Source: Acidimicrobiia bacterium
Lineage (GTDB): Bacteria; Actinomycetota; Acidimicrobiia; IMCC26256; PALSA-555
Length of the DNA: 64,000 nt
Assembly: GCA_040881685.1 (NCBI GenBank)
Contig: JBBECS010000003.1
Location: forward strand, 85,472 to 149,471
Direction: 5' to 3'
The notes under the pieces are model-generated. The model did no database searches. It was given only the letters and a program-made list of their open reading frames with translations, and was not told where the DNA came from. Shown piece by piece: positions 1 to 64,000 of the stretch (position 1 is its first letter; every line of letters starts with the position of its first letter). The translations under genes and the position numbers were made by a program.

Positions 1-753
1 GTCGTCGGGATGTGCCACGAGCGCAACGCATGCCGGGATGAGCTCCGGTCGCGTTGTCTCGATGATGACGGGGTCTGTCCCCTCGCGGTGGAACTTGACG
101 GCGTGGTACGCGCCCGCCGTCGGGCGGTCCTCGAGCTCGGCCTGCGCGACGGCGGTGCGGAAGTCGATGTCCCAGAGCGTCGGCGACTCAGCCGCGTACG
201 CTTCGCCACGCCTCAGGTTGCGCAGGAAGGCGCGTTGTGAGACGCGCCGTGCGGCGGTTCCGACGGTTGTGTACGTCAGCTTCCAGTCGACGGAGAGACC
301 GAGCTTGCGCCACAGCTCTTCGAACTTCTGCTCGTCTTCCACGACAAGTCGTCCGCACAACTCGACGAAGTTGGGACGGGAGATCGCGACCGCTTGCTTG
401 GGAGGCTTCGCGGGCGGCTCGAACGACGGGTCGTACGGGAGGGACGGGTCGCAGCGCACCCCGAAGTAGTTCTGGACGCGGCGTTCCGTCGGCAAGCCGT
501 TGTCGTCCCACCCCATTGGGTAGAACAGCTCGCGACCGGTCATGCGGCGGTAGCGCGCGTTGGCGTCGGTCTGCACATATCCGAACGCCGATCCCATGTG
601 CAGCGAGCCGGAGACGGTCGGCGGCGGCGTGTCGATCGAGAAGATGTCCTCGCGCGACTTCGACCGGTCGAAGGCGTAGGTGCCGTCGGCCTCCCAGCGC
701 GCCGACCACTTGTCTTCGAGCCCGTCGAGCGAAGGCTTCTCCGGCACGCCCAT
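1..753 (-). CDS. valS: Valyl-tRNA synthetase, N-terminal part (cut by window edge)
   Basis: Class I aminoacyl-tRNA synthetase that charges tRNA-Val in the cytoplasm. The 251 codons present run open to base 1, so the gene continues outside the window. The HIGH-type ATP-binding motif reads HMGS at residues 52-55 after PPTVSG, and the segment with GWDDNGLPTERRVQ follows, as in ValS rather than IleS or LeuS. The connective/editing domain has only just begun at the cut, around TTRPELIP. The start is the ATG at 753; an in-frame stop lies four codons upstream, so no longer start is possible. The gene lies 90 bp downstream of clpX on the same strand, the common actinobacterial tig-clpP-clpX-valS order. 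The Shine-Dalgarno signal is weak. Confidence 0.95.
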   Translation of the reverse strand, partial: MGVPEKPSLDGLEDKWSARWEADGTYAFDRSKSREDIFSIDTPPPTVSGSLHMGSAFGYVQTDANARYRRMTGRELFYPMGWDDNGLPTERRVQNYFGVRCDPSLPYDPSFEPPAKPPKQAVAISRPNFVELCGRLVVEDEQKFEELWRKLGLSVDWKLTYTTVGTAARRVSQRAFLRNLRRGEAYAAESPTLWDIDFRTAVAQAELEDRPTAGAYHAVKFHREGTDPVIIETTRPELIPACVALVAHPDD

Positions 754-784
754 CAGGTCAGTCTACGAACTACGCCCTCGATCT

Positions 785-838
785 TGACCTTGGTCTTGAC
801 CCTTTCGGAAAGCCCGGCGGCGGCGAAGCCTTGCCGCC
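785..838 (-). repeat. Degenerate family-1 (R1) double hairpin between clpX and valS
   Basis: On the minus strand this gap has a GGCGGC...GCCGCC hairpin with the core GGCTTCGCC. A short CTTT/AAAG hairpin and then GACCAAGG follow. This is the same order of elements as the 60-nt R1 copies at 41985 and 52348 (hairpin with GGCTTYGCC core, second hairpin, GACCAAAGGAG). About 26 nt around the first hairpin align with one small insertion; the second half is diverged. It may also act as a clpX terminator. The relationship is a hand alignment only. Confidence 0.4.
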
Positions 839-843
839 TGGCA

Positions 844-2097
<1,254 letters not shown>

Positions 2098-2121
2098 GCC
2101 GAGTCCCCCCTGCCTCGAAGG

Positions 2122-2757
2122 TCAGCTGACCCCGGCGGCCGCAGCAACGGACGCCAGCTCACGGTTGGAGATCACCTCGTCGATGATGCCGTACTCCTTG
2201 GCCTCCGGTGCGCTCATGATGAAGTCGCGGTCGGTGTCGTGACCGACCTTCTCCACCGTCTGGCCGGTGTGGTGCGCGAGCAGCCGGTCGAGCAGCTCTC
2301 GCATGCGCACGATCTCTTTGGCCTGGATCTCGATGTCGACCGCTTGGCCCGATGTACCGCCATGCGGCTGGTGGATGAGGATCCGCGCGTGCGGGAGCGC
2401 GTAGCGCTTGCCTGGCGCACCTGCGGCGAGCAGCACGGCCGCAGCCGACGCCGCTTGCCCCACGCAGATCGTCTGCACGTTTGGCTTGATGTACTGCATC
2501 GTGTCGTAGATCGCGAACAGCGCGGTGATCTCGCCACCCGGAGAGTTGACGTAGATCGAGATGTCCTTGTCGGGATCTTCGCTTTCGAGGTGCAGGAGCT
2601 GAGCGATGAGGAGGTTCGACACCGCATCATCAATCGGCGTGCCGAGGAAGATGATGCGTTCCTTGAGCAATCGCGAGTAGATGTCGAACGCGCGCTCGCC
2701 GCGGTTGGTCTGCTCGATGACGGTCGGAACGAGATAGTTCCTGATCGGCTCGCTCAC
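2122..2757 (-). CDS. clpP: ATP-dependent Clp protease proteolytic subunit ClpP
   Basis: Serine peptidase subunit of the barrel-shaped Clp protease that works with ClpX. The protein has 211 residues. The catalytic triad is Ser104 in GQAASAAA, His129 in ILIHQP and Asp178 in DTDRD; the Ser-His-Asp spacings of 25 and 49 match E. coli ClpP. The ATG at 2757 overlaps the tig stop by 4 bp (ATGA), so translation is probably coupled. Many actinobacteria carry two adjacent clpP genes (clpP1-clpP2); only one is present here, and any second copy must lie elsewhere. No propeptide boundary can be read with certainty. Confidence 0.98.
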
Positions 2758-4274
2758 TCGCTCGGCTCCTCTTGTACTGGTCGACTTCGCTGCGCGCTCC
2801 CGGCCGTCGGGCCAGCGCTCCGCTGCGTCTCTGCTGCCTGCTCGGATGGTGCGGACTCGCTCTCCTCATCCTCGATGGCCGAACCACCGGGGAGGCTCAG
2901 ATCGACGGGGTTGCCGGAAACGTCCACGACCGTGGCGTGGTCGACCATGAATTGGAGGGCTTTGCCACGGGCGATGTCAGAGCGTACCGCCTCCAATGCG
3001 CCCCTTTGTTCGAACTCTTTGCGCACCTTCTGGGGCTTCTCCCCTGCCCGTTCGGCGAGGCTGGCAATCTCGGCGTCGACATCCTCGTCGGTGGCCTCGA
3101 TGCCCTCCTGGGCGACGACCGCTCGGAGCGCGAGGTCGGCCCGGACCCCGAGGGTGGAGCCGGCCCGCAGGTCCTCGACGAACGTGTCCTGCTCCTGACC
3201 GGTGGCGGCCAGGTATTGGGCGATCGTCGCGCCCTGGTGCTCGAGGCGGCGCGCAAGGTCGTGGACGCGGCGTTCCATCTCACCGGCGATGAGCGCGTCG
3301 GGCAGCTCGTCGTCGACGAGCTGCGCCGCCGCCTCCAACACCTTGTCGCGCACGAGGAGCTGCGTCTGCACCTTGGCGTACACCTCGAGGCGTTGGCGCG
3401 CATCTTGCTTGAGCTCGTCGATCGTCTCGAACTCGCTGACCTCCGACACCCACTCGTCGGTGACCTCGGGCAACACCTTGCGCTTGCCTTCCTTCACAAG
3501 CACCTGGAACGTGACGTCCTCACCCGCGCGCTCACCGACTCCACTGGTCGGCGTCGTAGGCGACGCCTCCGCCACCGACCGTCCACGCCGCTCGGCGGCG
3601 AGTCGGTCAGGCAGCGAGTCGTTGAACTTGAGAATGTCGCCCGGCTTCTTCCCGCGAAGCTCGTCGTCGAGCTTGGGCACGAGGGCACCCGACCCGACCT
3701 CGTACAGGAAGTCGGTGGCGCTCAGCGCGTCAATCACCTCGTCGTGCACCGAGCCCTTGATGTCGATTTGCGCGTAGTCGCCGTCAGCGAGCGGGCCTGT
3801 CTTGTCCTCGAGGTCCGCGAAGCGGTCGCGCAGCATGTCTATCTGATTGTCGATGGCATTGTCGGGGACCTCGGGATCGGAAACCTCGATGCGCAGGTCG
3901 GCGTACCCGTCCACCCGGACGATCGGGCGCACCTCGACGACAGCGTCGAAGCGCACTTCGCCGTCGTCCTCTCCAGCGGTCACATCGATCTCGGGCGGGG
4001 CGATCACGTCGATGTCCTCGGTGGCGACAGCCTCTGCGTAGTACGCGGGCAGAGCGTCACGCAGTGCTTGCTCACGGGCCAAGCCGGTCCCCAGGCGCGC
4101 CTCGAGTAGCTCACGGGGCGCCTTGCCCGGCCGGAAGCCGGCGATCTTCACCTCGCTCGCGAGTTTCCGGAACGCCGCGTCGACGGCCTTCTCGAACTCG
4201 GCGGCAGGGATCGCGACGCTCAGACGAACCTTGTTGCCCTCGAGCGGCTCGACAGACGTCGTGAGGGTCGGCAT
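2754..4274 (-). CDS. tig: Trigger factor, ribosome-associated chaperone/prolyl isomerase
   Basis: Chaperone that docks at the ribosomal exit tunnel and meets nascent chains. The 506 residues comprise the N-terminal ribosome-binding domain with signature GFRPGKAP (46-53), a central FKBP-type domain from about 163, and the C-terminal helical domain. Two features are odd. Residues 225-246, between LPDR and GERAGED in the FKBP-like domain, look like a 22-residue insertion, and its DNA matches a dispersed repeat (see 3537-3602). The last 30 or so residues are a low-complexity, acid- and Ser/Gln-rich tail. First gene of tig-clpP-clpX, with a 4-bp overlap into clpP. The start ATG at 4274 is preceded by an AGGAG-rich stretch. 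Confidence 0.96.
3537..3602 (-). repeat. Family-1 (R1) hairpin repeat apparently inserted in frame inside tig
   Basis: These 66 nt encode tig residues 225-246, which seem extra relative to a normal trigger factor. Their last 32 nt (3568 down to 3537 on the minus strand) match 28 of 32 bases of the R1 copy ending at 52409. The match includes the GGCGTCG/CGACGCC stem (3561-3567 with 3550-3556) and the tail GACCAGTGGAGTC. The first half is also hairpin-rich but does not align well with R1. The length is a multiple of three, so the frame is kept. The insertion is inferred from the family pattern; an alignment of related tig genes would decide. Confidence 0.6.
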
Positions 4275-4332
4275 AGGAGAGGAAGCGAGGTTACCCGGGC
4301 CGCTTGGGTGTTTCTTCGCACCGGCTTCGTGG

Positions 4333-5574
4333 TCAAGCGCAGGGTGCCGTCACCGCGGCGGGTGAGCCGAACCGCTCCTCGTTGGTGATGGGCAACGCCG
4401 GCGACGACGTGGTCGTGGTCGGGGCAACAGCCTCAGTGGAAATCGGCAGCGTCGTCGTGGTGGACACCGCTTGCTCCCCCGAACCCCCGCGCAGCATGTC
4501 GAGCACCGCCGGAGCGTTGACCTCGTCGGGGTAGAGCACCGACTGAGCGCCAGCGGAGCCGCTCCTGCCCGGGAGGGTTACGAACTGGACGCGGCTCGTA
4601 TTGGTCGGGTCCACGTCGTTGAACACGTCGACGAGTGCGAGGAGGTCGTCCTTCGCGAGGTTGTCGTCGATCTTGAGGTTCTCCACGACCTGGTCGACCA
4701 CGTCCAATGCGACGAGCGGGTTGCTCGCACTCTTCGCGACGGCAAGGCTCGCCAGGCGGCGCATGAAGTCCTGCTGGCGCTTGATGCGGGCGAGGTCAGC
4801 CGTTGCATCGCTCTCGAACCAGCCACCCTCGGAGAAGCTGTAGTACTTGATGCTGCGCGCCCGGGCGTAGGCCAGCGCCCCGGCCCCGTCCAGCAGGTGG
4901 CAGCCAGGGGTCGGGGCGAACAGGCCGGTGTCGTCATCGCGCGTCGGGTACGGGAAGTAGATCGGTACGTCGCCGATGGCGTCGACGATGCCCTGGAAGG
5001 TCTGGAAGTTGACCTCGATGTAGTGGTTGATCGCGATGTCGAAGTTCTGCTGCAACGTGCTGATGACCACATCGGGTCCGTTGTTGAACGCCGAGTTGAT
5101 CTTGGACATGCACTTGCCGGCCTCGATCCTCGAACAATGGCTCTCGTCGAGGGCGACCCCGGGGATCTCGACCCAGAGGTCTCGTGGGAAGGAGACGACC
5201 ACGGCCTGGTGCTTGCCCGGGTCGACATGGACGACCATCAGCGTGTCCGACCGCTCTCCGGCTGCCTCGCCCGAAGCATTGCCGAAGGCCTTCTCGTCGA
5301 CGGGATCAGTGACGAAAGCGCGGGTGTCGGAGCCGATGAGCAGGTAGTTGGCGATCTCGGTGGTCGACTTCTGGGTGTTGACGTCGACCTTCTCGATCTC
5401 GGCGAACTTCGTGTCACCGATGTAGTTCACGAACACCACGGCGCCGATCATGATCACCGCGGCCATCACGAACGCGATGGCGTACCGACGCGCGAACGCG
5501 CCGATGAAAGACTCAAAGCCCGCCACGACGCCGAATCCTAGGCGGGAGCATGGCTCCCTCTCCGTTCGCGCCAC
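4333..5574 (-). CDS. LytR-CpsA-Psr (LCP) family cell-wall glycopolymer transferase
   Basis: Membrane-anchored enzyme family that attaches lipid-linked glycopolymers to peptidoglycan. The 413-residue protein has a short cytoplasmic N-terminus, one membrane span at about residues 33-52 (AFVMAAVIMIGAVVFVNYIG), then an extracellular LCP domain. Recognisable LCP elements are LLIGSDTR, RSDTLMVVHV, VVSFPRDLWVEIPG, KINSAF, the DAIGDVPIYFP stretch and LAYARARS. The C-terminus is a Thr/Ser/Pro-rich tail. The start is uncertain: GTG at 5574 gives the longest form, while GTG at 5526 has an AGGA element upstream. It lies 58 bp from tig on the same strand and reads away from the tRNA genes upstream. Confidence 0.93.
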   Translation of the reverse strand: MARTEREPCSRLGFGVVAGFESFIGAFARRYAIAFVMAAVIMIGAVVFVNYIGDTKFAEIEKVDVNTQKSTTEIANYLLIGSDTRAFVTDPVDEKAFGNASGEAAGERSDTLMVVHVDPGKHQAVVVSFPRDLWVEIPGVALDESHCSRIEAGKCMSKINSAFNNGPDVVISTLQQNFDIAINHYIEVNFQTFQGIVDAIGDVPIYFPYPTRDDDTGLFAPTPGCHLLDGAGALAYARARSIKYYSFSEGGWFESDATADLARIKRQQDFMRRLASLAVAKSASNPLVALDVVDQVVENLKIDDNLAKDDLLALVDVFNDVDPTNTSRVQFVTLPGRSGSAGAQSVLYPDEVNAPAVLDMLRGGSGEQAVSTTTTLPISTEAVAPTTTTSSPALPITNEERFGSPAAVTAPCA

Positions 5575-5613
5575 ATCGTGCGTTCTCTACAAAGGCGCGC
5601 GACGCGTTCGGCG

Positions 5614-5619
5614 TACGAT
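5614..5619 (+). promoter_or_regulatory. Candidate -10 element (TACGAT) for the tRNA-Pro locus
   Basis: TACGAT fits the actinobacterial housekeeping -10 pattern TANNNT. It ends 10 nt before the tRNA-Pro remnant at 5630. The same hexamer sits 9 nt before tRNA-Lys and upstream of ftsH. No convincing -35 is visible. Confidence 0.35.
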
Positions 5620-5629
5620 TGGTGAAATC

Positions 5630-5690
5630 CGGGGAGTAGCGCAGCTCGATAGCTTGCACCCCTGGTTTGATGGATGGGAGCAGGAGGCCG
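5630..5690 (+). pseudogene. tRNA-Pro remnant (degenerate duplicate)
   Basis: The first 19 nt (CGGGGAGTAGCGCAGCTCG) are identical to the 5' end of the intact tRNA-Pro that starts 86 nt later. A 13-nt block of its anticodon arm (TGGGAGCAGGAGG) recurs at 5675-5687, 10 nt further in than it should be. No matching CTCCCCG acceptor strand exists before the next tRNA, so it cannot fold as a complete tRNA. It sits closest to the candidate promoter and would be co-transcribed with tRNA-Pro. Confidence 0.6.
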
Positions 5691-5715
5691 ACCTCTTGCC
5701 TACCCTTGTGACGCG

Positions 5716-5790
5716 CGGGGAGTAGCGCAGCTCGGTTAGCGCACCTGCTTTGGGAGCAGGAGGTCGGGGGTTCAAATCCCCCCTCCCCGA
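5716..5790 (+). tRNA. tRNA-Pro (anticodon TGG)
   Basis: Cloverleaf with acceptor CGGGGAG/CTCCCCG, anticodon stem CCTGC/GCAGG and loop TTTGGGA giving anticodon TGG (5751-5753). The T arm carries TTCAAAT. The discriminator is A at 5790; CCA is not encoded. Confidence 0.95.
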
Positions 5791-5812
5791 CTCGGAGGCA
5801 ATCCGCCTCCGC

Positions 5813-5883
5813 GCGGGTGTAGCTCAATGGCAGAGCTCCAGCCTTCCAAGCTGGCGACGCGAGTTCAATCCTCGTCACCCGCT
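5813..5883 (+). tRNA. tRNA-Gly (anticodon TCC)
   Basis: Acceptor GCGGGTG/CACCCGC, anticodon stem CCAGC/GCTGG, loop CTTCCAA with anticodon TCC, T loop TTCAATC. CCA is not encoded. The last 9 nt overlap, on the other strand, the stop end of the transporter gene that finishes at 5875. Confidence 0.95.
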
Positions 5884-7140
5884 CGAGCGTTTGGAACCAT
5901 CGCTGCGGCGCATGCGGACGACCCACTGAGGAACGTGCAAACGCCGCGCTCGGCGCGGCACGACCGGATCCTCTTCGGTGAGCTCGTTCTGGACCACCTT
6001 GTGCTTGTCGGTGTACGTGGAGAGCAAGCCCTGGATCACAGCCGCGGCAGGTAGTGAAAGGACTGCACCCACGCCGCCGAAGAGCATCCCCCCGGCGAAC
6101 ACCGCACCGATCGTGATGGCGGGATGGATCTTGAGCGTGAAGCGGGCGATGCGAGGACCGAGCACGTAGTTCTCGAACTGGTTGTAGATGACCAGGAACC
6201 CCAGGACGGGCAAGGTGTCGCTCGGTGAATTCACGATCGTCACGAGCGCGGGCAGCACCATCGCGATGTACGTCCCGATCGTGGGAACGAACTGGGAGAT
6301 GACGCCCACCCAGATCGCGAGTGCCACCGCCGATGGGACGTCGAGCAGGAACAGGAACAGCCACGTTGCCGCGGCAGACGCAATCGCCAAGAGCACCCGC
6401 GAGTACAGATAGGCGCCGGTCTTCTCCGACGCGAGCTCCCAGACCTCGAAAAAGAACTCCTGCCGAGCGCGCGGGAGTCGCGAGCAGATCGTTCGCCGGA
6501 GCTTCGGACCGTCGGCGGTGAGGAAGAACGCGAAGATGAACGTCGTCACAATCTGGAGCAAGGCCCCCGCGATGCCGAGCGCCAGGTCGGGCGCGCTGCC
6601 GGTGAGATCTCTGCCGAACCGCTGCACCGCTCCGTTCGGACTCTTCACCTCGCGGATGAGCTTCTTGGCATCGATCCCGAGACCAAAGTCGTCGTTCAGG
6701 AACCTCACGATGTTGCGCACATACCGCGGCGTGTCATTGACGATCGACGAGGTCTGATCGACGACGACCGATCCGAGCGCGGCAAGGAACGCGATGATCG
6801 CCGCCAGCACCACCAGCATGACCACGCCGGTCGCCACGCCTCGTCGCCAGCCGTGCTTCGCGAGCGCGTTGACTGGCGGCTCCATCGCCAGCGACAAGAA
6901 CAGCGCGATCACGATCATGATGATCAGCGATTGCGTCTTGCCGATCACCCAGTACGCGACCAGGAGACCGACGACCCAGCCGAAGAAGAGCGCGATCGCG
7001 CGTCGGAGCCAGCGCGGTACCTCGTCGGCGGGGTCGACCTCCTCGACCATCAGGACCTCGGGTGCGATCTCCGGTACTTCGGGGACTGCGACGGCATGGT
7101 GGGCCTCTGTGGAGTCGTCCGATCCCCGCTTCCCTGCCAC
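5875..7140 (-). CDS. AI-2E family (PerM-type) membrane transporter
   Basis: Polytopic inner-membrane protein of the family that includes TqsA and YdiK; substrates vary and cannot be told here. The 421 residues have about eight hydrophobic segments. Family-like stretches are MEPPVNALAKHGWRRG, ISQFVPTIGTYIAMVLPAL, FENYVLGPRI and HPAITIGAVFAGGMLFGGVG. The start chosen is GTG 7140, which has a GGGGAG ribosome site 4-5 nt upstream and follows the previous gene's stop (7155) by 14 bp. The open frame extends further upstream but only as a shadow of that gene. The C-terminal tail is basic and the TGA stop lies inside tRNA-Gly on the opposite strand. Confidence 0.9.
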   Translation of the reverse strand: MAGKRGSDDSTEAHHAVAVPEVPEIAPEVLMVEEVDPADEVPRWLRRAIALFFGWVVGLLVAYWVIGKTQSLIIMIVIALFLSLAMEPPVNALAKHGWRRGVATGVVMLVVLAAIIAFLAALGSVVVDQTSSIVNDTPRYVRNIVRFLNDDFGLGIDAKKLIREVKSPNGAVQRFGRDLTGSAPDLALGIAGALLQIVTTFIFAFFLTADGPKLRRTICSRLPRARQEFFFEVWELASEKTGAYLYSRVLLAIASAAATWLFLFLLDVPSAVALAIWVGVISQFVPTIGTYIAMVLPALVTIVNSPSDTLPVLGFLVIYNQFENYVLGPRIARFTLKIHPAITIGAVFAGGMLFGGVGAVLSLPAAAVIQGLLSTYTDKHKVVQNELTEEDPVVPRRARRLHVPQWVVRMRRSDGSKRSSG

Positions 7141-7154
7141 TGCTCCCCGTTCCG

Positions 7155-8162
7155 CTATCCGCTGATCGCGGCCAGCTGGCGCGCGAAGGCGTCGAGGGCA
7201 GCCTCGGCCACGTAACGGCCGCCGTCTCGACGGTCCGTGGCCCGCCGCATCGGCGCGTTGGTCGCGTTCGGCGCCGGCCCGGGGCCGCCCGCCGCGAGCG
7301 AACGCAGGTCGGCTGGCGTGAGGGGCGACGGGCGATTCGACACACGCCACCCGACCCCCAGCTCGCGATCGGCCGAGGCGAACCGCAGCCGAAGCGTGCC
7401 GTTCCCCACCGAGCTCTCGGACACGTTGGCCAGGCTGTCGGTGAACACCAGGGACGGGGGGCTCGTGAGCCCACCCGGAGACAGTGCGACGATGCGGCAG
7501 CGGGTGACGATGAGCGTCTCGACCTTCGCGGGACCGTCGGCGCCGGGGAGTGAAGCCTCGACACCGGTCGCAGTGAGCCACGCGGTCCGTCGTTGGTCGG
7601 GCATCGCGATCCACATGAGCCACGGCTCTGACGGATCTTCACCGTCGAATGCGGGGAGCTCCATGCCGCGCAGCAGCGCGGGGAGGTTGGCGCCGCGTCG
7701 TGAGGGTTTCTTCATGGCGTCGCGATACGCGCGGTCGACGTCGGGTGCGTCCTTTCGCCATCCGAGCAGTCCGAAGATCCGGCGCCACTCGTCGGCGTCG
7801 CGCACGGACAATCCCGGCGCAAGCGCGTCGAGCCGAGAGCCGCATTCATGGCAGAACGTCGCGCCTGGCGGTGGGTTGCTCGAGCACTGATAGCAATACG
7901 GTGGCCGCGCCGGCGGCACCCCTGGCGTGCCACACCGCGGGCAGAACTTCGCGTCGCCGACGTCGAAGCCGCACTCGTCGCACGTGGTCAGGAGCTCGGG
8001 TGTCGGTGACGGGCTGCCCATCAAGAACGTGTCGCTCAGCGTGCGCCCACCCCGGGCGACCCGGTCGGTCCACGCGCGACCATCGAACAGGCGATGGGGG
8101 TATCGACCGAACGGATCGCGCGCCCAGGCCGCTGGCAACGGCTCCCGCCGCATCTCCACCAT
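7155..8162 (-). CDS. DUF2510 plus double zinc-ribbon protein, function unknown
   Basis: A 335-residue soluble protein. Residues 8-36 match the DUF2510 motif (PAAWARDPFGRYPHR...DGRAWT), usually found at the ends of actinobacterial envelope-associated proteins. Two CxxC...CxxC zinc ribbons follow, with Cys61/64/74/77 and Cys90/93/104/107. The remaining 220 residues resemble no family I recognise, though the middle looks like a PH-type or SHOCT-associated beta domain (weak inference). The start ATG 8162 has AGGAGG eight bases upstream. It is followed 14 bp later by the AI-2E transporter gene and is divergent from the SDR at 8295. It may act with the transporter, but nothing in the sequence proves it. 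Confidence 0.8.
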   Translation of the reverse strand: MVEMRREPLPAAWARDPFGRYPHRLFDGRAWTDRVARGGRTLSDTFLMGSPSPTPELLTTCDECGFDVGDAKFCPRCGTPGVPPARPPYCYQCSSNPPPGATFCHECGSRLDALAPGLSVRDADEWRRIFGLLGWRKDAPDVDRAYRDAMKKPSRRGANLPALLRGMELPAFDGEDPSEPWLMWIAMPDQRRTAWLTATGVEASLPGADGPAKVETLIVTRCRIVALSPGGLTSPPSLVFTDSLANVSESSVGNGTLRLRFASADRELGVGWRVSNRPSPLTPADLRSLAAGGPGPAPNATNAPMRRATDRRDGGRYVAEAALDAFARQLAAISG

Positions 8163-8230
8163 CGGGCGAGCCTCCTGTCGACATCGTTCGGGCTGGGCGC
8201 CGGGCAACCGTGCCATTGGTGACCGTGGCC

Positions 8231-8252
8231 GCGCCAGCGCCGTGCCTGGCGC
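8231..8252. promoter_or_regulatory. 7-bp inverted repeat in a divergent intergenic gap
   Basis: GCGCCAG and CTGGCGC flank an 8-nt spacer in the 132-bp gap between the divergent zinc-ribbon and SDR genes. It could be an operator or a chance hairpin in GC-rich DNA. Confidence 0.25.
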
Positions 8253-8294
8253 ACCGACGACACTGTTGCCCACACGACTGGATGGGAGAACCTC

Positions 8295-9083
8295 GTGCTG
8301 CTCGATCGCTTCGACATGACCGGCCGCGTAGCGGTGATCACTGGTGCCGGGCGGGGCATCGGGGCCGGCTGTGCTCGCGCGCTGGCCGAGGCCGGTGCTG
8401 ACGTCGCCATCGTCGCCCGCACGCAGGAACAGCTCGATGCCGTCGCTGACGACGTGAAGGCGCTGGGTCGCCAGGCGCTGGTGATGGCCGCCGACGTGAG
8501 CGACCTCGCCACCCTCGATCGCTTCGTGGAAACGACCATGGGTGAGTTCGGCCGCCTCGACGTGGTGGTCAACAACGCCGGGGGCTCCATGCCCACACCG
8601 CTGCTCGACACGTCGGTCAAGGCCTTCGAGCAGGCCTTCCACTTCAACGTGACCACGGCGTTCGCGCTCAGCAAGGCCGCGATCCCCCACATGCTGGCCG
8701 GCGAAGGCGGTTCGATCGTGAACATCTCGTCGGCGATGGGTCGGTTGCGCGATCGCGGGTTCGCCGCGTACGGCACGGCCAAGGCCGCGCTCGCGCACTT
8801 GACGCGACTCATGGCCATCGACTGCTCGCCGCGCATCCGCGTGAACGCGATCGCCGTGGGCTCGGTCGCGACGTCCGCCTTGGAAGTGGTGCTCACGCAG
8901 GACGCGATCCGCAAGGAGATGGTGGACAAGACGCCGATGAAGCGACTCGGCGAGGTCGACGACATCGCGCTCGGCGCGCTGTACCTCGCGTCCGACGCGT
9001 CGAGCTTCGTGACCGGCAAAGTGCTCGAGATCGATGGTGGCATCGAAGCCGCCAACCTTGATCTGCGACTGCCAGATCTTTGA
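8295..9083 (+). CDS. Short-chain dehydrogenase/reductase (SDR)
   Basis: NAD(P)-dependent oxidoreductase of 262 residues with classical SDR layout. The nucleotide-binding TGAGRGIG lies at about residues 16-23, followed by NNAG near 92-95. The catalytic Ser is in NISSAMG, the YxxxK motif is YGTAKAA, and the C-terminal segment is DASSFVTGKVLEIDGG. The Asp/Arg pattern after beta-2 (VARTQ) suggests NADP preference, which is inference. The start GTG 8295 follows a GGGAG site. The substrate is unknown; the gene is monocistronic on the plus strand and convergent with the endonuclease gene at 9098. A close paralogue type occurs at 11075. Confidence 0.93.
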   Translation: MLLDRFDMTGRVAVITGAGRGIGAGCARALAEAGADVAIVARTQEQLDAVADDVKALGRQALVMAADVSDLATLDRFVETTMGEFGRLDVVVNNAGGSMPTPLLDTSVKAFEQAFHFNVTTAFALSKAAIPHMLAGEGGSIVNISSAMGRLRDRGFAAYGTAKAALAHLTRLMAIDCSPRIRVNAIAVGSVATSALEVVLTQDAIRKEMVDKTPMKRLGEVDDIALGALYLASDASSFVTGKVLEIDGGIEAANLDLRLPDL

Positions 9084-9097
9084 TGAAGCCGACTACC

Positions 9098-9520
9098 TCA
9101 GAGAGATGGGACCTCTCGAAACGCATCCGCCAACAGGACAAGGCGTTCTTGTCCGTTACGACTCGGCGTCACTCGCACAGTCACCGACCGACCGAACTGC
9201 TTGGGGTCGACGTAGTAGCACGCACGCGTGTCGGGGCAGTACACGCAGACGACATCGATGTCCTCTTTGTTCAGCGCCCGCACGTAGGTTCCCTTCGAGT
9301 CCGACCACGTGCTTCGGAACTGCACTTCGATTGTTCCGTTCGCCGAGAGAGCGCGGTACTTCACTTGCACTCGGACGAACATGCCGGCCCGGTAGCCGAC
9401 GAGGTCGAACGGTGAGTGTTCAGTAAGTGCCACGAGAACGACAAACCCTTGGTCGGCAAGATCGCCGATCGCGTGTGCAACGCCGATGTCGCCCTTGTCC
9501 TTCGTGTGGTGAGATCCCAT
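9098..9520 (-). CDS. PD-(D/E)XK endonuclease of the group I intron-associated type
   Basis: A small (140-residue) nuclease-fold protein. Its N-terminus MGSHHTKDKGDIGVAHAI and the core FDLVGYR...VRVQVKYR match the free-standing relatives of the I-Ssp6803I homing endonuclease. The likely catalytic set is Asp39, Gln52 and Lys54 (the QxK form of the D-QxK motif). The C-terminal half has a pair VVCVYCPDTRACYYVDP that may bind metal or fold the core. The start ATG 9520 follows GGAG. The gene begins 54 bp from tRNA-Arg, transcribed away from it, yet that tRNA is not split and no intron is visible. Its role here is unknown; it may be a domesticated or orphan homing-type nuclease. Confidence 0.85.
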   Translation of the reverse strand: MGSHHTKDKGDIGVAHAIGDLADQGFVVLVALTEHSPFDLVGYRAGMFVRVQVKYRALSANGTIEVQFRSTWSDSKGTYVRALNKEDIDVVCVYCPDTRACYYVDPKQFGRSVTVRVTPSRNGQERLVLLADAFREVPSL

Positions 9521-9574
9521 GAGCTCCAGAATACCCGTCTATCGCTATGCGCCAGCGTACTCTTGGCATGTCGC

Positions 9575-9651
9575 GCCTCCGTAGCTCAGTTGGACAGAGC
9601 AAGTCACTTCTAATGACGAGGTCGCAGGTTCGAATCCTGCCGGGGGCGCCA
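9575..9651 (+). tRNA. tRNA-Arg (anticodon TCT)
   Basis: Acceptor GCCTCCG/CGGGGGC, discriminator G, encoded CCA at 9649-9651. The anticodon loop CTTCTAA gives TCT. The anticodon stem has one A.G mismatch at its outer pair (27-43). T arm GCAGG/CCTGC with TTCGAAT. Confidence 0.94.
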
Positions 9652-9938
9652 ACCCGTGTGCTGCAGCTTCCACTGGTACTCGAACGATGCCCTTGATGCC
9701 GTCGAGGAGACTCGCGACGACGCGTCACCGTCGACCACCCGGAGAGCGGCGACGTTCGAGTCGTTCCGTGCACGGTGGTATGGCGTGCTCTCGTTGGTGC
9801 AGGAGTGCCGCTCGGCGCGACTTGCGGCTCAACAAGATCGGTTGGCGCGCTTGCGGAAGCACCCGGGGAAGGCGAACCGACCGCCGTGTAGCCTGGCTCG
9901 TCCGGATGGCGGTTGGTTGGTCTGATCGCCCACGCCGT
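9652..9938. other. Gene-poor gap between tRNA-Arg and tRNA-His
   Basis: About 290 bp with no recognisable gene. One plus-strand frame is open from a GTG at 9656 to 9925 (89 codons). It has no ribosome site, begins inside the tRNA-Arg 3' flank and resembles nothing I know. No repeat of either local family is visible. It probably carries the tRNA-His promoter. Confidence 0.5.
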
Positions 9939-10016
9939 GGTGGCCGTAGCTCAGTTGGCTAGAGCGCCGGGTTGTGGTCCCGGAGGTCGGGGGTTCGAAA
10001 CCCCTCGGTCACCCCA
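9939..10016 (+). tRNA. tRNA-His (anticodon GTG)
   Basis: Encodes the extra 5' G (G-1, base 9939) opposite discriminator C at 10013, as expected for tRNA-His. Acceptor GTGGCCG/CGGTCAC, anticodon stem CCGGG/CCCGG, loop TTGTGGT. CCA is encoded at 10014-10016. The 3' end overlaps the stop of the epimerase gene on the other strand by 8 nt. Confidence 0.95.
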
Positions 10017-10911
10017 AGATGGCACGCAGCGCAGCATCGAGCGTCGCGTGCTCGAACGGAAAGCCGCTCGATTCGAGCGCCTTCGGCACGACGCGTTGGC
10101 CCTCCACGAGCAGGTGCTGCACGAGCTCGCTCCCGTAGCGGAGCTTGAGCGGCGTGAGCGGCGTCGGTAGCACCGTCGGGCGGTGCACCGCCTTCCCGAG
10201 CGTTGCCGTGAGCTCGCGGTTCGTGACCGGGTTCGGTGCGGTCAGGTTGACGGGACCATGGAGCGAGTCCGTGCGCACCGCGTGCAAGATCGCCCGGACC
10301 TGATCGTGCAGTGAGATCCACGACATCCACTGCGCGCCCGAGGCGACGCGCCCGCCGAGGCCGAGCCGGAACGGTAGGAGCAGTCGTTTGAGCACGCCGC
10401 CGTCGCGACCGAGCACGATGCCGGTACGGATCGTGACGAGGCGTATGCCGGTGGCGACGATCGGCTGCGCGGCGACCTCCCACTGCACGCACACGTCGGC
10501 GAGGAAGTCGGTCCCCGGCTGGCTCTCCTCGGTGAGGATCTCGTCGCCGCGGCCGCCGTAGTAGCCGACGGCGGAGCCGGAGACGAAAACACCAGGCTTG
10601 TCGGCCAGGCCTGCCAGTGTCGTGGCCAGGAGCCGTGTGCCCTTCGTCCGGCTGTCGAGGATCTCCCGCTTGCGCGCCGGTGTCCAGCGCTGGTCGCCGA
10701 TGCCCAAGCCGGCCAGGTTGACGACGGCGCCGAGACCTTCGAGCGACGCGGCGTCGATGGTACCGGCGTCGGGATTCCACGCGATCGCATCGACACCGGT
10801 GGGAATCGAGCGCTGTCGCAGCGCGCGGATCGGCCGGTGACCTGCGGCCGTGAGCGCGGGGAGCAGCGCGCAGCCGATGAACCCGCTCGATCCCGTGACC
10901 AGCACGTCCAT
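10009..10911 (-). CDS. TIGR01777-type NAD-dependent epimerase (YfcH/SDR39U1-like)
   Basis: Atypical extended SDR of 300 residues, soluble, substrate unknown in most bacteria. The N-terminal Rossmann motif is VTGSSGFIG (6-14). The family-typical DSRTKGTRLL, SGSAVGYYG (active-site Tyr-containing stretch), RTGIVLGRDGGVLKRLLLPF and QWMSWI are present. The C-terminal DUF1731-like segment contains TAPNPVTNREL and PLTPLKLRYGSELVQHLLVEGQRVVPKAL. The start is the ATG at 10911. The TGA stop lies within the acceptor strand of tRNA-His on the opposite strand. No operon partner. Confidence 0.92.
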   Translation of the reverse strand: MDVLVTGSSGFIGCALLPALTAAGHRPIRALRQRSIPTGVDAIAWNPDAGTIDAASLEGLGAVVNLAGLGIGDQRWTPARKREILDSRTKGTRLLATTLAGLADKPGVFVSGSAVGYYGGRGDEILTEESQPGTDFLADVCVQWEVAAQPIVATGIRLVTIRTGIVLGRDGGVLKRLLLPFRLGLGGRVASGAQWMSWISLHDQVRAILHAVRTDSLHGPVNLTAPNPVTNRELTATLGKAVHRPTVLPTPLTPLKLRYGSELVQHLLVEGQRVVPKALESSGFPFEHATLDAALRAILG

Positions 10912-10962
10912 CCCGTCACGCTACGTCGGAGGAACCGTCACAGTGCGATCGAGGTGCCCGGT

Positions 10963-10968
10963 TACGAT
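10963..10968 (+). promoter_or_regulatory. Candidate -10 element (TACGAT) for tRNA-Lys
   Basis: TACGAT ends 9 nt before the mature 5' end of tRNA-Lys, a spacing that would put the start of transcription at or just before the tRNA. A convincing -35 is not visible. Confidence 0.4.
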
Positions 10969-10977
10969 GGCGGCCGC

Positions 10978-11051
10978 GCGCCCCTAGCTCAACTGGCTAG
11001 AGCAAGTGACTCTTAATCACTAGGTTCGGGGTTCGAGTCCCCGGGGGCGTA
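10978..11051 (+). tRNA. tRNA-Lys (anticodon CTT)
   Basis: Acceptor GCGCCCC/GGGGCGT (first pair G.U), anticodon stem AGTGA/TCACT, loop CTCTTAA with anticodon CTT, T arm CGGGG/CCCCG with TTCGAGT. Discriminator A at 11051; CCA not encoded. Confidence 0.95.
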
Positions 11052-11074
11052 CAGACCTTGACGCACAAGATTTC

Positions 11075-11851
11075 ATGAGCGCACTCGACCCACTCGCGCC
11101 ATTCCGCCTCGACGGCCGAGTCGCGATCGTGACCGGCGCGAGTGGCGGCCTGGGAGCACGCTTCGCCCGGGTGCTCGACGCGGCCGGTGCCGCGGTCGTG
11201 CTCGTGGCTCGACGGGGTGATCGCCTCGAGGAGCTCGCGACCGACCTGCGTGACGCGCTCCCGGTGGCATGCGACCTGGCCGACGAGGATGCGCCGGCAC
11301 TCGTGGTGAATGCCGCCATGGAGCGGTACGACCGGGCCGACGTGCTCGTCAACAACGCGGGCGTCAACCTCGTCAAGGCGGCGACCGACGAGACCGTCGA
11401 CGAGTTCCGCCGTGAACTCGACGTCAACCTCGTGGCACCGTTTGCCCTCTCACAGCTCTGCGCTCGCAGCATGATCGAGTCAGGGCGCGGCGGGTCGATC
11501 GTCAACGTCGCATCCATCTGGGCGATGGTCGGTGTCGGCCAGATCCCCGACGCTGGATACGCGGCATCGAAGGGCGCCTTGCTGAGCATGACGCGCGAGC
11601 TGGCAGCGCAATGGGCGAGGAGGGGTGTGCGGGTGAATACCCTCGCGCCCGGATGGTTCCGCTCCGAGATGACCGAGGGCTCGATGTTCGGCGACGAGGG
11701 CTCCGAGCGGTGGATGTTCGGTCGCACGCCGATGGGACGTGGCGGTGAGGAGCACGAGCTCGACGGGGCCCTGTTGTTCCTCGCGTCAGACGCGAGCAGC
11801 TTCGTGACCGGCGCAGTGCTGCCGGTGGACGGCGGCTGGACAGCCGTATGA
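11075..11851 (+). CDS. Short-chain dehydrogenase/reductase (SDR)
   Basis: 258-residue classical SDR. Features are the cofactor motif TGASGGLG (about 20-27), NNAG, the catalytic Ser in NVASIW, YAASKGA (YxxxK), APGWFRSEMT and the C-terminal DASSFVTGAVLPVDGG. ARRGD after beta-2 suggests NADP(H), which is inference. The start ATG 11075 lies 24 bp past tRNA-Lys. Its stop overlaps the ATG of the lipoprotein gene by 4 bp, so the two are translationally coupled, although a lipoprotein and an SDR have no obvious shared pathway. Substrate unknown. Confidence 0.92.
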   Translation: MSALDPLAPFRLDGRVAIVTGASGGLGARFARVLDAAGAAVVLVARRGDRLEELATDLRDALPVACDLADEDAPALVVNAAMERYDRADVLVNNAGVNLVKAATDETVDEFRRELDVNLVAPFALSQLCARSMIESGRGGSIVNVASIWAMVGVGQIPDAGYAASKGALLSMTRELAAQWARRGVRVNTLAPGWFRSEMTEGSMFGDEGSERWMFGRTPMGRGGEEHELDGALLFLASDASSFVTGAVLPVDGGWTAV

Positions 11852-12432
11852 GCCGCCGCGTCGTCCCGATCGTCGCTGCACTCGTCCTCGGGCTCGCTGC
11901 GTGCACGACGACCACCAGCACAACCGACACCATCGACGTGCCCGATCTCCCTGTCGACCTGCTGCACGATCCCGGCGCGGCGAAGCGCGCACTCGCCGAC
12001 ATCGAGGATCGAGTCGGGGCATCGCCAGCACAGGTCACAGAGATTTACGTCTACCCGGAATACCTCATCGTCGAGGTGCAGGATCCAAACATCGTCGATC
12101 ACATCGACTCGTACACCTGGCGGGATGATTCCGTGGACAGCCCGGAACCAGTCCATCTCTCGGGATCGCAGGAGGATGTCGACGCGTCACTCTTTCCGAC
12201 GACGGCCGTGAACCTCGGGGAGCTCCCCGACATCGTGCGCGCGGCAGAGCGCCGGCTCGAGCACGCACGCCCCGTCCGCATCGAGCAGGCTCGAGTGACG
12301 TCGCTCTACATCCAGCGCGACACGTCATTGGACGGGCGCGTGCTCATCCGCATCTCGATCAGTGGACCGCGGCGCAGTGGCAACGTGGTCGCGACGGCAA
12401 GCGGCGACATCTTGGAAGCCACCGTCAGCTGA
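11848..12432 (+). CDS. Predicted lipoprotein, function unknown
   Basis: 194 residues with a typical lipoprotein signal: MSRR, a hydrophobic stretch (VVPIVAALVLGL) and lipobox LAAC with the modified Cys19. The mature part is acidic, beta-rich by appearance and has two similar-looking halves: AQVTEIYVYPEYLIVEVQDP and ARVTSLYIQRDTSLDGRVLIRISISGPR. That suggests a duplicated small beta domain, perhaps a PepSY- or DUF-like fold (weak inference). I do not recognise a family. The ATG overlaps the SDR stop (ATGA). The gene is convergent with the thiolase gene, 30 bp away. Confidence 0.8.
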   Translation: MSRRVVPIVAALVLGLAACTTTTSTTDTIDVPDLPVDLLHDPGAAKRALADIEDRVGASPAQVTEIYVYPEYLIVEVQDPNIVDHIDSYTWRDDSVDSPEPVHLSGSQEDVDASLFPTTAVNLGELPDIVRAAERRLEHARPVRIEQARVTSLYIQRDTSLDGRVLIRISISGPRRSGNVVATASGDILEATVS

Positions 12433-12462
12433 CGGCGGCCGTCCGCGTCCTCTGTGGTGGAA

Positions 12463-13668
12463 CTAGGCCGCAGCCTTTTCCAGGATGTGGATCGCGCAGG
12501 ACGAGCCGAGACCGATCACGTGGGCCATGCCGACCTTGGCACCTTCGATCTGTCGGTCACCGGCCTCGCCACGCAGCTGCGTGGTGATCTCAAAGACGCC
12601 GGCCGCGCCGGTCATGCCGATCGGATGACCCTTGGAGAGCAGACCACCGGATGCGTTCACGGGGGTCTTCCCGTCGCGCCAGGGTGCACCCGAGTCGATG
12701 AACTCGCCCGCACCGCCGGGCTCGCAGAGCCCGAGGTTGTCGTAGTGCAAGAGCTCGGCAGTGGCGAAGCAGTCGTGGAGTTCCACGAGATCGAGCTCAT
12801 CGGGGCCGACGCCCGCCTTCTCGTAGGCCTGCTTGGCCGCGTTGCGCGTGAGCGTGTTCACGTCGGGCTGGACCTGACCGCGCTCGGCGTACGGGTCTGA
12901 CGTGAGCACCGACGCGCCGATCTTTACGGCCCGCTTCTGCTGCGCCTTAGACAGCGTCTTGAGCTTGGTGTCGGACACGAGCACTACGGCCGCGGCACCG
13001 TCACCCGATGGGCAGCACATCGGCAGCGTGTTCGGGTACGCCACCATGCGCGCTTCCTTGATCTCGTCGAACGAGAACTTCTTCTGATATTGGGCGAGCG
13101 GGTTCAACGACGAGTGCGCGTGGTTCTTCTCGGCCACCTTGATGAATTGGTCGAACCCGACACCGTCGTGCTCGTACGCGTACTCCATGCCCGCTTGCGC
13201 GAACACGCCGGGCATCAACGTGGTACCGAGGATGCCCTCGGCCCCCATCACCGAGCCGTAGCGGCCTGCGGGCTCGAAGACGTGCTTCTCCGGCTTCGCC
13301 GAACCGCCCGCACCGAGCAACCCCATCTTCCCCATCTGCTCGGCGCCGATCGCGATGCCCATGTCGCACTCACCCGCGAGGATCGAGAGGTACACGGTGC
13401 GCACGGCCACCGCGCCGGTCGCGCACGCGCTCACCACGTTGTACACAGGGATCCCGGTCTGGCCGATCTGCTGCTGCACGCTTTGCCCGAGGCCGGCCAT
13501 CGCCTGGAACATGTTTCCCATGCCCATGACCTGCATGTCGCGCATGCCCACGGCCGCGTCGTCGAGGGCGTCGAGCGCGGCCTCCGAGGCGAGATCGATC
13601 ACGTCCTTGTCGGGATAGCGGGCGATCTTCGTCATCGACGCGCCGAGCACCCATACCGAGTCCGCCAT
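12463..13668 (-). CDS. Thiolase-family protein (SCP2-thiolase/lipid-transfer type)
   Basis: 401-residue thiolase superfamily protein. The nucleophile region is VVSACATGA with Cys82. The central motif HDC is at 298-300 (His298) and the C-terminal motif NASGGLLSKGHPIG includes His348. The third thiolase cysteine motif (CxG) is replaced by IGLGSSC near residue 391. This pattern is that of actinobacterial thiolases and lipid-transfer proteins that act on sterol or fatty acyl-CoA thioesters, often only with a partner DUF35 protein. That partner is the gene immediately upstream (gap 23 bp). The start ATG 13668 has a perfect AAGGAGG. Reaction direction and substrate are not readable. Confidence 0.92.
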   Translation of the reverse strand: MADSVWVLGASMTKIARYPDKDVIDLASEAALDALDDAAVGMRDMQVMGMGNMFQAMAGLGQSVQQQIGQTGIPVYNVVSACATGAVAVRTVYLSILAGECDMGIAIGAEQMGKMGLLGAGGSAKPEKHVFEPAGRYGSVMGAEGILGTTLMPGVFAQAGMEYAYEHDGVGFDQFIKVAEKNHAHSSLNPLAQYQKKFSFDEIKEARMVAYPNTLPMCCPSGDGAAAVVLVSDTKLKTLSKAQQKRAVKIGASVLTSDPYAERGQVQPDVNTLTRNAAKQAYEKAGVGPDELDLVELHDCFATAELLHYDNLGLCEPGGAGEFIDSGAPWRDGKTPVNASGGLLSKGHPIGMTGAAGVFEITTQLRGEAGDRQIEGAKVGMAHVIGLGSSCAIHILEKAAA

Positions 13669-13691
13669 CGAAGCCTCCTTGCCTTCTTGCG

Positions 13692-14099
13692 CTAGCCGAC
13701 AGGTTCGAAGGCGAAGGCGATCGCTTCGGTGCCGTCGTCATCGGTACCGGCAACGAAGGTGGCCAGACGAACCTTCATGCCGAGCTTCACATGGTCGGGA
13801 TCGGGCTCCGCGTTCATCACATTGGCCTTCACGGAACCTCCGCCGTCGAGATCGACGATCGAGGAGACGTACGGCACCGGAACACCGGGCGCGGCCTGAT
13901 GGATGATCGAGAACGAGCGGATCACCCCCGTCGGCGCGAGGTCGCGCGACCCAAATTTCCGGGCGCCGCACTTCGCACACGCGTTGCGGCGATCGAAGTA
14001 CAGGGCGCCGCACTCCTTGCACTCCTGCGCAATCAGGTGTGGCTCGTCGCCGAGCGCGAGGTACTCGACCATCGGAATCTGCTTGCCCATCGAGCGCAC
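13692..14099 (-). CDS. DUF35 zinc-ribbon/OB-fold acyl-CoA-binding partner protein
   Basis: 135 residues. A rubredoxin-like zinc ribbon (CKECGALYF...CAKCGARKF) is followed by an OB-fold domain (GVIRSFSIIHQAAPGVPVPY and later KLGMKVRLA). Such proteins form complexes with SCP2-type thiolases or ketosteroid aldolases and help bind the acyl-CoA. The next gene downstream on the same strand is exactly such a thiolase. The start is GTG 14099 with GAGG five bases upstream; ATG 14090 is an alternative. It lies 34 bp from tRNA-Leu on the opposite strand. Confidence 0.92.
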   Translation of the reverse strand: MRSMGKQIPMVEYLALGDEPHLIAQECKECGALYFDRRNACAKCGARKFGSRDLAPTGVIRSFSIIHQAAPGVPVPYVSSIVDLDGGGSVKANVMNAEPDPDHVKLGMKVRLATFVAGTDDDGTEAIAFAFEPVG

Positions 14100-14133
14100 G
14101 CTACCTCAGGCCATCGTGGGAGACTTGACCCAC

Positions 14134-14218
14134 GCGAGCGTGGCGGAACTGGCAGACGCGCCGGGCTTAGGACCCGGTGTCCCCTAGGGACTTGAGGGTT
14201 CGAATCCCTCCGCTCGCA
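14134..14218 (+). tRNA. tRNA-Leu (anticodon TAG)
   Basis: Class II tRNA with a long variable arm. Acceptor GCGAGCG/CGCTCGC, anticodon stem CCGGG/CCCGG, loop CTTAGGA giving TAG, variable arm TGTCCCCTAGGGACTTG, T loop TTCGAAT. Discriminator A at 14218; CCA not encoded. Confidence 0.95.
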
Positions 14219-14229
14219 CACCTTGCTTC

Positions 14230-14273
14230 GCTCGCTTTCTGCCGGCCGGGATACCCGGCCCGCGGGCGTTCGC
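14230..14273 (+). repeat. Family-2 (R2) hairpin repeat, copy with altered stem
   Basis: GCTCGC flank, then GGCCGGG (14244-14250), loop ATA, CCCGGCC (14254-14260), then CGCGGGCG and TTCGC. Flanks and the ATA loop match the copies at 17008 and 25072, but the stem is wholly different and still pairs perfectly. It lies between tRNA-Leu and the 3' end of the gene ending at 14301, so it could act as a terminator for that gene. Confidence 0.55.
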
Positions 14274-14300
14274 TAGCTGGCGAGCGCCTTCGGCGCCGCG

Positions 14301-14642
14301 CTACTTCTTCTTCTTCTTCTTGCGGCCTCCCAGGCGGCCCTTCTTCTTGGGCTGCTCGGCCGCGATCTCCGAGATGATGTCGGGCGCGGCTGCGTTGACG
14401 ATCCCTTCGGCCTCGTCGAGGAGCGCGGCAACGTCGGTGCCCTCGGGCTCAGGCGCCGGACGAGCCGCAGCCGTGCCAAGGCTGCCGTACTGCCAGCCCG
14501 TGTCCATGCGCCGGAGCTCGAAGCGTGGGCAGTCGTCCGGGCAGCGCCAGGGTGCCTCAGGCGCCAGGTCGAGCCGGCACTTGCGCACGACCTCACCTCC
14601 GGAATACGTCCGGCTCTCGTAGTGGCGGCAGTTCGTTCGCAT
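14301..14642 (-). CDS. Small Cys-rich protein with poly-Lys tail, function unknown
   Basis: 113 residues from ATG 14642 (GTG 14648 is possible). The N-terminal 45 residues hold conserved-looking cysteines in MRTNCRHYESRTY, VRKCRLDLAPEAPWRCPDDC, plausibly a metal site. The middle is an acidic Ala-rich segment (DVAALLDEAEGIVNAAAPDI). The C-terminus is very basic, KKKGRLGGRKKKKKK, and its end is encoded by a run of AAG codons. I know of similar uncharacterised actinobacterial proteins but no function. It is divergent from the diguanylate cyclase gene, 93 bp apart. Confidence 0.7.
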   Translation of the reverse strand: MRTNCRHYESRTYSGGEVVRKCRLDLAPEAPWRCPDDCPRFELRRMDTGWQYGSLGTAAARPAPEPEGTDVAALLDEAEGIVNAAAPDIISEIAAEQPKKKGRLGGRKKKKKK

Positions 14643-14735
14643 GGGCACGGGCCTATTCTGACCGCAGGAGCGAAGCCTCTTCGGTCGGACCGACGGCGTG
14701 CCGATGATCAAGGAAGCGTCGCACCAGGAGCCGCC

Positions 14736-16436
14736 TTGACCTCGTCACTCTCCGCGCCGAGCGGGGCCGCAACCGGCGGCCCGACCGCCCTCGCACTCCT
14801 CGATCACCTGTCCGACATGGTGTTCGTCGTCGACGCGCGCGGCACGCTCTGCTACGCCAACTCAGCGTGCGAGGCGTTCCTCGGGCGCTCCGTGGAAGAC
14901 GTGCTCGGCACCAACGCGCTCGAGCTGGTGCACGTCGACGATCGAGGTCTTGCCATCGAGGCGCTCGCCGAGACAGCAGCGAAGGGACCCGGAATCCGCG
15001 AGCCGCTCACCGTACGGGTGGCCATGAAGGATGCCAACGCACCCGACGAGCCGATGCGAATGATCGAGCTCGTGGCCAACAACCTGCTCGACACGCCAGA
15101 GGTGCGCGGCATCGTGATCTGCGCCCGAGATGTCACCGGACGCGCCGAGACGCCCTCCGGGCGCGACGACTCCGATTTCGGCGCCGAGTTCTCGTTCGAC
15201 CGGGCACCGTCGGCGTGCGCAGTGATCGATCCCGACGGGCGACTGACGCGCGTGAACCCGGCCATGATCGAGCTGACTGGATATACGGCCGCTCAGCTGA
15301 TCGGCATGCACGTCGCCGAGCTCGCGCACCCCGAAGAACTCGACGAAGAGGCCACCACCGCACAACGGCTGCTCGATGGGGATGCCGACCACGACACGCA
15401 CGAGCGACGACTCCAGTGCGCCGACGGCCACGCCGTGTGGGTGCGCCGCACGTTCTGGGTGGTGCGCGGCCCCGGCAACAGCGTGCACGCCGTGAACTGC
15501 GCATTGGTGGACATCTCCGAGCAACGAGCAGTGAAGGAGCACGCGCTCCAGTTGCGCGACATCCTCGAGTCGAGCCCGGAGCTCGTGTTCCTTACAGACG
15601 CGCACGGCACCATCGAGTACGTCAACACGCGCGCACGCGAGCTACTGGGATTGCAGGAAGGTGACCGTCCCAGCGACCGCCTCGACGGGTTCTTGGGCGC
15701 CGAGACCGTGGAGCGAATCCCGGAGAAGATCGAGCCTCAGCTCCTCGCGAACGGAATGTGGACCGGCGAGCTCACGCTCCTGACCACGACGGGCGAGGAG
15801 ATACCCGCCGCGTGCACCGTCCAGCTCCACAAGGACGAGCACGACGTGGTCACGCTCGTGTCCGCGATCGCACACGACATCCGCGATCTGAAGAGCGCGC
15901 AACGACGGCTCGAGCACCAGGCCACGCACGACGTGCTCACGATGCTCCCCAACCGGCAGCTCTTCCAGGAGCTGGGTGATCAGGCGCTCGCCCGCGCTGA
16001 CCGCGACGGCACGACGGTGGCGGTTCTCTTTCTCGATCTCGATCGGTTCAAGCACGTGAACGACTCGTTCGGACATCCCGTGGGAGACCAGCTGCTCGTC
16101 GAGGTCGCGGCTCGGCTTCGCGATGTCGTGCGCAAGAGTGACGTGCTCGCCCGCTTCGGGGGTGACGAGTTCGCGATCTGCTGCGAGCACCCGGCCGGTC
16201 AGCGCGAGATGCTCGAGCTCGCAGCACGGCTGATCGCCGCCGTGTCACCCCCGGCTCAGCTCGGCACGGCCACGGCGGAGGTCGGAGTGAGCATCGGGAT
16301 CGCCATCGGCGCGGGGAGCCGGGTCACGATCGACACGCTGCTTCGCGACGCCGACGTCGCCCTGTACCAGGCGAAGGAGCAGGGCCGCGGCCGCGCGGTC
16401 ATCTTCGGCATCAGCACACCCACCGAGCTCCTCTGA
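14736..16436 (+). CDS. PAS-domain diguanylate cyclase (GGDEF), no EAL domain
   Basis: Signal-responsive enzyme making cyclic di-GMP from two GTP. The 566-residue protein has three successive PAS-type sensor domains (starting near LLDHLSDMVFVVDARG, FDRAPSACAVIDPDG and ILESSPELVFLTDAHG), followed by a GGDEF domain. The active-site motif GGDEF is intact at 475-479 and the allosteric inhibitory site RKSD is intact at 466-469, so product inhibition is expected. There is no EAL/HD-GYP domain and no membrane segment, so it is probably cytoplasmic. The start chosen is TTG 14736 with AGGAG five bases upstream; the frame runs further upstream without a ribosome site. What the PAS domains sense cannot be read. 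Confidence 0.93.
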   Translation: MTSSLSAPSGAATGGPTALALLDHLSDMVFVVDARGTLCYANSACEAFLGRSVEDVLGTNALELVHVDDRGLAIEALAETAAKGPGIREPLTVRVAMKDANAPDEPMRMIELVANNLLDTPEVRGIVICARDVTGRAETPSGRDDSDFGAEFSFDRAPSACAVIDPDGRLTRVNPAMIELTGYTAAQLIGMHVAELAHPEELDEEATTAQRLLDGDADHDTHERRLQCADGHAVWVRRTFWVVRGPGNSVHAVNCALVDISEQRAVKEHALQLRDILESSPELVFLTDAHGTIEYVNTRARELLGLQEGDRPSDRLDGFLGAETVERIPEKIEPQLLANGMWTGELTLLTTTGEEIPAACTVQLHKDEHDVVTLVSAIAHDIRDLKSAQRRLEHQATHDVLTMLPNRQLFQELGDQALARADRDGTTVAVLFLDLDRFKHVNDSFGHPVGDQLLVEVAARLRDVVRKSDVLARFGGDEFAICCEHPAGQREMLELAARLIAAVSPPAQLGTATAEVGVSIGIAIGAGSRVTIDTLLRDADVALYQAKEQGRGRAVIFGISTPTELL

Positions 16437-16439
16437 GTC

Positions 16440-16997
16440 CTACGCGAGCCAACCTTCGGCCGCGGCCAGCAGGAAGCGACTGACTCCGAGGCTGCGGTCG
16501 AGCAGCTCGCAGGACACCGCATCGCCGTCTCGTATGCGCAACAGCGAGACGTTCTGATGTGCCACGACGCGCAACGAGCATTCCGATGCTTCGGTGGCGG
16601 CGGGGATCGAGTCGATCGCAGACACCTCGAGCGGGAGGTCGGGTCCGCCGATGCCGGCGAGCTCGGTGGCCACGACGAGCAGATCGGGACCGTGTGGCAG
16701 CGGCGGCAGCCCCCACGTGAAGTTCAACGGGAACCGGTACTCGTCGGGCGGGTCGTCGCCCTCGGGACGTGCGATCACGGCGTCCTCGAAGCCGAGCAGC
16801 ACGCGAGGATCGATCTCGAGTGACAGGTACAGATCGACCGGTCCCTCACAACCTTCTTCGGGGTGGGCATCGACCTCCCACGTCTGTCGGAGCGAGTAGC
16901 TCTCGACAAAGTGACGCTCGTCGTGAACGTGGAAGCCGTGCTCGACCGCGTGATCCTTGAGATCGGCAACAAAGCCTGCGATGTCGATGACTGCCAT
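16440..16997 (-). CDS. Conserved-looking protein of unknown function
   Basis: 185 residues, acidic, no membrane segment or signal. It begins MAVIDIAGFVADLKDHAVEHGFHV and continues with a beta-rich centre (GPVDLYLSLEIDPRVLLGFED, PPDEYRFPLNFTWGLPPLPHGPDLLVV). The C-terminus contains VVAHQNVSLLRIRDGDAVSCELLDR. I do not recognise the family. Codon use and GC content are like the neighbours, so it looks genuine. It is the last gene of the minus-strand run, separated from rdgB by a family-2 repeat, and is convergent with the diguanylate cyclase gene only 3 bp away. Confidence 0.75.
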   Translation of the reverse strand: MAVIDIAGFVADLKDHAVEHGFHVHDERHFVESYSLRQTWEVDAHPEEGCEGPVDLYLSLEIDPRVLLGFEDAVIARPEGDDPPDEYRFPLNFTWGLPPLPHGPDLLVVATELAGIGGPDLPLEVSAIDSIPAATEASECSLRVVAHQNVSLLRIRDGDAVSCELLDRSLGVSRFLLAAAEGWLA

Positions 16998-17007
16998 GTC
17001 GAACTTT

Positions 17008-17088
17008 CCGCTCTCGGCCTTGCGGCCGGGCCGCTCAGGCCCCGGCTCGCTGCACCGCAGGGTACCTGCGGCGCGGGCGCTCGCCTCT
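17008..17088 (+). repeat. Family-2 (R2) hairpin repeat, reference copy
   Basis: 81 nt holding two hairpins: GGCC/GGCC near its start, and CCGCAGG (17055-17061), loop GTA, CCTGCGG (17065-17071). About 72 positions match the copy at 25072-25152 by hand alignment with two single-base gaps. It occupies the whole gap between rdgB and the next gene and touches the rdgB stop codon. Read on the minus strand it could be an intrinsic or structural 3' end. Confidence 0.75.
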
Positions 17089-17705
17089 TAGGCCTCGGTC
17101 GTGGTCGTGAGTGTGCGCAACCCTTCGGCGAGCGTACGGAACGCGCGGCCTCGATGCGAGCACGCATGTTTCTCTTCAGGGCGCATCTCGGCGAACGTGC
17201 GGCCGTCTCCCTCAACGGGCACGAAGACCGGGTCGTACCCGAAGCCTCCGTTGCCTCGCGCCGCGCTGGCGATGGAACCCTCGACCGTTCCGAGCGCCGC
17301 GACCTCACGACCGTCTGGCCACCGCGCGATCGCGACGGTGGCGAACCGAGCAGTGCGCTGAGGGTCGGGAACGTCGGTGAGCCGATCGAGGAGCAGCTCG
17401 ACGTTGTCGGCGTAGGACGCGCGACCACCTGCGAAGCGGGCCGAGCGCACCCCAGGTGCGCCATCGAGCGCGTCGACTTCGAGCCCGGTGTCGTCTGCGA
17501 TCGCCGGCATGCCCGTGCGTGCGCAGACGTCGACCGCCTTCAGACGCGCGTTGTCCTCGAGCGTGGCGCCGGTCTCCTCGACGTCGGGGAGGGACGGGTC
17601 ACGGGGCTCGAGGGCGATTGGCGCTCCGGACTCGCGCATCACGGCGTCGATCTCGGCGGCCTTGTCGGGGTTCGCAGTCGCAAGGACGAAGCGAATCTCC
17701 CTCAT
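17088..17705 (-). CDS. rdgB: RdgB/HAM1 non-canonical purine NTP pyrophosphatase
   Basis: Removes dITP, XTP and related purine triphosphates from the nucleotide pool. The 205 residues begin with the family motif FVLATANPDKAAEI (substrate-binding T/S-x-N-x-x-K). ADDTGLEVDALDGAPGVRSARFAG with the catalytic Asp follows, then NGGFGYDPVFVP and the C-terminal SHRGRAF. The start is ATG 17705. A longer open frame upstream runs into rph and is not used. It follows rph by 19 bp and corresponds to mycobacterial Rv1341, which has the same position. Secure call. Confidence 0.96.
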   Translation of the reverse strand: MREIRFVLATANPDKAAEIDAVMRESGAPIALEPRDPSLPDVEETGATLEDNARLKAVDVCARTGMPAIADDTGLEVDALDGAPGVRSARFAGGRASYADNVELLLDRLTDVPDPQRTARFATVAIARWPDGREVAALGTVEGSIASAARGNGGFGYDPVFVPVEGDGRTFAEMRPEEKHACSHRGRAFRTLAEGLRTLTTTTEA

Positions 17706-17724
17706 GTTCGTGCTCGGATCATCC

Positions 17725-18462
17725 TCAACGTGGCGGTGGCGGCTTTGCGAGCAGCGCGCGCTGCAAGGCGAAGAGCTCGTCGATGCCAACGTGCGCGAGC
17801 GTGACCAGCTCGTCGAGCTCGCTGCGGGTGAAGGGCAGACCTTCCGCCGTGCCCTGCACTTCGATGAAGCGCCCCGCGCCCGTCATCACGACGTTCATGT
17901 CCACTTCGGCGTTGGCGTCCTCGGAGTACTCGAGGTCCAGGTAGGGCAGACCGCCGACGATACCCACCGACACAGCCGCACATTGGTCGGTGAGCGGGTG
18001 CGCGCTGAGCTTGCTCGTGGCTACGAGCCTGGTGCACGCATCGTGGAGCGCGAGGTAGCCCCCGCAGATCGAAGCGGTACGGGTGCCACCGTCGGCTTGG
18101 AGCACGTCGCAATCAACGATCACCTGGACCTCACCCATCGTCGTGAGCTCGGTGACCGCACGGAGGGAGCGTCCGATGAGCCGCTGGATCTCCTGGGTGC
18201 GCCCCGATGGACGGCCTTTCTGAGCTTCCCGTTCGATTCGCTCGGGACTCGAACCGGGGAGCATCGAGTACTCGGCAGTCACCCAACCGCGCCCAGATCC
18301 CCGAAGCCACGGTGGCACGCGCTCCTCGACCGACGCCGTACAGAGCACTCGCGTGCGGCCAAACTCGACGAGCACGGATCCGGCGGCCATGTCTGTGTAG
18401 TCGCGGGTGAACGCGACCGGTCGGAGCTCGTCGGGCTCGCGCCCGTCTCGCCGCGCGGTCAA
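17725..18462 (-). CDS. rph: Ribonuclease PH
   Basis: Phosphate-dependent 3'-5' exoribonuclease that trims tRNA 3' ends. 245 residues with the typical start [62 protein letters not shown], the phosphate-binding region [19 protein letters not shown], and [23 protein letters not shown]. The start is TTG 18462, overlapping the upstream MBL gene by 4 bp, which indicates translational coupling. It corresponds to mycobacterial rphA (Rv1340) in the same gene order. Confidence 0.97.
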
Positions 18463-19190
18463 ACCCGCATCACCAGGTGCGGCGCGGCAAGCGTGACCGC
18501 CTCACCGAACGCGTCGGAACCCTCTTCGACGGTGCGACGAGGGTCGGTGCGAGGCCAGAGGTGCGTCAGCATCAAACGTCGCGCCCCCGCCTCTCGGGCG
18601 GCCGTCCCCGCCTCCTTGGCCGTGAGGTGGATCGGCGCGGGCTTGTGGTCCTCGAGCCACGTCGCTTCCGAGAGCACGAGGTCGGCGCCGGGCGCGAATG
18701 CGCTCACGGACCAGGAGGGTCCGGTATCCGACGTGTACACGAGTCGCTTGCGGCTGCCTTCGACTTCGACGGCGTACGTGGGCGGTGGGTGGTCGGTGCG
18801 CGAAAACCGCATGGACATGCTTCCGAGCTGCACGTGCGCACCGTCTTCGATCCCATGCCACGCGAACGCACCGCCCCAGTCGCCCCCGACGAGCGTGCCG
18901 AGATGCTCGTCGAGCCCTTCCGGGGCATAGACAGGGAAGCCCTCTCGCTCGAGGCCCCACTTCATGAGCACGTGCAAGCCATACACGTCGACGCAATGGT
19001 CGGGGTGCTCGTGTGTGATGACGACGGCGGTCAGCTCTTCCGCGGAGATGTGCTGTTGGAGATGACCGAACGTGCCGTTACCGCAGTCGAGCCACACCGC
19101 CGCATCACCCTCACGGACGAGATAGCCGCTGCACGCAGCACCGCGCGGTCCACCATACGAACCCGAGCAACCGAGGACGGTCAGCTCCAC
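18459..19190 (-). CDS. Metallo-beta-lactamase-fold hydrolase, Rv1339-like (candidate cyclic nucleotide phosphodiesterase)
   Basis: 243 residues with the metal-binding motif [10 protein letters not shown] (HxHxDH) near residues 58-67, SDTGPS later (metal-bridging Asp), SEATW, and LTHLWPR (the last His). Position between murI and rph is exactly that of M. tuberculosis Rv1339, a member of this fold reported to hydrolyse cyclic AMP. Orthology is therefore likely, while the activity in this organism is inference. RNase Z-type nucleases share the fold, but the length and context fit Rv1339 better. Start GTG 19190, seven bases after the murI stop. Confidence 0.85.
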
Positions 19191-19197
19191 GGCGTCC

Positions 19198-19992
19198 TCA
19201 GGTCCATAACCACTGCTCGACGTGCTCGACCTCGGGGCCGAGAAAGCGCGCGCCGAGGTGTCGGAAGGTATCGGGGTCGCCGCTGGTCACGAAGGCGCGA
19301 TGGCCGGCTCGTCGTTCTGCGCCCGGAGACGGATCCCCCAAGAGCGCGCGCACCGCGGTGGCGGTCTCGTCGGCGCTGGAGACCAGCGTGACATTCGGGC
19401 CCATCACGTCGCTGATCGTACGGGCCAACAGGGGGTAATGGGTGCAACCGAGCACGAGTGTGTCGACGGACACATCCTTGAGCGGTGCGAGCAAACGCTC
19501 GGCCAGCACGTGGACCTGCTCGGATTCGACGTCACCGGCCTCGACGAACTCCACGAAGCCCGGACACGCTGCACAGGTGAGCTCGAGGTCGCCATCGAGC
19601 GATTCGGCGGCCCGCTGATAGGCACCGGACGCGATGGTCCCCACCGTGCCGATCACGCCAACTCGGCCGGACCTCGTGACCCGCGCGGCGGCGCGCATGC
19701 CGGGGTCGATCACCCCGAGCACCGGTACGGGAAGGTTGGTTTCGAGTGCATCGAGTGCCGCCGCGGCTGCGCTGTTGCACGCCACGACCACCACGCGGGC
19801 GCCCCGATCCACGAGCAGCTCACCGATCTCGAGGGCGTACTTGACCACTTCGTCGCGCGGCTTGGGTCCGTACGGGAACCGCGCGGTGTCACCGAAGTAC
19901 ACGACTGGCTCGTGCGGCAGGAGATCGATCATCGAGCGCAGCACCGTGAGCCCGCCGAGGCCCGAGTCGAACACTCCGATCGGGCCGTTCAT
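19198..19992 (-). CDS. murI: Glutamate racemase
   Basis: Converts L- to D-glutamate for peptidoglycan. 264 residues with IGVFDSGLGGLTVLR (catalytic Asp/Ser region), VYFGDTARFPYGPK, catalytic Cys72 in VACNSA, and Cys183 in LGCTHYPLL with its partner His. Both catalytic cysteines are present. The ATG at 19992 overlaps the tsaC stop by 4 bp. In M. tuberculosis the same gene follows Rv1337 and precedes Rv1339; here a Sua5-type gene takes the Rv1337 place. Secure call. Confidence 0.97.
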   Translation of the reverse strand: MNGPIGVFDSGLGGLTVLRSMIDLLPHEPVVYFGDTARFPYGPKPRDEVVKYALEIGELLVDRGARVVVVACNSAAAAALDALETNLPVPVLGVIDPGMRAAARVTRSGRVGVIGTVGTIASGAYQRAAESLDGDLELTCAACPGFVEFVEAGDVESEQVHVLAERLLAPLKDVSVDTLVLGCTHYPLLARTISDVMGPNVTLVSSADETATAVRALLGDPSPGAERRAGHRAFVTSGDPDTFRHLGARFLGPEVEHVEQWLWT

Positions 19993-20957
19993 GATGGCCT
20001 CCCGCCACCGGCACGCCGCAGTCGATCACCCACGGCCGCGCCGACACCACATTCGGGTGGTGCGACCGCGAAGAGCACGTCGAGGCCCAAGCGATCGGCT
20101 TCGCGCATGCGCGCGTACAGCACGCGCGCAAAATCGTCGATGTCGTTCGGCGCCTCGAGCACCACGAGCCCGTTCGGCAGTTGCGTCGGAGCGTCGAGAG
20201 CGAGAACGCCAGCGCGCTTCCCGGATGCCAAGGTCGCGTGTGCCTCCGCCACCAACTCGTCATGCGTGACGACGACGACGCTCGCGTGCGGCGAGTAGTG
20301 CACGGGGAATGTCCCTGGTGCTGCGCGCTCTCCGTCGACGCGCAGCCCGATCGGACGGCCGAGCAACGCCTCGAGGCGCTCCTTGGGGAAGCCCCCTACC
20401 CGCAGGATGACGGGCTCGGGCTCCGTGCAATCAACGATCGTAGATTCGACGCCGACGGCGCACGGACCACCGTCGAGGATCACATCGACATCGTCGTCGA
20501 GGTCATCGCGCACGTCGGCGGCGGTCGTTGGACTCACCCGTCCGAACCGGTTCGCCGACGGCGCCGCGACTCCGTCGTCGAATGCCCTGAGCAGGGCGAG
20601 CGCGACCGGCTGGTCGGGGACGCGTAGCGCGACGCCCGCGCGCCCGCCGGTCACTTCGTCGGGTACGAATGCGGCGCGGGGCACGACGACGGTGAGCGGA
20701 CCTGGCCAGCAGGCTTCGGCGAGCACGGCGGCGTCGGAGGGCACGGACGACGCCCACGCCGCGAGATGGTCGGGACCGGGCAGATGCACGATGACCGGGT
20801 GGTCGATCGGCCGCGCCTTCACGGTGTAGAGACGTTGAAGCGCGTCGAGATTCCGGGCGTCGCAGCCAAGCCCGTACACGGTCTCCGTCGGGAAGGCGAC
20901 AAGTCCGCCGCGACGAAGGACCGCGACGGCTTCGCTGATCTCGTGCTCGCTCGCCAT
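19989..20957 (-). CDS. tsaC: L-threonylcarbamoyladenylate synthase (Sua5/YrdC family)
   Basis: Makes threonylcarbamoyl-AMP from threonine, bicarbonate and ATP, the first step of t6A37 tRNA modification. The 322-residue protein is of the long Sua5 type: a YrdC domain (GGLVAFPTETVYGLGCDA, KARPIDHPVIVH, CWPGPLTVVV, VALRVPDQP, APSANRFGRVSPT) plus a C-terminal Sua5 domain reached through PGTFPVHYSPHA. The start is ATG 20957; upstream open frame belongs to cysM in another frame. It is packed between cysM (gap 8 bp) and murI (4-bp overlap). In mycobacteria sua5 lies elsewhere, so this arrangement differs. Confidence 0.94.
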   Translation of the reverse strand: MASEHEISEAVAVLRRGGLVAFPTETVYGLGCDARNLDALQRLYTVKARPIDHPVIVHLPGPDHLAAWASSVPSDAAVLAEACWPGPLTVVVPRAAFVPDEVTGGRAGVALRVPDQPVALALLRAFDDGVAAPSANRFGRVSPTTAADVRDDLDDDVDVILDGGPCAVGVESTIVDCTEPEPVILRVGGFPKERLEALLGRPIGLRVDGERAAPGTFPVHYSPHASVVVVTHDELVAEAHATLASGKRAGVLALDAPTQLPNGLVVLEAPNDIDDFARVLYARMREADRLGLDVLFAVAPPECGVGAAVGDRLRRAGGGRPS

Positions 20958-20965
20958 GGCCCGGG

Positions 20966-21904
20966 CTACCAGTAGTTGATCTTCGTGGCGCGCTCGGCGA
21001 CAACGTCGAGATCGTCGGTCCATGCTCCCGACGACAGGTACTTCCAACCGCCGTCGGGCAGCAGCGTGACGATCGTTCCCGACGTCATCTTCTCCGCGGC
21101 CTTCACCGCGCCCGCGACTGCAGCACCCGACGACACGCCGGCGAAGATCCCGCATTCGTTGAGGAGTCGCCGCAGCCACTCGACGGATTCGCGCGGATAG
21201 ACGATCGACTTTCCGTTCAGCACCGACGGGTCGAAGATCGGTGGCACGAATCCGTCGTCGAGCGAGCGGAGGCCCGACACGAGCTCACCCGCGGGCGGTT
21301 CGACTGCGAACACCTTGATCGAGGGGTTCTGCTCCTTGAGATAGCGGCCGACACCCATGAGCGTTCCGCTCGTGCCGAGGCCGGCCACGAACACGTCGAC
21401 CTCGGGGCAGTCGCGCCAGATCTCAGGGCCGGTTCCCTCGTAGTGCGCGAGTGGGTTGGCGGGGTTGCCGTACTGGAACAAGAACCGCAGGGATGGATCG
21501 TCGGCCGCCAGCTTCTCCGCGAGTCGGATCGCGCCGTTGCTGCCTTCCGGGCCTGGAGAGAGCACGACCTCGGCGCCGAAGATCTCGAGCAGCTGGCGAC
21601 GTTCGACCGACACGTTCTCCGGCATCACGACCCGCAAGCGGTAGCCGCGAAGCTTGGCCACGAGCGCGAGCCCGATCCCCGTGTTGCCGGACGACGGCTC
21701 GAGGATGGTGTCGCCCGCGGCGAGCAGACCTTCGCGCTCGGCCAGATCCACCATCGTCAGCGCGATCCGGTCCTTGGACGATCCGCCGGGATTTTGGCCC
21801 TCGAGCTTGGCGTAGATGCGCACGTCGGGATTCGGCGACAGCGCGTGGATGCCGACCAGCGGCGTGTCGCCGATGACGCCCAGAATCGTCTCGTGCCGGG
21901 TCAC
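20966..21904 (-). CDS. cysM: Cysteine synthase, CysM type (CysO-dependent)
   Basis: PLP-dependent beta-replacement enzyme of 312 residues. The PLP lysine is Lys44 in GGSSKDR. PSSGNTGIGLA binds the substrate carboxylate, GLGTSGTLMGVGRYLKE holds the PLP phosphate, and SSGAAVAGAV is typical. Its neighbours, a CysO-like carrier and a Mec-type peptidase, point to the pathway where CysM adds sulfide carried as a thiocarboxylate on CysO to O-phosphoserine, as shown in M. tuberculosis. The O-phosphoserine preference is inference from context. Start GTG 21904, 12 bp after cysO. Confidence 0.94.
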   Translation of the reverse strand: MTRHETILGVIGDTPLVGIHALSPNPDVRIYAKLEGQNPGGSSKDRIALTMVDLAEREGLLAAGDTILEPSSGNTGIGLALVAKLRGYRLRVVMPENVSVERRQLLEIFGAEVVLSPGPEGSNGAIRLAEKLAADDPSLRFLFQYGNPANPLAHYEGTGPEIWRDCPEVDVFVAGLGTSGTLMGVGRYLKEQNPSIKVFAVEPPAGELVSGLRSLDDGFVPPIFDPSVLNGKSIVYPRESVEWLRRLLNECGIFAGVSSGAAVAGAVKAAEKMTSGTIVTLLPDGGWKYLSSGAWTDDLDVVAERATKINYW

Positions 21905-21916
21905 GGCCGCGCGTAA

Positions 21917-22192
21917 CTAGCCGCCGGCGACGGCGGGGAGTACCGAGATCACGTCGCCGTCGGCGACCTTCGTGTCGAGCGACTCGAGATACCGGATGTC
22001 GTCGTCGTTGCGGTACACGTTGACGAACTTGTGGAGCTTGCCGTCGCCGTCGACCAAATTGCCCGCGAGCCCCGGATGACGGGCGGTGAGCTCGGTGAAC
22101 ACGTCACCAACCGTGGAGCCGTCGGCGGTCACGGACGACGCGCCACCTGCGTGCACCCGCAGCAACGTGGGCAGCTTCACCTCGACGGCCAT
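21917..22192 (-). CDS. cysO: CysO sulfur-carrier protein (ThiS/MoaD ubiquitin fold)
   Basis: 91 residues with the beta-grasp fold pattern of MoaD/ThiS (VEVKLPTLLR, STVGDVFTELTARHPGL, GDVISVLPAVAGG). The C-terminus is Gly-Gly, the end that is converted to a thiocarboxylate and onto which cysteine is built. In M. tuberculosis the peptidase Mec then releases the cysteine from the carrier. No extra residues follow the GG, so no processing is needed to expose it. Start ATG 22192. It lies between mec (56 bp upstream) and cysM (12 bp downstream). Confidence 0.95.
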   Translation of the reverse strand: MAVEVKLPTLLRVHAGGASSVTADGSTVGDVFTELTARHPGLAGNLVDGDGKLHKFVNVYRNDDDIRYLESLDTKVADGDVISVLPAVAGG

Positions 22193-22248
22193 GTAACCAC
22201 TCTACAAGCGAGACATGCGGCGACCGGAGAGAGCGGTAGGAGCGAGTA

Positions 22249-22689
22249 CTAAAGACCGGCTACGTCCACGTCGACCTCTTCGGTGCGACCGTCGCGGATG
22301 CGGTACGCGCGCATGACTGGCTCGGCGTGCTTGAGGCTCACGATGACGTACACCCAGTGCGGTTCCATCGCTTGGCGGACATCGGTGTCAGAGGGGTACG
22401 CGTCGGTATGAGTGTGGGAGTGCCAGACGCCGACGAGCTCCTCACCCCTCGACTCGGCATCGCGCATCGAACGGAGCAGGTCGCGCGAGTCGACGGTGTA
22501 GGTGCGTGCGGATACGTCGGTATTCGTGCACGCGTAGATCGTGGTGACGTCGCCGACGACCTCACCGGTCTCGTGAACCGGCCCCGCGATCAGACCGCAC
22601 GCCTCGTACGGAAGCCCGTCGTAGCAGTGGGCAACCATCCCGCGGTACTGCGCCAGGCTGAGTCGGAGCGTCGGCTCCACGAACGGCAC
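22249..22689 (-). CDS. mec: Mec-type JAMM zinc peptidase (releases cysteine from CysO)
   Basis: 146-residue JAB1/MPN metalloprotease. The complete JAMM motif is visible: Glu29 in PYEACG, then HSHTHTDAYPSDTD with His90, His92, Ser100 and Asp103. The insertion after HSH matches the Mec subgroup. It is expected to cut the CysO-cysteine adduct after the Gly-Gly. Start GTG 22689, only 9 bp after the stop of the CoxL-like gene, so transcription probably enters from there. The gene order mec-cysO-cysM equals Rv1334-Rv1335-Rv1336. Confidence 0.95.
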   Translation of the reverse strand: MPFVEPTLRLSLAQYRGMVAHCYDGLPYEACGLIAGPVHETGEVVGDVTTIYACTNTDVSARTYTVDSRDLLRSMRDAESRGEELVGVWHSHTHTDAYPSDTDVRQAMEPHWVYVIVSLKHAEPVMRAYRIRDGRTEEVDVDVAGL

Positions 22690-22698
22690 GTCAGAGGA

Positions 22699-25053
22699 TC
22701 AATGCGGCGCCGCGTCGCGGATCGCGCGCCACACGCGCTCGCTCGTGAATGGCATGTCGAGATGTCGAATCCCGAGGTGTGAGATCGCGTCGACGACCGC
22801 ATTCTGGACCGCCGGTGTCGACCCGATGGTCCCAGACTCACCGATGCCCTTCGCGCCGAGCGGGTTGAGCGGGGTCGGCGTCTCGGTGTTCGACGCCTCG
22901 AAGCTGGGGAACTCCGCGGCGCTCGGCATCGCATAGTCCATGAGGTTCGCGGTCAACGGGTTGCCGTCGTCGTCGTAGACCACGCCTTCGTACAACGCCT
23001 GCGCCGCGCCTTGCGCAATGCCGCCGTGCTGCTGGCCGGTGACGAGCAATGGGTTGAGCACCCGACCGCAATCGTCGACCGCAATGTGGCGCAGCAGCTC
23101 GACGCGACCGGTCTCGATGTCGACCTCGACGACCGCGATGTGCGCGCCGAATGGGAACGTCGCTTCACCCTGGTTGAAGTCGATCTCGGCCTCGAGCTTC
23201 CCGTCCCAGGGTCCCTCGACCCCGGTCTTGAGCCAGTCCCATTGGCCACCCTTCCACGCGTCGGGCGCGCGGGAGAGCTCGTCGGCCTTGGTAGCGAGCT
23301 CTCCCCACGAGAGCGCGGTGGCGGGTACACCAGCGACGCCGAGCTTGCCGCTCTCGTGCACGACCACGTCCTCGACATTGGCTTCGAGGAGTTGGGCAGC
23401 GAGCCGCTTCGCCTTTTCGACGACCGCTTCGCTCGCCTTGTACAGCGCGCTGCCCGCGGTCTGGAGCGAGCGCGAGCCCATCGTGCCCATGCCGCGCGGG
23501 ACCACTCCAGTGTCGGACTGGACGACTCGCACGTCTTCGATCGCGACACCGAGCAGCTCGGCGATGATCATGGCGTACGCGGTCTCGTGGCCCTGCCCGT
23601 GCGCCGACGTGCCGACGGTCGCCACGACGGTGCCGTCGGTCTGCACCTCGACCCCGCCGAACTCCTGGGACATCCCACCCGCGGTCACTTCGACGTACAC
23701 GCCGATGCCGATGCCCAGCTGCTTGACGTCGCCCCGATCGCGCCGCGCCTTTTGATCGGCGCGCAGCTTCTCGTAGCCAGCGACGCGGCACGCTTCGTCG
23801 AGTGCCTTCGCGTACTCGCCGACGTCGTAGTTCGCGCCGGTCGAGGTAGAGACCGGGAAGCTCTCCGGCGCGATGAAGTTCTTTTTCCGGATCTCCACGG
23901 GATCGATGTCGAGCTCCACCGCGGCCATGTCGATGATCCGCTCCAAGAAGGCCGCCGCCTCCGGACGACCGGCTCCCCGGTACGCGCCGGTGGCGGTCGT
24001 GTTCGTGGCGACGCTGCGCGACGTCACCTCGACCTTCGGGATCTCGTAGACGCCGTGTCCCATCATGCGCGTGAGGAACGGCAGGAACGCGCCGATCGCC
24101 GGATAGGCGCCAGCGTCGCAGATGATCCTGGCCCGTACCGCCTGGATCATTCCGTCGCGGGTGAGCGCCATGTCGACGTACTGCACCTGCCCGCGCCCGT
24201 GGTTCATCGCGACCATGTTCTCCGAGCGCGTCTCCGTCCACTTCACCGGCCGTCCGAGGCGCATCGCAATCACCCCGGTCACGATGTGCTCGCAGTACGC
24301 GCCGGTCTTGGCGCCGAAGCCACCGCCGACCGCGGGGGCGATCACGCGTATCTTGTCGGGCTCGACGCCGAGCGCGGGAGCCATTCCGTCGCGCACGCCG
24401 AACGGGCCCTGGGTGGGCACGGTGACGGTCACCGCGCCATCGGCGCCGGGCTCCACGATGATGCCGTTTGGCTCCATCGGCACCGCCGCGACGCGCTGGT
24501 TCACGAACCGCCCGCTCACGACCACTTCGGCGCCGTCGAGGATCGTGGGGTCGGTCGTTGCGCCCATGACCACGAGGTCCAAAGCCTCGTTCGAGCCGTG
24601 ATCCGGGAACAGCAACGGCGCGCCGTCTTCGAGCGCCTTCTCCGGGTCGATCACGACCGGCAACGGGTCGTAGTCGATGATCACCATCTCGGCCGCGTCG
24701 ACCGCTTGTGCGCGGGTCTCCGCAACGACCGCGGCGACGGTGTCGCCGACGAAGCGCACAATGCCGTCGGCCAGCGGCGGGCGGCTGAACACGGCGTCGA
24801 GCATCACAAAGCCCTGCACCGGCGCGAGCTCGAGCGTGTCGTTCGTGTACACACCGACCACGCCCGGCATCGACTCGGCCTCGCTCGTGTCGATCGACGT
24901 GATCGTTGCGTGGGCCATCGTCGAGCGTACGAACACCACGTGCGCGCACCCGTCGGGCTCGAGGTCGTCGAAGTACTTCGCCTCGCCCGAGAGGATGCGT
25001 GGGTCTTCGACGCGACGGACGGGATTGCCGAGGATGGAGCCGGACTTCGCCAC
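22699..25053 (-). CDS. Molybdenum hydroxylase large subunit (CoxL/xanthine dehydrogenase type), orphan
   Basis: 784-residue catalytic subunit of the molybdopterin-cytosine-dinucleotide hydroxylase family. It contains the aldehyde oxidase N-terminal domain (RRVEDPRILSGEAKYFDDL) and VGGGFGAKTG. The active-site loop is GAYRGAGRPEA (AYRGAGR, the form II type; true CO dehydrogenases carry AYXCSFR). GQGHETAYAMI and the catalytic Glu in GAKGIGESG are also present. True CO oxidation is therefore unlikely, and an aldehyde or N-heterocycle substrate is more probable. No FeS small subunit or FAD medium subunit is encoded in the window. The start is GTG 25053; it runs straight into mec (9 bp). Confidence 0.93.
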   Translation of the reverse strand: MAKSGSILGNPVRRVEDPRILSGEAKYFDDLEPDGCAHVVFVRSTMAHATITSIDTSEAESMPGVVGVYTNDTLELAPVQGFVMLDAVFSRPPLADGIVRFVGDTVAAVVAETRAQAVDAAEMVIIDYDPLPVVIDPEKALEDGAPLLFPDHGSNEALDLVVMGATTDPTILDGAEVVVSGRFVNQRVAAVPMEPNGIIVEPGADGAVTVTVPTQGPFGVRDGMAPALGVEPDKIRVIAPAVGGGFGAKTGAYCEHIVTGVIAMRLGRPVKWTETRSENMVAMNHGRGQVQYVDMALTRDGMIQAVRARIICDAGAYPAIGAFLPFLTRMMGHGVYEIPKVEVTSRSVATNTTATGAYRGAGRPEAAAFLERIIDMAAVELDIDPVEIRKKNFIAPESFPVSTSTGANYDVGEYAKALDEACRVAGYEKLRADQKARRDRGDVKQLGIGIGVYVEVTAGGMSQEFGGVEVQTDGTVVATVGTSAHGQGHETAYAMIIAELLGVAIEDVRVVQSDTGVVPRGMGTMGSRSLQTAGSALYKASEAVVEKAKRLAAQLLEANVEDVVVHESGKLGVAGVPATALSWGELATKADELSRAPDAWKGGQWDWLKTGVEGPWDGKLEAEIDFNQGEATFPFGAHIAVVEVDIETGRVELLRHIAVDDCGRVLNPLLVTGQQHGGIAQGAAQALYEGVVYDDDGNPLTANLMDYAMPSAAEFPSFEASNTETPTPLNPLGAKGIGESGTIGSTPAVQNAVVDAISHLGIRHLDMPFTSERVWRAIRDAAPH

Positions 25054-25071
25054 GGGCGAGGACTCTAATTC

Positions 25072-25152
25072 CCGCTCTTGGCCCTTCGGGCCGGGCCGCT
25101 AGGCCACGGCTCACTGCGCCGCAGGATACCTGCGGCGCGGACGCTCGCCTCT
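25072..25152 (+). repeat. Family-2 (R2) hairpin repeat, second near-identical copy
   Basis: 81 nt in the same orientation as the 17008 copy. First hairpin GGCCC/GGGCC, second hairpin CCGCAGG (25119-25125), loop ATA, CCTGCGG (25129-25135), then the conserved CGCTCGCCTCT end. It fills the gap between the CoxL-like gene and the nitronate monooxygenase gene and overlaps the latter's TAG stop codon by two bases, as copy 17008 does with rdgB. Confidence 0.75.
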
Positions 25153-26089
25153 AGATGGTGGTCAGCCCGGCGATCACGGAACGGAACCCCTCGACCGTCT
25201 CGTCGATGATCTGCGCCACGGGCTTCACCTCGTCGATGCGGCCGGCAACTTGGCCGCCGAACGCGAACGCGGCGTCGAGGTCACCCTCGAAGTAGAGGCG
25301 CAGGATCCCGTCGAGCGTACCGAGGGCGACTTGGTCCTCGATGTGCTCGTGCGCTTCGCTGCGCGGCGTGGCGAGGACGCGGAAGCCGGGCTTGTGCCAG
25401 CGGTTGAGGAACACTGTGCCGGTCTCGGGGGTGTCGATGATGAGGTGCTTGTAGTTGTCGTGCACGGGCGACTCCGCAGCCGAGACCATGCGCGTGCCCA
25501 TCTGGACCCCCTCGGCGCCCAGCGCAAAGGCGGCCGCCATCGATGGCCCGTCACACACGCCACCGGCTGCGATCACCGGCACGTCGACGGCCGCACACAC
25601 CAACGGCACGAGCACCATCGAAGCGACGTCACGAGTGGCCTTGAAGCCACCGCCCTCTCCACCTTCCGCGACGATGCCGTCGACACCCGCGGCCACGGCC
25701 TTCAGCGCAGCGCGCAGGCTGGGCACGACGTGGAAGACCGTGATCCCCGCATCATGCAAGGCCGCCGTGAACACGCCCGGGTCTCCCGCGGATGTGGTGA
25801 CGAACCGCACTCCGTGGCTATGGACGAAGTCCACGATGCTCGGGTCACGCACGAAGAGCTGCGCGATGTTCACGCCGAATGGCTTGTCCGTGAGGTCGCG
25901 CATCTTCGCGATCTCGTCGCGGACCTGGTCGAGCTGCCCGGATGACGTCTCGATGATGCCGAGTGCCCCGGAATTCGAGACCGCAGACGCGAGCTGAGCC
26001 CGCGCGATGTACCCCATCGGCGCCTGGACGATTGGATAGTCGACACCCAGCAGATCGCTGACTCGAGTGCGGACCGAAGGTGCCGTCAT
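25151..26089 (-). CDS. Nitronate monooxygenase-like flavoprotein (2-nitropropane dioxygenase family)
   Basis: 312-residue TIM-barrel FMN protein. The family pattern includes YPIVQAPMG at the N-terminus, VTTSAGDP, GVDGIVAEGGEGGGF (phosphate-binding and catalytic region with the usual His replaced by Glu in AEGGEGGG), VIAAGGVCDG and LGAEGVQMGTRMV. The substitution of AEGxEAGGH-type His means that class I nitronate chemistry is not assured. Related enzymes include enoyl reductases. Its ATG overlaps the stop of the Gfo/Idh gene by 4 bp, so the two form a coupled pair of oxidoreductases. Confidence 0.88.
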   Translation of the reverse strand: MTAPSVRTRVSDLLGVDYPIVQAPMGYIARAQLASAVSNSGALGIIETSSGQLDQVRDEIAKMRDLTDKPFGVNIAQLFVRDPSIVDFVHSHGVRFVTTSAGDPGVFTAALHDAGITVFHVVPSLRAALKAVAAGVDGIVAEGGEGGGFKATRDVASMVLVPLVCAAVDVPVIAAGGVCDGPSMAAAFALGAEGVQMGTRMVSAAESPVHDNYKHLIIDTPETGTVFLNRWHKPGFRVLATPRSEAHEHIEDQVALGTLDGILRLYFEGDLDAAFAFGGQVAGRIDEVKPVAQIIDETVEGFRSVIAGLTTI

Positions 26090-27201
26090 CGACCCTGCGA
26101 TGCGAGTGCGAGATCACCTTCGAGCTTCACCGGATCACCGCTCGCGGCCGAGCGGTACGCGGCCTCGACGAGCGCGTGCGCGGCGAGCGCATCGGCGAAT
26201 CCGGGCGTGGCCGCGCCACCAGCGCGCACCGTGTGCACCCAGTTTCGGGCGCCGAGGTAGAGGTAGAAGAAGACGTCCGTGCGCGTCAAACCGAGCTGCT
26301 TCCAGTGGGCGGCGCGCAGCGCGTCGAGGTCGGCATGCTCAGCCGGTGTGTCGGGTCGCTGGATGAGGAGACCGTCCTCGGGCGCACCGACGACGAAGTC
26401 CGCCGTGACTTCCACCGCACCGTGCTCGAAGAACACTTCGAGTCGGCGCTCTTCACGGCCGCGCACGCCATTGAACACGGTCAGGAACGTGCCGATGACA
26501 CCTGAGTCGTGCTCGACCGTGGCGGCCGCGACGTCTTCGACGTCGTAGCCGAAGTGGCTGCGAGTGTGGCCGAAGACCCGGGTCGCCGGCCCGAAGAGCC
26601 ACGAGACCACATCCGCGCCGTGGATGGTGTGCTCGAGCAGCGCGCCGCCGCCGGCCTGGGTGCGATCCGAGCGCCACGACGAATGGCCGGGCACGACGTC
26701 TCCCGTTGGCCAGTACTGGTCTTCGCGCAGCACGTATCCCATCGGCGCGCCGAGCTCGCCGCTGTCGACGAGATCCTTGAGCCGGTTGAAGAGGTAGTGG
26801 AAGCGCGAGTGGAAGCCGACCTGCGCGGTGAGCCCGGATGCGATCACAGCGTCGTGCATCTCCCGCACGATCGGGAAAGTCGGTGCCAGTGGCTTCTCAC
26901 ACAGCACCGGCTTGCCGGCCGCGAGAGTGGCGAGCAACAGATCGCGATGAGTCGAGGTGGGACTCGCGATGAGCACGGCCTCGACTTCGGGATCGTCGAT
27001 GACTGCCTGCCCGTCGGCATGCAAGCGTTCGAACCCACGAGCGTTGCGGTTGGCCGCCATGCGGGCGTCCTCCGAGAGATCCGCCGCCGCGACCGCGCGC
27101 ACGTCGCCGTCTTCAACGAGCTGGCCGAGCCCGGCCGCGTGGACCTGACCGATCATCCCGCACCCGATCAGTCCGACCCCTAGGGGCTGCTCCCCTGCCA
27201 T
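26086..27201 (-). CDS. Gfo/Idh/MocA family NAD(P)-dependent oxidoreductase
   Basis: 371-residue dehydrogenase with an N-terminal Rossmann domain (GVGLIGCGMIGQVHAAGL) and the family motif CEKPLAPT (EKP). The C-terminal beta-sheet domain contains GGGALLEHTIHGADVVSWLFG, in which the His of xxHxxD is likely catalytic. Such enzymes act on sugars, inositols or related polyols; the substrate is unknown. The start ATG 27201 has GGAGG six bases upstream; a longer frame to 27252 lacks one. It is the first gene of a coupled pair with the nitronate monooxygenase-like gene and is divergent from smpB. Confidence 0.92.
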   Translation of the reverse strand: MAGEQPLGVGLIGCGMIGQVHAAGLGQLVEDGDVRAVAAADLSEDARMAANRNARGFERLHADGQAVIDDPEVEAVLIASPTSTHRDLLLATLAAGKPVLCEKPLAPTFPIVREMHDAVIASGLTAQVGFHSRFHYLFNRLKDLVDSGELGAPMGYVLREDQYWPTGDVVPGHSSWRSDRTQAGGGALLEHTIHGADVVSWLFGPATRVFGHTRSHFGYDVEDVAAATVEHDSGVIGTFLTVFNGVRGREERRLEVFFEHGAVEVTADFVVGAPEDGLLIQRPDTPAEHADLDALRAAHWKQLGLTRTDVFFYLYLGARNWVHTVRAGGAATPGFADALAAHALVEAAYRSAASGDPVKLEGDLALASQGR

Positions 27202-27245
27202 CGTCAACCTCCAGCGAACGAAGAGGGGGACGGTACCGTGACCAC

Positions 27246-27704
27246 GTGCCACCCCGCCCCACTCCGACGATCAACAACCGACGCGCCAGATACGACTACC
27301 TCGTCCTCGATACCTACGAGTGTGGCCTCGTGCTCAAGGGTGCCGAGGTGAAGTCCATCCGCGAAGGCAAGGCCAACCTGCGCGAGGCATACGCGCGCGT
27401 GCAGGACGGCGAGGTGTTCCTCCACGGGATGCACGTCATGCCCTACTCGCACTCCCAGGAGGAGCTCGACCCGATCCGTCCGCGCAAACTTCTCCTGCAT
27501 CACCGTCAGATCGACGAGCTTGCGCGCGCAACCGCCGAGAAGGGCGTGACGCTGGTGCCGCTGCGGCTCTACTTCAAGGACGGCCGGGCCAAGGTCGAGC
27601 TCGCCACGGCGCGAGGGAAGCGTCAGTACGACAAGCGCCAGGCGATCGCCAAGCGCGACGCCGAGCGCGAAGCCGAGCGCGCCATGAAGGGCCAGCGGGA
27701 TTGA
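27246..27704 (+). CDS. smpB: SsrA-binding protein SmpB
   Basis: Binds tmRNA and helps it enter stalled ribosomes. 152 residues with INNRRARYDYLVLDTYECGLVLKGAEVKS, GKANLREAYARV, HGMHVMPYSH and RPRKLLLHHRQIDEL. The basic C-terminal tail (AKRDAEREAERAMKGQRD) enters the mRNA channel. Start GTG 27246. The tmRNA gene starts 78 bp downstream on the same strand, an economical pairing of the two trans-translation partners. In many actinobacteria smpB follows ftsX instead; here ftsX is about 20 kb away. Confidence 0.97.
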   Translation: MPPRPTPTINNRRARYDYLVLDTYECGLVLKGAEVKSIREGKANLREAYARVQDGEVFLHGMHVMPYSHSQEELDPIRPRKLLLHHRQIDELARATAEKGVTLVPLRLYFKDGRAKVELATARGKRQYDKRQAIAKRDAEREAERAMKGQRD

Positions 27705-27782
27705 GACCCCTGAAATCGGGGGCTCACACGGCAGGTAGACTGTTCCTGTCGGGTCACACGCATCGACTCGACACTTGACAAT

Positions 27783-28137
27783 GGGGGTGCGTGGCTTCGA
27801 TTTCGTGTGTCGAAGCGGGTGAAGCGAGCCGACGTCGCCGGATCGTCGTGAAAGAGCCGGCACAACCAATAACTGCTGAGGACAACGACCTCGCACTCGC
27901 GGCCTAACTTCGGTTGGGTCGTGCGCCTAGGACCGGATGCGCTGCTGGTTCGCCTAGGCGTCATTGACAGCGGCTTACCGGATGGTCAGGCCCCAGGGGC
28001 CATTCGGGACATCTACTGAGGTTGGGACCGCCGTTCGGCGCCGGTGAACGGCGGCGGTCCGACAACTTTCACCGGATGCGCTCGGAGAAGCCCCGCTGAG
28101 GACATGGAAGACGCGGGTTCGACACCCGCCACCTCCA
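27783..28137 (+). ncRNA. ssrA: Transfer-messenger RNA (tmRNA)
   Basis: One-piece tmRNA of 355 nt. The acceptor stem pairs GGGGGTG (27783-27789) with CACCTCC (28130-28136), discriminator A, no encoded CCA. The T arm is GCGGG/CCCGC with TTCGACA. The resume frame starts at GCA 27860 and reads AQPITAEDNDLALAA, ending at TAA 27905-27907. The tag end ALAA is the ClpXP signal, and clpX/clpP are also in this window. Pseudoknot-forming GC stems follow the tag frame (for example GGACCGCC/GGCGGTCC near 28026-28059). Confidence 0.96.
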
Positions 28138-28147
28138 CTCCCCCACT

Positions 28148-28201
28148 ACGAGCATGTGACGATCAACCCACGTACGCGACTGGGAAACGTCACATGCTCG
28201 T
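28148..28201. repeat. Perfect 14-bp inverted repeat downstream of ssrA
   Basis: ACGAGCATGTGACG (28148-28161) and CGTCACATGCTCGT (28188-28201) are exact complements around a 26-nt spacer. The right arm overlaps the last codons and stop of the P450 gene. It could be a bidirectional terminator between converging ssrA and P450, though there is no T-run. It is less GC-rich than its surroundings, so it is not a chance GC hairpin. Confidence 0.75.
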
Positions 28202-29443
28202 GCTGTCTCGGCTCAGCCGCACCCACAGGTGACGGATGCCGGTGTGACGGTTGCTCCTGGTCCACTCGACGGGCCGCGTGAGTTCGTACGTCGCGAAGGC
28301 CGGCAGGAGCTCTTCGAACATCACGCGCATCTCGAGACGGGCCAGGCTCGCGCCCAGGCAGTAGTGGATGCCGTGGCCGAACGACAGGTGCGGGTTCGGG
28401 TTGCGGCGCACGTCGAACTCCATGGAGTGCTCGAAGACCTGCTCGTCACGATTGGCTGAGCCCTCCCAAAACAGCACCTTGTCCCCCGGTGAGATGTCGT
28501 GACCGCGCAACGTCACAGCACGCGTCGCGGTGCGGCGCTTCGATGGTGACGGCGCCGTCCACCGCAGCATCTCTTCGGTCGCGCTCGGCAGCAGATCGAG
28601 GTCGTTGCGCAAGGTACGGAGTTGATCCGGGCGCTCGATGAGTGCCAGCAAGCCACCCGTGATCGCGTTGCGCGTGGTCTCCGAACCGGCTGCGAACAAC
28701 AGCGAGAAGAACGAGTACAGCTCGGCATCCGAGAGGGTGGGCGGGTCGACGTCACCGAGCGTGGCGTGCACCACCACCGACAGCATGTCGTCGGTCGGGT
28801 GCGCTCGCTTCTCGGCGATCAGCGCGGCTCCGTACTCGAGCATCCGCCGCTGCGCCGGACCGTTCCCACCCCCAGGTGGCGGTGCCGAGTCGCCGGTGCG
28901 GATGTCGAAGCCGGGGTCGACCGCTTCCCAGAGCTCGTGACGGTCCGCTTCGGGCACGCCGAGCAGGATGCAGATCATCTGCATCGGGAGCTCGGCGGCG
29001 ACATCGGTCAAGAAGTCGAGCTCCTCACCGTCGTCGATCTCCGCGAGCAGCGCGCCCGTGCGCGCCCGAAGCTCATCTTCGAGTCGGGCCACCATGCGGG
29101 GTGTGAGCCCCGTGCTCACGAGGCGGCGGATGCGCGCGTGACGCGGGTCGTCCATCATGTTCAGCACGACCCCGGCAACTTCGAGATCCTGAAGCAGGGT
29201 TCCCCCGTGCTCGCGGTCACCGCCCCGCTCCGAGGAGTAGACGTCGGGGTTGCGCAGCACCTCGAGTGCTTCAGCGTGCGTCGCTACCGACCAGAAGCCC
29301 TCACCATCGGGCGTGTGCTGAGTGGGCTCGTGCCACCACACCGGCGCGTCGCGGCGGTGGACTTCGAAGAGGTCATGCGGAAAGCCCTGAGCGAAGTTGT
29401 CGAGGTCGGTGAGGTCGATCTCGGTCAGCTCCGTCGCCGACAT
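28190..29443 (-). CDS. Cytochrome P450
   Basis: 417-residue soluble bacterial heme monooxygenase. The heme-binding loop is [17 protein letters not shown] with axial Cys362. The I-helix oxygen-activation motif is AAGSETTRN, the ExxR motif is EEMLR and the C-helix region has [12 protein letters not shown]. It resembles the CYP123/125/142-like actinobacterial enzymes that hydroxylate sterols and fatty acids, but the substrate is inference. No ferredoxin or reductase gene is adjacent. ATG 29443 overlaps the stop of the M48-like gene by one base (TGATG). The open frame extends upstream but there it only shadows that gene. Confidence 0.95.
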
Positions 29444-30438
29444 CAAGGCGTCTCGGTTGTTTTCGAAGCGGGTTCGTGGGCGAGGTCGCGTAGGTATTCG
29501 ATGCGCTCGTCGAGCAACAGCTCCTTGGCGAGGCGACGCGTCGCCTTCGACGACGAGCCGCTCACGACGTGCGCCGGGAACTCGACCCACAATGGCGCTG
29601 TCGCTCGTGCTACGTGCCTGATCGAGGTCGCGTCGGCATCGAGCTTCTCGAGAGCTCGAATGAGCGAACCGGGGTTGCGCGTGAAACGGATCGCGGCGCG
29701 GTCACGTTCGACGCCCTGATCACGCAGCGCCCACACCTGGAGCCATTCGCCAAACCGTCGCGGCAGGTAGCCCAAGACCGTCTTGAGCAGGTTGTCGTCG
29801 CTGGCATCGACCGCCGAGATCGCCCCGCTCGTGAGGGCCACCGTCCAGCTCGCGAGCGCAATGTCCCAGCTGGCGATCCGACTCACCTCGTATGCGAGGA
29901 TCGCCTCAAGCTCATCGCGGCTCAACGTCTTGCCGAGACCAGTGGTGACGCCGATGACGGTGTTCGACGGCCGCGTCCCGACACCAAACGAGTTCGGGGC
30001 GTCGTCGTCGATAACCGCGAAGCGCGGAACCGGGAGGCCGCTCGCGAGCGCCAGCCCTTCGAGGAGGTTCCGGACTTCGGGGTGCTCGTCAGGCGTCGCG
30101 ATGTGCGCACCGGTCTCCTTCAGCACCCGACGCTCGAGTGTTCGGCGTTGAAACGGGATTCGAACCAATCCGATGACCACACCCGCAACCGCGGACACCG
30201 CCGCGATGCCACCGATGCCGATGGCCATCCACTTCAACGTGTTCAGATCGTCGGGGAACACCTCGAGACCGAAGATGACGGACAGCACGACACCGAGCAC
30301 GACAGCCACGGTCGCGAGGGCGATCGCCAACATGTAGTTGACGGTCGCCAGTACCAGAAGCAGCGCGATGCGTGCACGGTTACGCCGCGCGAAGAGATCT
30401 GGGCTATCGGCCACCGTGACGCGGGATGACTCAGACAA
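29443..30438 (-). CDS. HtpX-like M48 family protein with destroyed zinc site (pseudo-protease)
   Basis: 331-residue membrane protein with two N-terminal spans (about 23-57 and 70-93) and an M48 domain. Family landmarks are clear: [48 protein letters not shown]. The HExxH zinc motif that should follow reads Tyr183-Glu-Val-Ser-Arg187, so both zinc ligands are lost; the later Glu ligand region (READ-type) reads RDRAAI. The frame is intact and the conserved scaffold kept, so it looks like a dead enzyme with another role rather than a decaying gene. Start uncertain: TTG 30438 or GTG 30414. It is translationally coupled to the P450 and overlaps the VOC gene. Confidence 0.85.
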
Positions 30439-30865
30439 GAACCGGCTGTCCGCCGCGCTCCATGCACTGCACGTCGAAATAGATCGGCAGCAGGTGCTTC
30501 ACGTAGAACGCGTGCACGACGAGGTCACCGATCACGAGGTCGTCGTACTCCTTGACCCTCACGCGGTCGTCCTTCTCCGCCCAACGCTTGCTCTTGTCGA
30601 GCAACTCATCGACTTCGGCGCGCGTTTCCTGCAGGAGCCCGAGGTGGTCGTATCCGGGGGAGCTCATCGGCTTCGGGCTCTCCGCCAACAGGATGAAGTC
30701 GCCGTTCGGGTCGCCGGTGAGCATCACGTGGCAGAGCTGCCCGACGACTTCGGTGTCGACGCCCGTCCAGCCGAAGACGTCCCCGTAGAACGCATCCACT
30801 TCCTTGCGGAAGACGTCGTCGAGCGTCCCGACGGGGAAGGTGAGCTCCATGTGGTTGAAACGCAT
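30431..30865 (-). CDS. VOC superfamily (glyoxalase/dioxygenase fold) protein
   Basis: 144 residues with the beta-alpha-beta-beta-beta pattern of the vicinal oxygen chelate fold: HMELTFP...VDAFYGDVFGW, then GDFILLAESPKP, PGYDHLGLLQETRAEVDELLDKS and YVKHLLPIYFDVQCM. Potential metal ligands are His (HMEL), His (YDHLGL) and Asp/Glu near the end. The exact reaction is unknown. ATG 30865 is used; the frame continues upstream only as a shadow of the YqgE gene. The gene overlaps the M48-like gene by 8 bp and so belongs to the same VOC/M48/P450 unit. Confidence 0.85.
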   Translation of the reverse strand: MRFNHMELTFPVGTLDDVFRKEVDAFYGDVFGWTGVDTEVVGQLCHVMLTGDPNGDFILLAESPKPMSSPGYDHLGLLQETRAEVDELLDKSKRWAEKDDRVRVKEYDDLVIGDLVVHAFYVKHLLPIYFDVQCMERGGQPVLV

Positions 30866-30900
30866 GTTCGGCAGCGTACCGAACCCGCGCTCCGGTCGGG

Positions 30901-31458
30901 TCAGTTCGTCTCCGGATCGAGCGGGAAGTGGGCGAACACGCGGAGCTGCCCGCGTTGACGTTGCAACACACTGCGCCACATCTCGGACGGGGTCTCGGAC
31001 CAGGGGTCTGCGCAGTCCGCGTCCACCACGAACCAACCGTCGGCTGCGAGCTCCCCCTCGAGCTGTCCCGGACCCCATCCGGAGTAGCCCGCAAAGACCC
31101 GGACGCGATCCACCGGCGGCGCGACTGCCGTTGGCGACCGTTCGAGGTCGACGGTTCCGATCTCGCCGAACAGCTCGGCAAAGCCGTCAGGATCGCCGCC
31201 ACCCGCGCGGCGCCCAATGCCGATGGCAGCGTCGGGTTGCACGGGTCCACCGACGAACACCACGGCCGGCTCCGCCGCGATTGGTGCCCACTCGGGCAGC
31301 GGATCGACGAGCGAAGCAGCGCTCGGCCGATTGAGCACCACGCCGAGCGCGCCGTCCTCGTTGTGGTCCAGCACGAGCACGACCGCCCGAAAGAAGTTGG
31401 GGTCTTCCAGCTCCGGCGTCGCGACGAGGAGCTTCCCCTTCAAGAGCTCGACTATCAC
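30901..31458 (-). CDS. YqgE/AlgH family protein (UPF0301)
   Basis: 185 residues. It starts with the family pattern LKGKLLVATPELEDPNFFRAVVLVLDH, then GALGVVLNRPS, FVGGPVQPDA, RVFAGYSGWGPGQLEGEL and WFVVDAD. The biochemical function of the family is not settled. Start GTG 31458 with GAGGGGG upstream. It lies between an amidohydrolase gene (gap 19 bp) and the VOC gene (gap 35 bp) on the same strand. Confidence 0.93.
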   Translation of the reverse strand: MIVELLKGKLLVATPELEDPNFFRAVVLVLDHNEDGALGVVLNRPSAASLVDPLPEWAPIAAEPAVVFVGGPVQPDAAIGIGRRAGGGDPDGFAELFGEIGTVDLERSPTAVAPPVDRVRVFAGYSGWGPGQLEGELAADGWFVVDADCADPWSETPSEMWRSVLQRQRGQLRVFAHFPLDPETN

Positions 31459-31477
31459 GACCCCCTCGATCTCGCCG

Positions 31478-32686
31478 TCAGGCGAGGTCGAGGCTCAGCA
31501 TACGGATCGCGTTGCCGCGCACGATCTTGTGGATCGTCTCGGCGTCGAGGCCGGAGAACATCTTCTCGGCGACTTCCTTGGTGTGCGGCCACGTCGAGTC
31601 GGTGTGCGGGTAATCCGTCTCGAACGTGATGTTGTCGACACCGACCTCTTCGAGCGAGGCAAGCCCATGCTGGTCACGGAAGAAGCAGCCGAAGATCTGG
31701 CGGTAGTAGTAGGTGGACGGCGGTTCCGGCACGATGTCGCGGACCTCGCCCCACGCTCGGTGCTCCTGCCACACGTCGTCAGCGCGCTCGAGGATGTACG
31801 GGATCCAGCCGATCTGGCCTTCCGAGTAGGCGAGCCGCAGCTCGGGAAAGCGCACGAGCACACCCGAGAAGAGGAAGTCGCTCATCGAAGACATCGCATT
31901 TCCGAACGAGAGGGTTGCTGCCACCGCGGCAGGCGCGTCGGCCGAGGTGGCAGGCATCTTCGACGACGAGCCGATGTGCATGCAGACGACCGTCGCGGTG
32001 TCGGCGCACACCGCGAAGAACGGATCCCAGTAGCCGGAGTGGATGCTCGGCAACCCGAGGTGTGGCGGGATCTCGCTGAAGCACACGGCATGCACACCCC
32101 GCGCGGCATTGCGCTTCACCTCAGCTGCGGCCGCGTCGACATCCCAGAGCGGGACGATGGTCAGCGGGACCAGATGACCGCCGCTGTCACCACACCATTC
32201 ATCGACCATCCAGTCGTTGTACGCGAGCACGCACGCCATGCCGAGCTCACGGTCGTCGGCCTCGAGGAAGGTCTGCCCGCAGAACCGCGGAAAGGTGGGG
32301 AACGACACTGACGCTTCGACGTGGTTCATCAACATGTCATCGACTCGAGCCTTCGGCTCGTAACAGCCAGGCCGCATCTCGTCGTAGGTGATCGGTGACA
32401 GGGTCATGTCATCGCGGTCGAATCCGACAGCCGCCACATGACGCTTGTGCGGATAGACCGTCCCCTCGAAGACCCAGCAGTCGGCTTGGGGCGCGTCATC
32501 GGCGAACGCCAGCTCGTACGTGCCGCCGCCGACGTGACGCATGCCCGCCAGGCCCTTGCGCTCGATGTGCGGCCCGCGCTCGCGGTGCCGTTCGGGGAGC
32601 CAGCGCTCCCACACGTGGGCCGGCTCGACGACGTGGTCGTCGACGCTCACGATCAACGGGACCAGGGGGGTCTCGGCGGGACTCAC
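31478..32686 (-). CDS. Amidohydrolase family 2 metal-dependent hydrolase
   Basis: 402-residue TIM-barrel protein of the amidohydrolase-2 family (PF04909), which includes decarboxylases such as ACMSD and many actinobacterial paralogues. The N-terminal metal motif HxH is degenerate here (VDDHVVEP). HIGSS supplies a metal-ligand His, and ETDYPHTDSTWP holds the conserved C-terminal Asp and His. The reaction is unknown; decarboxylation or hydrolysis are both possible. The start is GTG 32686 with AGGGAGG four bases upstream. It is divergent from the D-aminoacylase-like gene. Confidence 0.9.
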   Translation of the reverse strand: MSPAETPLVPLIVSVDDHVVEPAHVWERWLPERHRERGPHIERKGLAGMRHVGGGTYELAFADDAPQADCWVFEGTVYPHKRHVAAVGFDRDDMTLSPITYDEMRPGCYEPKARVDDMLMNHVEASVSFPTFPRFCGQTFLEADDRELGMACVLAYNDWMVDEWCGDSGGHLVPLTIVPLWDVDAAAAEVKRNAARGVHAVCFSEIPPHLGLPSIHSGYWDPFFAVCADTATVVCMHIGSSSKMPATSADAPAAVAATLSFGNAMSSMSDFLFSGVLVRFPELRLAYSEGQIGWIPYILERADDVWQEHRAWGEVRDIVPEPPSTYYYRQIFGCFFRDQHGLASLEEVGVDNITFETDYPHTDSTWPHTKEVAEKMFSGLDAETIHKIVRGNAIRMLSLDLA

Positions 32687-32718
32687 GGACCCTCCCTTTC
32701 GGGTCGAGATCGATCTGA

Positions 32719-32753
32719 CGGGTCGTCACATTATCCGGGACCTCTGCGACCCG
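32719..32753. promoter_or_regulatory. Inverted repeat in the divergent amidohydrolase promoter gap
   Basis: CGGGTCG (32719-32725) and CGACCCG (32747-32753) are exact complements, 21 nt apart, in the 95-bp gap between two divergent amidohydrolase genes. The spacer holds the AT-richest stretch of the gap (CACATTATCC). It would suit a dimeric regulator, but no adjacent regulator gene exists. Confidence 0.35.
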
Positions 32754-32781
32754 CCCCGTGGCGCGCGCGTACGGTGCTCAC

Positions 32782-34485
32782 GTGCCTCACGACCTCGTGC
32801 TGCGCGGCGGGACCGTCGTCGACGGGACCGGCCGCGACCGCGCTCGCGCCGACGTGGCAGTCGACGGCGACCGGATCACCGCGGTCGGCACCGTGGACGC
32901 TCCGGGGCGACGCGAGCTCGACGTCGACGGTCGGCTCGTGACGCCGGGTTTCGTCGACATCCACACGCACCTCGACGCCCAGCTCGCGTGGGATCCGACC
33001 GGCTCGTCGTCGTGCTTCCACGGTGTGACGACGGTTGCGGTCGGCAACTGCGGCGTCACGTTCGCGCCGGTCGGCCCGAACGATCACACCTACCTCGCCG
33101 AGATGATGGAGTCGGTCGAGGACATACCAGCGCGCAGCATCCTCGAAGGGCTGCCGTGGAACTGGGAGACGTACGGGGAGTACCTCGACTGGCTCGAGTC
33201 GACTCCCAAGGGCGTCAACGCCGGCGGCATGGTGGGTCACTGCGCGCTGCGCTACTACGCGATGGGCGAGCGAACCCTCGACGAGACCGCAGTGCCGACC
33301 GACGACGAGCTCGCGAAGATGACCGCGCTCGTCGACGAGGCGCTGGACTCCGGCGCGCTCGGCTTCTCGAGCTCGCGCACCTTGCGCCATCGCGTTCCCG
33401 ACGGGCGGTTCGTCCCTGGTACCTACGCGAGCCCCGACGAGCTCTTCGCATTCGCCGATGTGCTCGGGCGGCGCGGTCGCGGCGTGATCGAAGTCGCACC
33501 ACGATTCGACGGGGAGGGCCCCACACTCCCCCGCGTCGAATCGGAGATGGCGTGGATCGCCGAGGCCAGCCTGCGTTCCGGCCGCCCGATCACGTTCGGG
33601 CTGTCCCACACTCACAGCCAGGGCGAGCACTACCGCCGAGCGATCGAGCTCGCGCGCGAGGCGAACGCGCGAGGCGGCCACGTACGACCGCAGACCACGC
33701 CTCGCTTCATCGGCGTGCTCACGGGCATCGCACATCGAACCCCGTTCGACCACCACACCGCATGGCAGGCGCTCCAATCCCTCGCGCTCGGGGAGCGCCT
33801 CGCCATGTTGCGCGACCCCAGTGGGCGGGCCCGGCTCGTGGACGCTGCAAAGGATGACCGCGCCGGTCTCGACGTGTTCTTCGTGCTCAACGGCCCCGAC
33901 GGGGTGGCGCGTTACGACTGCCAGCCGGAGCGCTCGCTCGTCGCCGTTGCCGACGCACGCGGCGTCACGCCGGTCGAAGCGTTCATCGACCTCGCGATCG
34001 AGACCGATGGTGCGCTGCTGCTGTCGTGGCCACTCCTGAACCAGAGCGTCGACGCGATCGGCGAGATGCTGACGCAGCCGGAGGTCTTGTCCGGACTCGC
34101 CGACGCCGGCGCCCACGTAGGCCAGACAATGGACGCGAGCGCACCGACCTACCTGCTCACCTACTGGGTTCGTGAGCGACAGCTCCTCACGCTCGAAGAC
34201 GCGGTTCGACGCCTCACATCAGATACGGCGACGACGTTCGGTATCCCCGATCGCGGCATCCTGCGGGCGGGCGCGTTCGCCGATCTCAACGTCATCGACT
34301 GGGACGCGCTCGAGCTCCCCGTCCCCGAGTACGTGCATGACTTCCCGAACGGCGCCGGCCGGTATCTCGGCCGGGCCACGGGCTACGACGCCACGATCGT
34401 GAACGGCACCGTGTTCATGGAGCATGGCGAGCACACCGGCGCACTCACCGGCCGCGTCGTGCGGAGCACCTCAGCCCCTGTTTGA
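32782..34485 (+). CDS. N-acyl-D-amino-acid deacylase-like amidohydrolase
   Basis: 567-residue amidohydrolase-3/D-aminoacylase family enzyme. The metal motif is DIHTHLDAQ with His61 and His63, followed by GVTTVAVGNCGVTFAPV (the Cys typical of D-aminoacylases), SHTHSQG and the C-terminal DAGAHVGQ with the metal-binding Asp. RGILRAGAFADLNVID closes the beta-sandwich. In actinobacteria many such genes are catabolic with unknown substrates. Start chosen as GTG 32782 because the upstream ten residues have no similarity; no strong ribosome site is seen. Convergent with the MDR reductase gene 6 bp away. Confidence 0.92.
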   Translation: MPHDLVLRGGTVVDGTGRDRARADVAVDGDRITAVGTVDAPGRRELDVDGRLVTPGFVDIHTHLDAQLAWDPTGSSSCFHGVTTVAVGNCGVTFAPVGPNDHTYLAEMMESVEDIPARSILEGLPWNWETYGEYLDWLESTPKGVNAGGMVGHCALRYYAMGERTLDETAVPTDDELAKMTALVDEALDSGALGFSSSRTLRHRVPDGRFVPGTYASPDELFAFADVLGRRGRGVIEVAPRFDGEGPTLPRVESEMAWIAEASLRSGRPITFGLSHTHSQGEHYRRAIELAREANARGGHVRPQTTPRFIGVLTGIAHRTPFDHHTAWQALQSLALGERLAMLRDPSGRARLVDAAKDDRAGLDVFFVLNGPDGVARYDCQPERSLVAVADARGVTPVEAFIDLAIETDGALLLSWPLLNQSVDAIGEMLTQPEVLSGLADAGAHVGQTMDASAPTYLLTYWVRERQLLTLEDAVRRLTSDTATTFGIPDRGILRAGAFADLNVIDWDALELPVPEYVHDFPNGAGRYLGRATGYDATIVNGTVFMEHGEHTGALTGRVVRSTSAPV

Positions 34486-34491
34486 GGAACC

Positions 34492-35508
34492 TCAGTCGGC
34501 GTCGGGGTCGACCTTCACGAGGAGCTTCCCGGTGTTCTCGCCGGTGAACAGCATGTTGAGGGCGCGTGGTGCGTTCTCGAGCCCGTCGACGATCTGCTCG
34601 CGCGCTTGGAGCCGTCCCTCGAACGTCCACTCGAGAAGCTTCGCCGCCCCTTCGTCGAAGCGATCGAGGTAGTCGAGCACGAGGAACCCCTCCATGCGCG
34701 AGCGGGTGGCGATGAGCTTGAAGTAGTTGTGCATCGATTCCGGGAGACCCGACTCGTTGTAGCTGGAGATCGTGCCGCACATCGCCACCCGAGCATTGAG
34801 CGCGAGGCGGGCGAGGGCCTCGTCGAGGATGGTGCCACCGACGTTGTCGAAGTACACGTCGATGCCGTCAGGACACAACTCGTCGAGGCGCTTGGCGACG
34901 TCCTCGGTCTTGTAGTTGATGCACGCGTCGAACCCGAGGTCTTCCGTGACCCATGCGCACTTCTCGTCGGTCCCGGCAATGCCGATCACCTGGCAGCCGA
35001 GGATCTTGCCGATCTGGCCTGCCAGTGAGCCCACCGAGCCGGCCGCGCCTGAGATGACGACCGTGTCGCCCTCGCGCGCCTGCGCGATGTCGGTCATGCC
35101 GAAGTAGGCGGTCATCCCGCTCGAGCCGAGCACGTTGAGGACCGCCATCATCGGCACACCGTCCGGGACGACGCGTGCGAGCACGTCGGCCCCGACGACT
35201 GCATGCTCCTGCCATCCGAGCATTCCGGTGACGGTCGCGCCGACTGGGTAGGTGTCGCTGCGAGACTCGATCACCTTCCCGACACCGCCGCCGCGCATCA
35301 CCTCGCCGATCTCCACCGGCGGGAGGTACGACGGCTCCTCGCGGATCCAGACCCGGTTCGTCGGGTCGATCGACAAGTACGCCATTCGCACGAGCGCTTC
35401 CCCGTCATTCAGCTCTGGGGCGTCGGACTCCACCAACTCGAACGTGTCGTCATCGACCATGCCGACGGGCCGCTGTGCAAGCCGGAGCTGACGATTCCTC
35501 GTGGCCAT
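34492..35508 (-). CDS. NADP-dependent MDR oxidoreductase (leukotriene B4 12-hydroxydehydrogenase/CurA type)
   Basis: 338-residue zinc-independent medium-chain reductase that typically reduces the double bond of alpha,beta-unsaturated ketones. N-terminal QLRLAQRPVGMV and YLSIDPTNRVWI (family: DPYMRxxM-like), then LGSSGMTAYFGM, the nucleotide-binding VVISGAAGSVGSLAGQIGKI, and YFDNVGG followed by CGTISSYN. The substrate is unknown. Start ATG 35508. It follows the ABC permease gene by 4 bp and so may be co-transcribed with the exporter genes upstream. Confidence 0.94.
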   Translation of the reverse strand: MATRNRQLRLAQRPVGMVDDDTFELVESDAPELNDGEALVRMAYLSIDPTNRVWIREEPSYLPPVEIGEVMRGGGVGKVIESRSDTYPVGATVTGMLGWQEHAVVGADVLARVVPDGVPMMAVLNVLGSSGMTAYFGMTDIAQAREGDTVVISGAAGSVGSLAGQIGKILGCQVIGIAGTDEKCAWVTEDLGFDACINYKTEDVAKRLDELCPDGIDVYFDNVGGTILDEALARLALNARVAMCGTISSYNESGLPESMHNYFKLIATRSRMEGFLVLDYLDRFDEGAAKLLEWTFEGRLQAREQIVDGLENAPRALNMLFTGENTGKLLVKVDPDAD

Positions 35509-35512
35509 GGCG

Positions 35513-36367
35513 CTATTCCGTCCGGTCGAACAACTTGACAGCAAGCAGCAGCATTGCTGCGCCGAAGCCAAGGGTGATGAGCGCATCGGCCCAGAGCGGC
35601 ACCGTCCAGCCGAGGACGTCGAGCTTCGCGGTTGTGGGCAGCACCGTTCGTCGGATGGCGTCGATCGGGTACGTCGCCGGATTGAGACGGGTGATCACCC
35701 CGAGCCACTCCGGGAGCTGGACCAGCGGGAAGATCGCGCCGGAGAGGAACAGCATCGGCTGCATCACCAACGCCATCACCATCTGGAAGCTCTCCATGCG
35801 CTGCATCCGGCTCCCGATCACGATGCCGAACGCCGTGAGCGCGAACGCCAGCAGCAGCAGGAAGCCGAACATCTGGAAGAAGCTGGCGACCGTGAACGAC
35901 ACGCCGACCACCGGGGCCACGACCACCAGCACGATGCCTTGGAGCACCGACACCGATCCGCCGCCGAGTGCCTTGCCGATCACGAGTGACGATCGCGAGA
36001 TCGGTGCCACCATCATCTCGCGCATGAAGCCGAACTCGCGATCCCACACGATCGCCATGGCGGAGAACAGCGCCGAGGTGAGCACCGACATCCCGAGGAT
36101 TCCGGGGAACAGGTACTGCTGGTAATCCACGCCACCAGCTCCGCGGCTGCCGATCGCGCCCTCAAGACCCGCCCCGAGCACGAACAGGAACAACAGAGGC
36201 TGCGCGATGCCCGAGATCAGCCGGGTCGGCATCCGGAACAGTCGGATGATGTCGCGGCGCCAGATCATGAGCGCGGCGCGGACGTTGCGGGCGAACGCGC
36301 CGTCACGGCGGACGTCGGCGTGCTTGGTGATGGTCATCTCGCTGGTTCGTACGGCAGCGTCGGCCAT
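35513..36367 (-). CDS. ABC-2 type transporter permease (DrrB-like)
   Basis: 284-residue membrane component of an ABC exporter. A cytoplasmic N-terminus leads into RRDIIRLFRMPTRLISGIAQPLLFLFVLGAG, followed by five further hydrophobic segments. The conserved ABC-2 stretch LSGAIFPLVQLPEWLGVITRLNPATYPIDAIR lies near the C-terminus. ATG 36367 overlaps the stop of the ATPase gene by one base. The pair resembles drug or lipid exporters such as DrrAB; cargo unknown. Confidence 0.94.
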   Translation of the reverse strand: MADAAVRTSEMTITKHADVRRDGAFARNVRAALMIWRRDIIRLFRMPTRLISGIAQPLLFLFVLGAGLEGAIGSRGAGGVDYQQYLFPGILGMSVLTSALFSAMAIVWDREFGFMREMMVAPISRSSLVIGKALGGGSVSVLQGIVLVVVAPVVGVSFTVASFFQMFGFLLLLAFALTAFGIVIGSRMQRMESFQMVMALVMQPMLFLSGAIFPLVQLPEWLGVITRLNPATYPIDAIRRTVLPTTAKLDVLGWTVPLWADALITLGFGAAMLLLAVKLFDRTE

Positions 36368-37362
36368 CAGCTGCCTTCCTTCCGGAAGCCACGAACCATC
36401 GGGTTCATCTTGAAGCGGTCGGTGGCACCTGCTTCCGCGTCCCTGATGTCACGCCCCGTGTACTCGATGAACACATCGTCGAGGCTGGGGCGATGCATCG
36501 CGACGTTCTGGACGTTCACCGTCAGGAGCCCGAAGAGTCGCGGCACGAATGACTCACCCTCGGGCACGCGCAGCCGTAGGCCCTCGTCGGTGAGCTCACC
36601 GGTGATCCCCAGCTCACGCTCGATCTGCTCGAGCGCGAGCCGGTCGTCACTCGTTTCGAGCGTCACCGTGTCGAGCCCGACCGAGTTCTTGAGCGCGTCG
36701 GGAGTGTCGATGGCGACGATTCGTCCCTGGTCGATGATCGCGATGCGGTCGCATCGCTCCGCCTCGTCCATGTAGTGCGTGGTGAGGAACATCGTCGTTT
36801 CCTCGCGTTCGCGCAACGTATCGACGTAGTCCCAGATGTGGACGCGCGTCTGCGGGTCGAGGCCGATCGTGGGCTCATCGAGGAACAGCACACGTGGTGA
36901 GTGCAAGAGTCCGCGCGCGATCTCGAGCCGGCGCTTCATGCCTCCTGAATAGAAGCGCACTTGCTGATCGGCGCGTTCGGTGAGTCCCACCATCTCGAGC
37001 AAAGGAGCCGCGCGCTCGCGCACACTCCCGGCGGGGTAGCCGTAGAGGACCGCGTGGAAGCTCAGGTTCTCGGCGCCCGTGAGGTAGTCGTCGAGCGTGA
37101 GCTCCTGGAACACGAGGCCGATGCTCGAACGGACGGCCCCCGGCTCGGTCCCCACGTCGTACCCGGCCACCCGCGCCGACCCGGCGCTTGGTCGCAGCAG
37201 GGTGCAGAGGATCGAGATCGTCGTGGTCTTGCCCGCACCGTTCGGGCCGAGGAACCCGAAGAGCTCCCCCGGTTCAACCGTGAACGACACATCGTCGACG
37301 GCCGTGAACTCGCCGAAGCGGCGCACGAGACCATCGACCTCGATCGCAGGTGCGGTGCCCAT
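36367..37362 (-). CDS. ABC transporter ATP-binding protein (DrrA-like)
   Basis: 331-residue ATPase partner of the ABC-2 permease. Walker A is GPNGAGKTT, the Q-loop is VFQE, the signature is YSGGMKRRLEIARG, Walker B is VLFLDEPTIGLD and the H-loop His is in TTHYMDEAE. The C-terminal 90 residues form the DrrA-type regulatory extension (MHRPSLDDVFIEYTGRDIRD). Such pairs export polyketides, lipids or drugs. It begins 48 bp from the divergent unknown gene at 37411. Confidence 0.95.
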   Translation of the reverse strand: MGTAPAIEVDGLVRRFGEFTAVDDVSFTVEPGELFGFLGPNGAGKTTTISILCTLLRPSAGSARVAGYDVGTEPGAVRSSIGLVFQELTLDDYLTGAENLSFHAVLYGYPAGSVRERAAPLLEMVGLTERADQQVRFYSGGMKRRLEIARGLLHSPRVLFLDEPTIGLDPQTRVHIWDYVDTLREREETTMFLTTHYMDEAERCDRIAIIDQGRIVAIDTPDALKNSVGLDTVTLETSDDRLALEQIERELGITGELTDEGLRLRVPEGESFVPRLFGLLTVNVQNVAMHRPSLDDVFIEYTGRDIRDAEAGATDRFKMNPMVRGFRKEGS

Positions 37363-37410
37363 CGGCGGCAGTCTCTCACTTGGCCTCGCGGTCCCCGCGA
37401 GGATGGGACG

Positions 37411-38394
37411 GTGGACAACGACGAGCTCGACGAAGCAGTGCGCCGGGCCGACCTCGACGACCTCCTACGCATGGTCGACACACTGTGCTCGGTACGCGAC
37501 TGGGACGGACTCGAGACGCTGCGGGATCGCTGTGCACGTGGCCACGAGACCGGCCGTCAGCTGTGGCCGGTGGCGTCCCACTCGGCGTACCGCCTCGCGC
37601 TCGAAGCCCCGGCACCGTGGGCGGCTGCAATGCTCGGCGACGACAGCGCCACATTCTCGCTCGGCCCGCTCCCCGAGGTCGCGGCGCAAGCCCACGAGTG
37701 GCACGACCTCGCGCCACATGTGCCTCGTGGCGTGCCCGCCGTGCTCGCCGCCCATGAACGCGTGATGCGCGGCGAGGACCTCTCCGACGTCGAGCTGCCC
37801 GGCCCAGCGGTCCTCGAGGTGCCGCTGAAGCTCATGGAGTGGGAGCCGCGCTACGCGCTTGCCGAGTACCGACCCGACGAGGCCGACTTCCCGATGCCTG
37901 ACGTCCCGACGCTGCAACCAGCGGCGTTGCCGCCGGCACCCGGCGAGATCGAACGTGACGAGGCGAGCCGAGCACTCGTCGAGCTCGTGCGCGCATGGAC
38001 GACCGGGTCGGACGGACACGCTGACGCCGTGTCCGTGCGCGGAGGTTCACTCGATGCGATCGCCGCGCTCGGTCACCGCCAGGCTCGTGCGGCACCGATC
38101 GACGCGGCGCGCGCGATGGCGCTGATGGCTTGGGCTGCCGCCAGCGGTGGCGCTCACGGCCGACGCGCGGGGGCGGCCGCGGGACGATTCGGCGCGTGGT
38201 GGGCCGCTGGCGCACTCACCGACCTCCTCGACGTGTGGCCGCCCGATCCCGATCGGTTGGGAGCGGAGCTAGCGCGGTTGGAGTTCGTGACCTGGGAGGG
38301 CGGTGAGTCCGACACCGGCTGGCGTCTGCATCTGGCGGTTGCGGACGACGCTCGGGGCCGCGCGTGGGCGATGGGCGGCACCGATGCGCGCTGA
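37411..38394 (+). CDS. Conserved-looking actinobacterial protein of unknown function
   Basis: 327 residues, mostly alpha-helical by appearance and rich in Ala, Asp and Arg. It starts MDNDELDEAVRRADLDDLLRMVD. The N-terminal half has helical pairs (WDGLETLRDRCARGHETG, WPVASHSAYRLALEAPAPWAAAML) and the C-terminal half contains GRRAGAAAGRFGAWWAAGALTDLLD and WEGGESDTGWRLHLAV. No catalytic motif, signal or membrane span is visible. I do not recognise the family. The start is GTG 37411 with GAGG eight bases upstream; the open frame further upstream is a shadow of the ABC ATPase. It precedes the thioesterase gene by 3 bp, so the two are likely an operon. Confidence 0.78.
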   Translation: MDNDELDEAVRRADLDDLLRMVDTLCSVRDWDGLETLRDRCARGHETGRQLWPVASHSAYRLALEAPAPWAAAMLGDDSATFSLGPLPEVAAQAHEWHDLAPHVPRGVPAVLAAHERVMRGEDLSDVELPGPAVLEVPLKLMEWEPRYALAEYRPDEADFPMPDVPTLQPAALPPAPGEIERDEASRALVELVRAWTTGSDGHADAVSVRGGSLDAIAALGHRQARAAPIDAARAMALMAWAAASGGAHGRRAGAAAGRFGAWWAAGALTDLLDVWPPDPDRLGAELARLEFVTWEGGESDTGWRLHLAVADDARGRAWAMGGTDAR

Positions 38395-38397
38395 TCT

Positions 38398-39378
38398 GTG
38401 TCGCGTCCTGACTCGTACAATCGTGGGCTGCCCTCCCACGCACTGAGCTTCTTCGGCCTCGAGTCGATCGACGAGCGGCGTTGGCGCATGCCCGTCGTCC
38501 GCGGGTTGTGCTCAGGGATGGGAACGCTGTTCGGAGGGTGCGCGCTCGGCGCATCGATCGAGATCCTCGAGCACATGACGGAGAGGCCGCTGGTGTGGGC
38601 CACCGCGCAGTTCTTGGAGTTCGCGCGCCCGCCGTCCGTCGTCGAGCTCGAAGCAACGGAGGTTGTGCACGGGCACGCGTCCTCGCAGGCGCGCGTGCTC
38701 GCGCACGTCGACGGTCAAGAGATCTTCACGGTCGTCGCCGCGCTCGGGCGACGCACGTTGCCGTGGGAGGGCGAGTGGGCAGTCCGGCCGGACCTGCCGT
38801 CGGTGGCAGACAGCAAGCCGCGCCCGCTCGCACCCCGTTTCGAGGGCACGATCGCAGAGCGGCTCGCCATGCGCCTTGCGAACGGGAGAGACACCGAGCA
38901 CCTCGACGGCACGCCGACGCCTGACGGGCGAAGCGCGCTGTGGGTGCGGGTGCCCTTCGGCACCGAGGCGACAGCGGCCGCGCTCGCGATCGTGGCCGAC
39001 TACGTGCCTTTCGGGGTGGGCCAGGCCCTCGGACACCAGATCTCGGGCAACAGCATCGACAACACGCTGCGCCTGGTCCGGGCGGGTACGACGGAGTGGG
39101 TGCTTGCCGACGTGCGGGTACAGGCGGTGTCCGGTGGATTCGGGCACGGCGTCGTACACCTGTGGGCGGAGGACGGCACACTGCTGGCGACCGCAAGCCA
39201 GTCCGTCATCGTGCGCGACCAGCACACCGGGTCGGATGACCCGGAGCGGCGAACGTCCCAACCGGCGGCGGTGAGGCGACCGGGCGGCTTTGCCGACCCG
39301 GCGCCGGCGGAGACGAAGCCTGCGGAGTCGACCAGAGATGCAGGTACCCTGCCGCCGAGTGAGCCCGACCAAGGTTGA
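38398..39378 (+). CDS. Double-hotdog acyl-CoA thioesterase-like protein
   Basis: 326 residues. Two tandem hotdog-fold halves can be seen: one around GLCSGMGTLFGGCALGASIEILEHMTERPLVWATAQFLEFARPP, the second around DYVPFGVGQALGHQISGNSIDNTLRLV and WVLADVRVQAVSGGFGHGVVHLWAEDG. This is the TesB/4HBT_3 type arrangement of acyl-CoA thioesterases. The C-terminal 60 residues are Pro- and acid-rich and look disordered. The start is GTG 38398, 3 bp after the unknown gene. An LLM oxidoreductase gene follows by 13 bp. Substrate unknown. Confidence 0.86.
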   Translation: MSRPDSYNRGLPSHALSFFGLESIDERRWRMPVVRGLCSGMGTLFGGCALGASIEILEHMTERPLVWATAQFLEFARPPSVVELEATEVVHGHASSQARVLAHVDGQEIFTVVAALGRRTLPWEGEWAVRPDLPSVADSKPRPLAPRFEGTIAERLAMRLANGRDTEHLDGTPTPDGRSALWVRVPFGTEATAAALAIVADYVPFGVGQALGHQISGNSIDNTLRLVRAGTTEWVLADVRVQAVSGGFGHGVVHLWAEDGTLLATASQSVIVRDQHTGSDDPERRTSQPAAVRRPGGFADPAPAETKPAESTRDAGTLPPSEPDQG

Positions 39379-39391
39379 TGAGGCAAGCCAA

Positions 39392-40354
39392 ATGAGTGTG
39401 CCTCAGCGCTTCGGGATCACGGTCCCGTTCGAGGGCGTCCCGTTGCACGAGCACAAGGCGTGGTTCGAAGAGCTGGAGCGCCTCGGGTACACCGATGTGT
39501 GGTCAGCCGAGGCCGGGGCCTTCGACGCGTTCACGCCGCTCGCGCTCGCGGCGGCGTGGGCACCGTCGCTCCGGCTCGGTACCGCGATCGTGCCTGCGTA
39601 CACGCGCGGAGCGGCCACGATCGCTCAGACGGTCGCCGCGATGTGCTCAGCCGCGCCTGGTCGATTCGCGCTCGGAATCGGCGCGTCGTCCGACGTGATC
39701 GTGCACAACTGGAACGGCATCCCGTTCGAGCATCCGTACCAGCGAGTGCGCGACACCATCCGCTTCCTGCGGGCCGCGCTCGCCGGCGAAAAGGTGACTG
39801 CCGAGTACGAGACGTTCGCGGTGAAGGGGTTCCGGCTCGGTGCTGCGGTTCCTGAGATGCCGCCGATCCTCGTTGCTGCGTTGCGTCCCGGCATGCTGCG
39901 CCTCGCCGGCCGCGAGGGTGACGGCGCGATCATCAACTGGCTGTCGGCCGAAGACGTCAAGACGGTGGTGCCTCATGTGGGCGAGGGCAAGGAGATCGTT
40001 GCCCGTATCTTCGTGCTCGCCACCACCGACCGCGACCTCGTGCGTTTCGTGGGTCGACGCTCGATCGCCGCGTACCTGAACGTGCCCGTCTACGCGCAAT
40101 TCCACGAGTGGCTCGGGCGCGGCGCCGCACTCGCTCCGATGTGGGACGCCTGGAAGTCGGGCGACCGTGCCGCGGCAACCGAGGCGATCCCCGACGAGCT
40201 CGTCGACCAGCTCATCGTGCACGGCACGGCCGACGAGATCCGCGAGCACCTGGCTCGGTTCACCGCCAACGGTGTGACGACTCCCGCGCCGGCGATCCTC
40301 GGTTCGGGCGAAGAGGTGCGAGAGGTCGTGCGGGCGCTGGCGCCCGGAGCCTGA
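39392..40354 (+). CDS. LLM class F420-dependent oxidoreductase-like protein
   Basis: 320-residue luciferase-like TIM-barrel protein. Family features are GITVPFEGVPLHEHKAWFEELERLGYTDVWSAEAGAFDAFTPLALAAAW, LGTAIVPAYTRGAATIAQTVA, GRFALGIGASSDVIVHNWNG (cofactor phosphate loop) and the terminal AEIREHLARFTANGV-like helix. F420 rather than FMN use is inferred from similarity to actinobacterial members. The start is ATG 39392 with GAGG about ten bases upstream. It is the third gene of the unknown/thioesterase/LLM run and is convergent with the desaturase gene. Confidence 0.92.
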   Translation: MSVPQRFGITVPFEGVPLHEHKAWFEELERLGYTDVWSAEAGAFDAFTPLALAAAWAPSLRLGTAIVPAYTRGAATIAQTVAAMCSAAPGRFALGIGASSDVIVHNWNGIPFEHPYQRVRDTIRFLRAALAGEKVTAEYETFAVKGFRLGAAVPEMPPILVAALRPGMLRLAGREGDGAIINWLSAEDVKTVVPHVGEGKEIVARIFVLATTDRDLVRFVGRRSIAAYLNVPVYAQFHEWLGRGAALAPMWDAWKSGDRAAATEAIPDELVDQLIVHGTADEIREHLARFTANGVTTPAPAILGSGEEVREVVRALAPGA

Positions 40355-40386
40355 TTCTGCTCTCGGCGCGGTCGCCCGTTCTGGAG

Positions 40387-41121
40387 CTAGCCCGCGACCG
40401 AGACGGCGTCGCGGGTCCGTTGGCGGATCTTCGCCAGTCGGAGCGCGGCCAGCAGTCGGACCGTCCACCAACCGAAGTCGATCTCACCGAAGCGCTCGGA
40501 GAATCGCGCGGAGGTAGGCGCGTTGTGGTGGTTGTTGTGCAGGCCCTCGCCCAGCGTGAAGAGCGCGAGAACTCGGCCGTTCGTGGCCTTGTTGTCGTGG
40601 GGTCGACTGCCGTGCGTGTGCCCGACGGCATTGATCGCGCCCGACATCATCAGATAGGTGACCGCGTGTACTACGGCCGCAACCAGGCCGGTCTGCCAGC
40701 CGAAGATGAGACACGAGATCGTGACGCCGACGCCGAGACCGAGGAACGCGTGGTCGAGCAGGAACTTGTCCAGGCGATCGGGCGGAAGGTCGCGCGCGTA
40801 CTTGGTCACGGTCTCACCGTCGCGCGCCGTGCGGCGGTAGAGCGCCGCGTTCGCCAGCTGCACACGCCAGAATCCCAGGACGATCGGGCTGTGAGGGTCG
40901 CCCGGCGTGTCGCTCGCCGCGTGGTGCTTGCGGTGAACCGCCGCCCATTCACGAGCGCGCATCCCGGTGGAGATCCAGAGGAAGAAGCGCAGGACCATCG
41001 CCGCGGCCGGGTGCACCGTGATCGCCCGGTGGGCGAGACCACGATGGAGGTAGACGGTGGTGGCGAGCGTCGCGACCTGGGCGATGACGAAGCCGGCGGC
41101 GATGCCGAGCAGCAGATTCAT
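40387..41121 (-). CDS. Membrane fatty acid (acyl-CoA) desaturase
   Basis: 244-residue integral membrane di-iron desaturase. The three His boxes are HRGLAH (26-31), HRKHHAASD, and HNNHHN, with the pattern of delta-9 acyl-CoA desaturases. Four hydrophobic segments surround them. It introduces a double bond into an acyl chain and so adjusts membrane fluidity. The N-terminus is shorter than in many relatives but the first His box is complete. No electron-donor gene is adjacent. The start is ATG 41121; the upstream neighbour on the same strand is 49 bp away. Confidence 0.93.
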   Translation of the reverse strand: MNLLLGIAAGFVIAQVATLATTVYLHRGLAHRAITVHPAAAMVLRFFLWISTGMRAREWAAVHRKHHAASDTPGDPHSPIVLGFWRVQLANAALYRRTARDGETVTKYARDLPPDRLDKFLLDHAFLGLGVGVTISCLIFGWQTGLVAAVVHAVTYLMMSGAINAVGHTHGSRPHDNKATNGRVLALFTLGEGLHNNHHNAPTSARFSERFGEIDFGWWTVRLLAALRLAKIRQRTRDAVSVAG

Positions 41122-41170
41122 CGCTCGACGGTAGCGGACGCAAGCGCCTCTCCTGGAAGCAGACGCTCGA

Positions 41171-41911
41171 TCAGAACTTCGTGTCCTCGCGCCAACGCTC
41201 CAGCAACGCCCGGTCGCCGAAGACCTCCAGCGGGTCGATCGCCCCTCGCCCCATCACCCAGGCCAGCAAGCTCGACGCCGGAGCACGGGCGGCCACGTCA
41301 CCCTTGCCGTGCGTGCGCTCGACGTCGAGGCCCGACGCCCCGAGCCGGAGCATCCATTCGCCCTCGACATCGGTGCAATGCAGATGGATGGTCTCGCCGG
41401 CTCCGCTTCGCTCCTCACGCCACGCCATGTTCGGGAGCAGCGTCACCCACTCGTCGATGCCATCCGCGGCGAGGTGCGCGTCGATCGGCTGCGCCGTGCC
41501 GGCGGCGAGTTGCGCATCCACGCGGTGCATGGCGGTCTCGTGCGCCTGACGTCGTTGCCAGAAGCCGATGGTTGCGGGTGGGGCCCACGTCCAGCACGCG
41601 TCCTCGGGTGACCGGGACGCCAAGGTGTCGGCGAGCTCCGTCGCGCCTTCGCGAACCCACGCCGGTCGGGCGGCAACGTCATCCGGGGACTTGATGCCCG
41701 AGTCACGCGAGCTCGTGAACGAATCCGACGGCTCGCGGTTGCAGGACAGGGCGGCCCAGCGATGCACCACGCCGATGTGGTCCAAGAGATCGGCAACATT
41801 CCACTTCGGACACGACGGCACCGGTGCATCGAGCCCGGCTTGTTCGGCCGCGTCGACGAGTGCCGAGGCGTTCTCGCGAATCGCGCCGATGTAGTCGATG
41901 TCTGTGGGCAT
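41171..41911 (-). CDS. Maleylpyruvate isomerase family (mycothiol-dependent DinB fold) protein
   Basis: 246 residues. The N-terminal DinB-like four-helix domain has the three expected metal His positions: DLLDHIGVVHRW (His in LLDHIG) and RQAHETAMHRVD. The C-terminal domain (from about 150) is of the MDMPI_C/SCP2-like type with EWMLRLGASGL and LLAWVMGRGA. Many actinobacterial proteins of this kind use mycothiol; true maleylpyruvate isomerase activity is only one possibility. The start is ATG 41911. The 164-bp gap upstream is filled by one copy of each hairpin repeat family. Confidence 0.9.
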   Translation of the reverse strand: MPTDIDYIGAIRENASALVDAAEQAGLDAPVPSCPKWNVADLLDHIGVVHRWAALSCNREPSDSFTSSRDSGIKSPDDVAARPAWVREGATELADTLASRSPEDACWTWAPPATIGFWQRRQAHETAMHRVDAQLAAGTAQPIDAHLAADGIDEWVTLLPNMAWREERSGAGETIHLHCTDVEGEWMLRLGASGLDVERTHGKGDVAARAPASSLLAWVMGRGAIDPLEVFGDRALLERWREDTKF

Positions 41912-41928
41912 GCCGAGAGGCTACCGAC

Positions 41929-41965
41929 CGAGCCGCACGTACCCTGCGGCGCAGGTAGCCGGGGG
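41929..41965 (-). repeat. Family-2 (R2) hairpin repeat, inverted copy
   Basis: On the minus strand CCCCGGCT, CTGCG, then CCGCAGG, loop GTA and CGTGCGG with one mismatch, then CTCGG. It aligns with the centre of the 17008 copy. A family-1 copy in the opposite orientation starts 20 nt further on. Confidence 0.55.
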
Positions 41966-41984
41966 CCGAGCGCCCCGGCGCGAA

Positions 41985-42044
41985 GGCGGCGGCTTTGCCG
42001 ACCGCCGGAGCAGGAGTCGTCGCTCGCGACGACGACCAATGGAG
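41985..42044 (+). repeat. Family-1 (R1) double-hairpin repeat, 60 nt
   Basis: It matches the copy at 52348-52407 at 53 of 60 positions by hand. The second hairpin is GTCGTCG (42016-42022), loop CTCG, CGACGAC (42027-42033). In the other copies it is GGCGTCG/CGACGCC, so a G-C pair has become T-A with both partners changed. It ends GACCAATGGAG. It lies in the gap between the SRAP gene and the maleylpyruvate isomerase-like gene. Confidence 0.75.
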
Positions 42045-42075
42045 GCGTAGCGCCGAGAGCGGGAAGGAGATGAGA

Positions 42076-42798
42076 CTACGAGACGGGGCGCACGAGCTCG
42101 GGGCCGTTGTTGTCGGCCTTGTTCACAAGCGTGCTCACCGGCCACAGCTCGAATGCGTCATCGGGCGCGGGCACGAGCAGCTCGGACAGCGTGGCCACAT
42201 CGTGGTCTTCGGGGTCGAGCCAGCGCGCCCACGCGGCTTCCGGCAACGCGACCGGCATCCGGTCATGGATGGGTGCGAGCAGGTCGTTCGGCTTGGTCGT
42301 GACGATCACGCACGATCGAAGCCAGCCGTCCTCCCCGACGCCTTCCACCTCCTGGCCATCAGGGACCTTCCACGCCGCCCAGAGCCCGGCGAACGCCATC
42401 GGCTCACCGTCGCGGCGGTGCACGAAGACCGGTCGCTTCTTCGGCCGCCCCTTCGGCGTCGTGGGCGGCGCCACGACCTCCCACTCGTAGAAACCGTCGG
42501 CCGGGATGATGCAGCGGTGCTTCTCAAACGCCCGCTTGTACGCCGGCTTGGTGTCGAGCCCCTCGGCTCGAGCGTTGATCATGCGGTCACCGACGGCCGC
42601 GCTCTTCGCCCACGACGGCACGAGGCCCCACCGAACCTGCGACAAGACACGGCGATCCTCCCGTTGGCGGACGACCATGACCTGCTGGCGCGGTGCGATG
42701 TTGTAGTTGGGCTCGACGATGTCGACCGTGTTCTCCTGCACGTCGAACTGGTCAGCCAGGAGCTGCGGGGACGACGCCACGACGAAGCGACCGCACAT
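42076..42798 (-). CDS. SRAP domain protein (YedK/HMCES family)
   Basis: 240-residue SOS response-associated peptidase-fold protein that shields abasic sites in single-stranded DNA by a thiazolidine crosslink from its N-terminal Cys. Cys2 follows the initiator Met (MCGRF), and NYNIAPRQ, WGLVPSWAK, INARAEG, ADGFYEWE and IHDRMPVAL carry the conserved Asn, Glu and His. All active-site residues are present. The start ATG 42798 is fixed by the need for Cys2. Confidence 0.96.
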   Translation of the reverse strand: MCGRFVVASSPQLLADQFDVQENTVDIVEPNYNIAPRQQVMVVRQREDRRVLSQVRWGLVPSWAKSAAVGDRMINARAEGLDTKPAYKRAFEKHRCIIPADGFYEWEVVAPPTTPKGRPKKRPVFVHRRDGEPMAFAGLWAAWKVPDGQEVEGVGEDGWLRSCVIVTTKPNDLLAPIHDRMPVALPEAAWARWLDPEDHDVATLSELLVPAPDDAFELWPVSTLVNKADNNGPELVRPVS

Positions 42799-42828
42799 CC
42801 CTCTACGTTCGCGCGTAGCGAGTGGTTG

Positions 42829-43248
42829 TCAGCGCTTCGGTCGATCGTTCACGCGGTACACGAAGCGCAGTCCGGACCAGGTGTCGTCGATCGCCGCCAC
42901 CTTGTTGTCGACGAGGCCGCATGCGAGCCCGATTTCCTGCACCGGCGCGAACGAAAGATCCGTGGCCACACCTGACGTCTTCTTCGGCCATGCGATCCAC
43001 AGGCCACCGTCGGGTTCCAGGCCGTTGGCGAAGCGAGGGAAGCGCCGCGCAAGCTCGGCGCGCCGCGTCGCGAAGAACAGCACGACGTCGAGGCGGCCGC
43101 GCGCCTCTCGACGCAGATCAACGCCCTTCGGGAGCTTCAAGGACTCGGCAAACCCGTTCGGCGCGCCGACCACCGCGAGTCGGGCGCCCTCCTTGATGCC
43201 CAGCTTCCGAACGAGGGGGGTTCCCGAGTAGCCGGCCAAGGCCGTCAC
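42829..43248 (-). CDS. DUF3052 family protein
   Basis: 139 residues matching the actinobacterial DUF3052 pattern: GYSGTPLVRKLGIKEGARLAVVGAP, RGRLDVVLFFATRRAELARRF, DGGLWIAWPKKTSGVATDL and VGLVDNKVAAIDDTWSGLRFVYR-like end. Function unknown; no catalytic residues are evident. Start GTG 43248. It precedes the SRAP gene by 30 bp and is separated from the broken MFS gene by a small GC hairpin (43252-43268). Confidence 0.9.
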   Translation of the reverse strand: MTALAGYSGTPLVRKLGIKEGARLAVVGAPNGFAESLKLPKGVDLRREARGRLDVVLFFATRRAELARRFPRFANGLEPDGGLWIAWPKKTSGVATDLSFAPVQEIGLACGLVDNKVAAIDDTWSGLRFVYRVNDRPKR

Positions 43249-43272
43249 GTTCGCCGCGCGAAGCGGCGCGCG

Positions 43273-44602
43273 TCAACCGCCAGGCTCGACGAAGCGCGGT
43301 GCGCGGTAGCGGGCGAACTCCGGGACGGCAAGGGCCAGCACCACCACCCCCGCGATGCATGCCGCGCCGCCGATCACGACCGACGCGACTGGTGTGAACA
43401 CGGCGGCGACGAGGCCGGCTTCGACGTCGCCGAGCTGCGGGCCGCCGACCACGACGAGGATGTGCACGGACGACATCCGGCCCCGGAGGTTGTCGGGGAC
43501 CGTCGACTGAAGGATGCTGCCGCGGAACACCGCCGACACCATGTCGGCCGCGCCGGCCAGCGCGAGGCTGGCCAGCGCGAGCGGCAGCACCCCGCCGGAC
43601 AGTCCGAACAGCACGATGCCGAGTCCCCAGATTGCGACGGCCAAGAGCACCGCGAGCCCGTGGCGCCGGACGTGGCGCACCCAACCGGTCGTGAGCGCGG
43701 CCACGACCGCCCCCACCGCGACCGCAGAGAAGAGCAGGCCAACTACCGATCCCTCAGACCCCCGCGACGCGCCGAACTGGGTGACGGCGAGCACCGTGAA
43801 CAGCGCGCGAGGCATCCCGAAGATCATCGCGATCATGTCGACATAGAACGTCGCCTTGAGCACGCGCTGCCCTCGTAGGAACCGGAACCCCTCGGTAAGC
43901 TGCGACCAGCCGTGAGCGATCGAGCCTCCCCGAGCCTCGGTCGCGACGGACTCCTGCGTGGGCACCTGGGGCTTGATGAGGAAAGCGGTCATGATCGCTA
44001 CCAGGAAGCTCACGACGTCGAGCCCGTACGCGGCCGGCAGACCGAGTCCGTCGATCACGACGCCGCCGATCGCCGGTCCCACGATCATCGTCGTGTTGAA
44101 CATCAGTTGATTGAGCGACAGCGTCGACGGCAGCTGCGCTCGCGACACGACGTTCGGGATGATCGCGGTGCGGGTCGCCGCGGCGAAGCCGCCGAAGCCT
44201 GCGACCAGTCCCGCACCCACGTAGACGAGGGCCAACGGCGGCTCGTCCATGAGCGCACCCCACCAACAGCACCGATGACGACGCGACCTGACCGAGCTCG
44301 GCGAGCAAGAGAAGGCGGCGGCGATCCCGAGTGTCGATGAGCGGACCGCCCAGGAACGCAGACACCGCCAGCGGCACCAGCCGGACGAGCCCGACGAGCC
44401 CGACGGCGGCCACCGACTTTGTGAGCGCGTACACCTGCACGAAGACCGCGACGACCGCGATCTGCGAACCTGCGGAGGAGACGAGCTCGCCGACCCACAG
44501 CAATCGGAAGTCGCGGGAGGAGCGCAGCGGTGTGAGGTCGATTGCAAGGCGCCCGAGCACACGACGACCCGGGAATCTCGATCTCTCCAATGGTGTTTGC
44601 AC
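43273..44602 (-). pseudogene. MFS transporter disrupted by a frameshift
   Basis: Two overlapping frames together make one major facilitator of about 442 residues. The N-terminal part (QTPLERSRF...DFRLLWVGELVSSAGSQIAV) runs from GTG 44602 to about SSSVLLVG. The rest (ALMDEPPLALVYVGAG...) continues in the next frame to the stop at 43273. The switch falls at a run of four C/G (44258-44261); removing one base restores a single frame. Family patterns (GPAIGGVVIDGLG, GFRFLRGQRVLKA, NLRGRMSSVH) mark it as an MFS exporter of the DUF894/enterobactin-exporter-like type. It may be a real inactivation or a sequencing error. It is divergent from the peroxiredoxin gene. Confidence 0.85.
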
Positions 44603-44610
44603 CCCCGCGT

Positions 44611-44641
44611 CCCTAGGCTGCGATCCGTTCGCAGCGTAGGG
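44611..44641. promoter_or_regulatory. 31-nt palindrome between the MFS and peroxiredoxin genes
   Basis: CCCTA-G-GCTGCGA, spacer TCCGT, TCGCAGC-G-TAGGG: twelve pairs with a single G.G mismatch. It lies 47 nt before the peroxiredoxin ATG and just inside the leader of the divergent MFS gene. It is a good candidate operator for both. Confidence 0.55.
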
Positions 44642-44688
44642 GCCACCACACCGCATTCCCCGTCCGATCTGGAAATGGAGGCATCACC

Positions 44689-45348
44689 ATGGCGATCGCA
44701 CTGGGCGACGAAGCCCCGAACTTCACCGCCGACACCACCGAGGGCAAGCTCGACCTCCACGACTACCTCGGCGAGAGCTGGGGCGTGCTGTTCTCACACC
44801 CGAAGGACTTCACGCCGGTCTGCACCACGGAGCTCGGACGCGTCGCCGCACTCAAGCCGGAGTTCGACAAGCGGAACGTGAAGGTGATCGGCCTGTCGGT
44901 CGACGCCACCACCGACCACGAGGCCTGGGCGAAGGACATCGAAGAGACCCAAGGCACGGCGCCCAACTACCCGATCATCGGCGACACGAAGTTCGAGGTG
45001 TCGAAGCTCTACGGCATGCTGCCTGCGAGCACGAGCGGCGACCCCAAGGAGCGGACGCCGGCCGACAACATGACCGTGCGCAACGTGTACGTCATCGGGC
45101 CCGACAAGAAGGTCAAGATGATCCTCACGTACCCGATGACGACGGGTCGCAACTTCGACGAGATCCTGCGCGTCATCGACTCGCTCCAGCTCAACGCCAA
45201 CTACCAGGTCGCGACGCCGGCCGACTGGAAGCAGGGCGATGACGTCATCATCACCGCCGCAGTGAGCAACGAGGACGCCGAGAAGCGGTTCCCCGGATTC
45301 AAGACGATCAAGCCCTACCTGCGCGTCACCCCGCAGCCGAGCAAGTAA
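44689..45348 (+). CDS. 1-Cys peroxiredoxin (Prx6 type)
   Basis: 219-residue thiol peroxidase that reduces peroxides. The peroxidatic Cys45 is in HPKDFTPVCTTE. The C-terminal Prx6-type extension is present (ADNMTVRNVYVIGPDKKVKMILTYPMTTGRN and beyond), and no resolving Cys is seen, as expected of the 1-Cys class. The start ATG 44689 has GGAGG eight bases upstream. A strong palindrome sits in the promoter region. It is convergent with the M23 peptidase gene. Confidence 0.96.
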   Translation: MAIALGDEAPNFTADTTEGKLDLHDYLGESWGVLFSHPKDFTPVCTTELGRVAALKPEFDKRNVKVIGLSVDATTDHEAWAKDIEETQGTAPNYPIIGDTKFEVSKLYGMLPASTSGDPKERTPADNMTVRNVYVIGPDKKVKMILTYPMTTGRNFDEILRVIDSLQLNANYQVATPADWKQGDDVIITAAVSNEDAEKRFPGFKTIKPYLRVTPQPSK

Positions 45349-45386
45349 GCAGCTGCGGCGCCGGAGGCGCTCGCCAGGGAGCGAGT

Positions 45387-45421
45387 GGCCGCGGTGCAGG
45401 TCCCCTGCGCCGCAACGAGCG
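45387..45421 (-). repeat. Family-2 (R2) hairpin repeat, diverged inverted copy
   Basis: GGTGCAGG (45393-45400), loop TCC, CCTGCGCC (45404-45411) pairs over 8 bp with one G.T. The flank GCAACGAGC matches the complement of the 17008 copy at most positions. It lies in the gap between the convergent peroxiredoxin and M23 genes and may act as a bidirectional terminator. Confidence 0.45.
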
Positions 45422-45429
45422 ACCGCGGG

Positions 45430-46608
45430 TTAGAGGTACGGCGCGGGGTCGACGGGGTTCCCGCTCAACCTGACTTCGAAGTGCAGGTGGGGGCCGGTGG
45501 ACATGCCGGTGCTGCCCACGTAGCCGATGATCTGACCGGCGCTCACCTGCTGGCCGTTGGAGACCGCGATGCGCGACTGGTGCGCGTACAGCGTCCCCAT
45601 CCCGCCACCGTGGTCGATGACGACGGCGTTGCCGTAGCCACCTTGGGAGCCGGCGATCACGACCGTGCCGCTCCGGCACGCGCGGATGGGCGTTCCTGAG
45701 CTCGCGCGCATGTCGGCGCCGGTGTGCATCCGGTTGTAGTGCAGGACCGGGTGATACCGGGGCCCGTACCCACTCGTGATCGGACCCGGGACGGGGCGCG
45801 CCTCGCACGGAGCTCCTCCACCGGAACCCCCGCGCGCCCGGAGTTGCCCACCGATGCTGTCCGAGGTGGCGCTCATCGCGGCGAGCTCGCCCTCGTACTG
45901 CGCCTTGTTCGCTCGGATGTTGTCGATCGACTGCTGCTCGAGGAACTGCTCCTGCGCCGCTTGCGCGCGAGCCGGTCCGAGCTCGGCGAGGAGTGCAGCA
46001 ATCTGGTCGCGGATCGAGCGCGCCTCGGCCGCCGCCGCGTCGGCTTCGGCCTTCTGGACCTCGATCTTCTTGCGCTGGTCCTCGAGGTCGTTGCGCAACA
46101 CCGTGACGCGATTGACGATCGCATGCCGCTTGTCAGAGACGCGATCGAGGTACTGCTCCTGGGACAGCAGACGACTCGGGCGCGAGGTGAACACGACGTC
46201 GTACGAAGCGCCGCGGCGCTCGGTGCGGTAGAGGCTGGCCGCGGTGCGGTCGAGCTTGCGCTGCGCGGCCTCGAGCCGCGCCTGGGTCTCCACCACCTTG
46301 GTTTGGAGCGTCGTGTACTCGGCGGTGAGCCTGGCCGCTTCGGCCTCGAGCGGCGCGAGCTTCGCCTCGGCGGCGACCCGCTGCGCATCGAGCTCGGCGA
46401 CGCGCGCCTCGATGACCATCCGGCGGCCCCGGATCTCCTGGAGCTCAGCCAGTGCCGCGGCCTCCGCCGCTGACGCCTCGCCGATCTGCTCTTCGAGCTC
46501 TCGGCGGTGGTCGTTGTCGCTGGCCGCGTTGACGACTGCAGGCGCGCCGAGCAACGCCAGCGCGATCGCGGCGGAGAGGACCAGGCGGAGCGGGGGCTGC
46601 CGTCGCAT
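45430..46608 (-). CDS. Secreted coiled-coil M23 peptidase (EnvC-like, FtsEX-associated)
   Basis: 392 residues: a signal peptide (RLVLSAAIALALLGAPAVVNA), two long coiled-coil segments (about 30-120 and 150-250, rich in Glu, Ala and Arg), then a C-terminal LytM/M23 zinc endopeptidase domain. Zinc ligands are in HTGADM (HxxxD) and HLHFEV (HxH). It probably cuts peptidoglycan crosslinks at division. Coiled coil plus LytM is the EnvC layout, and ftsX and ftsE lie just upstream on the same strand, so control by FtsEX is likely (inference). The start ATG 46608 is preferred over longer starts because the signal peptide begins there. Peptidase residues are intact, unlike E. coli EnvC. Confidence 0.92.
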   Translation of the reverse strand: MRRQPPLRLVLSAAIALALLGAPAVVNAASDNDHRRELEEQIGEASAAEAAALAELQEIRGRRMVIEARVAELDAQRVAAEAKLAPLEAEAARLTAEYTTLQTKVVETQARLEAAQRKLDRTAASLYRTERRGASYDVVFTSRPSRLLSQEQYLDRVSDKRHAIVNRVTVLRNDLEDQRKKIEVQKAEADAAAAEARSIRDQIAALLAELGPARAQAAQEQFLEQQSIDNIRANKAQYEGELAAMSATSDSIGGQLRARGGSGGGAPCEARPVPGPITSGYGPRYHPVLHYNRMHTGADMRASSGTPIRACRSGTVVIAGSQGGYGNAVVIDHGGGMGTLYAHQSRIAVSNGQQVSAGQIIGYVGSTGMSTGPHLHFEVRLSGNPVDPAPYL

Positions 46609-46670
46609 GGGGTCAGCAAGGCTAGACAACACGAACCACACAGGCAACAGGCCCCAGAAGGCCTGGAATC

Positions 46671-46691
46671 AAAGGGGAGGCCTGCCTCCCC
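46671..46691 (-). terminator. Rho-independent terminator after ftsX
   Basis: On the minus strand GGGGAGG, loop CAGG, CCTCCCC, followed by TTTGATT. A 7-bp GC stem with a short T-run, 8 nt past the ftsX stop. It would end or attenuate the ftsE-ftsX transcript before the M23 gene. Confidence 0.7.
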
Positions 46692-46698
46692 CGTCGTC

Positions 46699-47586
46699 TC
46701 AGGTTCTCAGGAAGCGGCGGAGGCCGATGCCCGAACCCATGAGGCCGATGACCATTCCCGCGAACACGACGAGGCCGGTCACGAGCACCGCGTCACCCGT
46801 CGTGAGATAGAAGAGCCGGAAGACGCTGTTGGGATTGTTGAACCAGTTGTCGAAGCCCCCGTACTTGAGGGTGACCACGACCACGGTGGCGATCCCCGCG
46901 CCCGCGAGTCCTTGCGTGAGGCCTTCGGCGAGGAACGGCACGCGCACGAACCAATTCGAAGCGCCGACGAGCTTCATGACTTCGATCTCGCGGCGGCGGG
47001 CGAAGGTCGCGAGACGGATCGTGTTGACAATCAGGAACAGTGAAGACACGAGCAGCACGAGCGACAGCAGGATCAATCCCAGGCGGACCTTGCTCGTGAC
47101 GTCGAGCAACCCCTCGAGTGCCTTTTCGGGCGTGACGACGTCTTCGACACCTGACATCGCGGCGAACCGTCGTTGGATGCTGGGTGTGAGCTCGGCCCGC
47201 ACCGGGACGATCCGGAAGGACGGCGGCAAGGAATCGGCGTTGATGTTCTTCACGAGGTCGGGGTCCTCGCGGAAGATCCGCTGGAACTCCTCGAAGGCCG
47301 CCGCCTTGTCGAGGTAGGTGAAGGACTTGACGTCCTTGTCGCTGTCGAGCGCGGCGCGAACATCGGAGATCTGCTGCTCGGTCGCCCGAACCTGCATGAA
47401 CGCCTCGAGCTTGACGCCGCCCTTGATCCGCTCGGTTCCGTGACCGGCCCAGCGCGTGAGCAGCAGGCTGCCGCCGAACAGGGCGAGCGACACCGACACC
47501 GTGAGCACGCCGGCGATCGTCATCATCAAGTTGCGGCGCAACGAGATGACGGTCTCGCGCGCAAAGTACCGAAGTCGCGCCAACAC
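46699..47586 (-). CDS. ftsX: Cell division protein FtsX (permease-like)
   Basis: 295-residue membrane protein with four transmembrane segments: one near residues 20-45, then three from about 172. A large extracellular loop (about 55-165) normally contacts a peptidoglycan hydrolase activator. Conserved pieces are RYFARETVISLRRNLMMTIAG and TFARRREIEVMKLVGASNWFVRVPFLAEG. With FtsE it transmits ATP hydrolysis to a periplasmic/extracellular hydrolase, here probably the adjacent M23 protein. The start is 6 bp after the ftsE stop. Confidence 0.96.
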   Translation of the reverse strand: MLARLRYFARETVISLRRNLMMTIAGVLTVSVSLALFGGSLLLTRWAGHGTERIKGGVKLEAFMQVRATEQQISDVRAALDSDKDVKSFTYLDKAAAFEEFQRIFREDPDLVKNINADSLPPSFRIVPVRAELTPSIQRRFAAMSGVEDVVTPEKALEGLLDVTSKVRLGLILLSLVLLVSSLFLIVNTIRLATFARRREIEVMKLVGASNWFVRVPFLAEGLTQGLAGAGIATVVVVTLKYGGFDNWFNNPNSVFRLFYLTTGDAVLVTGLVVFAGMVIGLMGSGIGLRRFLRT

Positions 47587-47592
47587 TCTGGA

Positions 47593-48279
47593 CTAACTCC
47601 CGACGCCGTAGATGCCGCGGGCTTGGTCCCGCACGAGGCTGCCGCGATCGAGCTCCACCACCCGGCGACGCATCGCGTCGACGATCCGTTGGTCGTGCGT
47701 GGCCATCACCACGGTGGTGCCGGTGCGATTGATGCGATCCAGGATCCGCATGATCCCGACCGTCGTCGCGGGGTCGAGGTTCCCCGTGGGCTCGTCGGCG
47801 AGGACGATTAGCGGACGGTTCACGAAGGCCCGGGCGATCGACACTCGCTGCTGCTCGCCGCCGGAGAGCTCGTTGGGCAGACGTCCCGCCTTCTTCGCCA
47901 AGCCGACCAGGTCGAGGACTTGCGGAACCTGCGTGCGCACCACGTGGCGAGGACGCCCGATGACCTCCATGGCAAAGGCCACGTTCTCGTACACGGTCCG
48001 GCTCGGCAGCAGCTTGTAGTCCTGGAAGATCGTTCCGATGTTGCGGCGCAGCTGCGGCACCTTCCAATGGCCGAGCGCGGAGATGTCACGCCCCGCGACC
48101 ACGATGCGCCCATTTGACGGTTCTTCCTCGCGCAGCAGCAACCGGAGGAACGTCGACTTCCCCGATCCCGACGGGCCGACCAGGAAGATGAACTCGCCCT
48201 TCTGGACGTCGATCGAGATATCACGGAGCGCGGTGACGTTGCCCTTGTAAACCTTGGAGACATTTTCGAAGCGCAGCAT
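47593..48279 (-). CDS. ftsE: Cell division ATP-binding protein FtsE
   Basis: 228-residue ABC ATPase. Walker A GPSGSGKS (35-42), Q-loop IFQDYKLLP, signature LSGGEQQR (138-145), Walker [14 protein letters not shown] (from 156), H-loop ATHD. The phrase [24 protein letters not shown] is characteristic of FtsE. Partner of FtsX at the divisome. Start ATG 48279. prfB lies 95 bp upstream, the usual actinobacterial prfB-ftsE-ftsX order. Confidence 0.98.
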
Positions 48280-48374
48280 GAGAAGACCGGTGTGCTGGAG
48301 CGAGGGGCTGAACGGTCAGGGTACCAGCCGATGTCTGTTGAACCCGATCATTCACAGCGCGTTCACAGCCGAAA

Positions 48375-49490
48375 TCATGCGGTCTGACCTGGCCCTTCCC
48401 GGCGTCGCCACTGGAGCCATGACTCGATGAACGCGTCCACGTCGCCGTCGAGCACAGCGTCCACGTTGCCGGTCTCGTAGCGCGTGCGTTCGTCCTTCAC
48501 GAGGCGGTACGGCGCGAGCGTGTAGGTACGGATCTGGTTTCCGAAGGCGACGTCGCGCTTGTCGCCCGACAGCGACTCCAACTCCGCCTCGCGCTCCTGG
48601 CGTTGACGCTCGGCCAAGCGCGCCCCGAGGATTTGCATCGCCCTGGCCTTGTTCTGAGTCTGCGAGCGCTCGTTCTGACAGGAGACCACGATTCCGGTCG
48701 GAAGGTGCGTGATGCGCACCGCGGAGTCAGTGACGTTCACGTGCTGCCCGCCGGCGCCCGACGAGCGGTACGTGTCGATGTTCAAGTCCGTCGGGTCGAT
48801 CTCCGGCGCCTCGGTCTCGTCGAGCGCGGGCACGCAGTTGAGCGACGCGAACGCGGTCTGACGCCGAGCGTTGGCGTCGAACGGTGAGATTCGGATGAGC
48901 CGGTGCACACCTCGCTCGCTCTGCAGCAGCCCGAACGCGTAGCGACCCTTCACCGTGAACGTGGCCGACGAGATCCCCGCTTCGGTACCCGGCTGCACGG
49001 CGTCGATCTCGACGTCGAAGCCGCGCCGTTCGGCCCAACGCGTGTACATACGAAGGAGCATCTCGGTCCAGTCCTGCGCGTCCGTGCCTCCCGCGCCGGA
49101 GTTCACGTCGCAGATGGCGTCGCGCTCGTCGTGCTCGCCCGTGAACAGCGCGCGCAGCTCCAGCCGGTCGAGCTCGTCACGAAGGCTGGCCACACCCGCG
49201 ACGATCTCGGGCTCGAGCTCGTCGGTGCCCTCCTCGCGACCCATCTCGTGAAGGGTCTCGAGATCCGAGACTCGTTGCTCGAGACCCTGGACCAGCGTGA
49301 TGTCCTCCTGGAGCCGCGCAAGCTCGGTGTTGACGGCACGGGCGCGATCGGGGTCGTCCCACAACCCGGGATCGGCCGCGTCCTTCTCGAGCTCCGACAC
49401 GCGCGTCTGCGTCGCGTCGATGCAGAGGTAGCTGCGAGCGTCGTCGATGCGGCGACGGAGGTCGGACAGCTCGTCAGTGAAGTCGCGCAT
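48375..49490 (-). CDS. prfB: Peptide chain release factor 2
   Basis: Recognises UGA and UAA stop codons and triggers peptide release. 371 residues. The stop-codon-reading tripeptide is SPF (202-204) and the catalytic GGQ is at 247-249 (SGAGGQHVN). The N-terminal coiled coil is complete in one frame: the region RSYLCIDAT, where many bacteria have the CUUUGA programmed frameshift, is read straight through here, so that autoregulation is absent. The start is ATG 49490. It follows secA by 36 bp on the same strand. Confidence 0.97.
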   Translation of the reverse strand: MRDFTDELSDLRRRIDDARSYLCIDATQTRVSELEKDAADPGLWDDPDRARAVNTELARLQEDITLVQGLEQRVSDLETLHEMGREEGTDELEPEIVAGVASLRDELDRLELRALFTGEHDERDAICDVNSGAGGTDAQDWTEMLLRMYTRWAERRGFDVEIDAVQPGTEAGISSATFTVKGRYAFGLLQSERGVHRLIRISPFDANARRQTAFASLNCVPALDETEAPEIDPTDLNIDTYRSSGAGGQHVNVTDSAVRITHLPTGIVVSCQNERSQTQNKARAMQILGARLAERQRQEREAELESLSGDKRDVAFGNQIRTYTLAPYRLVKDERTRYETGNVDAVLDGDVDAFIESWLQWRRREGPGQTA

Positions 49491-49526
49491 CGAGACGCCT
49501 CGGGTATGAGATCGTCGGAGACGCGT

Positions 49527-52280
49527 TCAGCGCCCGTGACAGAGCTTGAACTTCTTGCCGCTCCCGCAGTAGCAGGGCTCGTTGCGCCCCGGCGTCTTGT
49601 CGACCGTCACGGGTTGCTGTTGAACCTCCGTGTCGGCGATGGGCTCGACCACCTCGCCGAACGGCGCCTCCTCCACCTCCGCGGGTGGTGCGCTTGCGGC
49701 GACGTCGCGCAGGCCACCGGAGCCCTGGACCGGGTCTTCCGGCGCGCTGTAACGCAGATTGCGCGGGGCGGCACGCTCCGGCTCCTCCGCGACGACCTGG
49801 AGGTGGGTGACGAACTGCACGAAGTTGTCTTCGATGAGAGCCATCATCGCCTCGAACATGTCGTAGCCCTCGCGCTGCCACTCGGCGAGCGGGTCACGCT
49901 GGCCCATGGCGCGCAGGTTGATGCCTTCGCGCAGGTAGTCCATCTCGTAGAGGTGCTCGCGCCAGTGTTGGTCGATCACCGAGAGCATCACCCGACGCTC
50001 GAGCTCTCGCAGCTGCTCGGAGCCGACGACTTCTTCCTTGGCGGCGTACTGCGCAAGCGCGTCGGCGACCACGAGCTCGCGGAGCTGGTCCACGTGCATG
50101 GATTCGTTGAGTGCCGCGCGCTCGAGCTGGGTGGGCAACGTGACCAGCAGGTTCCGATGGAACTCGTCGAGGTCCCAGTCTTCGGGGAACTCGCCCGGGC
50201 AGTTCGCCTCGATGAGTCGGTCGAGCGCGTCCTCGATCGCTTCGAGCGCCTGCTCGCGCAGGTCCTCACCGTCGAGGATCTGCTGGCGGCGCCGGTAGAT
50301 CACCTTGCGCTGCTCGTTCATCACCTCGTCGTACTTGAGAACGTCCTTGCGGATCTCGAAGTTGCGGTCCTCGACGGTGCGCTGCGCGCGCTCGATCGCC
50401 TTCGTCACCATCTTCGCTTCGAGCGGCATGTCGTCTGGGAACGCGCGGTCCATCACCCAGCTCATCGCGCCCGTCGCGAAGAGCCGCATGAGGTCGTCCT
50501 CGAGCGACAGATAGAACCGGCTCTCCCCCGGGTCGCCCTGGCGTCCTGACCGACCGCGGAGCTGGTTGTCGATGCGGCGGCTCTCGTGTCGCTCGGTGCC
50601 GAGCACATACAGACCACCGAGCTGGCGGACCTGCTCACCCTCTTCGTTGCACTGCTCCCGGTACTTGCGGATCAGCTCGGCGAAGCGTTGCGGATCGTCC
50701 GCGGGCGACGAGCCCTCGGCCAGGAGGTCACTGCGGGCGAGGCCCTCGGGGTTGCCACCGAGGAGGATGTCGACGCCGCGGCCGGCCATATTCGTCGCAA
50801 CCGTGACCGCATGCGGCCGTCCGGCCTGCGTCACGATGTGCGCTTCCTTCTCGTGCTGCTTGGCGTTCAGCACCGCGTGTTGGATGCCCCGGCGCTGGAG
50901 CAGACCCGAGAGGTGCTCAGACTTCTCGACCGAGATCGTGCCGACGAGTACAGGTTGACCGCGCTCGAAGCACTCCTGGATGTCGTCGGCCACGGCTTCG
51001 AACTTCGAAGCCTCGCTCTTGTAAATGAGATCGGGGTGGTCGGCTCGGATCATCAAGACGTTCGTTGGGATGGAGACCACTTCGAGCCCGTACGTGTGCG
51101 CGAATTCGCCCGCCTCCGTGGCGGCCGTACCCGTCATGCCCGCGAGCTTGTCGTACATGCGGAAGTAGTTCTGGAGGGTCACCGTGGCGAGCGTCTGGTT
51201 CTCCTCCTTGATGCGCACGCCTTCCTTGGCCTCGACCGCTTGGTGCAGACCTTCGCTCCACCGTCGCCCCTCGAGGATCCGGCCCGTGAACTCGTCGACG
51301 ATCTTCACTTCGCCGTCGGCCACGACGTAGTCGACATCACGCTTGAAGAGCTCCTTGGCGCGCAGCGCCGCCTGGAGCTGGTGCACGAAGTTCTGGTTGA
51401 CGTGCTCGTAGAGGTTGGTAACGGACAGCGCCTCCTCGACCCGGCCGATGCCCTCCTCGGTTGGCACGACGGTTCGCTTCGCCTCGTCGACCTCGTAATC
51501 CCGATCGCGCATGAGCCCGCCGACGATTCGGGCGAACTGGTAGTAGAGCTGCTGAGCGTCATCGGCACGACCCGAGATGATGAGCGGGGTGCGCGCCTCG
51601 TCGACCAGGATCGAGTCGACCTCGTCGACGATCGCGAACGAGTGCCCGCGCTGCACCTGCTCTTCTCGAGAACCGGCCATGTTGTCGCGGAGGTAGTCGA
51701 ACCCGAACTCGTTGTTCGTGCCGTGTGTGATGTCGGCGTTGTACGCGATCTTCTTCTCGTCCCAGTCGTCGATCTCGGGGATGACGACGCCGACTTCCAT
51801 GCCCAAGAAGCTGTAGATCTGGCCCATCCACTCGGCGTCGCGTTTGGCGAGGTAGTCGTTCACCGTGATGAGGTGGACGCCGTATCCCGCAAGCGCGTTG
51901 AGGTAGGCCGGCAACGTGGCCACGAGCGTCTTGCCCTCACCCGTCTTCATCTCAGCAACCCAGCCGAAGTGAAGCGCGGCGCCGCCCATGATCTGCACGT
52001 CGAAGTGCCGTTGGCCGATCGTGCGCTTCGCGGCCTCGCGGACAGCGGCGAACGCCTCCGGCAGCAGCTCGTCGAGCATGTCGATCCGAGCCTCACGATC
52101 GGTCACGGGATCGCCGGCCTCGTCCACACGGGCACGGAACTCGGCGGTGAGTGCACGCAGCTCGTCGTCGCTGCGCGCTTCCATCTCCGGCTCGAGCGCG
52201 TTGACTTCGGGCACGATCGACCCGAGAAGCTTGAGCTTCTTGCCCTCGCCGGCGTGAAGGAGCTTGTTGAAGAGGCCCAT
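49527..52280 (-). CDS. secA: Preprotein translocase ATPase SecA
   Basis: Motor of the Sec secretion pathway. 917 residues. Walker A is MKTGEGKTLVA (GEGKT at 114-118) and DEVDSILVDEARTPLIISG carries the DEAD-type Walker B. VGTISVEKSEHLS, TNMAGRGVDILLGGN, RRIDNQLRGRSGRQGDPG and the scaffold/IRA region (SVIDQHWREHLYEMDYLREGINLRAMGQRDP) follow. The C-terminal zinc motif is intact (Cys903, Cys905, Cys914, His915), so it is the SecB/lipid-interacting SEC-C form. The start is ATG 52280; the upstream open frame is a shadow. This is SecA1 by context (hpf and comF nearby, prfB downstream). Confidence 0.98.
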   Translation of the reverse strand: MGLFNKLLHAGEGKKLKLLGSIVPEVNALEPEMEARSDDELRALTAEFRARVDEAGDPVTDREARIDMLDELLPEAFAAVREAAKRTIGQRHFDVQIMGGAALHFGWVAEMKTGEGKTLVATLPAYLNALAGYGVHLITVNDYLAKRDAEWMGQIYSFLGMEVGVVIPEIDDWDEKKIAYNADITHGTNNEFGFDYLRDNMAGSREEQVQRGHSFAIVDEVDSILVDEARTPLIISGRADDAQQLYYQFARIVGGLMRDRDYEVDEAKRTVVPTEEGIGRVEEALSVTNLYEHVNQNFVHQLQAALRAKELFKRDVDYVVADGEVKIVDEFTGRILEGRRWSEGLHQAVEAKEGVRIKEENQTLATVTLQNYFRMYDKLAGMTGTAATEAGEFAHTYGLEVVSIPTNVLMIRADHPDLIYKSEASKFEAVADDIQECFERGQPVLVGTISVEKSEHLSGLLQRRGIQHAVLNAKQHEKEAHIVTQAGRPHAVTVATNMAGRGVDILLGGNPEGLARSDLLAEGSSPADDPQRFAELIRKYREQCNEEGEQVRQLGGLYVLGTERHESRRIDNQLRGRSGRQGDPGESRFYLSLEDDLMRLFATGAMSWVMDRAFPDDMPLEAKMVTKAIERAQRTVEDRNFEIRKDVLKYDEVMNEQRKVIYRRRQQILDGEDLREQALEAIEDALDRLIEANCPGEFPEDWDLDEFHRNLLVTLPTQLERAALNESMHVDQLRELVVADALAQYAAKEEVVGSEQLRELERRVMLSVIDQHWREHLYEMDYLREGINLRAMGQRDPLAEWQREGYDMFEAMMALIEDNFVQFVTHLQVVAEEPERAAPRNLRYSAPEDPVQGSGGLRDVAASAPPAEVEEAPFGEVVEPIADTEVQQQPVTVDKTPGRNEPCYCGSGKKFKLCHGR

Positions 52281-52347
52281 GACGGCGTTCAGCCTACCGG
52301 TGCCACCTGCCGTTCCTGGCCCGCAGTGCTCTGAGAGCATTCGCGTA

Positions 52348-52407
52348 GGCGGCGGCTTCGCCGACCGCCGGAGCAACAGGCGTCGCCCGCGACGCCGACC
52401 AAAGGAG
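52348..52407 (+). repeat. Family-1 (R1) double-hairpin repeat supplying a ribosome binding site
   Basis: 60 nt: a first hairpin with core GGCTTCGCC, then GGCGTCG (52379-52385), loop CCCG, CGACGCC (52390-52396) and the tail GACCAAAGGAG. The final GGAG (52404-52407) lies five bases before the GTG start of the DUF2079 gene and is its only visible Shine-Dalgarno sequence. 53 of 60 bases equal the 41985 copy. Confidence 0.75.
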
Positions 52408-52412
52408 TCAGA

Positions 52413-53915
52413 GTGACGGTCACGATCGAGGGCGCAGGAGCGGCACTTCGACCGCGCCCGCGTGCGGCGAGCATCGTGCGCTCGCTGCCCCATCCCGCGG
52501 TCCTGACGCTGGCGATGTTCACCACCGCGTGGTTCGTGACCTTCGCCGTCCTCGTCGTTCGTCGCCATCACGGCTTCTGGGATCTGGCGTTCGACATGGG
52601 CATCCACGACCAGTCGGTGTGGCTGCTCGCCCATGGTCGCGACTTCATGACGGTTCGGGGCCTCGACGTGTTCGGGCACCACGCGACGCCCGCGTACTAC
52701 TTGCTTGTCCCTGCCTACTGGCTCGGAGCGGGACCCGACTTCCTCAATCTGTTCCAGGTGAGCGCACTCGCGCTCGGCACGATCCCGCTGTACCTGCTGG
52801 CACGCGACCGTGGGCTGTCACCCTGGGTGGGTGCCGCGCTCGGCAGCGCGCTTCTGCTGCACCCCGCCGTCCAGTTCTTCTCTTGGGAGCTGTTCCACCC
52901 CGAGGTCGTCGCGATCACACCGCTGTTGTGCGCGTACCTGTGTGCGTCGCGTCGATCGTGGCGATGGTTCGCGTTCTGGGCCGTGTTGGCGGTGTCCTGG
53001 AAAGAGGACGTTGCGCTGGCAGTCATGGTGCTCGGGCTGCTCGTCGCGCTCCGCTGGAACCGCCGGATCGGGCTCGCCACCGCGGGCGTCGCGCTTGGTT
53101 GGTTCGTGCTGTGGACCGTGGTGCTCTTCCCTGCGATCAACGGCGGCCACGTGCAGTCGGAAGGGATCTACCAAGGGGTCGGCGGCTCCGCCGGTGGGAT
53201 GGTCGACACCCTGTTCAACGACCCGGGCGCCATCACGTCACACGTCTTCTCGTCGGAGTCGGGCGACTTCGCATTCCGGCTGCTCGCGCCGTTCGGGTTC
53301 ATTCCGCTGCTCGCGCCTCTGGTGCTGTTGATCGGACTGCCGCAGTTCCTGCTCGACGTGCTGACCGACGCGGGCTGGACCCGGGTGATCCAGCACCACT
53401 ACGCGGCGTTGTGCGTCGCCGCGCTCGCGCTCGCCAGCGTCGAAGGCGTCGCATTCGCGGGCCGCCGCCTCGGTCGCAACGCGCTCGTCGCCGCATGCTG
53501 TCTCGTGGTGGCCGGCGGCATCTTCGGGACACTCTCGTGGGGTCCATCTCCCGTCAGCAGCAAGTACGAAGGTGGGTGGTGGCCAGCCCCGACCGATCCG
53601 CGCATCGACGCCAAGCGGGCGGCAATCGCTCTCGTTCCCGACGACGCGGTCGTGACCGCGACCTACGGAATGCTGCCGCAGCTGAGCCAACGCGCCGAGA
53701 TCTACGACTACCCGAATCCGTGGGAGTCGCGGAACTTCGGTATCGAGGGAGAGCCCACCCGGAACCCACGACGCGTGGAGTGGCTCGTCCTCGACCGGCA
53801 GGTCATCAACCTCGACCCAGCCGCCACCGCGCTCCTTACGACGATCCTGCCCGACTTCAGGATCGTGTTCGAACGCGACGACCTCGTCGTGGCCCGGCGC
53901 CGTGCGGAGACCTGA
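52413..53915 (+). CDS. DUF2079 polytopic membrane protein
   Basis: 500-residue integral membrane protein with about ten hydrophobic segments. The family-typical N-terminal block is FDMGIHDQSVWLLAHGRDFMT...GHHATPAYYLLVPAYWLG, with SWELFHPEVVAI and SWKEDVALAVMVLGLL following. The fold resembles GT-C glycosyltransferases and the Asp/His-rich first loop would suit catalysis, but no activity is established. The C-terminal 90 residues are soluble. The start is GTG 52413 with GGAG contributed by a family-1 repeat. It is divergent from secA and its 3' end overlaps hpf by 59 bp on the other strand. Confidence 0.88.
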   Translation: MTVTIEGAGAALRPRPRAASIVRSLPHPAVLTLAMFTTAWFVTFAVLVVRRHHGFWDLAFDMGIHDQSVWLLAHGRDFMTVRGLDVFGHHATPAYYLLVPAYWLGAGPDFLNLFQVSALALGTIPLYLLARDRGLSPWVGAALGSALLLHPAVQFFSWELFHPEVVAITPLLCAYLCASRRSWRWFAFWAVLAVSWKEDVALAVMVLGLLVALRWNRRIGLATAGVALGWFVLWTVVLFPAINGGHVQSEGIYQGVGGSAGGMVDTLFNDPGAITSHVFSSESGDFAFRLLAPFGFIPLLAPLVLLIGLPQFLLDVLTDAGWTRVIQHHYAALCVAALALASVEGVAFAGRRLGRNALVAACCLVVAGGIFGTLSWGPSPVSSKYEGGWWPAPTDPRIDAKRAAIALVPDDAVVTATYGMLPQLSQRAEIYDYPNPWESRNFGIEGEPTRNPRRVEWLVLDRQVINLDPAATALLTTILPDFRIVFERDDLVVARRRAET

Positions 53916-54207
53916 CGCGCCGATCCTTGAGCCGCGCGACCTGGTGTCGGATCTTGTCGAGGACCCGCTCGAGCGCGAGCTCGGGCGTCGCGGCCGCGGC
54001 ATGTGCGACGACCGACCCCTGACGCATCTGCACCGTGATGGAGCACGCGTGGCGTCCGGCGATCCGAGGGTTGCGCTCCTCAGAGAGGTGCACGTCGGCG
54101 CGTGACGCGTCGGGCGCGACTCGGGCCAGCCGATCGAGCTTGCGTGCGGTCATCGACCGCAGCCTGGTCGGGACCGGACCAGTGCTGCTCCGCATGATCA
54201 CTTGCAT
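53857..54207 (-). CDS. hpf: Short hibernation-promoting factor (HPF/YfiA fold)
   Basis: Ribosome-associated stress protein. 116 residues containing only the S30AE-type N-terminal domain: TARKLDRLARVAPDASRADVHLSEERNPRIAGRHACSITVQMRQGSVVAHAAAATPEL and VLDKIRHQVARLKDR, which resemble actinobacterial HPF closely. The C-terminal domain that dimerises ribosomes in long HPFs is missing, replaced by a short Arg-rich tail. It may be a short HPF or YfiA-type inactivator, or a truncated long HPF. ATG 54207 has GAGGTG just upstream. It keeps the comF-hpf-secA neighbourhood, although DUF2079 now lies between hpf and secA in opposite orientation. Confidence 0.82.
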   Translation of the reverse strand: MQVIMRSSTGPVPTRLRSMTARKLDRLARVAPDASRADVHLSEERNPRIAGRHACSITVQMRQGSVVAHAAAATPELALERVLDKIRHQVARLKDRRVRSPHGAGPRRGRRVRTRS

Positions 54208-54213
54208 GGGCAC

Positions 54214-54251
54214 CTCATGTCGGGTCGGCCCGCCCTCATGTCGGGTCGGCC
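54214..54251 (-). repeat. Two tandem 17-bp repeats in the hpf leader
   Basis: CTCATGTCGGGTCGGCC (plus strand) occurs at 54214-54230 and again at 54235-54251, 21 bp apart. On the hpf strand each unit ends GACATGAG, so the GAGG used by hpf lies in the proximal unit. It may be a binding site pair or a simple duplication. Confidence 0.7.
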
Positions 54252-54287
54252 GCCCCCGCCTGAGTGTACGGATCGGATGGGTGCGCG

Positions 54288-54890
54288 TCACGGAGCAGGT
54301 GTGCGCGCCGCCGTGAGCGCGACCACGCGGTCCGCGCCCTTCGCGCGGAGCGCGGCGGCGGCCGCGGTGAGGCTCGCGCCCGTCGTGGCCACGTCGTCCA
54401 CGAGCAGCACGTTCGCCGGAGCGCGGCGGAGCGCCTCGATCGAAGGACCGCGCCGGCGCGCGGAAGCCGGCAAGCCGGTCTGGGACGGCCCCGGCCCGCG
54501 GGCAAGCATGCGCCGGGCCGGTCGGGAGAGCCGACTCGCCACCTGCCGGGCGAGCACCTCGGCATGGTCGAAGCCGCGTTCGCGCTTGCGGGCCGAGGTG
54601 GTGGGCACCCACGTGACGACGGCCGGCATCGGCGGCGCAAGGTGCACGACCATCGCGGACGCGAGCCAGGCCGTCACCGCATGGGCGCCGCGGTACTTCA
54701 CGCGGGCGACGAGCTCACGGGCGACGCCCTCGTAGGCGAAGGGCGCCGCCCATGCATCGATGCCAGTCGGCGGCGGCGCCGCGACCGCGGGCCGCAGCCC
54801 GACCGCGCACGCGTCACACACCGGGTCGGCGGGTCGCCCACACCCAGGACACGTGAGCGGCAGCACCACAGCAACGAGACGACTCAGCAC
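54288..54890 (-). CDS. comF: ComF family phosphoribosyltransferase-fold protein
   Basis: 200 residues. An N-terminal zinc site CPGC...CDAC, then VKYRGAH, STSARKRERGFDHAEVLARQVA and the PRPP-binding loop VLLVDDVATTGAS. ComFC-type proteins take part in DNA uptake in competent bacteria, and their exact chemistry is unclear. No other competence gene is near, but the comF-hpf-secA proximity is common in actinobacteria. The start is ATG 54890 and the end lies 80 bp before hpf. Confidence 0.93.
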   Translation of the reverse strand: MLSRLVAVVLPLTCPGCGRPADPVCDACAVGLRPAVAAPPPTGIDAWAAPFAYEGVARELVARVKYRGAHAVTAWLASAMVVHLAPPMPAVVTWVPTTSARKRERGFDHAEVLARQVASRLSRPARRMLARGPGPSQTGLPASARRRGPSIEALRRAPANVLLVDDVATTGASLTAAAAALRAKGADRVVALTAARTPAP

Positions 54891-54932
54891 GAACCGACCC
54901 TACGAACGGGGTGTGACGCTCCCCCGTCCCGG

Positions 54933-56375
54933 CTAGTACCGGTAGTGCTCCGGCTTGTACGGGCCGTCGACCGGGATGCCGAGGTACGACGCCTGCTCTT
55001 CGGTCAGCTGCGTCAGCTTCACGCCGAGCTTGTCGAGGTGCAGGCGCGCGACCTCTTCATCGAGATGCTTCGGCAGCGTGTACACCTTTCGCTCGTAGAA
55101 GTCGCGGTGCGTGAACAGCTCGACCTGTGCGATCACCTGGTTCGTGAAGCTGTTCGACATCACGAAGCTCGGGTGGCCCGTCGCACACCCGAGGTTCAGC
55201 AGCCGACCCTCAGCCAACACGATGATCGAATGGCCATCGGCGAACAACCACTCGTCGACCTGGGGCTTGATGTTGACGCGCTTGACTCCGGAGAACGCGG
55301 CGAGCCCGGCCATGTCGATCTCGTTGTCAAAATGCCCGATGTTGCCCACGATCGCGTTGTGTTTCATCCGCGCCATGTCGTCGGCGGTGATGATGTTCGT
55401 GTTGCCGGTGGCCGTGATGAAGAGGTCGGCGGTGTCCACGATGTCTTCGAGGGTGAGCACCTGGTAACCCTCCATCGCGGCCTGGAGCGCGCAGATGGGG
55501 TCGATCTCGGTGATCACGACGCGCGCGCCTTGCCCTTTGAGCGACTGCGCGCACCCCTTGCCGACATCGCCGTAACCGCAGACGACGGCGACCTTCCCGG
55601 CCAACATCACGTCGGTGGCGCGGCAGATCCCGTCGACGAGCGAGTGCCTGCAGCCGTACAGGTTGTCGAACTTCGACTTCGTGACGGAGTCGTTGACGTT
55701 GATGGCAGGGAAGAGGAGCGTGCCCGCCTCGTGCATCTGATACAGGCGGTGCACACCGGTGGTGGTCTCCTCGGTCACACCTTGAATCCCCGCGGCGATG
55801 CGGTGCCACACGCGGTTGTCGTCGCCTTGGATGCGCGCCAGAACGCCGAGGATCACCTTCCACTCCTCGCTGTCACCCTCGGCGGCGGCCGGAACTGCAC
55901 CGGCGCGCTCAAACTCGACGCCCTTGTGTACCGCGAGCGTGGCGTCGCCACCGTCGTCGAGGATCATGTTGGGGCCGCCACCGTCGGGCCAGCGCAGGAC
56001 CTGCTCGGTGCACCACCAGTACTCCTCGAGCGTCTCGCCCTTCCACGCGAACACCGGCACACCGCTGGCCGCGATGGCCGCGGCGGCGTGGTCCTGGGTC
56101 GAGAAGATGTTGCACGACGCCCAGCGCACCTGCGCGCCGAGGGCAACCAGCGTCTCGATCAGCACCGCGGTCTGCACGGTCATGTGCAGCGAGCCGGTGA
56201 TGCGCGCGCCCGCGAGTGGTTGCGTCGGGCCGTGGCGCTCCCGCATGGCCATGAGCCCGGGCATCTCGTGCTCGGCGAGCTCGATCTCCTTGCGGCCGAA
56301 CTCAGCTAGCGAGAGGTCAGCGACCTTGAAGTCGGGTCGGTCGGTCGGTGTGGTGGATTCGACGGTCGTGGTCAT
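54933..56375 (-). CDS. ahcY: S-adenosylhomocysteine hydrolase
   Basis: Splits SAH into adenosine and homocysteine, closing the methylation cycle. 480 residues. [72 protein letters not shown] (catalytic Lys and Asp) and the NAD loop CGYGDVGKG are present, with C-terminal KPEHYRY. The last residues supply the NAD-binding Lys and Tyr. The start is ATG 56375, preferred over the ATG nine codons upstream because MTTTVES fits family starts. I see no recognisable SAH or SAM riboswitch in the 100 bp upstream. Confidence 0.98.
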
Positions 56376-56479
56376 CGGTGGACTCCCCTGTCGGCGCGCC
56401 AAAGCGCGCGAATTGGACTCACTGGGAGTCGGCCCGGATCACCGGATGACAGCTCGCAACGAGCCCGACGGTTCAGATG

Positions 56480-57535
56480 TTACTGCGCCGGGCTCGAGAG
56501 CGCAGACTTGAGCTGGGCGATCGCGTCGATCGGGCCGGGGTCGACGTCGTTGTCGAGCGCGAGGTAGCAGCTCGTCCAGTCGCCGAGGTACGCGAGGTCG
56601 AGCAGCTGGGCGAGGCGGCTCTGCCCGATGCCCTCGACCTCGAGCACCTGCACGAACGCCTCCTCGATGATCTCCTGCGTCAAGCGCATGCGGGCCTCGA
56701 GCCGCTCGTGCTCCATCCCGTGCCGCAACGACACGAGCGTGAGGATCTGTCGGGTCACGTCACCGTGCTGGCCCCACGCGCAGATCTCGTTGTGGTCGAG
56801 CTCGGGGTACGCGTTCCAGAACGCGGGAGCCTTGGCGTTCTCGTTGATCGACTGCTTCCATCGCATCGCGGCGACGGCCCCGAGCCCGCCGGTGCCGTGG
56901 ATGACCGGGATCGTGCGGCCGATGCGGCGGGCAAGCTCACGCGCCGGGTTGGCGGGCGCAGCCACGTCAGGCTTGCACTGCTCGCGACGACGGGCGAGCT
57001 GTCGCTGCGCCTGGGTCATTGCCACGTGGGCCTCGGGAAGCATTCCCATGCGGAACATCACCACGAGCACCGGCGCGACCATTGCGCACAATGCAAAGCG
57101 CGGCCCAGGGATTCCAGGCGTGCATGGAATGTGCAGCGCACCGCGCTCCTCAGCCAACCGCGCCAGCGCGCCGTCACCCGTGACGACGATCAAGCTCGCG
57201 CCAGCGTCGAGCGCGCCGCGCGCCATCTCGACGGTCTCTTCTGTTTCACCGGAGTACGACACCGCGAATGCGAGGGTGCGTGGACCGACGAACCCCGGCG
57301 TTCGATATTGCTTGAGCACGACGACCGGTACGGGCAGCGTTCCGGTTCCGACCACCTGGACAAGATCGCCGACGATGCCGGATCCACCCATCCCCATGAT
57401 GACGACGTTGTCGAAGTCTTCTGGTGCCGGCAACGTCATGCGATCGACGAGCATCCCCGCCGCTTCGTGCGCCGCGGCAAGCTGCTCCGGCATCGCCGCG
57501 AGCGCATCGAGCACTCCCAGGCTGTCAGTTGCCAT
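56480..57535 (-). CDS. SIS-domain sugar-phosphate isomerase (bifunctional PGI/PMI type)
   Basis: 351 residues with two SIS domains. VVIMGMGGSGIVGDLVQVV and FAVSYSGETEETVEMARGAL belong to the first; a second occurs around PVIHGTGGLGAVAAMRWKQSINENAKAPAFWNAYPELDHNEICAW. NENAKAPAFWNAYPELDHNE is typical of the phosphoglucose/phosphomannose isomerase C-terminal domain. It would interconvert fructose-6-P with glucose-6-P or mannose-6-P and so feed manB. Start ATG 57535. It lies downstream of trm112-like and manB genes on the same strand. Confidence 0.93.
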   Translation of the reverse strand: MATDSLGVLDALAAMPEQLAAAHEAAGMLVDRMTLPAPEDFDNVVIMGMGGSGIVGDLVQVVGTGTLPVPVVVLKQYRTPGFVGPRTLAFAVSYSGETEETVEMARGALDAGASLIVVTGDGALARLAEERGALHIPCTPGIPGPRFALCAMVAPVLVVMFRMGMLPEAHVAMTQAQRQLARRREQCKPDVAAPANPARELARRIGRTIPVIHGTGGLGAVAAMRWKQSINENAKAPAFWNAYPELDHNEICAWGQHGDVTRQILTLVSLRHGMEHERLEARMRLTQEIIEEAFVQVLEVEGIGQSRLAQLLDLAYLGDWTSCYLALDNDVDPGPIDAIAQLKSALSSPAQ

Positions 57536-57604
57536 TGGCTCGCTCCCTCGGTGGCGGGAACCACACATCGGGTCGATTCCGCAGGCTCCGTCTCCCGAGG
57601 CGCC

Positions 57605-57621
57605 GAGGGGCAAAGCCCCTC
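57605..57621. repeat. Perfect 7-bp hairpin between Trm112-like and isomerase genes
   Basis: GAGGGGC, loop AAA, GCCCCTC. On the minus strand its core reads GGCTTTGCC, the same core as the first hairpin of the family-1 repeats, but the second hairpin and the GGAG tail are not clear. It may be a degenerate family-1 copy or an ordinary hairpin. Confidence 0.4.
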
Positions 57622-57665
57622 GTCACCGCCACCGCCCTGCGGGACGTTCGCTCGCGAGCCACTCT

Positions 57666-57902
57666 CTATCCCTCGAAGGTGGGCTTCACGCCGTCGGCTT
57701 CGGCCTTCGCCATGAGCCGCGTGTGCTCGGTGTCGTCGACCGCTTCGGCTTCGTCGATGAGCATGATCGGGATGTCGTCACGCACGGCGTATCGCCGCTT
57801 CAAGCGGGGGTTGTACAGGGCGGACTCGTCCTCGAAGTAGAGCAACGGGCCCTTGTCTTCCGGACAAGCGAGGATCTCCAACAGCTTCGCGTCAAGTGCC
57901 AT
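57666..57902 (-). CDS. Trm112-like small protein (UPF0434 family)
   Basis: 78 residues. It starts MALDAKLLEILACPEDKGPLLYF, has NPRLKRRYAVRDDIPIMLIDEA, and ends with an acidic tail. The family is related to the methyltransferase activator Trm112. The usual two Cys pairs are reduced to a single Cys (ACPEDKG), so zinc binding is doubtful. Its position between manB and the sugar isomerase is the usual actinobacterial arrangement (compare the Rv3256c-Rv3257c neighbourhood). Confidence 0.9.
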   Translation of the reverse strand: MALDAKLLEILACPEDKGPLLYFEDESALYNPRLKRRYAVRDDIPIMLIDEAEAVDDTEHTRLMAKAEADGVKPTFEG

Positions 57903-57976
57903 GGGGGTGAGTCTGCCATCTTCCCCTCATTCGACCGCGCGGCGTTCGAGCGAAAGCGAGTGAGCTCGCAGCCGCT

Positions 57977-58020
57977 GGCGAGCGGCCGCGGCGGCGGGTA
58001 TCCCGCCGTCGCAGCGAGCG
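57977..58020 (-). repeat. Family-2 (R2) hairpin repeat, inverted copy with altered stem
   Basis: On the minus strand CGCTCGCTGCGAC, then GGCGGG, loop ATA, CCCGCC (58007 down to 57993), then CCGCGGCCGCTCGCC. Flanks match the 17008 copy while the stem differs in compensating pairs. It lies between the manB stop and the Trm112-like start, the same kind of position as the other copies. Confidence 0.6.
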
Positions 58021-58029
58021 CGGCCAGGG

Positions 58030-59394
58030 TCAGGTCTCGCCGCCGACGAGGGCGAGGACCTCGGCGGTGTGGGCCTCGCACTCGAGCGCGTTGGCGGCTT
58101 CGAGGTTGAGGCGGATGAGCGGTTCGGTGTTGCTCGGGCGGAGGTTGAACCACCAATCGTCGAGCTCCACCGTCAGCCCGTCGAGCCGGTCCTGCTGCTC
58201 GTTCGAGTATTCAGCGGCAACTGACTCGATCACGGCTGCGGGATCGTCGACACGACGATTGATCTCACCGGACGCCACGTAGCGCTCGAAGGGCTGGCGG
58301 AGAACCGACAGCGGCTCCTCGGTCTTCGAGAGCGCTTCGAGCACGACGAGCGCGGCGATGAGCCCGGAATCGGCGCGGAAGTTGTCTCGGAAGTAGTAGT
58401 GCCCCGAGTGCTCGCCTCCGAAGATCGCGCCGGTCTCGGCCATCACCTGCTTGATGTACGAGTGCCCGACGCGCGTGCGCACCGGCGTGCCGCCGAGCTC
58501 ACGGACGACCTCCGGCACCGTCTTCGAGCAGATGAGGTTGTGCACGACCGTACGGTCGGCCGCCGGCGCATCGGCCGCAACCCGGCGAAGGATGGAGCTC
58601 GCGACGATCGCGGTCGTGAGCGAGCCCGACACCGGCTGGGCGCGGTCGTCGACCAGGAACACCCGATCAGCATCGCCGTCGAAGGCAAGTCCCACATCTG
58701 CGTCCTTGTCGACGACGGTGCGCTGGAGGTCTTTGAGGTTCTCGGGTTGGATCGGGTCGGCCGGGTGGTTCGGGAACGTGCCGTCGAGCTCACCGAACAG
58801 CATCGTCAGGTCGAACGGGAGCCCTTCGAGCGCGGCGGGCACGACCAGCCCACCGATGCCGTTCGCCGTGTCGGCCACGACCTTGAGCGGGCGGAGCGCG
58901 TCGACATCGACGAACGAGCGCACGTGGTCGACGAACGCCGGCAGCAGGTCGAGCTGCTCGTACCGGCCAGACTCCTCGGCCCGTTCGACCAGCTCGGCCA
59001 CGACCGCCGCCTTGATCTGCGCCAGCCCGGTCTCCACCCCCACCGGGGCCGCACCGGCGCGGCACAGCTTGATGCCGTTGTACTGCGCAGGGTTGTGACT
59101 TGCGGTGAACATCGCCCCTGGCGCGTCGAGGTGGCCGGACGCGAAGTAGATGAGGTCGGTGGACGCGAGCCCGAGATCCACGACATCGGCCCCCGCCAAC
59201 ATCGCACCCTCGGTGAAAGCCGCGACCAGGGGCACGGACGACGGCCGCGCGTCGCGACCCACGAGCACGCGTGCCGCTCCCGTGAACCCGACGAACGCGT
59301 TGCCCACGCGCAGCGCGACCCCATCGTCGATCTGGTCGGGATACACGCCGCGGATGTCGTACGCCTTGAAGATGGCGTCGAGGTCTGCGCTCAT
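58030..59394 (-). CDS. manB: Phosphomannomutase/phosphoglucomutase (ManB)
   Basis: Interconverts mannose-6-P and mannose-1-P (precursor of GDP-mannose), often also glucose phosphates. 454 residues with the four alpha-phosphohexomutase landmarks: TASHNP (active-site phosphoserine), DGDADR (metal loop), GEHSGH (sugar-binding loop) and RPSNTEP (phosphate-binding loop). The N-terminal FKAYDIRGVYPDQID is typical. ATG 59394 overlaps the stop of the large membrane-protein gene by 4 bp, indicating translational coupling to a probable glycosyl- or glycan-related protein. Confidence 0.96.
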   Translation of the reverse strand: MSADLDAIFKAYDIRGVYPDQIDDGVALRVGNAFVGFTGAARVLVGRDARPSSVPLVAAFTEGAMLAGADVVDLGLASTDLIYFASGHLDAPGAMFTASHNPAQYNGIKLCRAGAAPVGVETGLAQIKAAVVAELVERAEESGRYEQLDLLPAFVDHVRSFVDVDALRPLKVVADTANGIGGLVVPAALEGLPFDLTMLFGELDGTFPNHPADPIQPENLKDLQRTVVDKDADVGLAFDGDADRVFLVDDRAQPVSGSLTTAIVASSILRRVAADAPAADRTVVHNLICSKTVPEVVRELGGTPVRTRVGHSYIKQVMAETGAIFGGEHSGHYYFRDNFRADSGLIAALVVLEALSKTEEPLSVLRQPFERYVASGEINRRVDDPAAVIESVAAEYSNEQQDRLDGLTVELDDWWFNLRPSNTEPLIRLNLEAANALECEAHTAEVLALVGGET

Positions 59395-61931
59395 GCGGTC
59401 GATGATCCCAGACTCTTGGTCGCGTTCGCTCGACGCCGCCACCACGGGCCGAACGCGAGGACCGAGAGGCCCGCAACACCCGCAAGCGTTCCGAGCCGCC
59501 CGAGCCACTCCGCGCCCGTCGTCCCGTAGTGGAGCGTGACGTCACGTTCGGTCGGGACCACGACCATGAAGTTGGGTGTCGCGCGGTATGGGCCGCGCGC
59601 TCCGTCGACCTCCCAGTTCGGGAAATACGAGGTCTTCACGTACACCGGCACGCCGGGGCGCGACACGTGAAAGCTGATCGAGTCGTCGGTGGCGCGGATC
59701 TTCGTGACCTGCGTCTGCGGAAGGCGCCGCTTGTCGAGGTTGCGAGCGCGCCTGGGACCCGCGTGCTGCCACGAGGTCGGACCTTCGTCCACGAGTGGGC
59801 GATCGAGCGCCCTGGGCGAGTCGAACCATGGCACCGCGATGCAGTCCTGCCATTCATGGCTCTCAACCGGAATCGCCTTGCCGTTCGCATCGACCTTTCC
59901 CAGCAGCTTTCCAACCCGCAGCTTGCACGCATGGTCCTCGCGCTTCGAGAGCGCGTCCACCACGACCGGCTGGAATTCGAGCGCCTCGACGAGCTCCGAG
60001 CTCCGCACCCGGTAGATGCTCCAGCCGAGCGGAGGCTTGTTGTCGGTATCGGGGGAAGTCGCCACGAGTCGTAGCCGCTCGTCAGCATCGGCGGCCGCTT
60101 TCGACTCGGCCGAGTGCGTGACGAAGTAGCGGACCCCTAACAGCTGGAGCCAGCGAACGCCGAGCGAGAATTCTGTCGAGTCGCGGTATGGCAGACCTCG
60201 AACCGCGTTGGACGCGTTGCCGGGCGCGGCAAGCGTGGCGACCGTCATGAAGTGGTACGGCGTCGTCGCTGACGCCTCGTAGTACACGCCCTCCATCGAC
60301 CCGATGCGCCCGTCGGTCCAATACGGCAGCAGCATCAAGGCCAGCGGAGATCCGTACTCGTTGAGCTGCGTGTTTCCCTCCCAGGTGGCTCGCCCAGGCG
60401 GGAGGCTGTCGAGCGCGTCGATGAGGGACCGGTACTCCGGGTACGCCTTCGGGATCGTCTTGCCGCCGCCAGTCGTGTCCTCGTAGCCCAGGTAGTTCCA
60501 GTTGATCCAACCGGTGAGGAACCCGTCGGTTCGGTTCTTCTCCTGGTTCACATCGACCAACACGCCGATGGCGATGATCGGGGTGAGCAACGCGATCGTC
60601 ACGGCACGAAGGAGCTTCGGCGACGTCACGGTCCCCCACTCGAGGGCGAACTTTCGCGCGAGCCATCCGGCGCCGCGGATCAGCTCGGACACGCCGAGGC
60701 CCATGAGCAGGAACACCGACACGTACCAGAAGGGCAGGAGCCGGAGGTTCCACACGGTGGTGGTCTGCACGTCTTCCCAGAACCGGAAGAGGACAGCACT
60801 GACGAGCGCCAGGAAGAGCAGCGCTCCCACGGTCTGCGCGTGTCGACCGCGGCGCACGACAGCGCCCGCGATCGCGATGCCGGTGAGGGTCAAGGCGCCC
60901 CACTCCCAGGGCATCCAGCCACCGACGAACTCCCACGGCAGCGCGGCGCCCTCGTCCACGCCCGTCAGTGACGGCGGGAAGAGGTAGCGCTCCGGATCGA
61001 GGTTCTGGTGGTCCTTGCACGTCGGGACGCCGGGCTTGTTGGCCTTCTCGGAGCAGGCGATCGCGTCGTAGCGCATGTCGGTCGTGTAACCCAGGGTCGC
61101 GACGAGGGGCAGCGCCCAGACCGCGCTCAGAAGGGCACCGACCGCGCCGATGGCCAGCGCTCGGCGCAGGTTGAACCACGGGCGATACGCAAGCCACACC
61201 GCAAACGCACCGACCGCGGCGAAGATCGCCACGATGAGGTGGCTCGTCACCGTGGCCGCGAGGAGAACGGCAGGAACCCATCGGAGCCGCCCGGTGCGAA
61301 GCGTGTACGCGAACATGCCCATGAAGGCGAGCGCGAGTGCCAGGGCGATCGTGAACGAGAACTCGCCGGCCAGGTTGCTCGCGAGCGTTCCCCCCGCGAT
61401 GCGCTGGTTGAACGCGAGCGTCTCATCGCTCCCTGTGAAGAAGAGCCACGCGGTCGCGGCAACTGCGAAGCCGGCGGGCGCAGGATTCGGCGCGCGAATC
61501 CCGCGCCCGAAGACGTACGCGCCGAACGGAAGGAGGACCGGTCCGAGCGCGGTGATGAGCTTGAACGCGACGTTGTACGGCAGGACGACGTCGAGGACGA
61601 TGATCAGCAGCGCCGGAAACGGGAAGTAGAACTGGCCGGCCGGGAACCCGGCATAGAAATCGGGGCTCCACCCGGCAAGCCGCCACGGCAACAGGTGGTC
61701 ACGCAGGTAGGCCGGCCACCACACGTGCGCGGCGGTGTCGCCCCCCGACGGTGTCGTGTTGCGGAACAGCAGGTGCGGCTCCAGTTGCACGAAGACGAAG
61801 GCGCAGCACGCCGACAGGACGAGAAGGCCGACCCAGAGGTCGACCCGGTGGATCCACTCGGGTATCGGCCGGGACGGCGGGGGTGGCGGTGGAACGTCGG
61901 CCGTCGCCTCCCGCTCTGCCACGGCCGTCAT
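59391..61931 (-). CDS. Large polytopic membrane protein with extracellular C-terminal region (GT-C-like)
   Basis: 846 residues. A Pro-rich cytoplasmic start (VPPPPPPSRPIPEW) leads to about eleven transmembrane segments up to residue ~440. A soluble, presumably extracellular region of some 370 residues and one more C-terminal span (LGTLAGVAGLSVLAFGPWW) follow. The first large loop carries TPSGGDTAAHVWWPAYLRDHLLPW, with the acidic residues expected of a GT-C transferase catalytic loop. Similar actinobacterial proteins are annotated only as membrane or 6-pyruvoyl-tetrahydropterin synthase-related proteins. A role in cell-envelope glycan building with manB is inference from the 4-bp overlap. Start ATG 61931. 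Confidence 0.82.
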   Translation of the reverse strand: MTAVAEREATADVPPPPPPSRPIPEWIHRVDLWVGLLVLSACCAFVFVQLEPHLLFRNTTPSGGDTAAHVWWPAYLRDHLLPWRLAGWSPDFYAGFPAGQFYFPFPALLIIVLDVVLPYNVAFKLITALGPVLLPFGAYVFGRGIRAPNPAPAGFAVAATAWLFFTGSDETLAFNQRIAGGTLASNLAGEFSFTIALALALAFMGMFAYTLRTGRLRWVPAVLLAATVTSHLIVAIFAAVGAFAVWLAYRPWFNLRRALAIGAVGALLSAVWALPLVATLGYTTDMRYDAIACSEKANKPGVPTCKDHQNLDPERYLFPPSLTGVDEGAALPWEFVGGWMPWEWGALTLTGIAIAGAVVRRGRHAQTVGALLFLALVSAVLFRFWEDVQTTTVWNLRLLPFWYVSVFLLMGLGVSELIRGAGWLARKFALEWGTVTSPKLLRAVTIALLTPIIAIGVLVDVNQEKNRTDGFLTGWINWNYLGYEDTTGGGKTIPKAYPEYRSLIDALDSLPPGRATWEGNTQLNEYGSPLALMLLPYWTDGRIGSMEGVYYEASATTPYHFMTVATLAAPGNASNAVRGLPYRDSTEFSLGVRWLQLLGVRYFVTHSAESKAAADADERLRLVATSPDTDNKPPLGWSIYRVRSSELVEALEFQPVVVDALSKREDHACKLRVGKLLGKVDANGKAIPVESHEWQDCIAVPWFDSPRALDRPLVDEGPTSWQHAGPRRARNLDKRRLPQTQVTKIRATDDSISFHVSRPGVPVYVKTSYFPNWEVDGARGPYRATPNFMVVVPTERDVTLHYGTTGAEWLGRLGTLAGVAGLSVLAFGPWWRRRANATKSLGSSTA

Positions 61932-61994
61932 GGGGACCAGCCTTGCAGGGCCGACGTGACGCGCCGGGGTCGCCCGAGCGCGCTCCCCGCGTCT

Positions 61995-62162
61995 TTACGT
62001 GTGGCTGGCGAGCTCGAGCACCCGCGTGAGCGGGATGTGCCCCTCGGCCGACTCCCAGGTCTGGGACTCGCAACGGCCGCAACGGCGGAACGTGAGCTGG
62101 GACCCGCCGACTCGAATGCGGATCTCGATGAGCGCACCCTTCGAGCACGAATCACATTGCAT
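61995..62162 (-). CDS. 55-residue zinc-ribbon protein
   Basis: A short gene with good signals: ATG 62162 with GGGAGG six bases upstream. The product has CDSC near its start and CGRC 23 residues later (CxxC...CxxC), then a short acidic helix (IPLTRVLELASHT). It is a single treble-clef or ribbon domain with no other part. Function unknown. It lies 63 bp before the large membrane protein on the same strand, so it may be co-transcribed. The open frame runs further upstream but without a ribosome site. Confidence 0.78.
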   Translation of the reverse strand: MQCDSCSKGALIEIRIRVGGSQLTFRRCGRCESQTWESAEGHIPLTRVLELASHT

Positions 62163-62252
62163 TTCCGACCTCCCAGTCGTCGCTCGCAGGGACGTATCGG
62201 CAGCGGAGGCTCGAAAACTTGAGCCGGTGGAGCATCCCGGATGCAAGGGATC

Positions 62253-62984
62253 TCAAGGCTCGAGGTCGAACAGCAGGCCGATCGCGGCCAGGAGGTTGAA
62301 CCCGGCATGGAGGTAGATCGACTGCGAGAGGCTCCTGGTCTCGACCGCCCGCCAGGCCGAGATCAGGCCGAGCAGGAGCAGGGCCGGGACCGCGAAACCA
62401 GAGCCGGGGTCGAGGAGGACGTGGACGACGGCGAAGATCAGCGCCGAGACGAAGATGGCCCGCTCCGCGGGAAGGCGCCGTTGGAGGCTGCGCAGCAGCG
62501 CCCCGCGGAACAGCAGCTCCTCGCCGATCGGCGCGATCAACAGCACCCCGAATGCCAGGAGCCCTGCTTCGAGGCCGCTGGCTTCGTCGAAGATGCGGAC
62601 CACATCCTGTGACCGCTCTTCGAGGCCACCGAGCTCGAGGATCGGCTGCACCATCGCCACCGAGACGATCGCCAGCCCGAAGCCGGCCGCCAGCCATCCC
62701 GAGTCGGCCAGTCGGAGACGCAGACCGAAGTCGGCCGTCAGGCTCCCCCGCCCCTTTCTCAGCGCGACGAACGCGAGCATCCCGACGGCGGCCCCGGTCT
62801 GGAACACGAGCCCGACGAACGTGGCCAACGCCTCGTCGCGAGGTAACAGCTCGCCGTTGGTGATGAAGGGGGCGAGCGCGAGGGCTGCGGCCACGAGCGA
62901 CACGAACCACGCAATGGCGGCATCCGAGATCCCCCACCGGGGTGGGGTCGTGCTCGGCACCGGGGTCGCGCCCGCGCCGTCCAT
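62253..62984 (-). CDS. CPBP family intramembrane metalloprotease
   Basis: 243-residue membrane protein with about seven hydrophobic segments. The CPBP (Abi/Rce1) motifs are present: GEELLFRG (EExxxR, catalytic Glu pair and Arg), FAVVHVLL (second-motif His) and HAGFN (third-motif His). Family members process prenylated proteins, bacteriocins or act in envelope stress; the substrate here is unknown. ATG 62984 is used because upstream sequence resembles nothing. Divergent from ftsH with a 125-bp gap. Confidence 0.92.
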
Positions 62985-63054
62985 GCATTCACGGTACCGG
63001 CGCGCCCGTCGGGTGCCGTGGAATCCCGAGGACACGGGGGCGTAGACGGGGCCG

Positions 63055-63060
63055 TACGAT
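63055..63060 (+). promoter_or_regulatory. Candidate -10 element (TACGAT) for ftsH
   Basis: The same hexamer as upstream of the tRNA-Pro locus and tRNA-Lys, here 49 bp before the ftsH start. A -35 match is not convincing (GTAGAC is too close). Confidence 0.35.
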
Positions 63061-63109
63061 GGGGAACTCGGATCGGCGCGTACGCCGGTTCGACCCCTCA
63101 GGAGCCCCC

Positions 63110-64000
63110 ATGAGCCGCCCTCCGAACGAGATGCCCCAGGGTCGACGTTCCGCGGGCGGACCCGACCGGCGACCGGGTGATCGGCAGGGTCCCCCCGCGC
63201 CCGCACCGTGGGCGCGCACGCTGCCCTGGATCCTCATCGCGCTGCTCATCGGCGTGTTCGCGCTGACCAACGTGTTCTCGGCCGAGACCAGTGGCGCGAA
63301 GGAGCTCACCTTCTCCGAGTTCCGCGACGAGGTCGGCGCCGGGCGTGTCAAGAAGGTCGAGTTCGACACGACCACCGGCGACATCACCGGCCAGTTCAGG
63401 ACCGCACAGGACGACACGAAGGACTTCACGAGCAAGGGACCGGCGCAGGATCTTCCCGAGGCGGTGGTCGACGAGCTCGAGGAACAGAACGTCGACCTCG
63501 AGTACACGACGCCGACGTCGAACTTCTTCCTCGACCTGCTCCCGCTCATGCTGCCGATCCTGGTGATCGTCGGCCTGTTCATGTGGATGAGCCGACGCGC
63601 CCAGGGCCAGATGGGTGCGGTGATGAACATCGGCCGCAGCCGGGCGAAGGTCTACAACACCGAGAAGCCCAAGACGACGTTCGAGGACGTTGCCGGCTAC
63701 GGCCCGGTGAAGGCCGAGATCGCCGAGGTCGTGGACTTCCTCAAGCATCCCGGCAAGTTCAAGCAGATCGGCGCGCGCATCCCGAAGGGTGTGCTGCTGG
63801 TCGGCCCGCCGGGTACCGGCAAGACGCTCATCGCCCGCGCGGTCGCCGGGGAGGCCGGCGTGCCGTTCGTGTCGGTCACCGGGTCCGACTTCATGGAGAT
63901 GTTCGTGGGCGTCGGCGCCGCTCGCGTGCGCGACCTGTTCCAGACCGCGCGCAAGCAGGCACCAGCGATCGTCTTCGTCGACGAGATCGACTCGATCGGG
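63110..64000 (+). CDS. ftsH: ATP-dependent zinc metalloprotease FtsH, N-terminal part (cut by window edge)
   Basis: Membrane-bound AAA+ protease that degrades unassembled or damaged membrane and some soluble proteins. 297 codons are present. A Pro/Arg-rich cytoplasmic leader comes first, then a first span at about 38-56 and an extracellular domain (about 60-138). The second span is at about 141-160 and the AAA+ domain begins with [14 protein letters not shown]. Walker A is GPPGTGKT at 232-239, and Walker B VFVDEID is reached just before the cut. The protease HExxH lies outside. The start ATG 63110 has CAGGAG five bases upstream. Confidence 0.97.

Follow-up and report, generated by a model that had tools for sequence, protein, structure and literature searches.

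A dispersed double-hairpin repeat in an Acidimicrobiia genome that behaves as a probable mobile palindromic element

The double hairpin found between secA and the gene for a DUF2079 membrane protein belongs to R1, a dispersed repeat family of 66–70 nt per copy with two consecutive hairpins. We consider R1 to be, with a probability of roughly 80% as judged from sequence, a short non-autonomous mobile palindromic element of the kind represented by Rickettsia palindromic elements (RPE), BIME and BOX. R1 is scattered through the genome, its folds are maintained by compensated base changes, it sits in-frame within protein genes, its orthologous sites are found empty, it nests within another repeat and forms tandems, and its occurrence among genomes is patchy; all of these were observed directly. 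Taken together, the sequence comparisons indicate that R1 behaves as an insertion and not as a conserved regulator.

Throughout, the window is the whole 64,000-nt stretch of DNA that was analysed, and its features are collected in Table 1. The genome from which it derives is denoted G000. G001, from the same genus, is MAG M_DeepCast_50m_m2_189 (Actinomycetota), G002 and G003 are genus-mates, G030 represents another family (78% complete, 5% contamination), and G016 is a family-mate of G030. The comparison base consists of two genomes from the same genus and a third from outside it, all of them drafts.

Table 1 Features of the window that bear on the R1 and R2 repeats
Feature	Position	Strand	Basis
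R1 copy, full extent	52342–52409	+	Covariance-model match, 86.7 bits; G001 homology stops at left edge
Hairpin 1, bulged A and TTC loop	52348–52369	+	Fold; conserved and covarying in 45 copies
Hairpin 2, GGCGTCG-CCCG-CGACGCC	52379–52396	+	Fold; two-sided changes at 6 of 7 pairs, 45 copies
3' tail GACCAAAGGAG	52397–52407	+	Sequence
secA, divergent neighbour	49527–52280	−	Pfam SecA domains; start codon read from sequence
DUF2079 membrane protein, downstream gene	52413–53915	+	Pfam PF09852, 202 bits
Second R1 copy, nested in R2	41979–42046	+	95.9 bits; nesting seen
5' part of R2 hosting R1	41916–41978	+	R2 model match 41916–42015
3' part of host R2, hairpin GGCGTAGCGCC plus GAGAGCGGGAA	42043–42064	+	Sequence against R2 alignment
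R2 repeat	17006–17088	−	
R2 repeat	25070–25152	−	
R2 repeat	41916–42064	+	
Partial R1 copy, chiefly hairpin 2 with tail, in-frame in trigger factor gene	3537–3589	−	33.1 bits
Trigger factor gene	2754–4274	−	Trigger_N, Trigger_C
Degenerate R1-like copy, in-frame near C-terminus of acyl-CoA thioesterase-like gene	39275–39342	+	32.9 bits; Pfam 4HBT_3C

Architecture and covariation of R1

The layout of R1 is CGCGNAG, hairpin 1, GGAGCA, hairpin 2 and GACCAATGGAG, and the order and orientation of the two hairpins are always the same. Hairpin 1 reads GGCGG-CGGC-TTY-GCCG-A-CCGCC, with an inner stem CGGC/GCCG and the A bulged, and hairpin 2 has about seven pairs. The outer stems vary among subfamilies while their pairing is kept. 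The termini, CGCGNAGG and ACCAATGGAG, are not complementary, and comparison of the ends across copies revealed no terminal inverted repeats. The original prediction had every copy ending in GACCAAAGGAG or something close to it; this is broadly the case in the genus of the window but not in G030, where the end reads GACC and is then variable.

The two copies named in that prediction, 41985–42044 and 52348–52407, lie where it had placed them and have 53 of 60 bases in common (seven differences by hand count); their similarity runs somewhat further, over 41979–42046 and 52342–52409. Both double hairpins fold as described (z of −2.2 and −2.9), and the paired change noted in hairpin 2 is a compensated G-C/T-A exchange at the second pair (GGCGTCG/CGACGCC against GTCGTCG/CGACGAC). 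Would such similarity persist once a background of GC-rich hairpins is modelled? R1 copies lie far above the shuffle and Markov background, and the similarity therefore does not disappear in the way that had been envisaged as a refutation. The hairpin-1 28-mer occurs twice in the window against 0.00 expected in window shuffles, and the R1 core motif, for which 5th-order Markov simulations yield 0 occurrences, was counted 10 times across 0.85 Mb of the own genome and 29 times across 1.5 Mb of a relative. The covariance search that had been suggested across the genome, run with a model built from 14 copies, returned 58 own-genome matches at E < 1, with E-values as low as 1e-23.

In an alignment of 45 copies drawn from four genomes, pairing is kept in 96.7% of cells and two-sided changes are present at 11 of the 18 pairs, more than in any of 500 shuffles or any slid control; because the copies are related, the shuffle result alone does not constitute a probability, and the slid controls agree with it. 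The earlier remark that no named element with this layout was known is supported: all Rfam matches to R1 fall below the gathering score and no named sequence family was found. Positions 52379–52407 of the window, comprising hairpin 2 and the tail, match the L31-Coriobacteria ribosomal protein leader of Rfam, probably by chance, with a score of 18.8 bits where the cut-off is 33.

Placement between and within genes

At the reported locus, G001 carries the same divergent secA–DUF2079 pair without R1. Homology with G001 reaches the left edge of R1 and resumes at the DUF2079 start codon, the distance between flank matches in this gap is 110 nt in G001 versus 185 nt in G000, and the comparison of orthologous gaps that had been proposed thus finds the 52342–52409 site empty in G001. 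The composite of R2 and R1 at 41916–42064 is also wholly absent at the orthologous G001 site. The GTG start of the DUF2079 gene (52413) aligns with the ATG of its G001 orthologue, and the terminal AAAGGAG of R1 lies at Shine-Dalgarno distance from it, with GGAG (52404–52407) 5 nt before the GTG. A few other R1 copies occupy a similar position before start codons that are backed by alignment with the other genome. The resemblance of the R1 end to a ribosome binding site, which had been pointed out originally, holds for some copies and is not the general meaning of R1; at the reported copy, a Shine-Dalgarno role of GGAG is probably a secondary use kept by selection.

Placement statistics cover 0.85 Mb of the G000 genome and 1.5 Mb of that of G001. 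Some G001 tiles (L218–L231 and parts of C4 and C5) were picked for holding R1, and densities are not to be derived from them. Intergenic copies number 28, 17 and 4 in tandem, divergent and convergent gaps, against 27.7, 15.9 and 5.4 expected, and follow the available intergenic space. In same-direction gaps R1 shows a mild co-directional excess (20 versus 8, p = 0.036), which, together with the copies at Shine-Dalgarno distance, leaves room for R1 function. One hypothesis is that R1 is a cis-regulatory RNA leader whose two hairpins and Shine-Dalgarno sequence control translation of the next gene, and the spacing before DUF2079, like spacing at several G001 copies, the co-directional excess and the weak sub-threshold L31-Coriobacteria match would all accord with it. 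However, R1 is found inside coding sequence in both orientations, between convergent genes, in tandem and before unrelated downstream genes, orthologous genes do without it, its neighbourhood types are those of random intergenic placement, and the counts of start distances are partly circular because the gene caller gives a higher score to starts preceded by GGAG. We therefore regard the leader hypothesis as improbable.

Copies of R1 also lie inside genes. In rimP of G001, the sequence TID-RAGGGSADRRSTESSPATATNVGEGG-VDL corresponds to TID-RDGG-VDL in G000, so that 22 codons have been added inside the RimP_N domain; the insert is absent from G000 and the other relatives read, and the insertion is accompanied by GCG microhomology only. 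Conversely, an R1-type copy in the tetrapyrrole methylase gene of G000 adds 69 nt, or 23 codons, in-frame after codon 2, and G001 lacks it. G001 further carries R1 in-frame at the C-terminus of FtsH and, at the N-terminus of an FtsI-like protein (L221 79–1998, contig C8), three tandem in-frame 66-nt R1 units, while a MerR-type gene contains R1 in both G000 and G001. These R1-bearing proteins are predicted from sequence, and GGGSADRRSTESSPATATN is an example of a predicted R1-encoded peptide. In total, 14 of 63 copies lie inside coding sequence (nine sense and five antisense) against a coding fraction of ~92%, and most gene insertions have therefore been avoided or lost.

Distribution and proposed mode of movement

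At E ≤ 1e-4, R1 is found 34 times in G000, 50 times in G001, once each in G002 and G003, and 74 times in G030, with none in G016. Class-wide, matches at E ≤ 1e-8 are confined to 4 of 395 genomes, with nothing in the other 391, and in a phylum sample of 397 genomes the own genome alone matches R1 at E ≤ 1e-6. A scan of genome contigs with an exact pattern, one that would miss G030-type ends, recovered the same-genus MAG only, and phages, plasmids and viral contigs gave no R1 match. The R1 consensus of G030 is identical to that of G000 at 52 of 58 positions, and the mean identity among eight G030 copies is ~97%. This patchiness among genomes and similarity among copies fits transfer between lineages together with a recent amplification, although vertical descent combined with losses may be an alternative account.

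How would such an element move? We propose that a single strand of R1 folds into two adjacent hairpins and that a trans-acting enzyme, which would most likely recognise the folded strand, pastes copies of 66–70 bp at further sites, leaving no consistent target-site duplication. As the unit measures close to 66 nt and is stop-free in most frames, some insertions into genes would survive as 22–23 extra codons. The remaining copies would settle in intergenic space or inside R2, and tandems would arise. Where a forward copy comes to lie just 5' of a start codon, its terminal GGAG may take over as the Shine-Dalgarno sequence.

Several candidates for the mode of movement were considered. No consistent target-site duplication was detected in 63 copies, where the best 3-mer offset was seen in 7 of 63 against 2.9 expected, many offsets having been tried; with neither a consistent duplication nor terminal inverted repeats, R1 was rejected as a MITE of the type that has such repeats. 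The IS110 transposase domain PF02371 is present in G000 and G002 and missing from R1-rich G001, and does not follow R1; a G030 match above the cut-off (L292, contig C517) reads as a ComEA-like helix-hairpin-helix protein and is likely false. Reverse transcriptase (PF00078) occurs in G000 (L293, contig C31:1981–2613) and G016 and not in G001 or G030, and does not follow R1 either. A bolder version of the model, possible but doubtful in our judgment, is that R1 moves by an undescribed mechanism, whereby a mostly stop-free folded strand of ~22 codons would be pasted without target-site duplication by an enzyme other than a Y1 or IS110 transposase or a reverse transcriptase, regularly adding peptide segments to essential proteins and carrying its own ribosome binding site.

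An alternative hypothesis makes R1 a true REP element that is tagged by GNAG and moved by a RAYT, a Y1 tyrosine transposase. The position of GNAG 5' of the bulged hairpin 1 is that of the tag in GTAG-tagged REPs (PMC8266576), and R1 copies form BIME-like mosaics. However, the N of GNAG, the second tag base, varies freely, and the R1 unit is longer than a REP of 20–50 nt. Moreover, Y1_Tnp was absent from all six genomes searched, with and without R1 (G000, G001, G002, G003, G016 and G030), by a search that was positive in E. coli and other controls. The RAYT link that the original prediction had suggested looking for is thus not borne out, and we hold a REP identity to be very unlikely.

Mosaics with R2 and relation to known elements

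The repeat R2, which hosts the second R1 copy of the window and in which R1 is often found nested, has 73 model matches in the own genome and is more widespread than R1, being present in 25 of 61 genomes. Its stems covary and carry tandem G-A mismatches, and it ends in GAGAGCGG, a few bases 5' of start codons. In same-direction gaps R2 is co-directional in 26 cases versus 6 (p = 0.0005), unlike R1, and R2 looks the more functional of the two. It is seen with R1, without R1 and, in G001, with R1 hairpin 2 alone; R1 tandems also occur outside R2. The reading of R1 as a mere middle module of a mosaic R2, which would spread as a unit and leave R1 without mobility of its own, could appeal to these G001 mosaics and to the roughly nine own-genome copies at one same R2 position, but it has very little chance of being correct given that many copies stand alone, including those of RimP, FtsH, FtsI and the reported locus, and that R1 nests between R2 hairpins 2 and 3 in G000 versus inside hairpin 2 in G030. 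At L106, L104, L097, L100 and L109, R1-like hairpins sit inside yet another enclosing repeat, GGCGAGCG...CCGAGCGAGC; this appears to be a third family of mosaics, whose stems have GA-rich internal loops.

As a mobile palindromic element, R1 invites comparison with three known systems. Rickettsia palindromic elements and Wolbachia palindromic repeats are short hairpin repeats that lie in intergenic space and in-frame in conserved protein genes, where the RPE inserts are read as peptide, and their mobilising enzyme is not established (PMC10969869, PMC2229807). R1 resembles RPE in being a dispersed palindromic repeat with stable hairpins and in lying in-frame in phylogenetically conserved protein genes, as RimP and the methylase demonstrate against insert-free relatives. 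RPE, however, are ~105–150 bp long with terminal inverted repeats of ~12 bp and belong to obligate intracellular Alphaproteobacteria, whereas R1 measures 66–70 bp, has two hairpins in a row and no terminal inverted repeats, and resides in actinobacteria. BIME/REP sequences, tagged by GTAG or CGTC, are dispersed bulged hairpins that form mosaics and sometimes lie inside ORFs (PMC3733652); R1, by contrast, keeps its two hairpins in one fixed order and orientation and has no conserved GTAG or CGTC tag, and no RAYT gene was found in the six genomes. In pneumococcal BOX elements, outer modules enclose a middle module that can be missing or repeated, and elements are nested mutually (PMC3049150). 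The composite, nested arrangement of R1 with R2 may be similar, but R1 is also found alone and in-frame in genes, and host and composition are unrelated.

By this analogy, R1 is closest in kind to RPE, with features of BIME and BOX, which is a likeness of kind and not a sequence family. We do not file R1 under RPE or REP because the terminal inverted repeats of the former are missing from it, as are the tag and transposase of the latter. Among open-access papers, we found none on such an element in this group, and R1 is apparently a separate actinobacterial family that was recently active. To our knowledge, most palindromic elements described within protein-coding sequence come from the Rickettsiales. 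With its empty same-genus sites and its burst in G030, R1 would offer an independent system in which to seek the mobilising enzyme and to study how frequently essential proteins gain peptide segments from mobile DNA.
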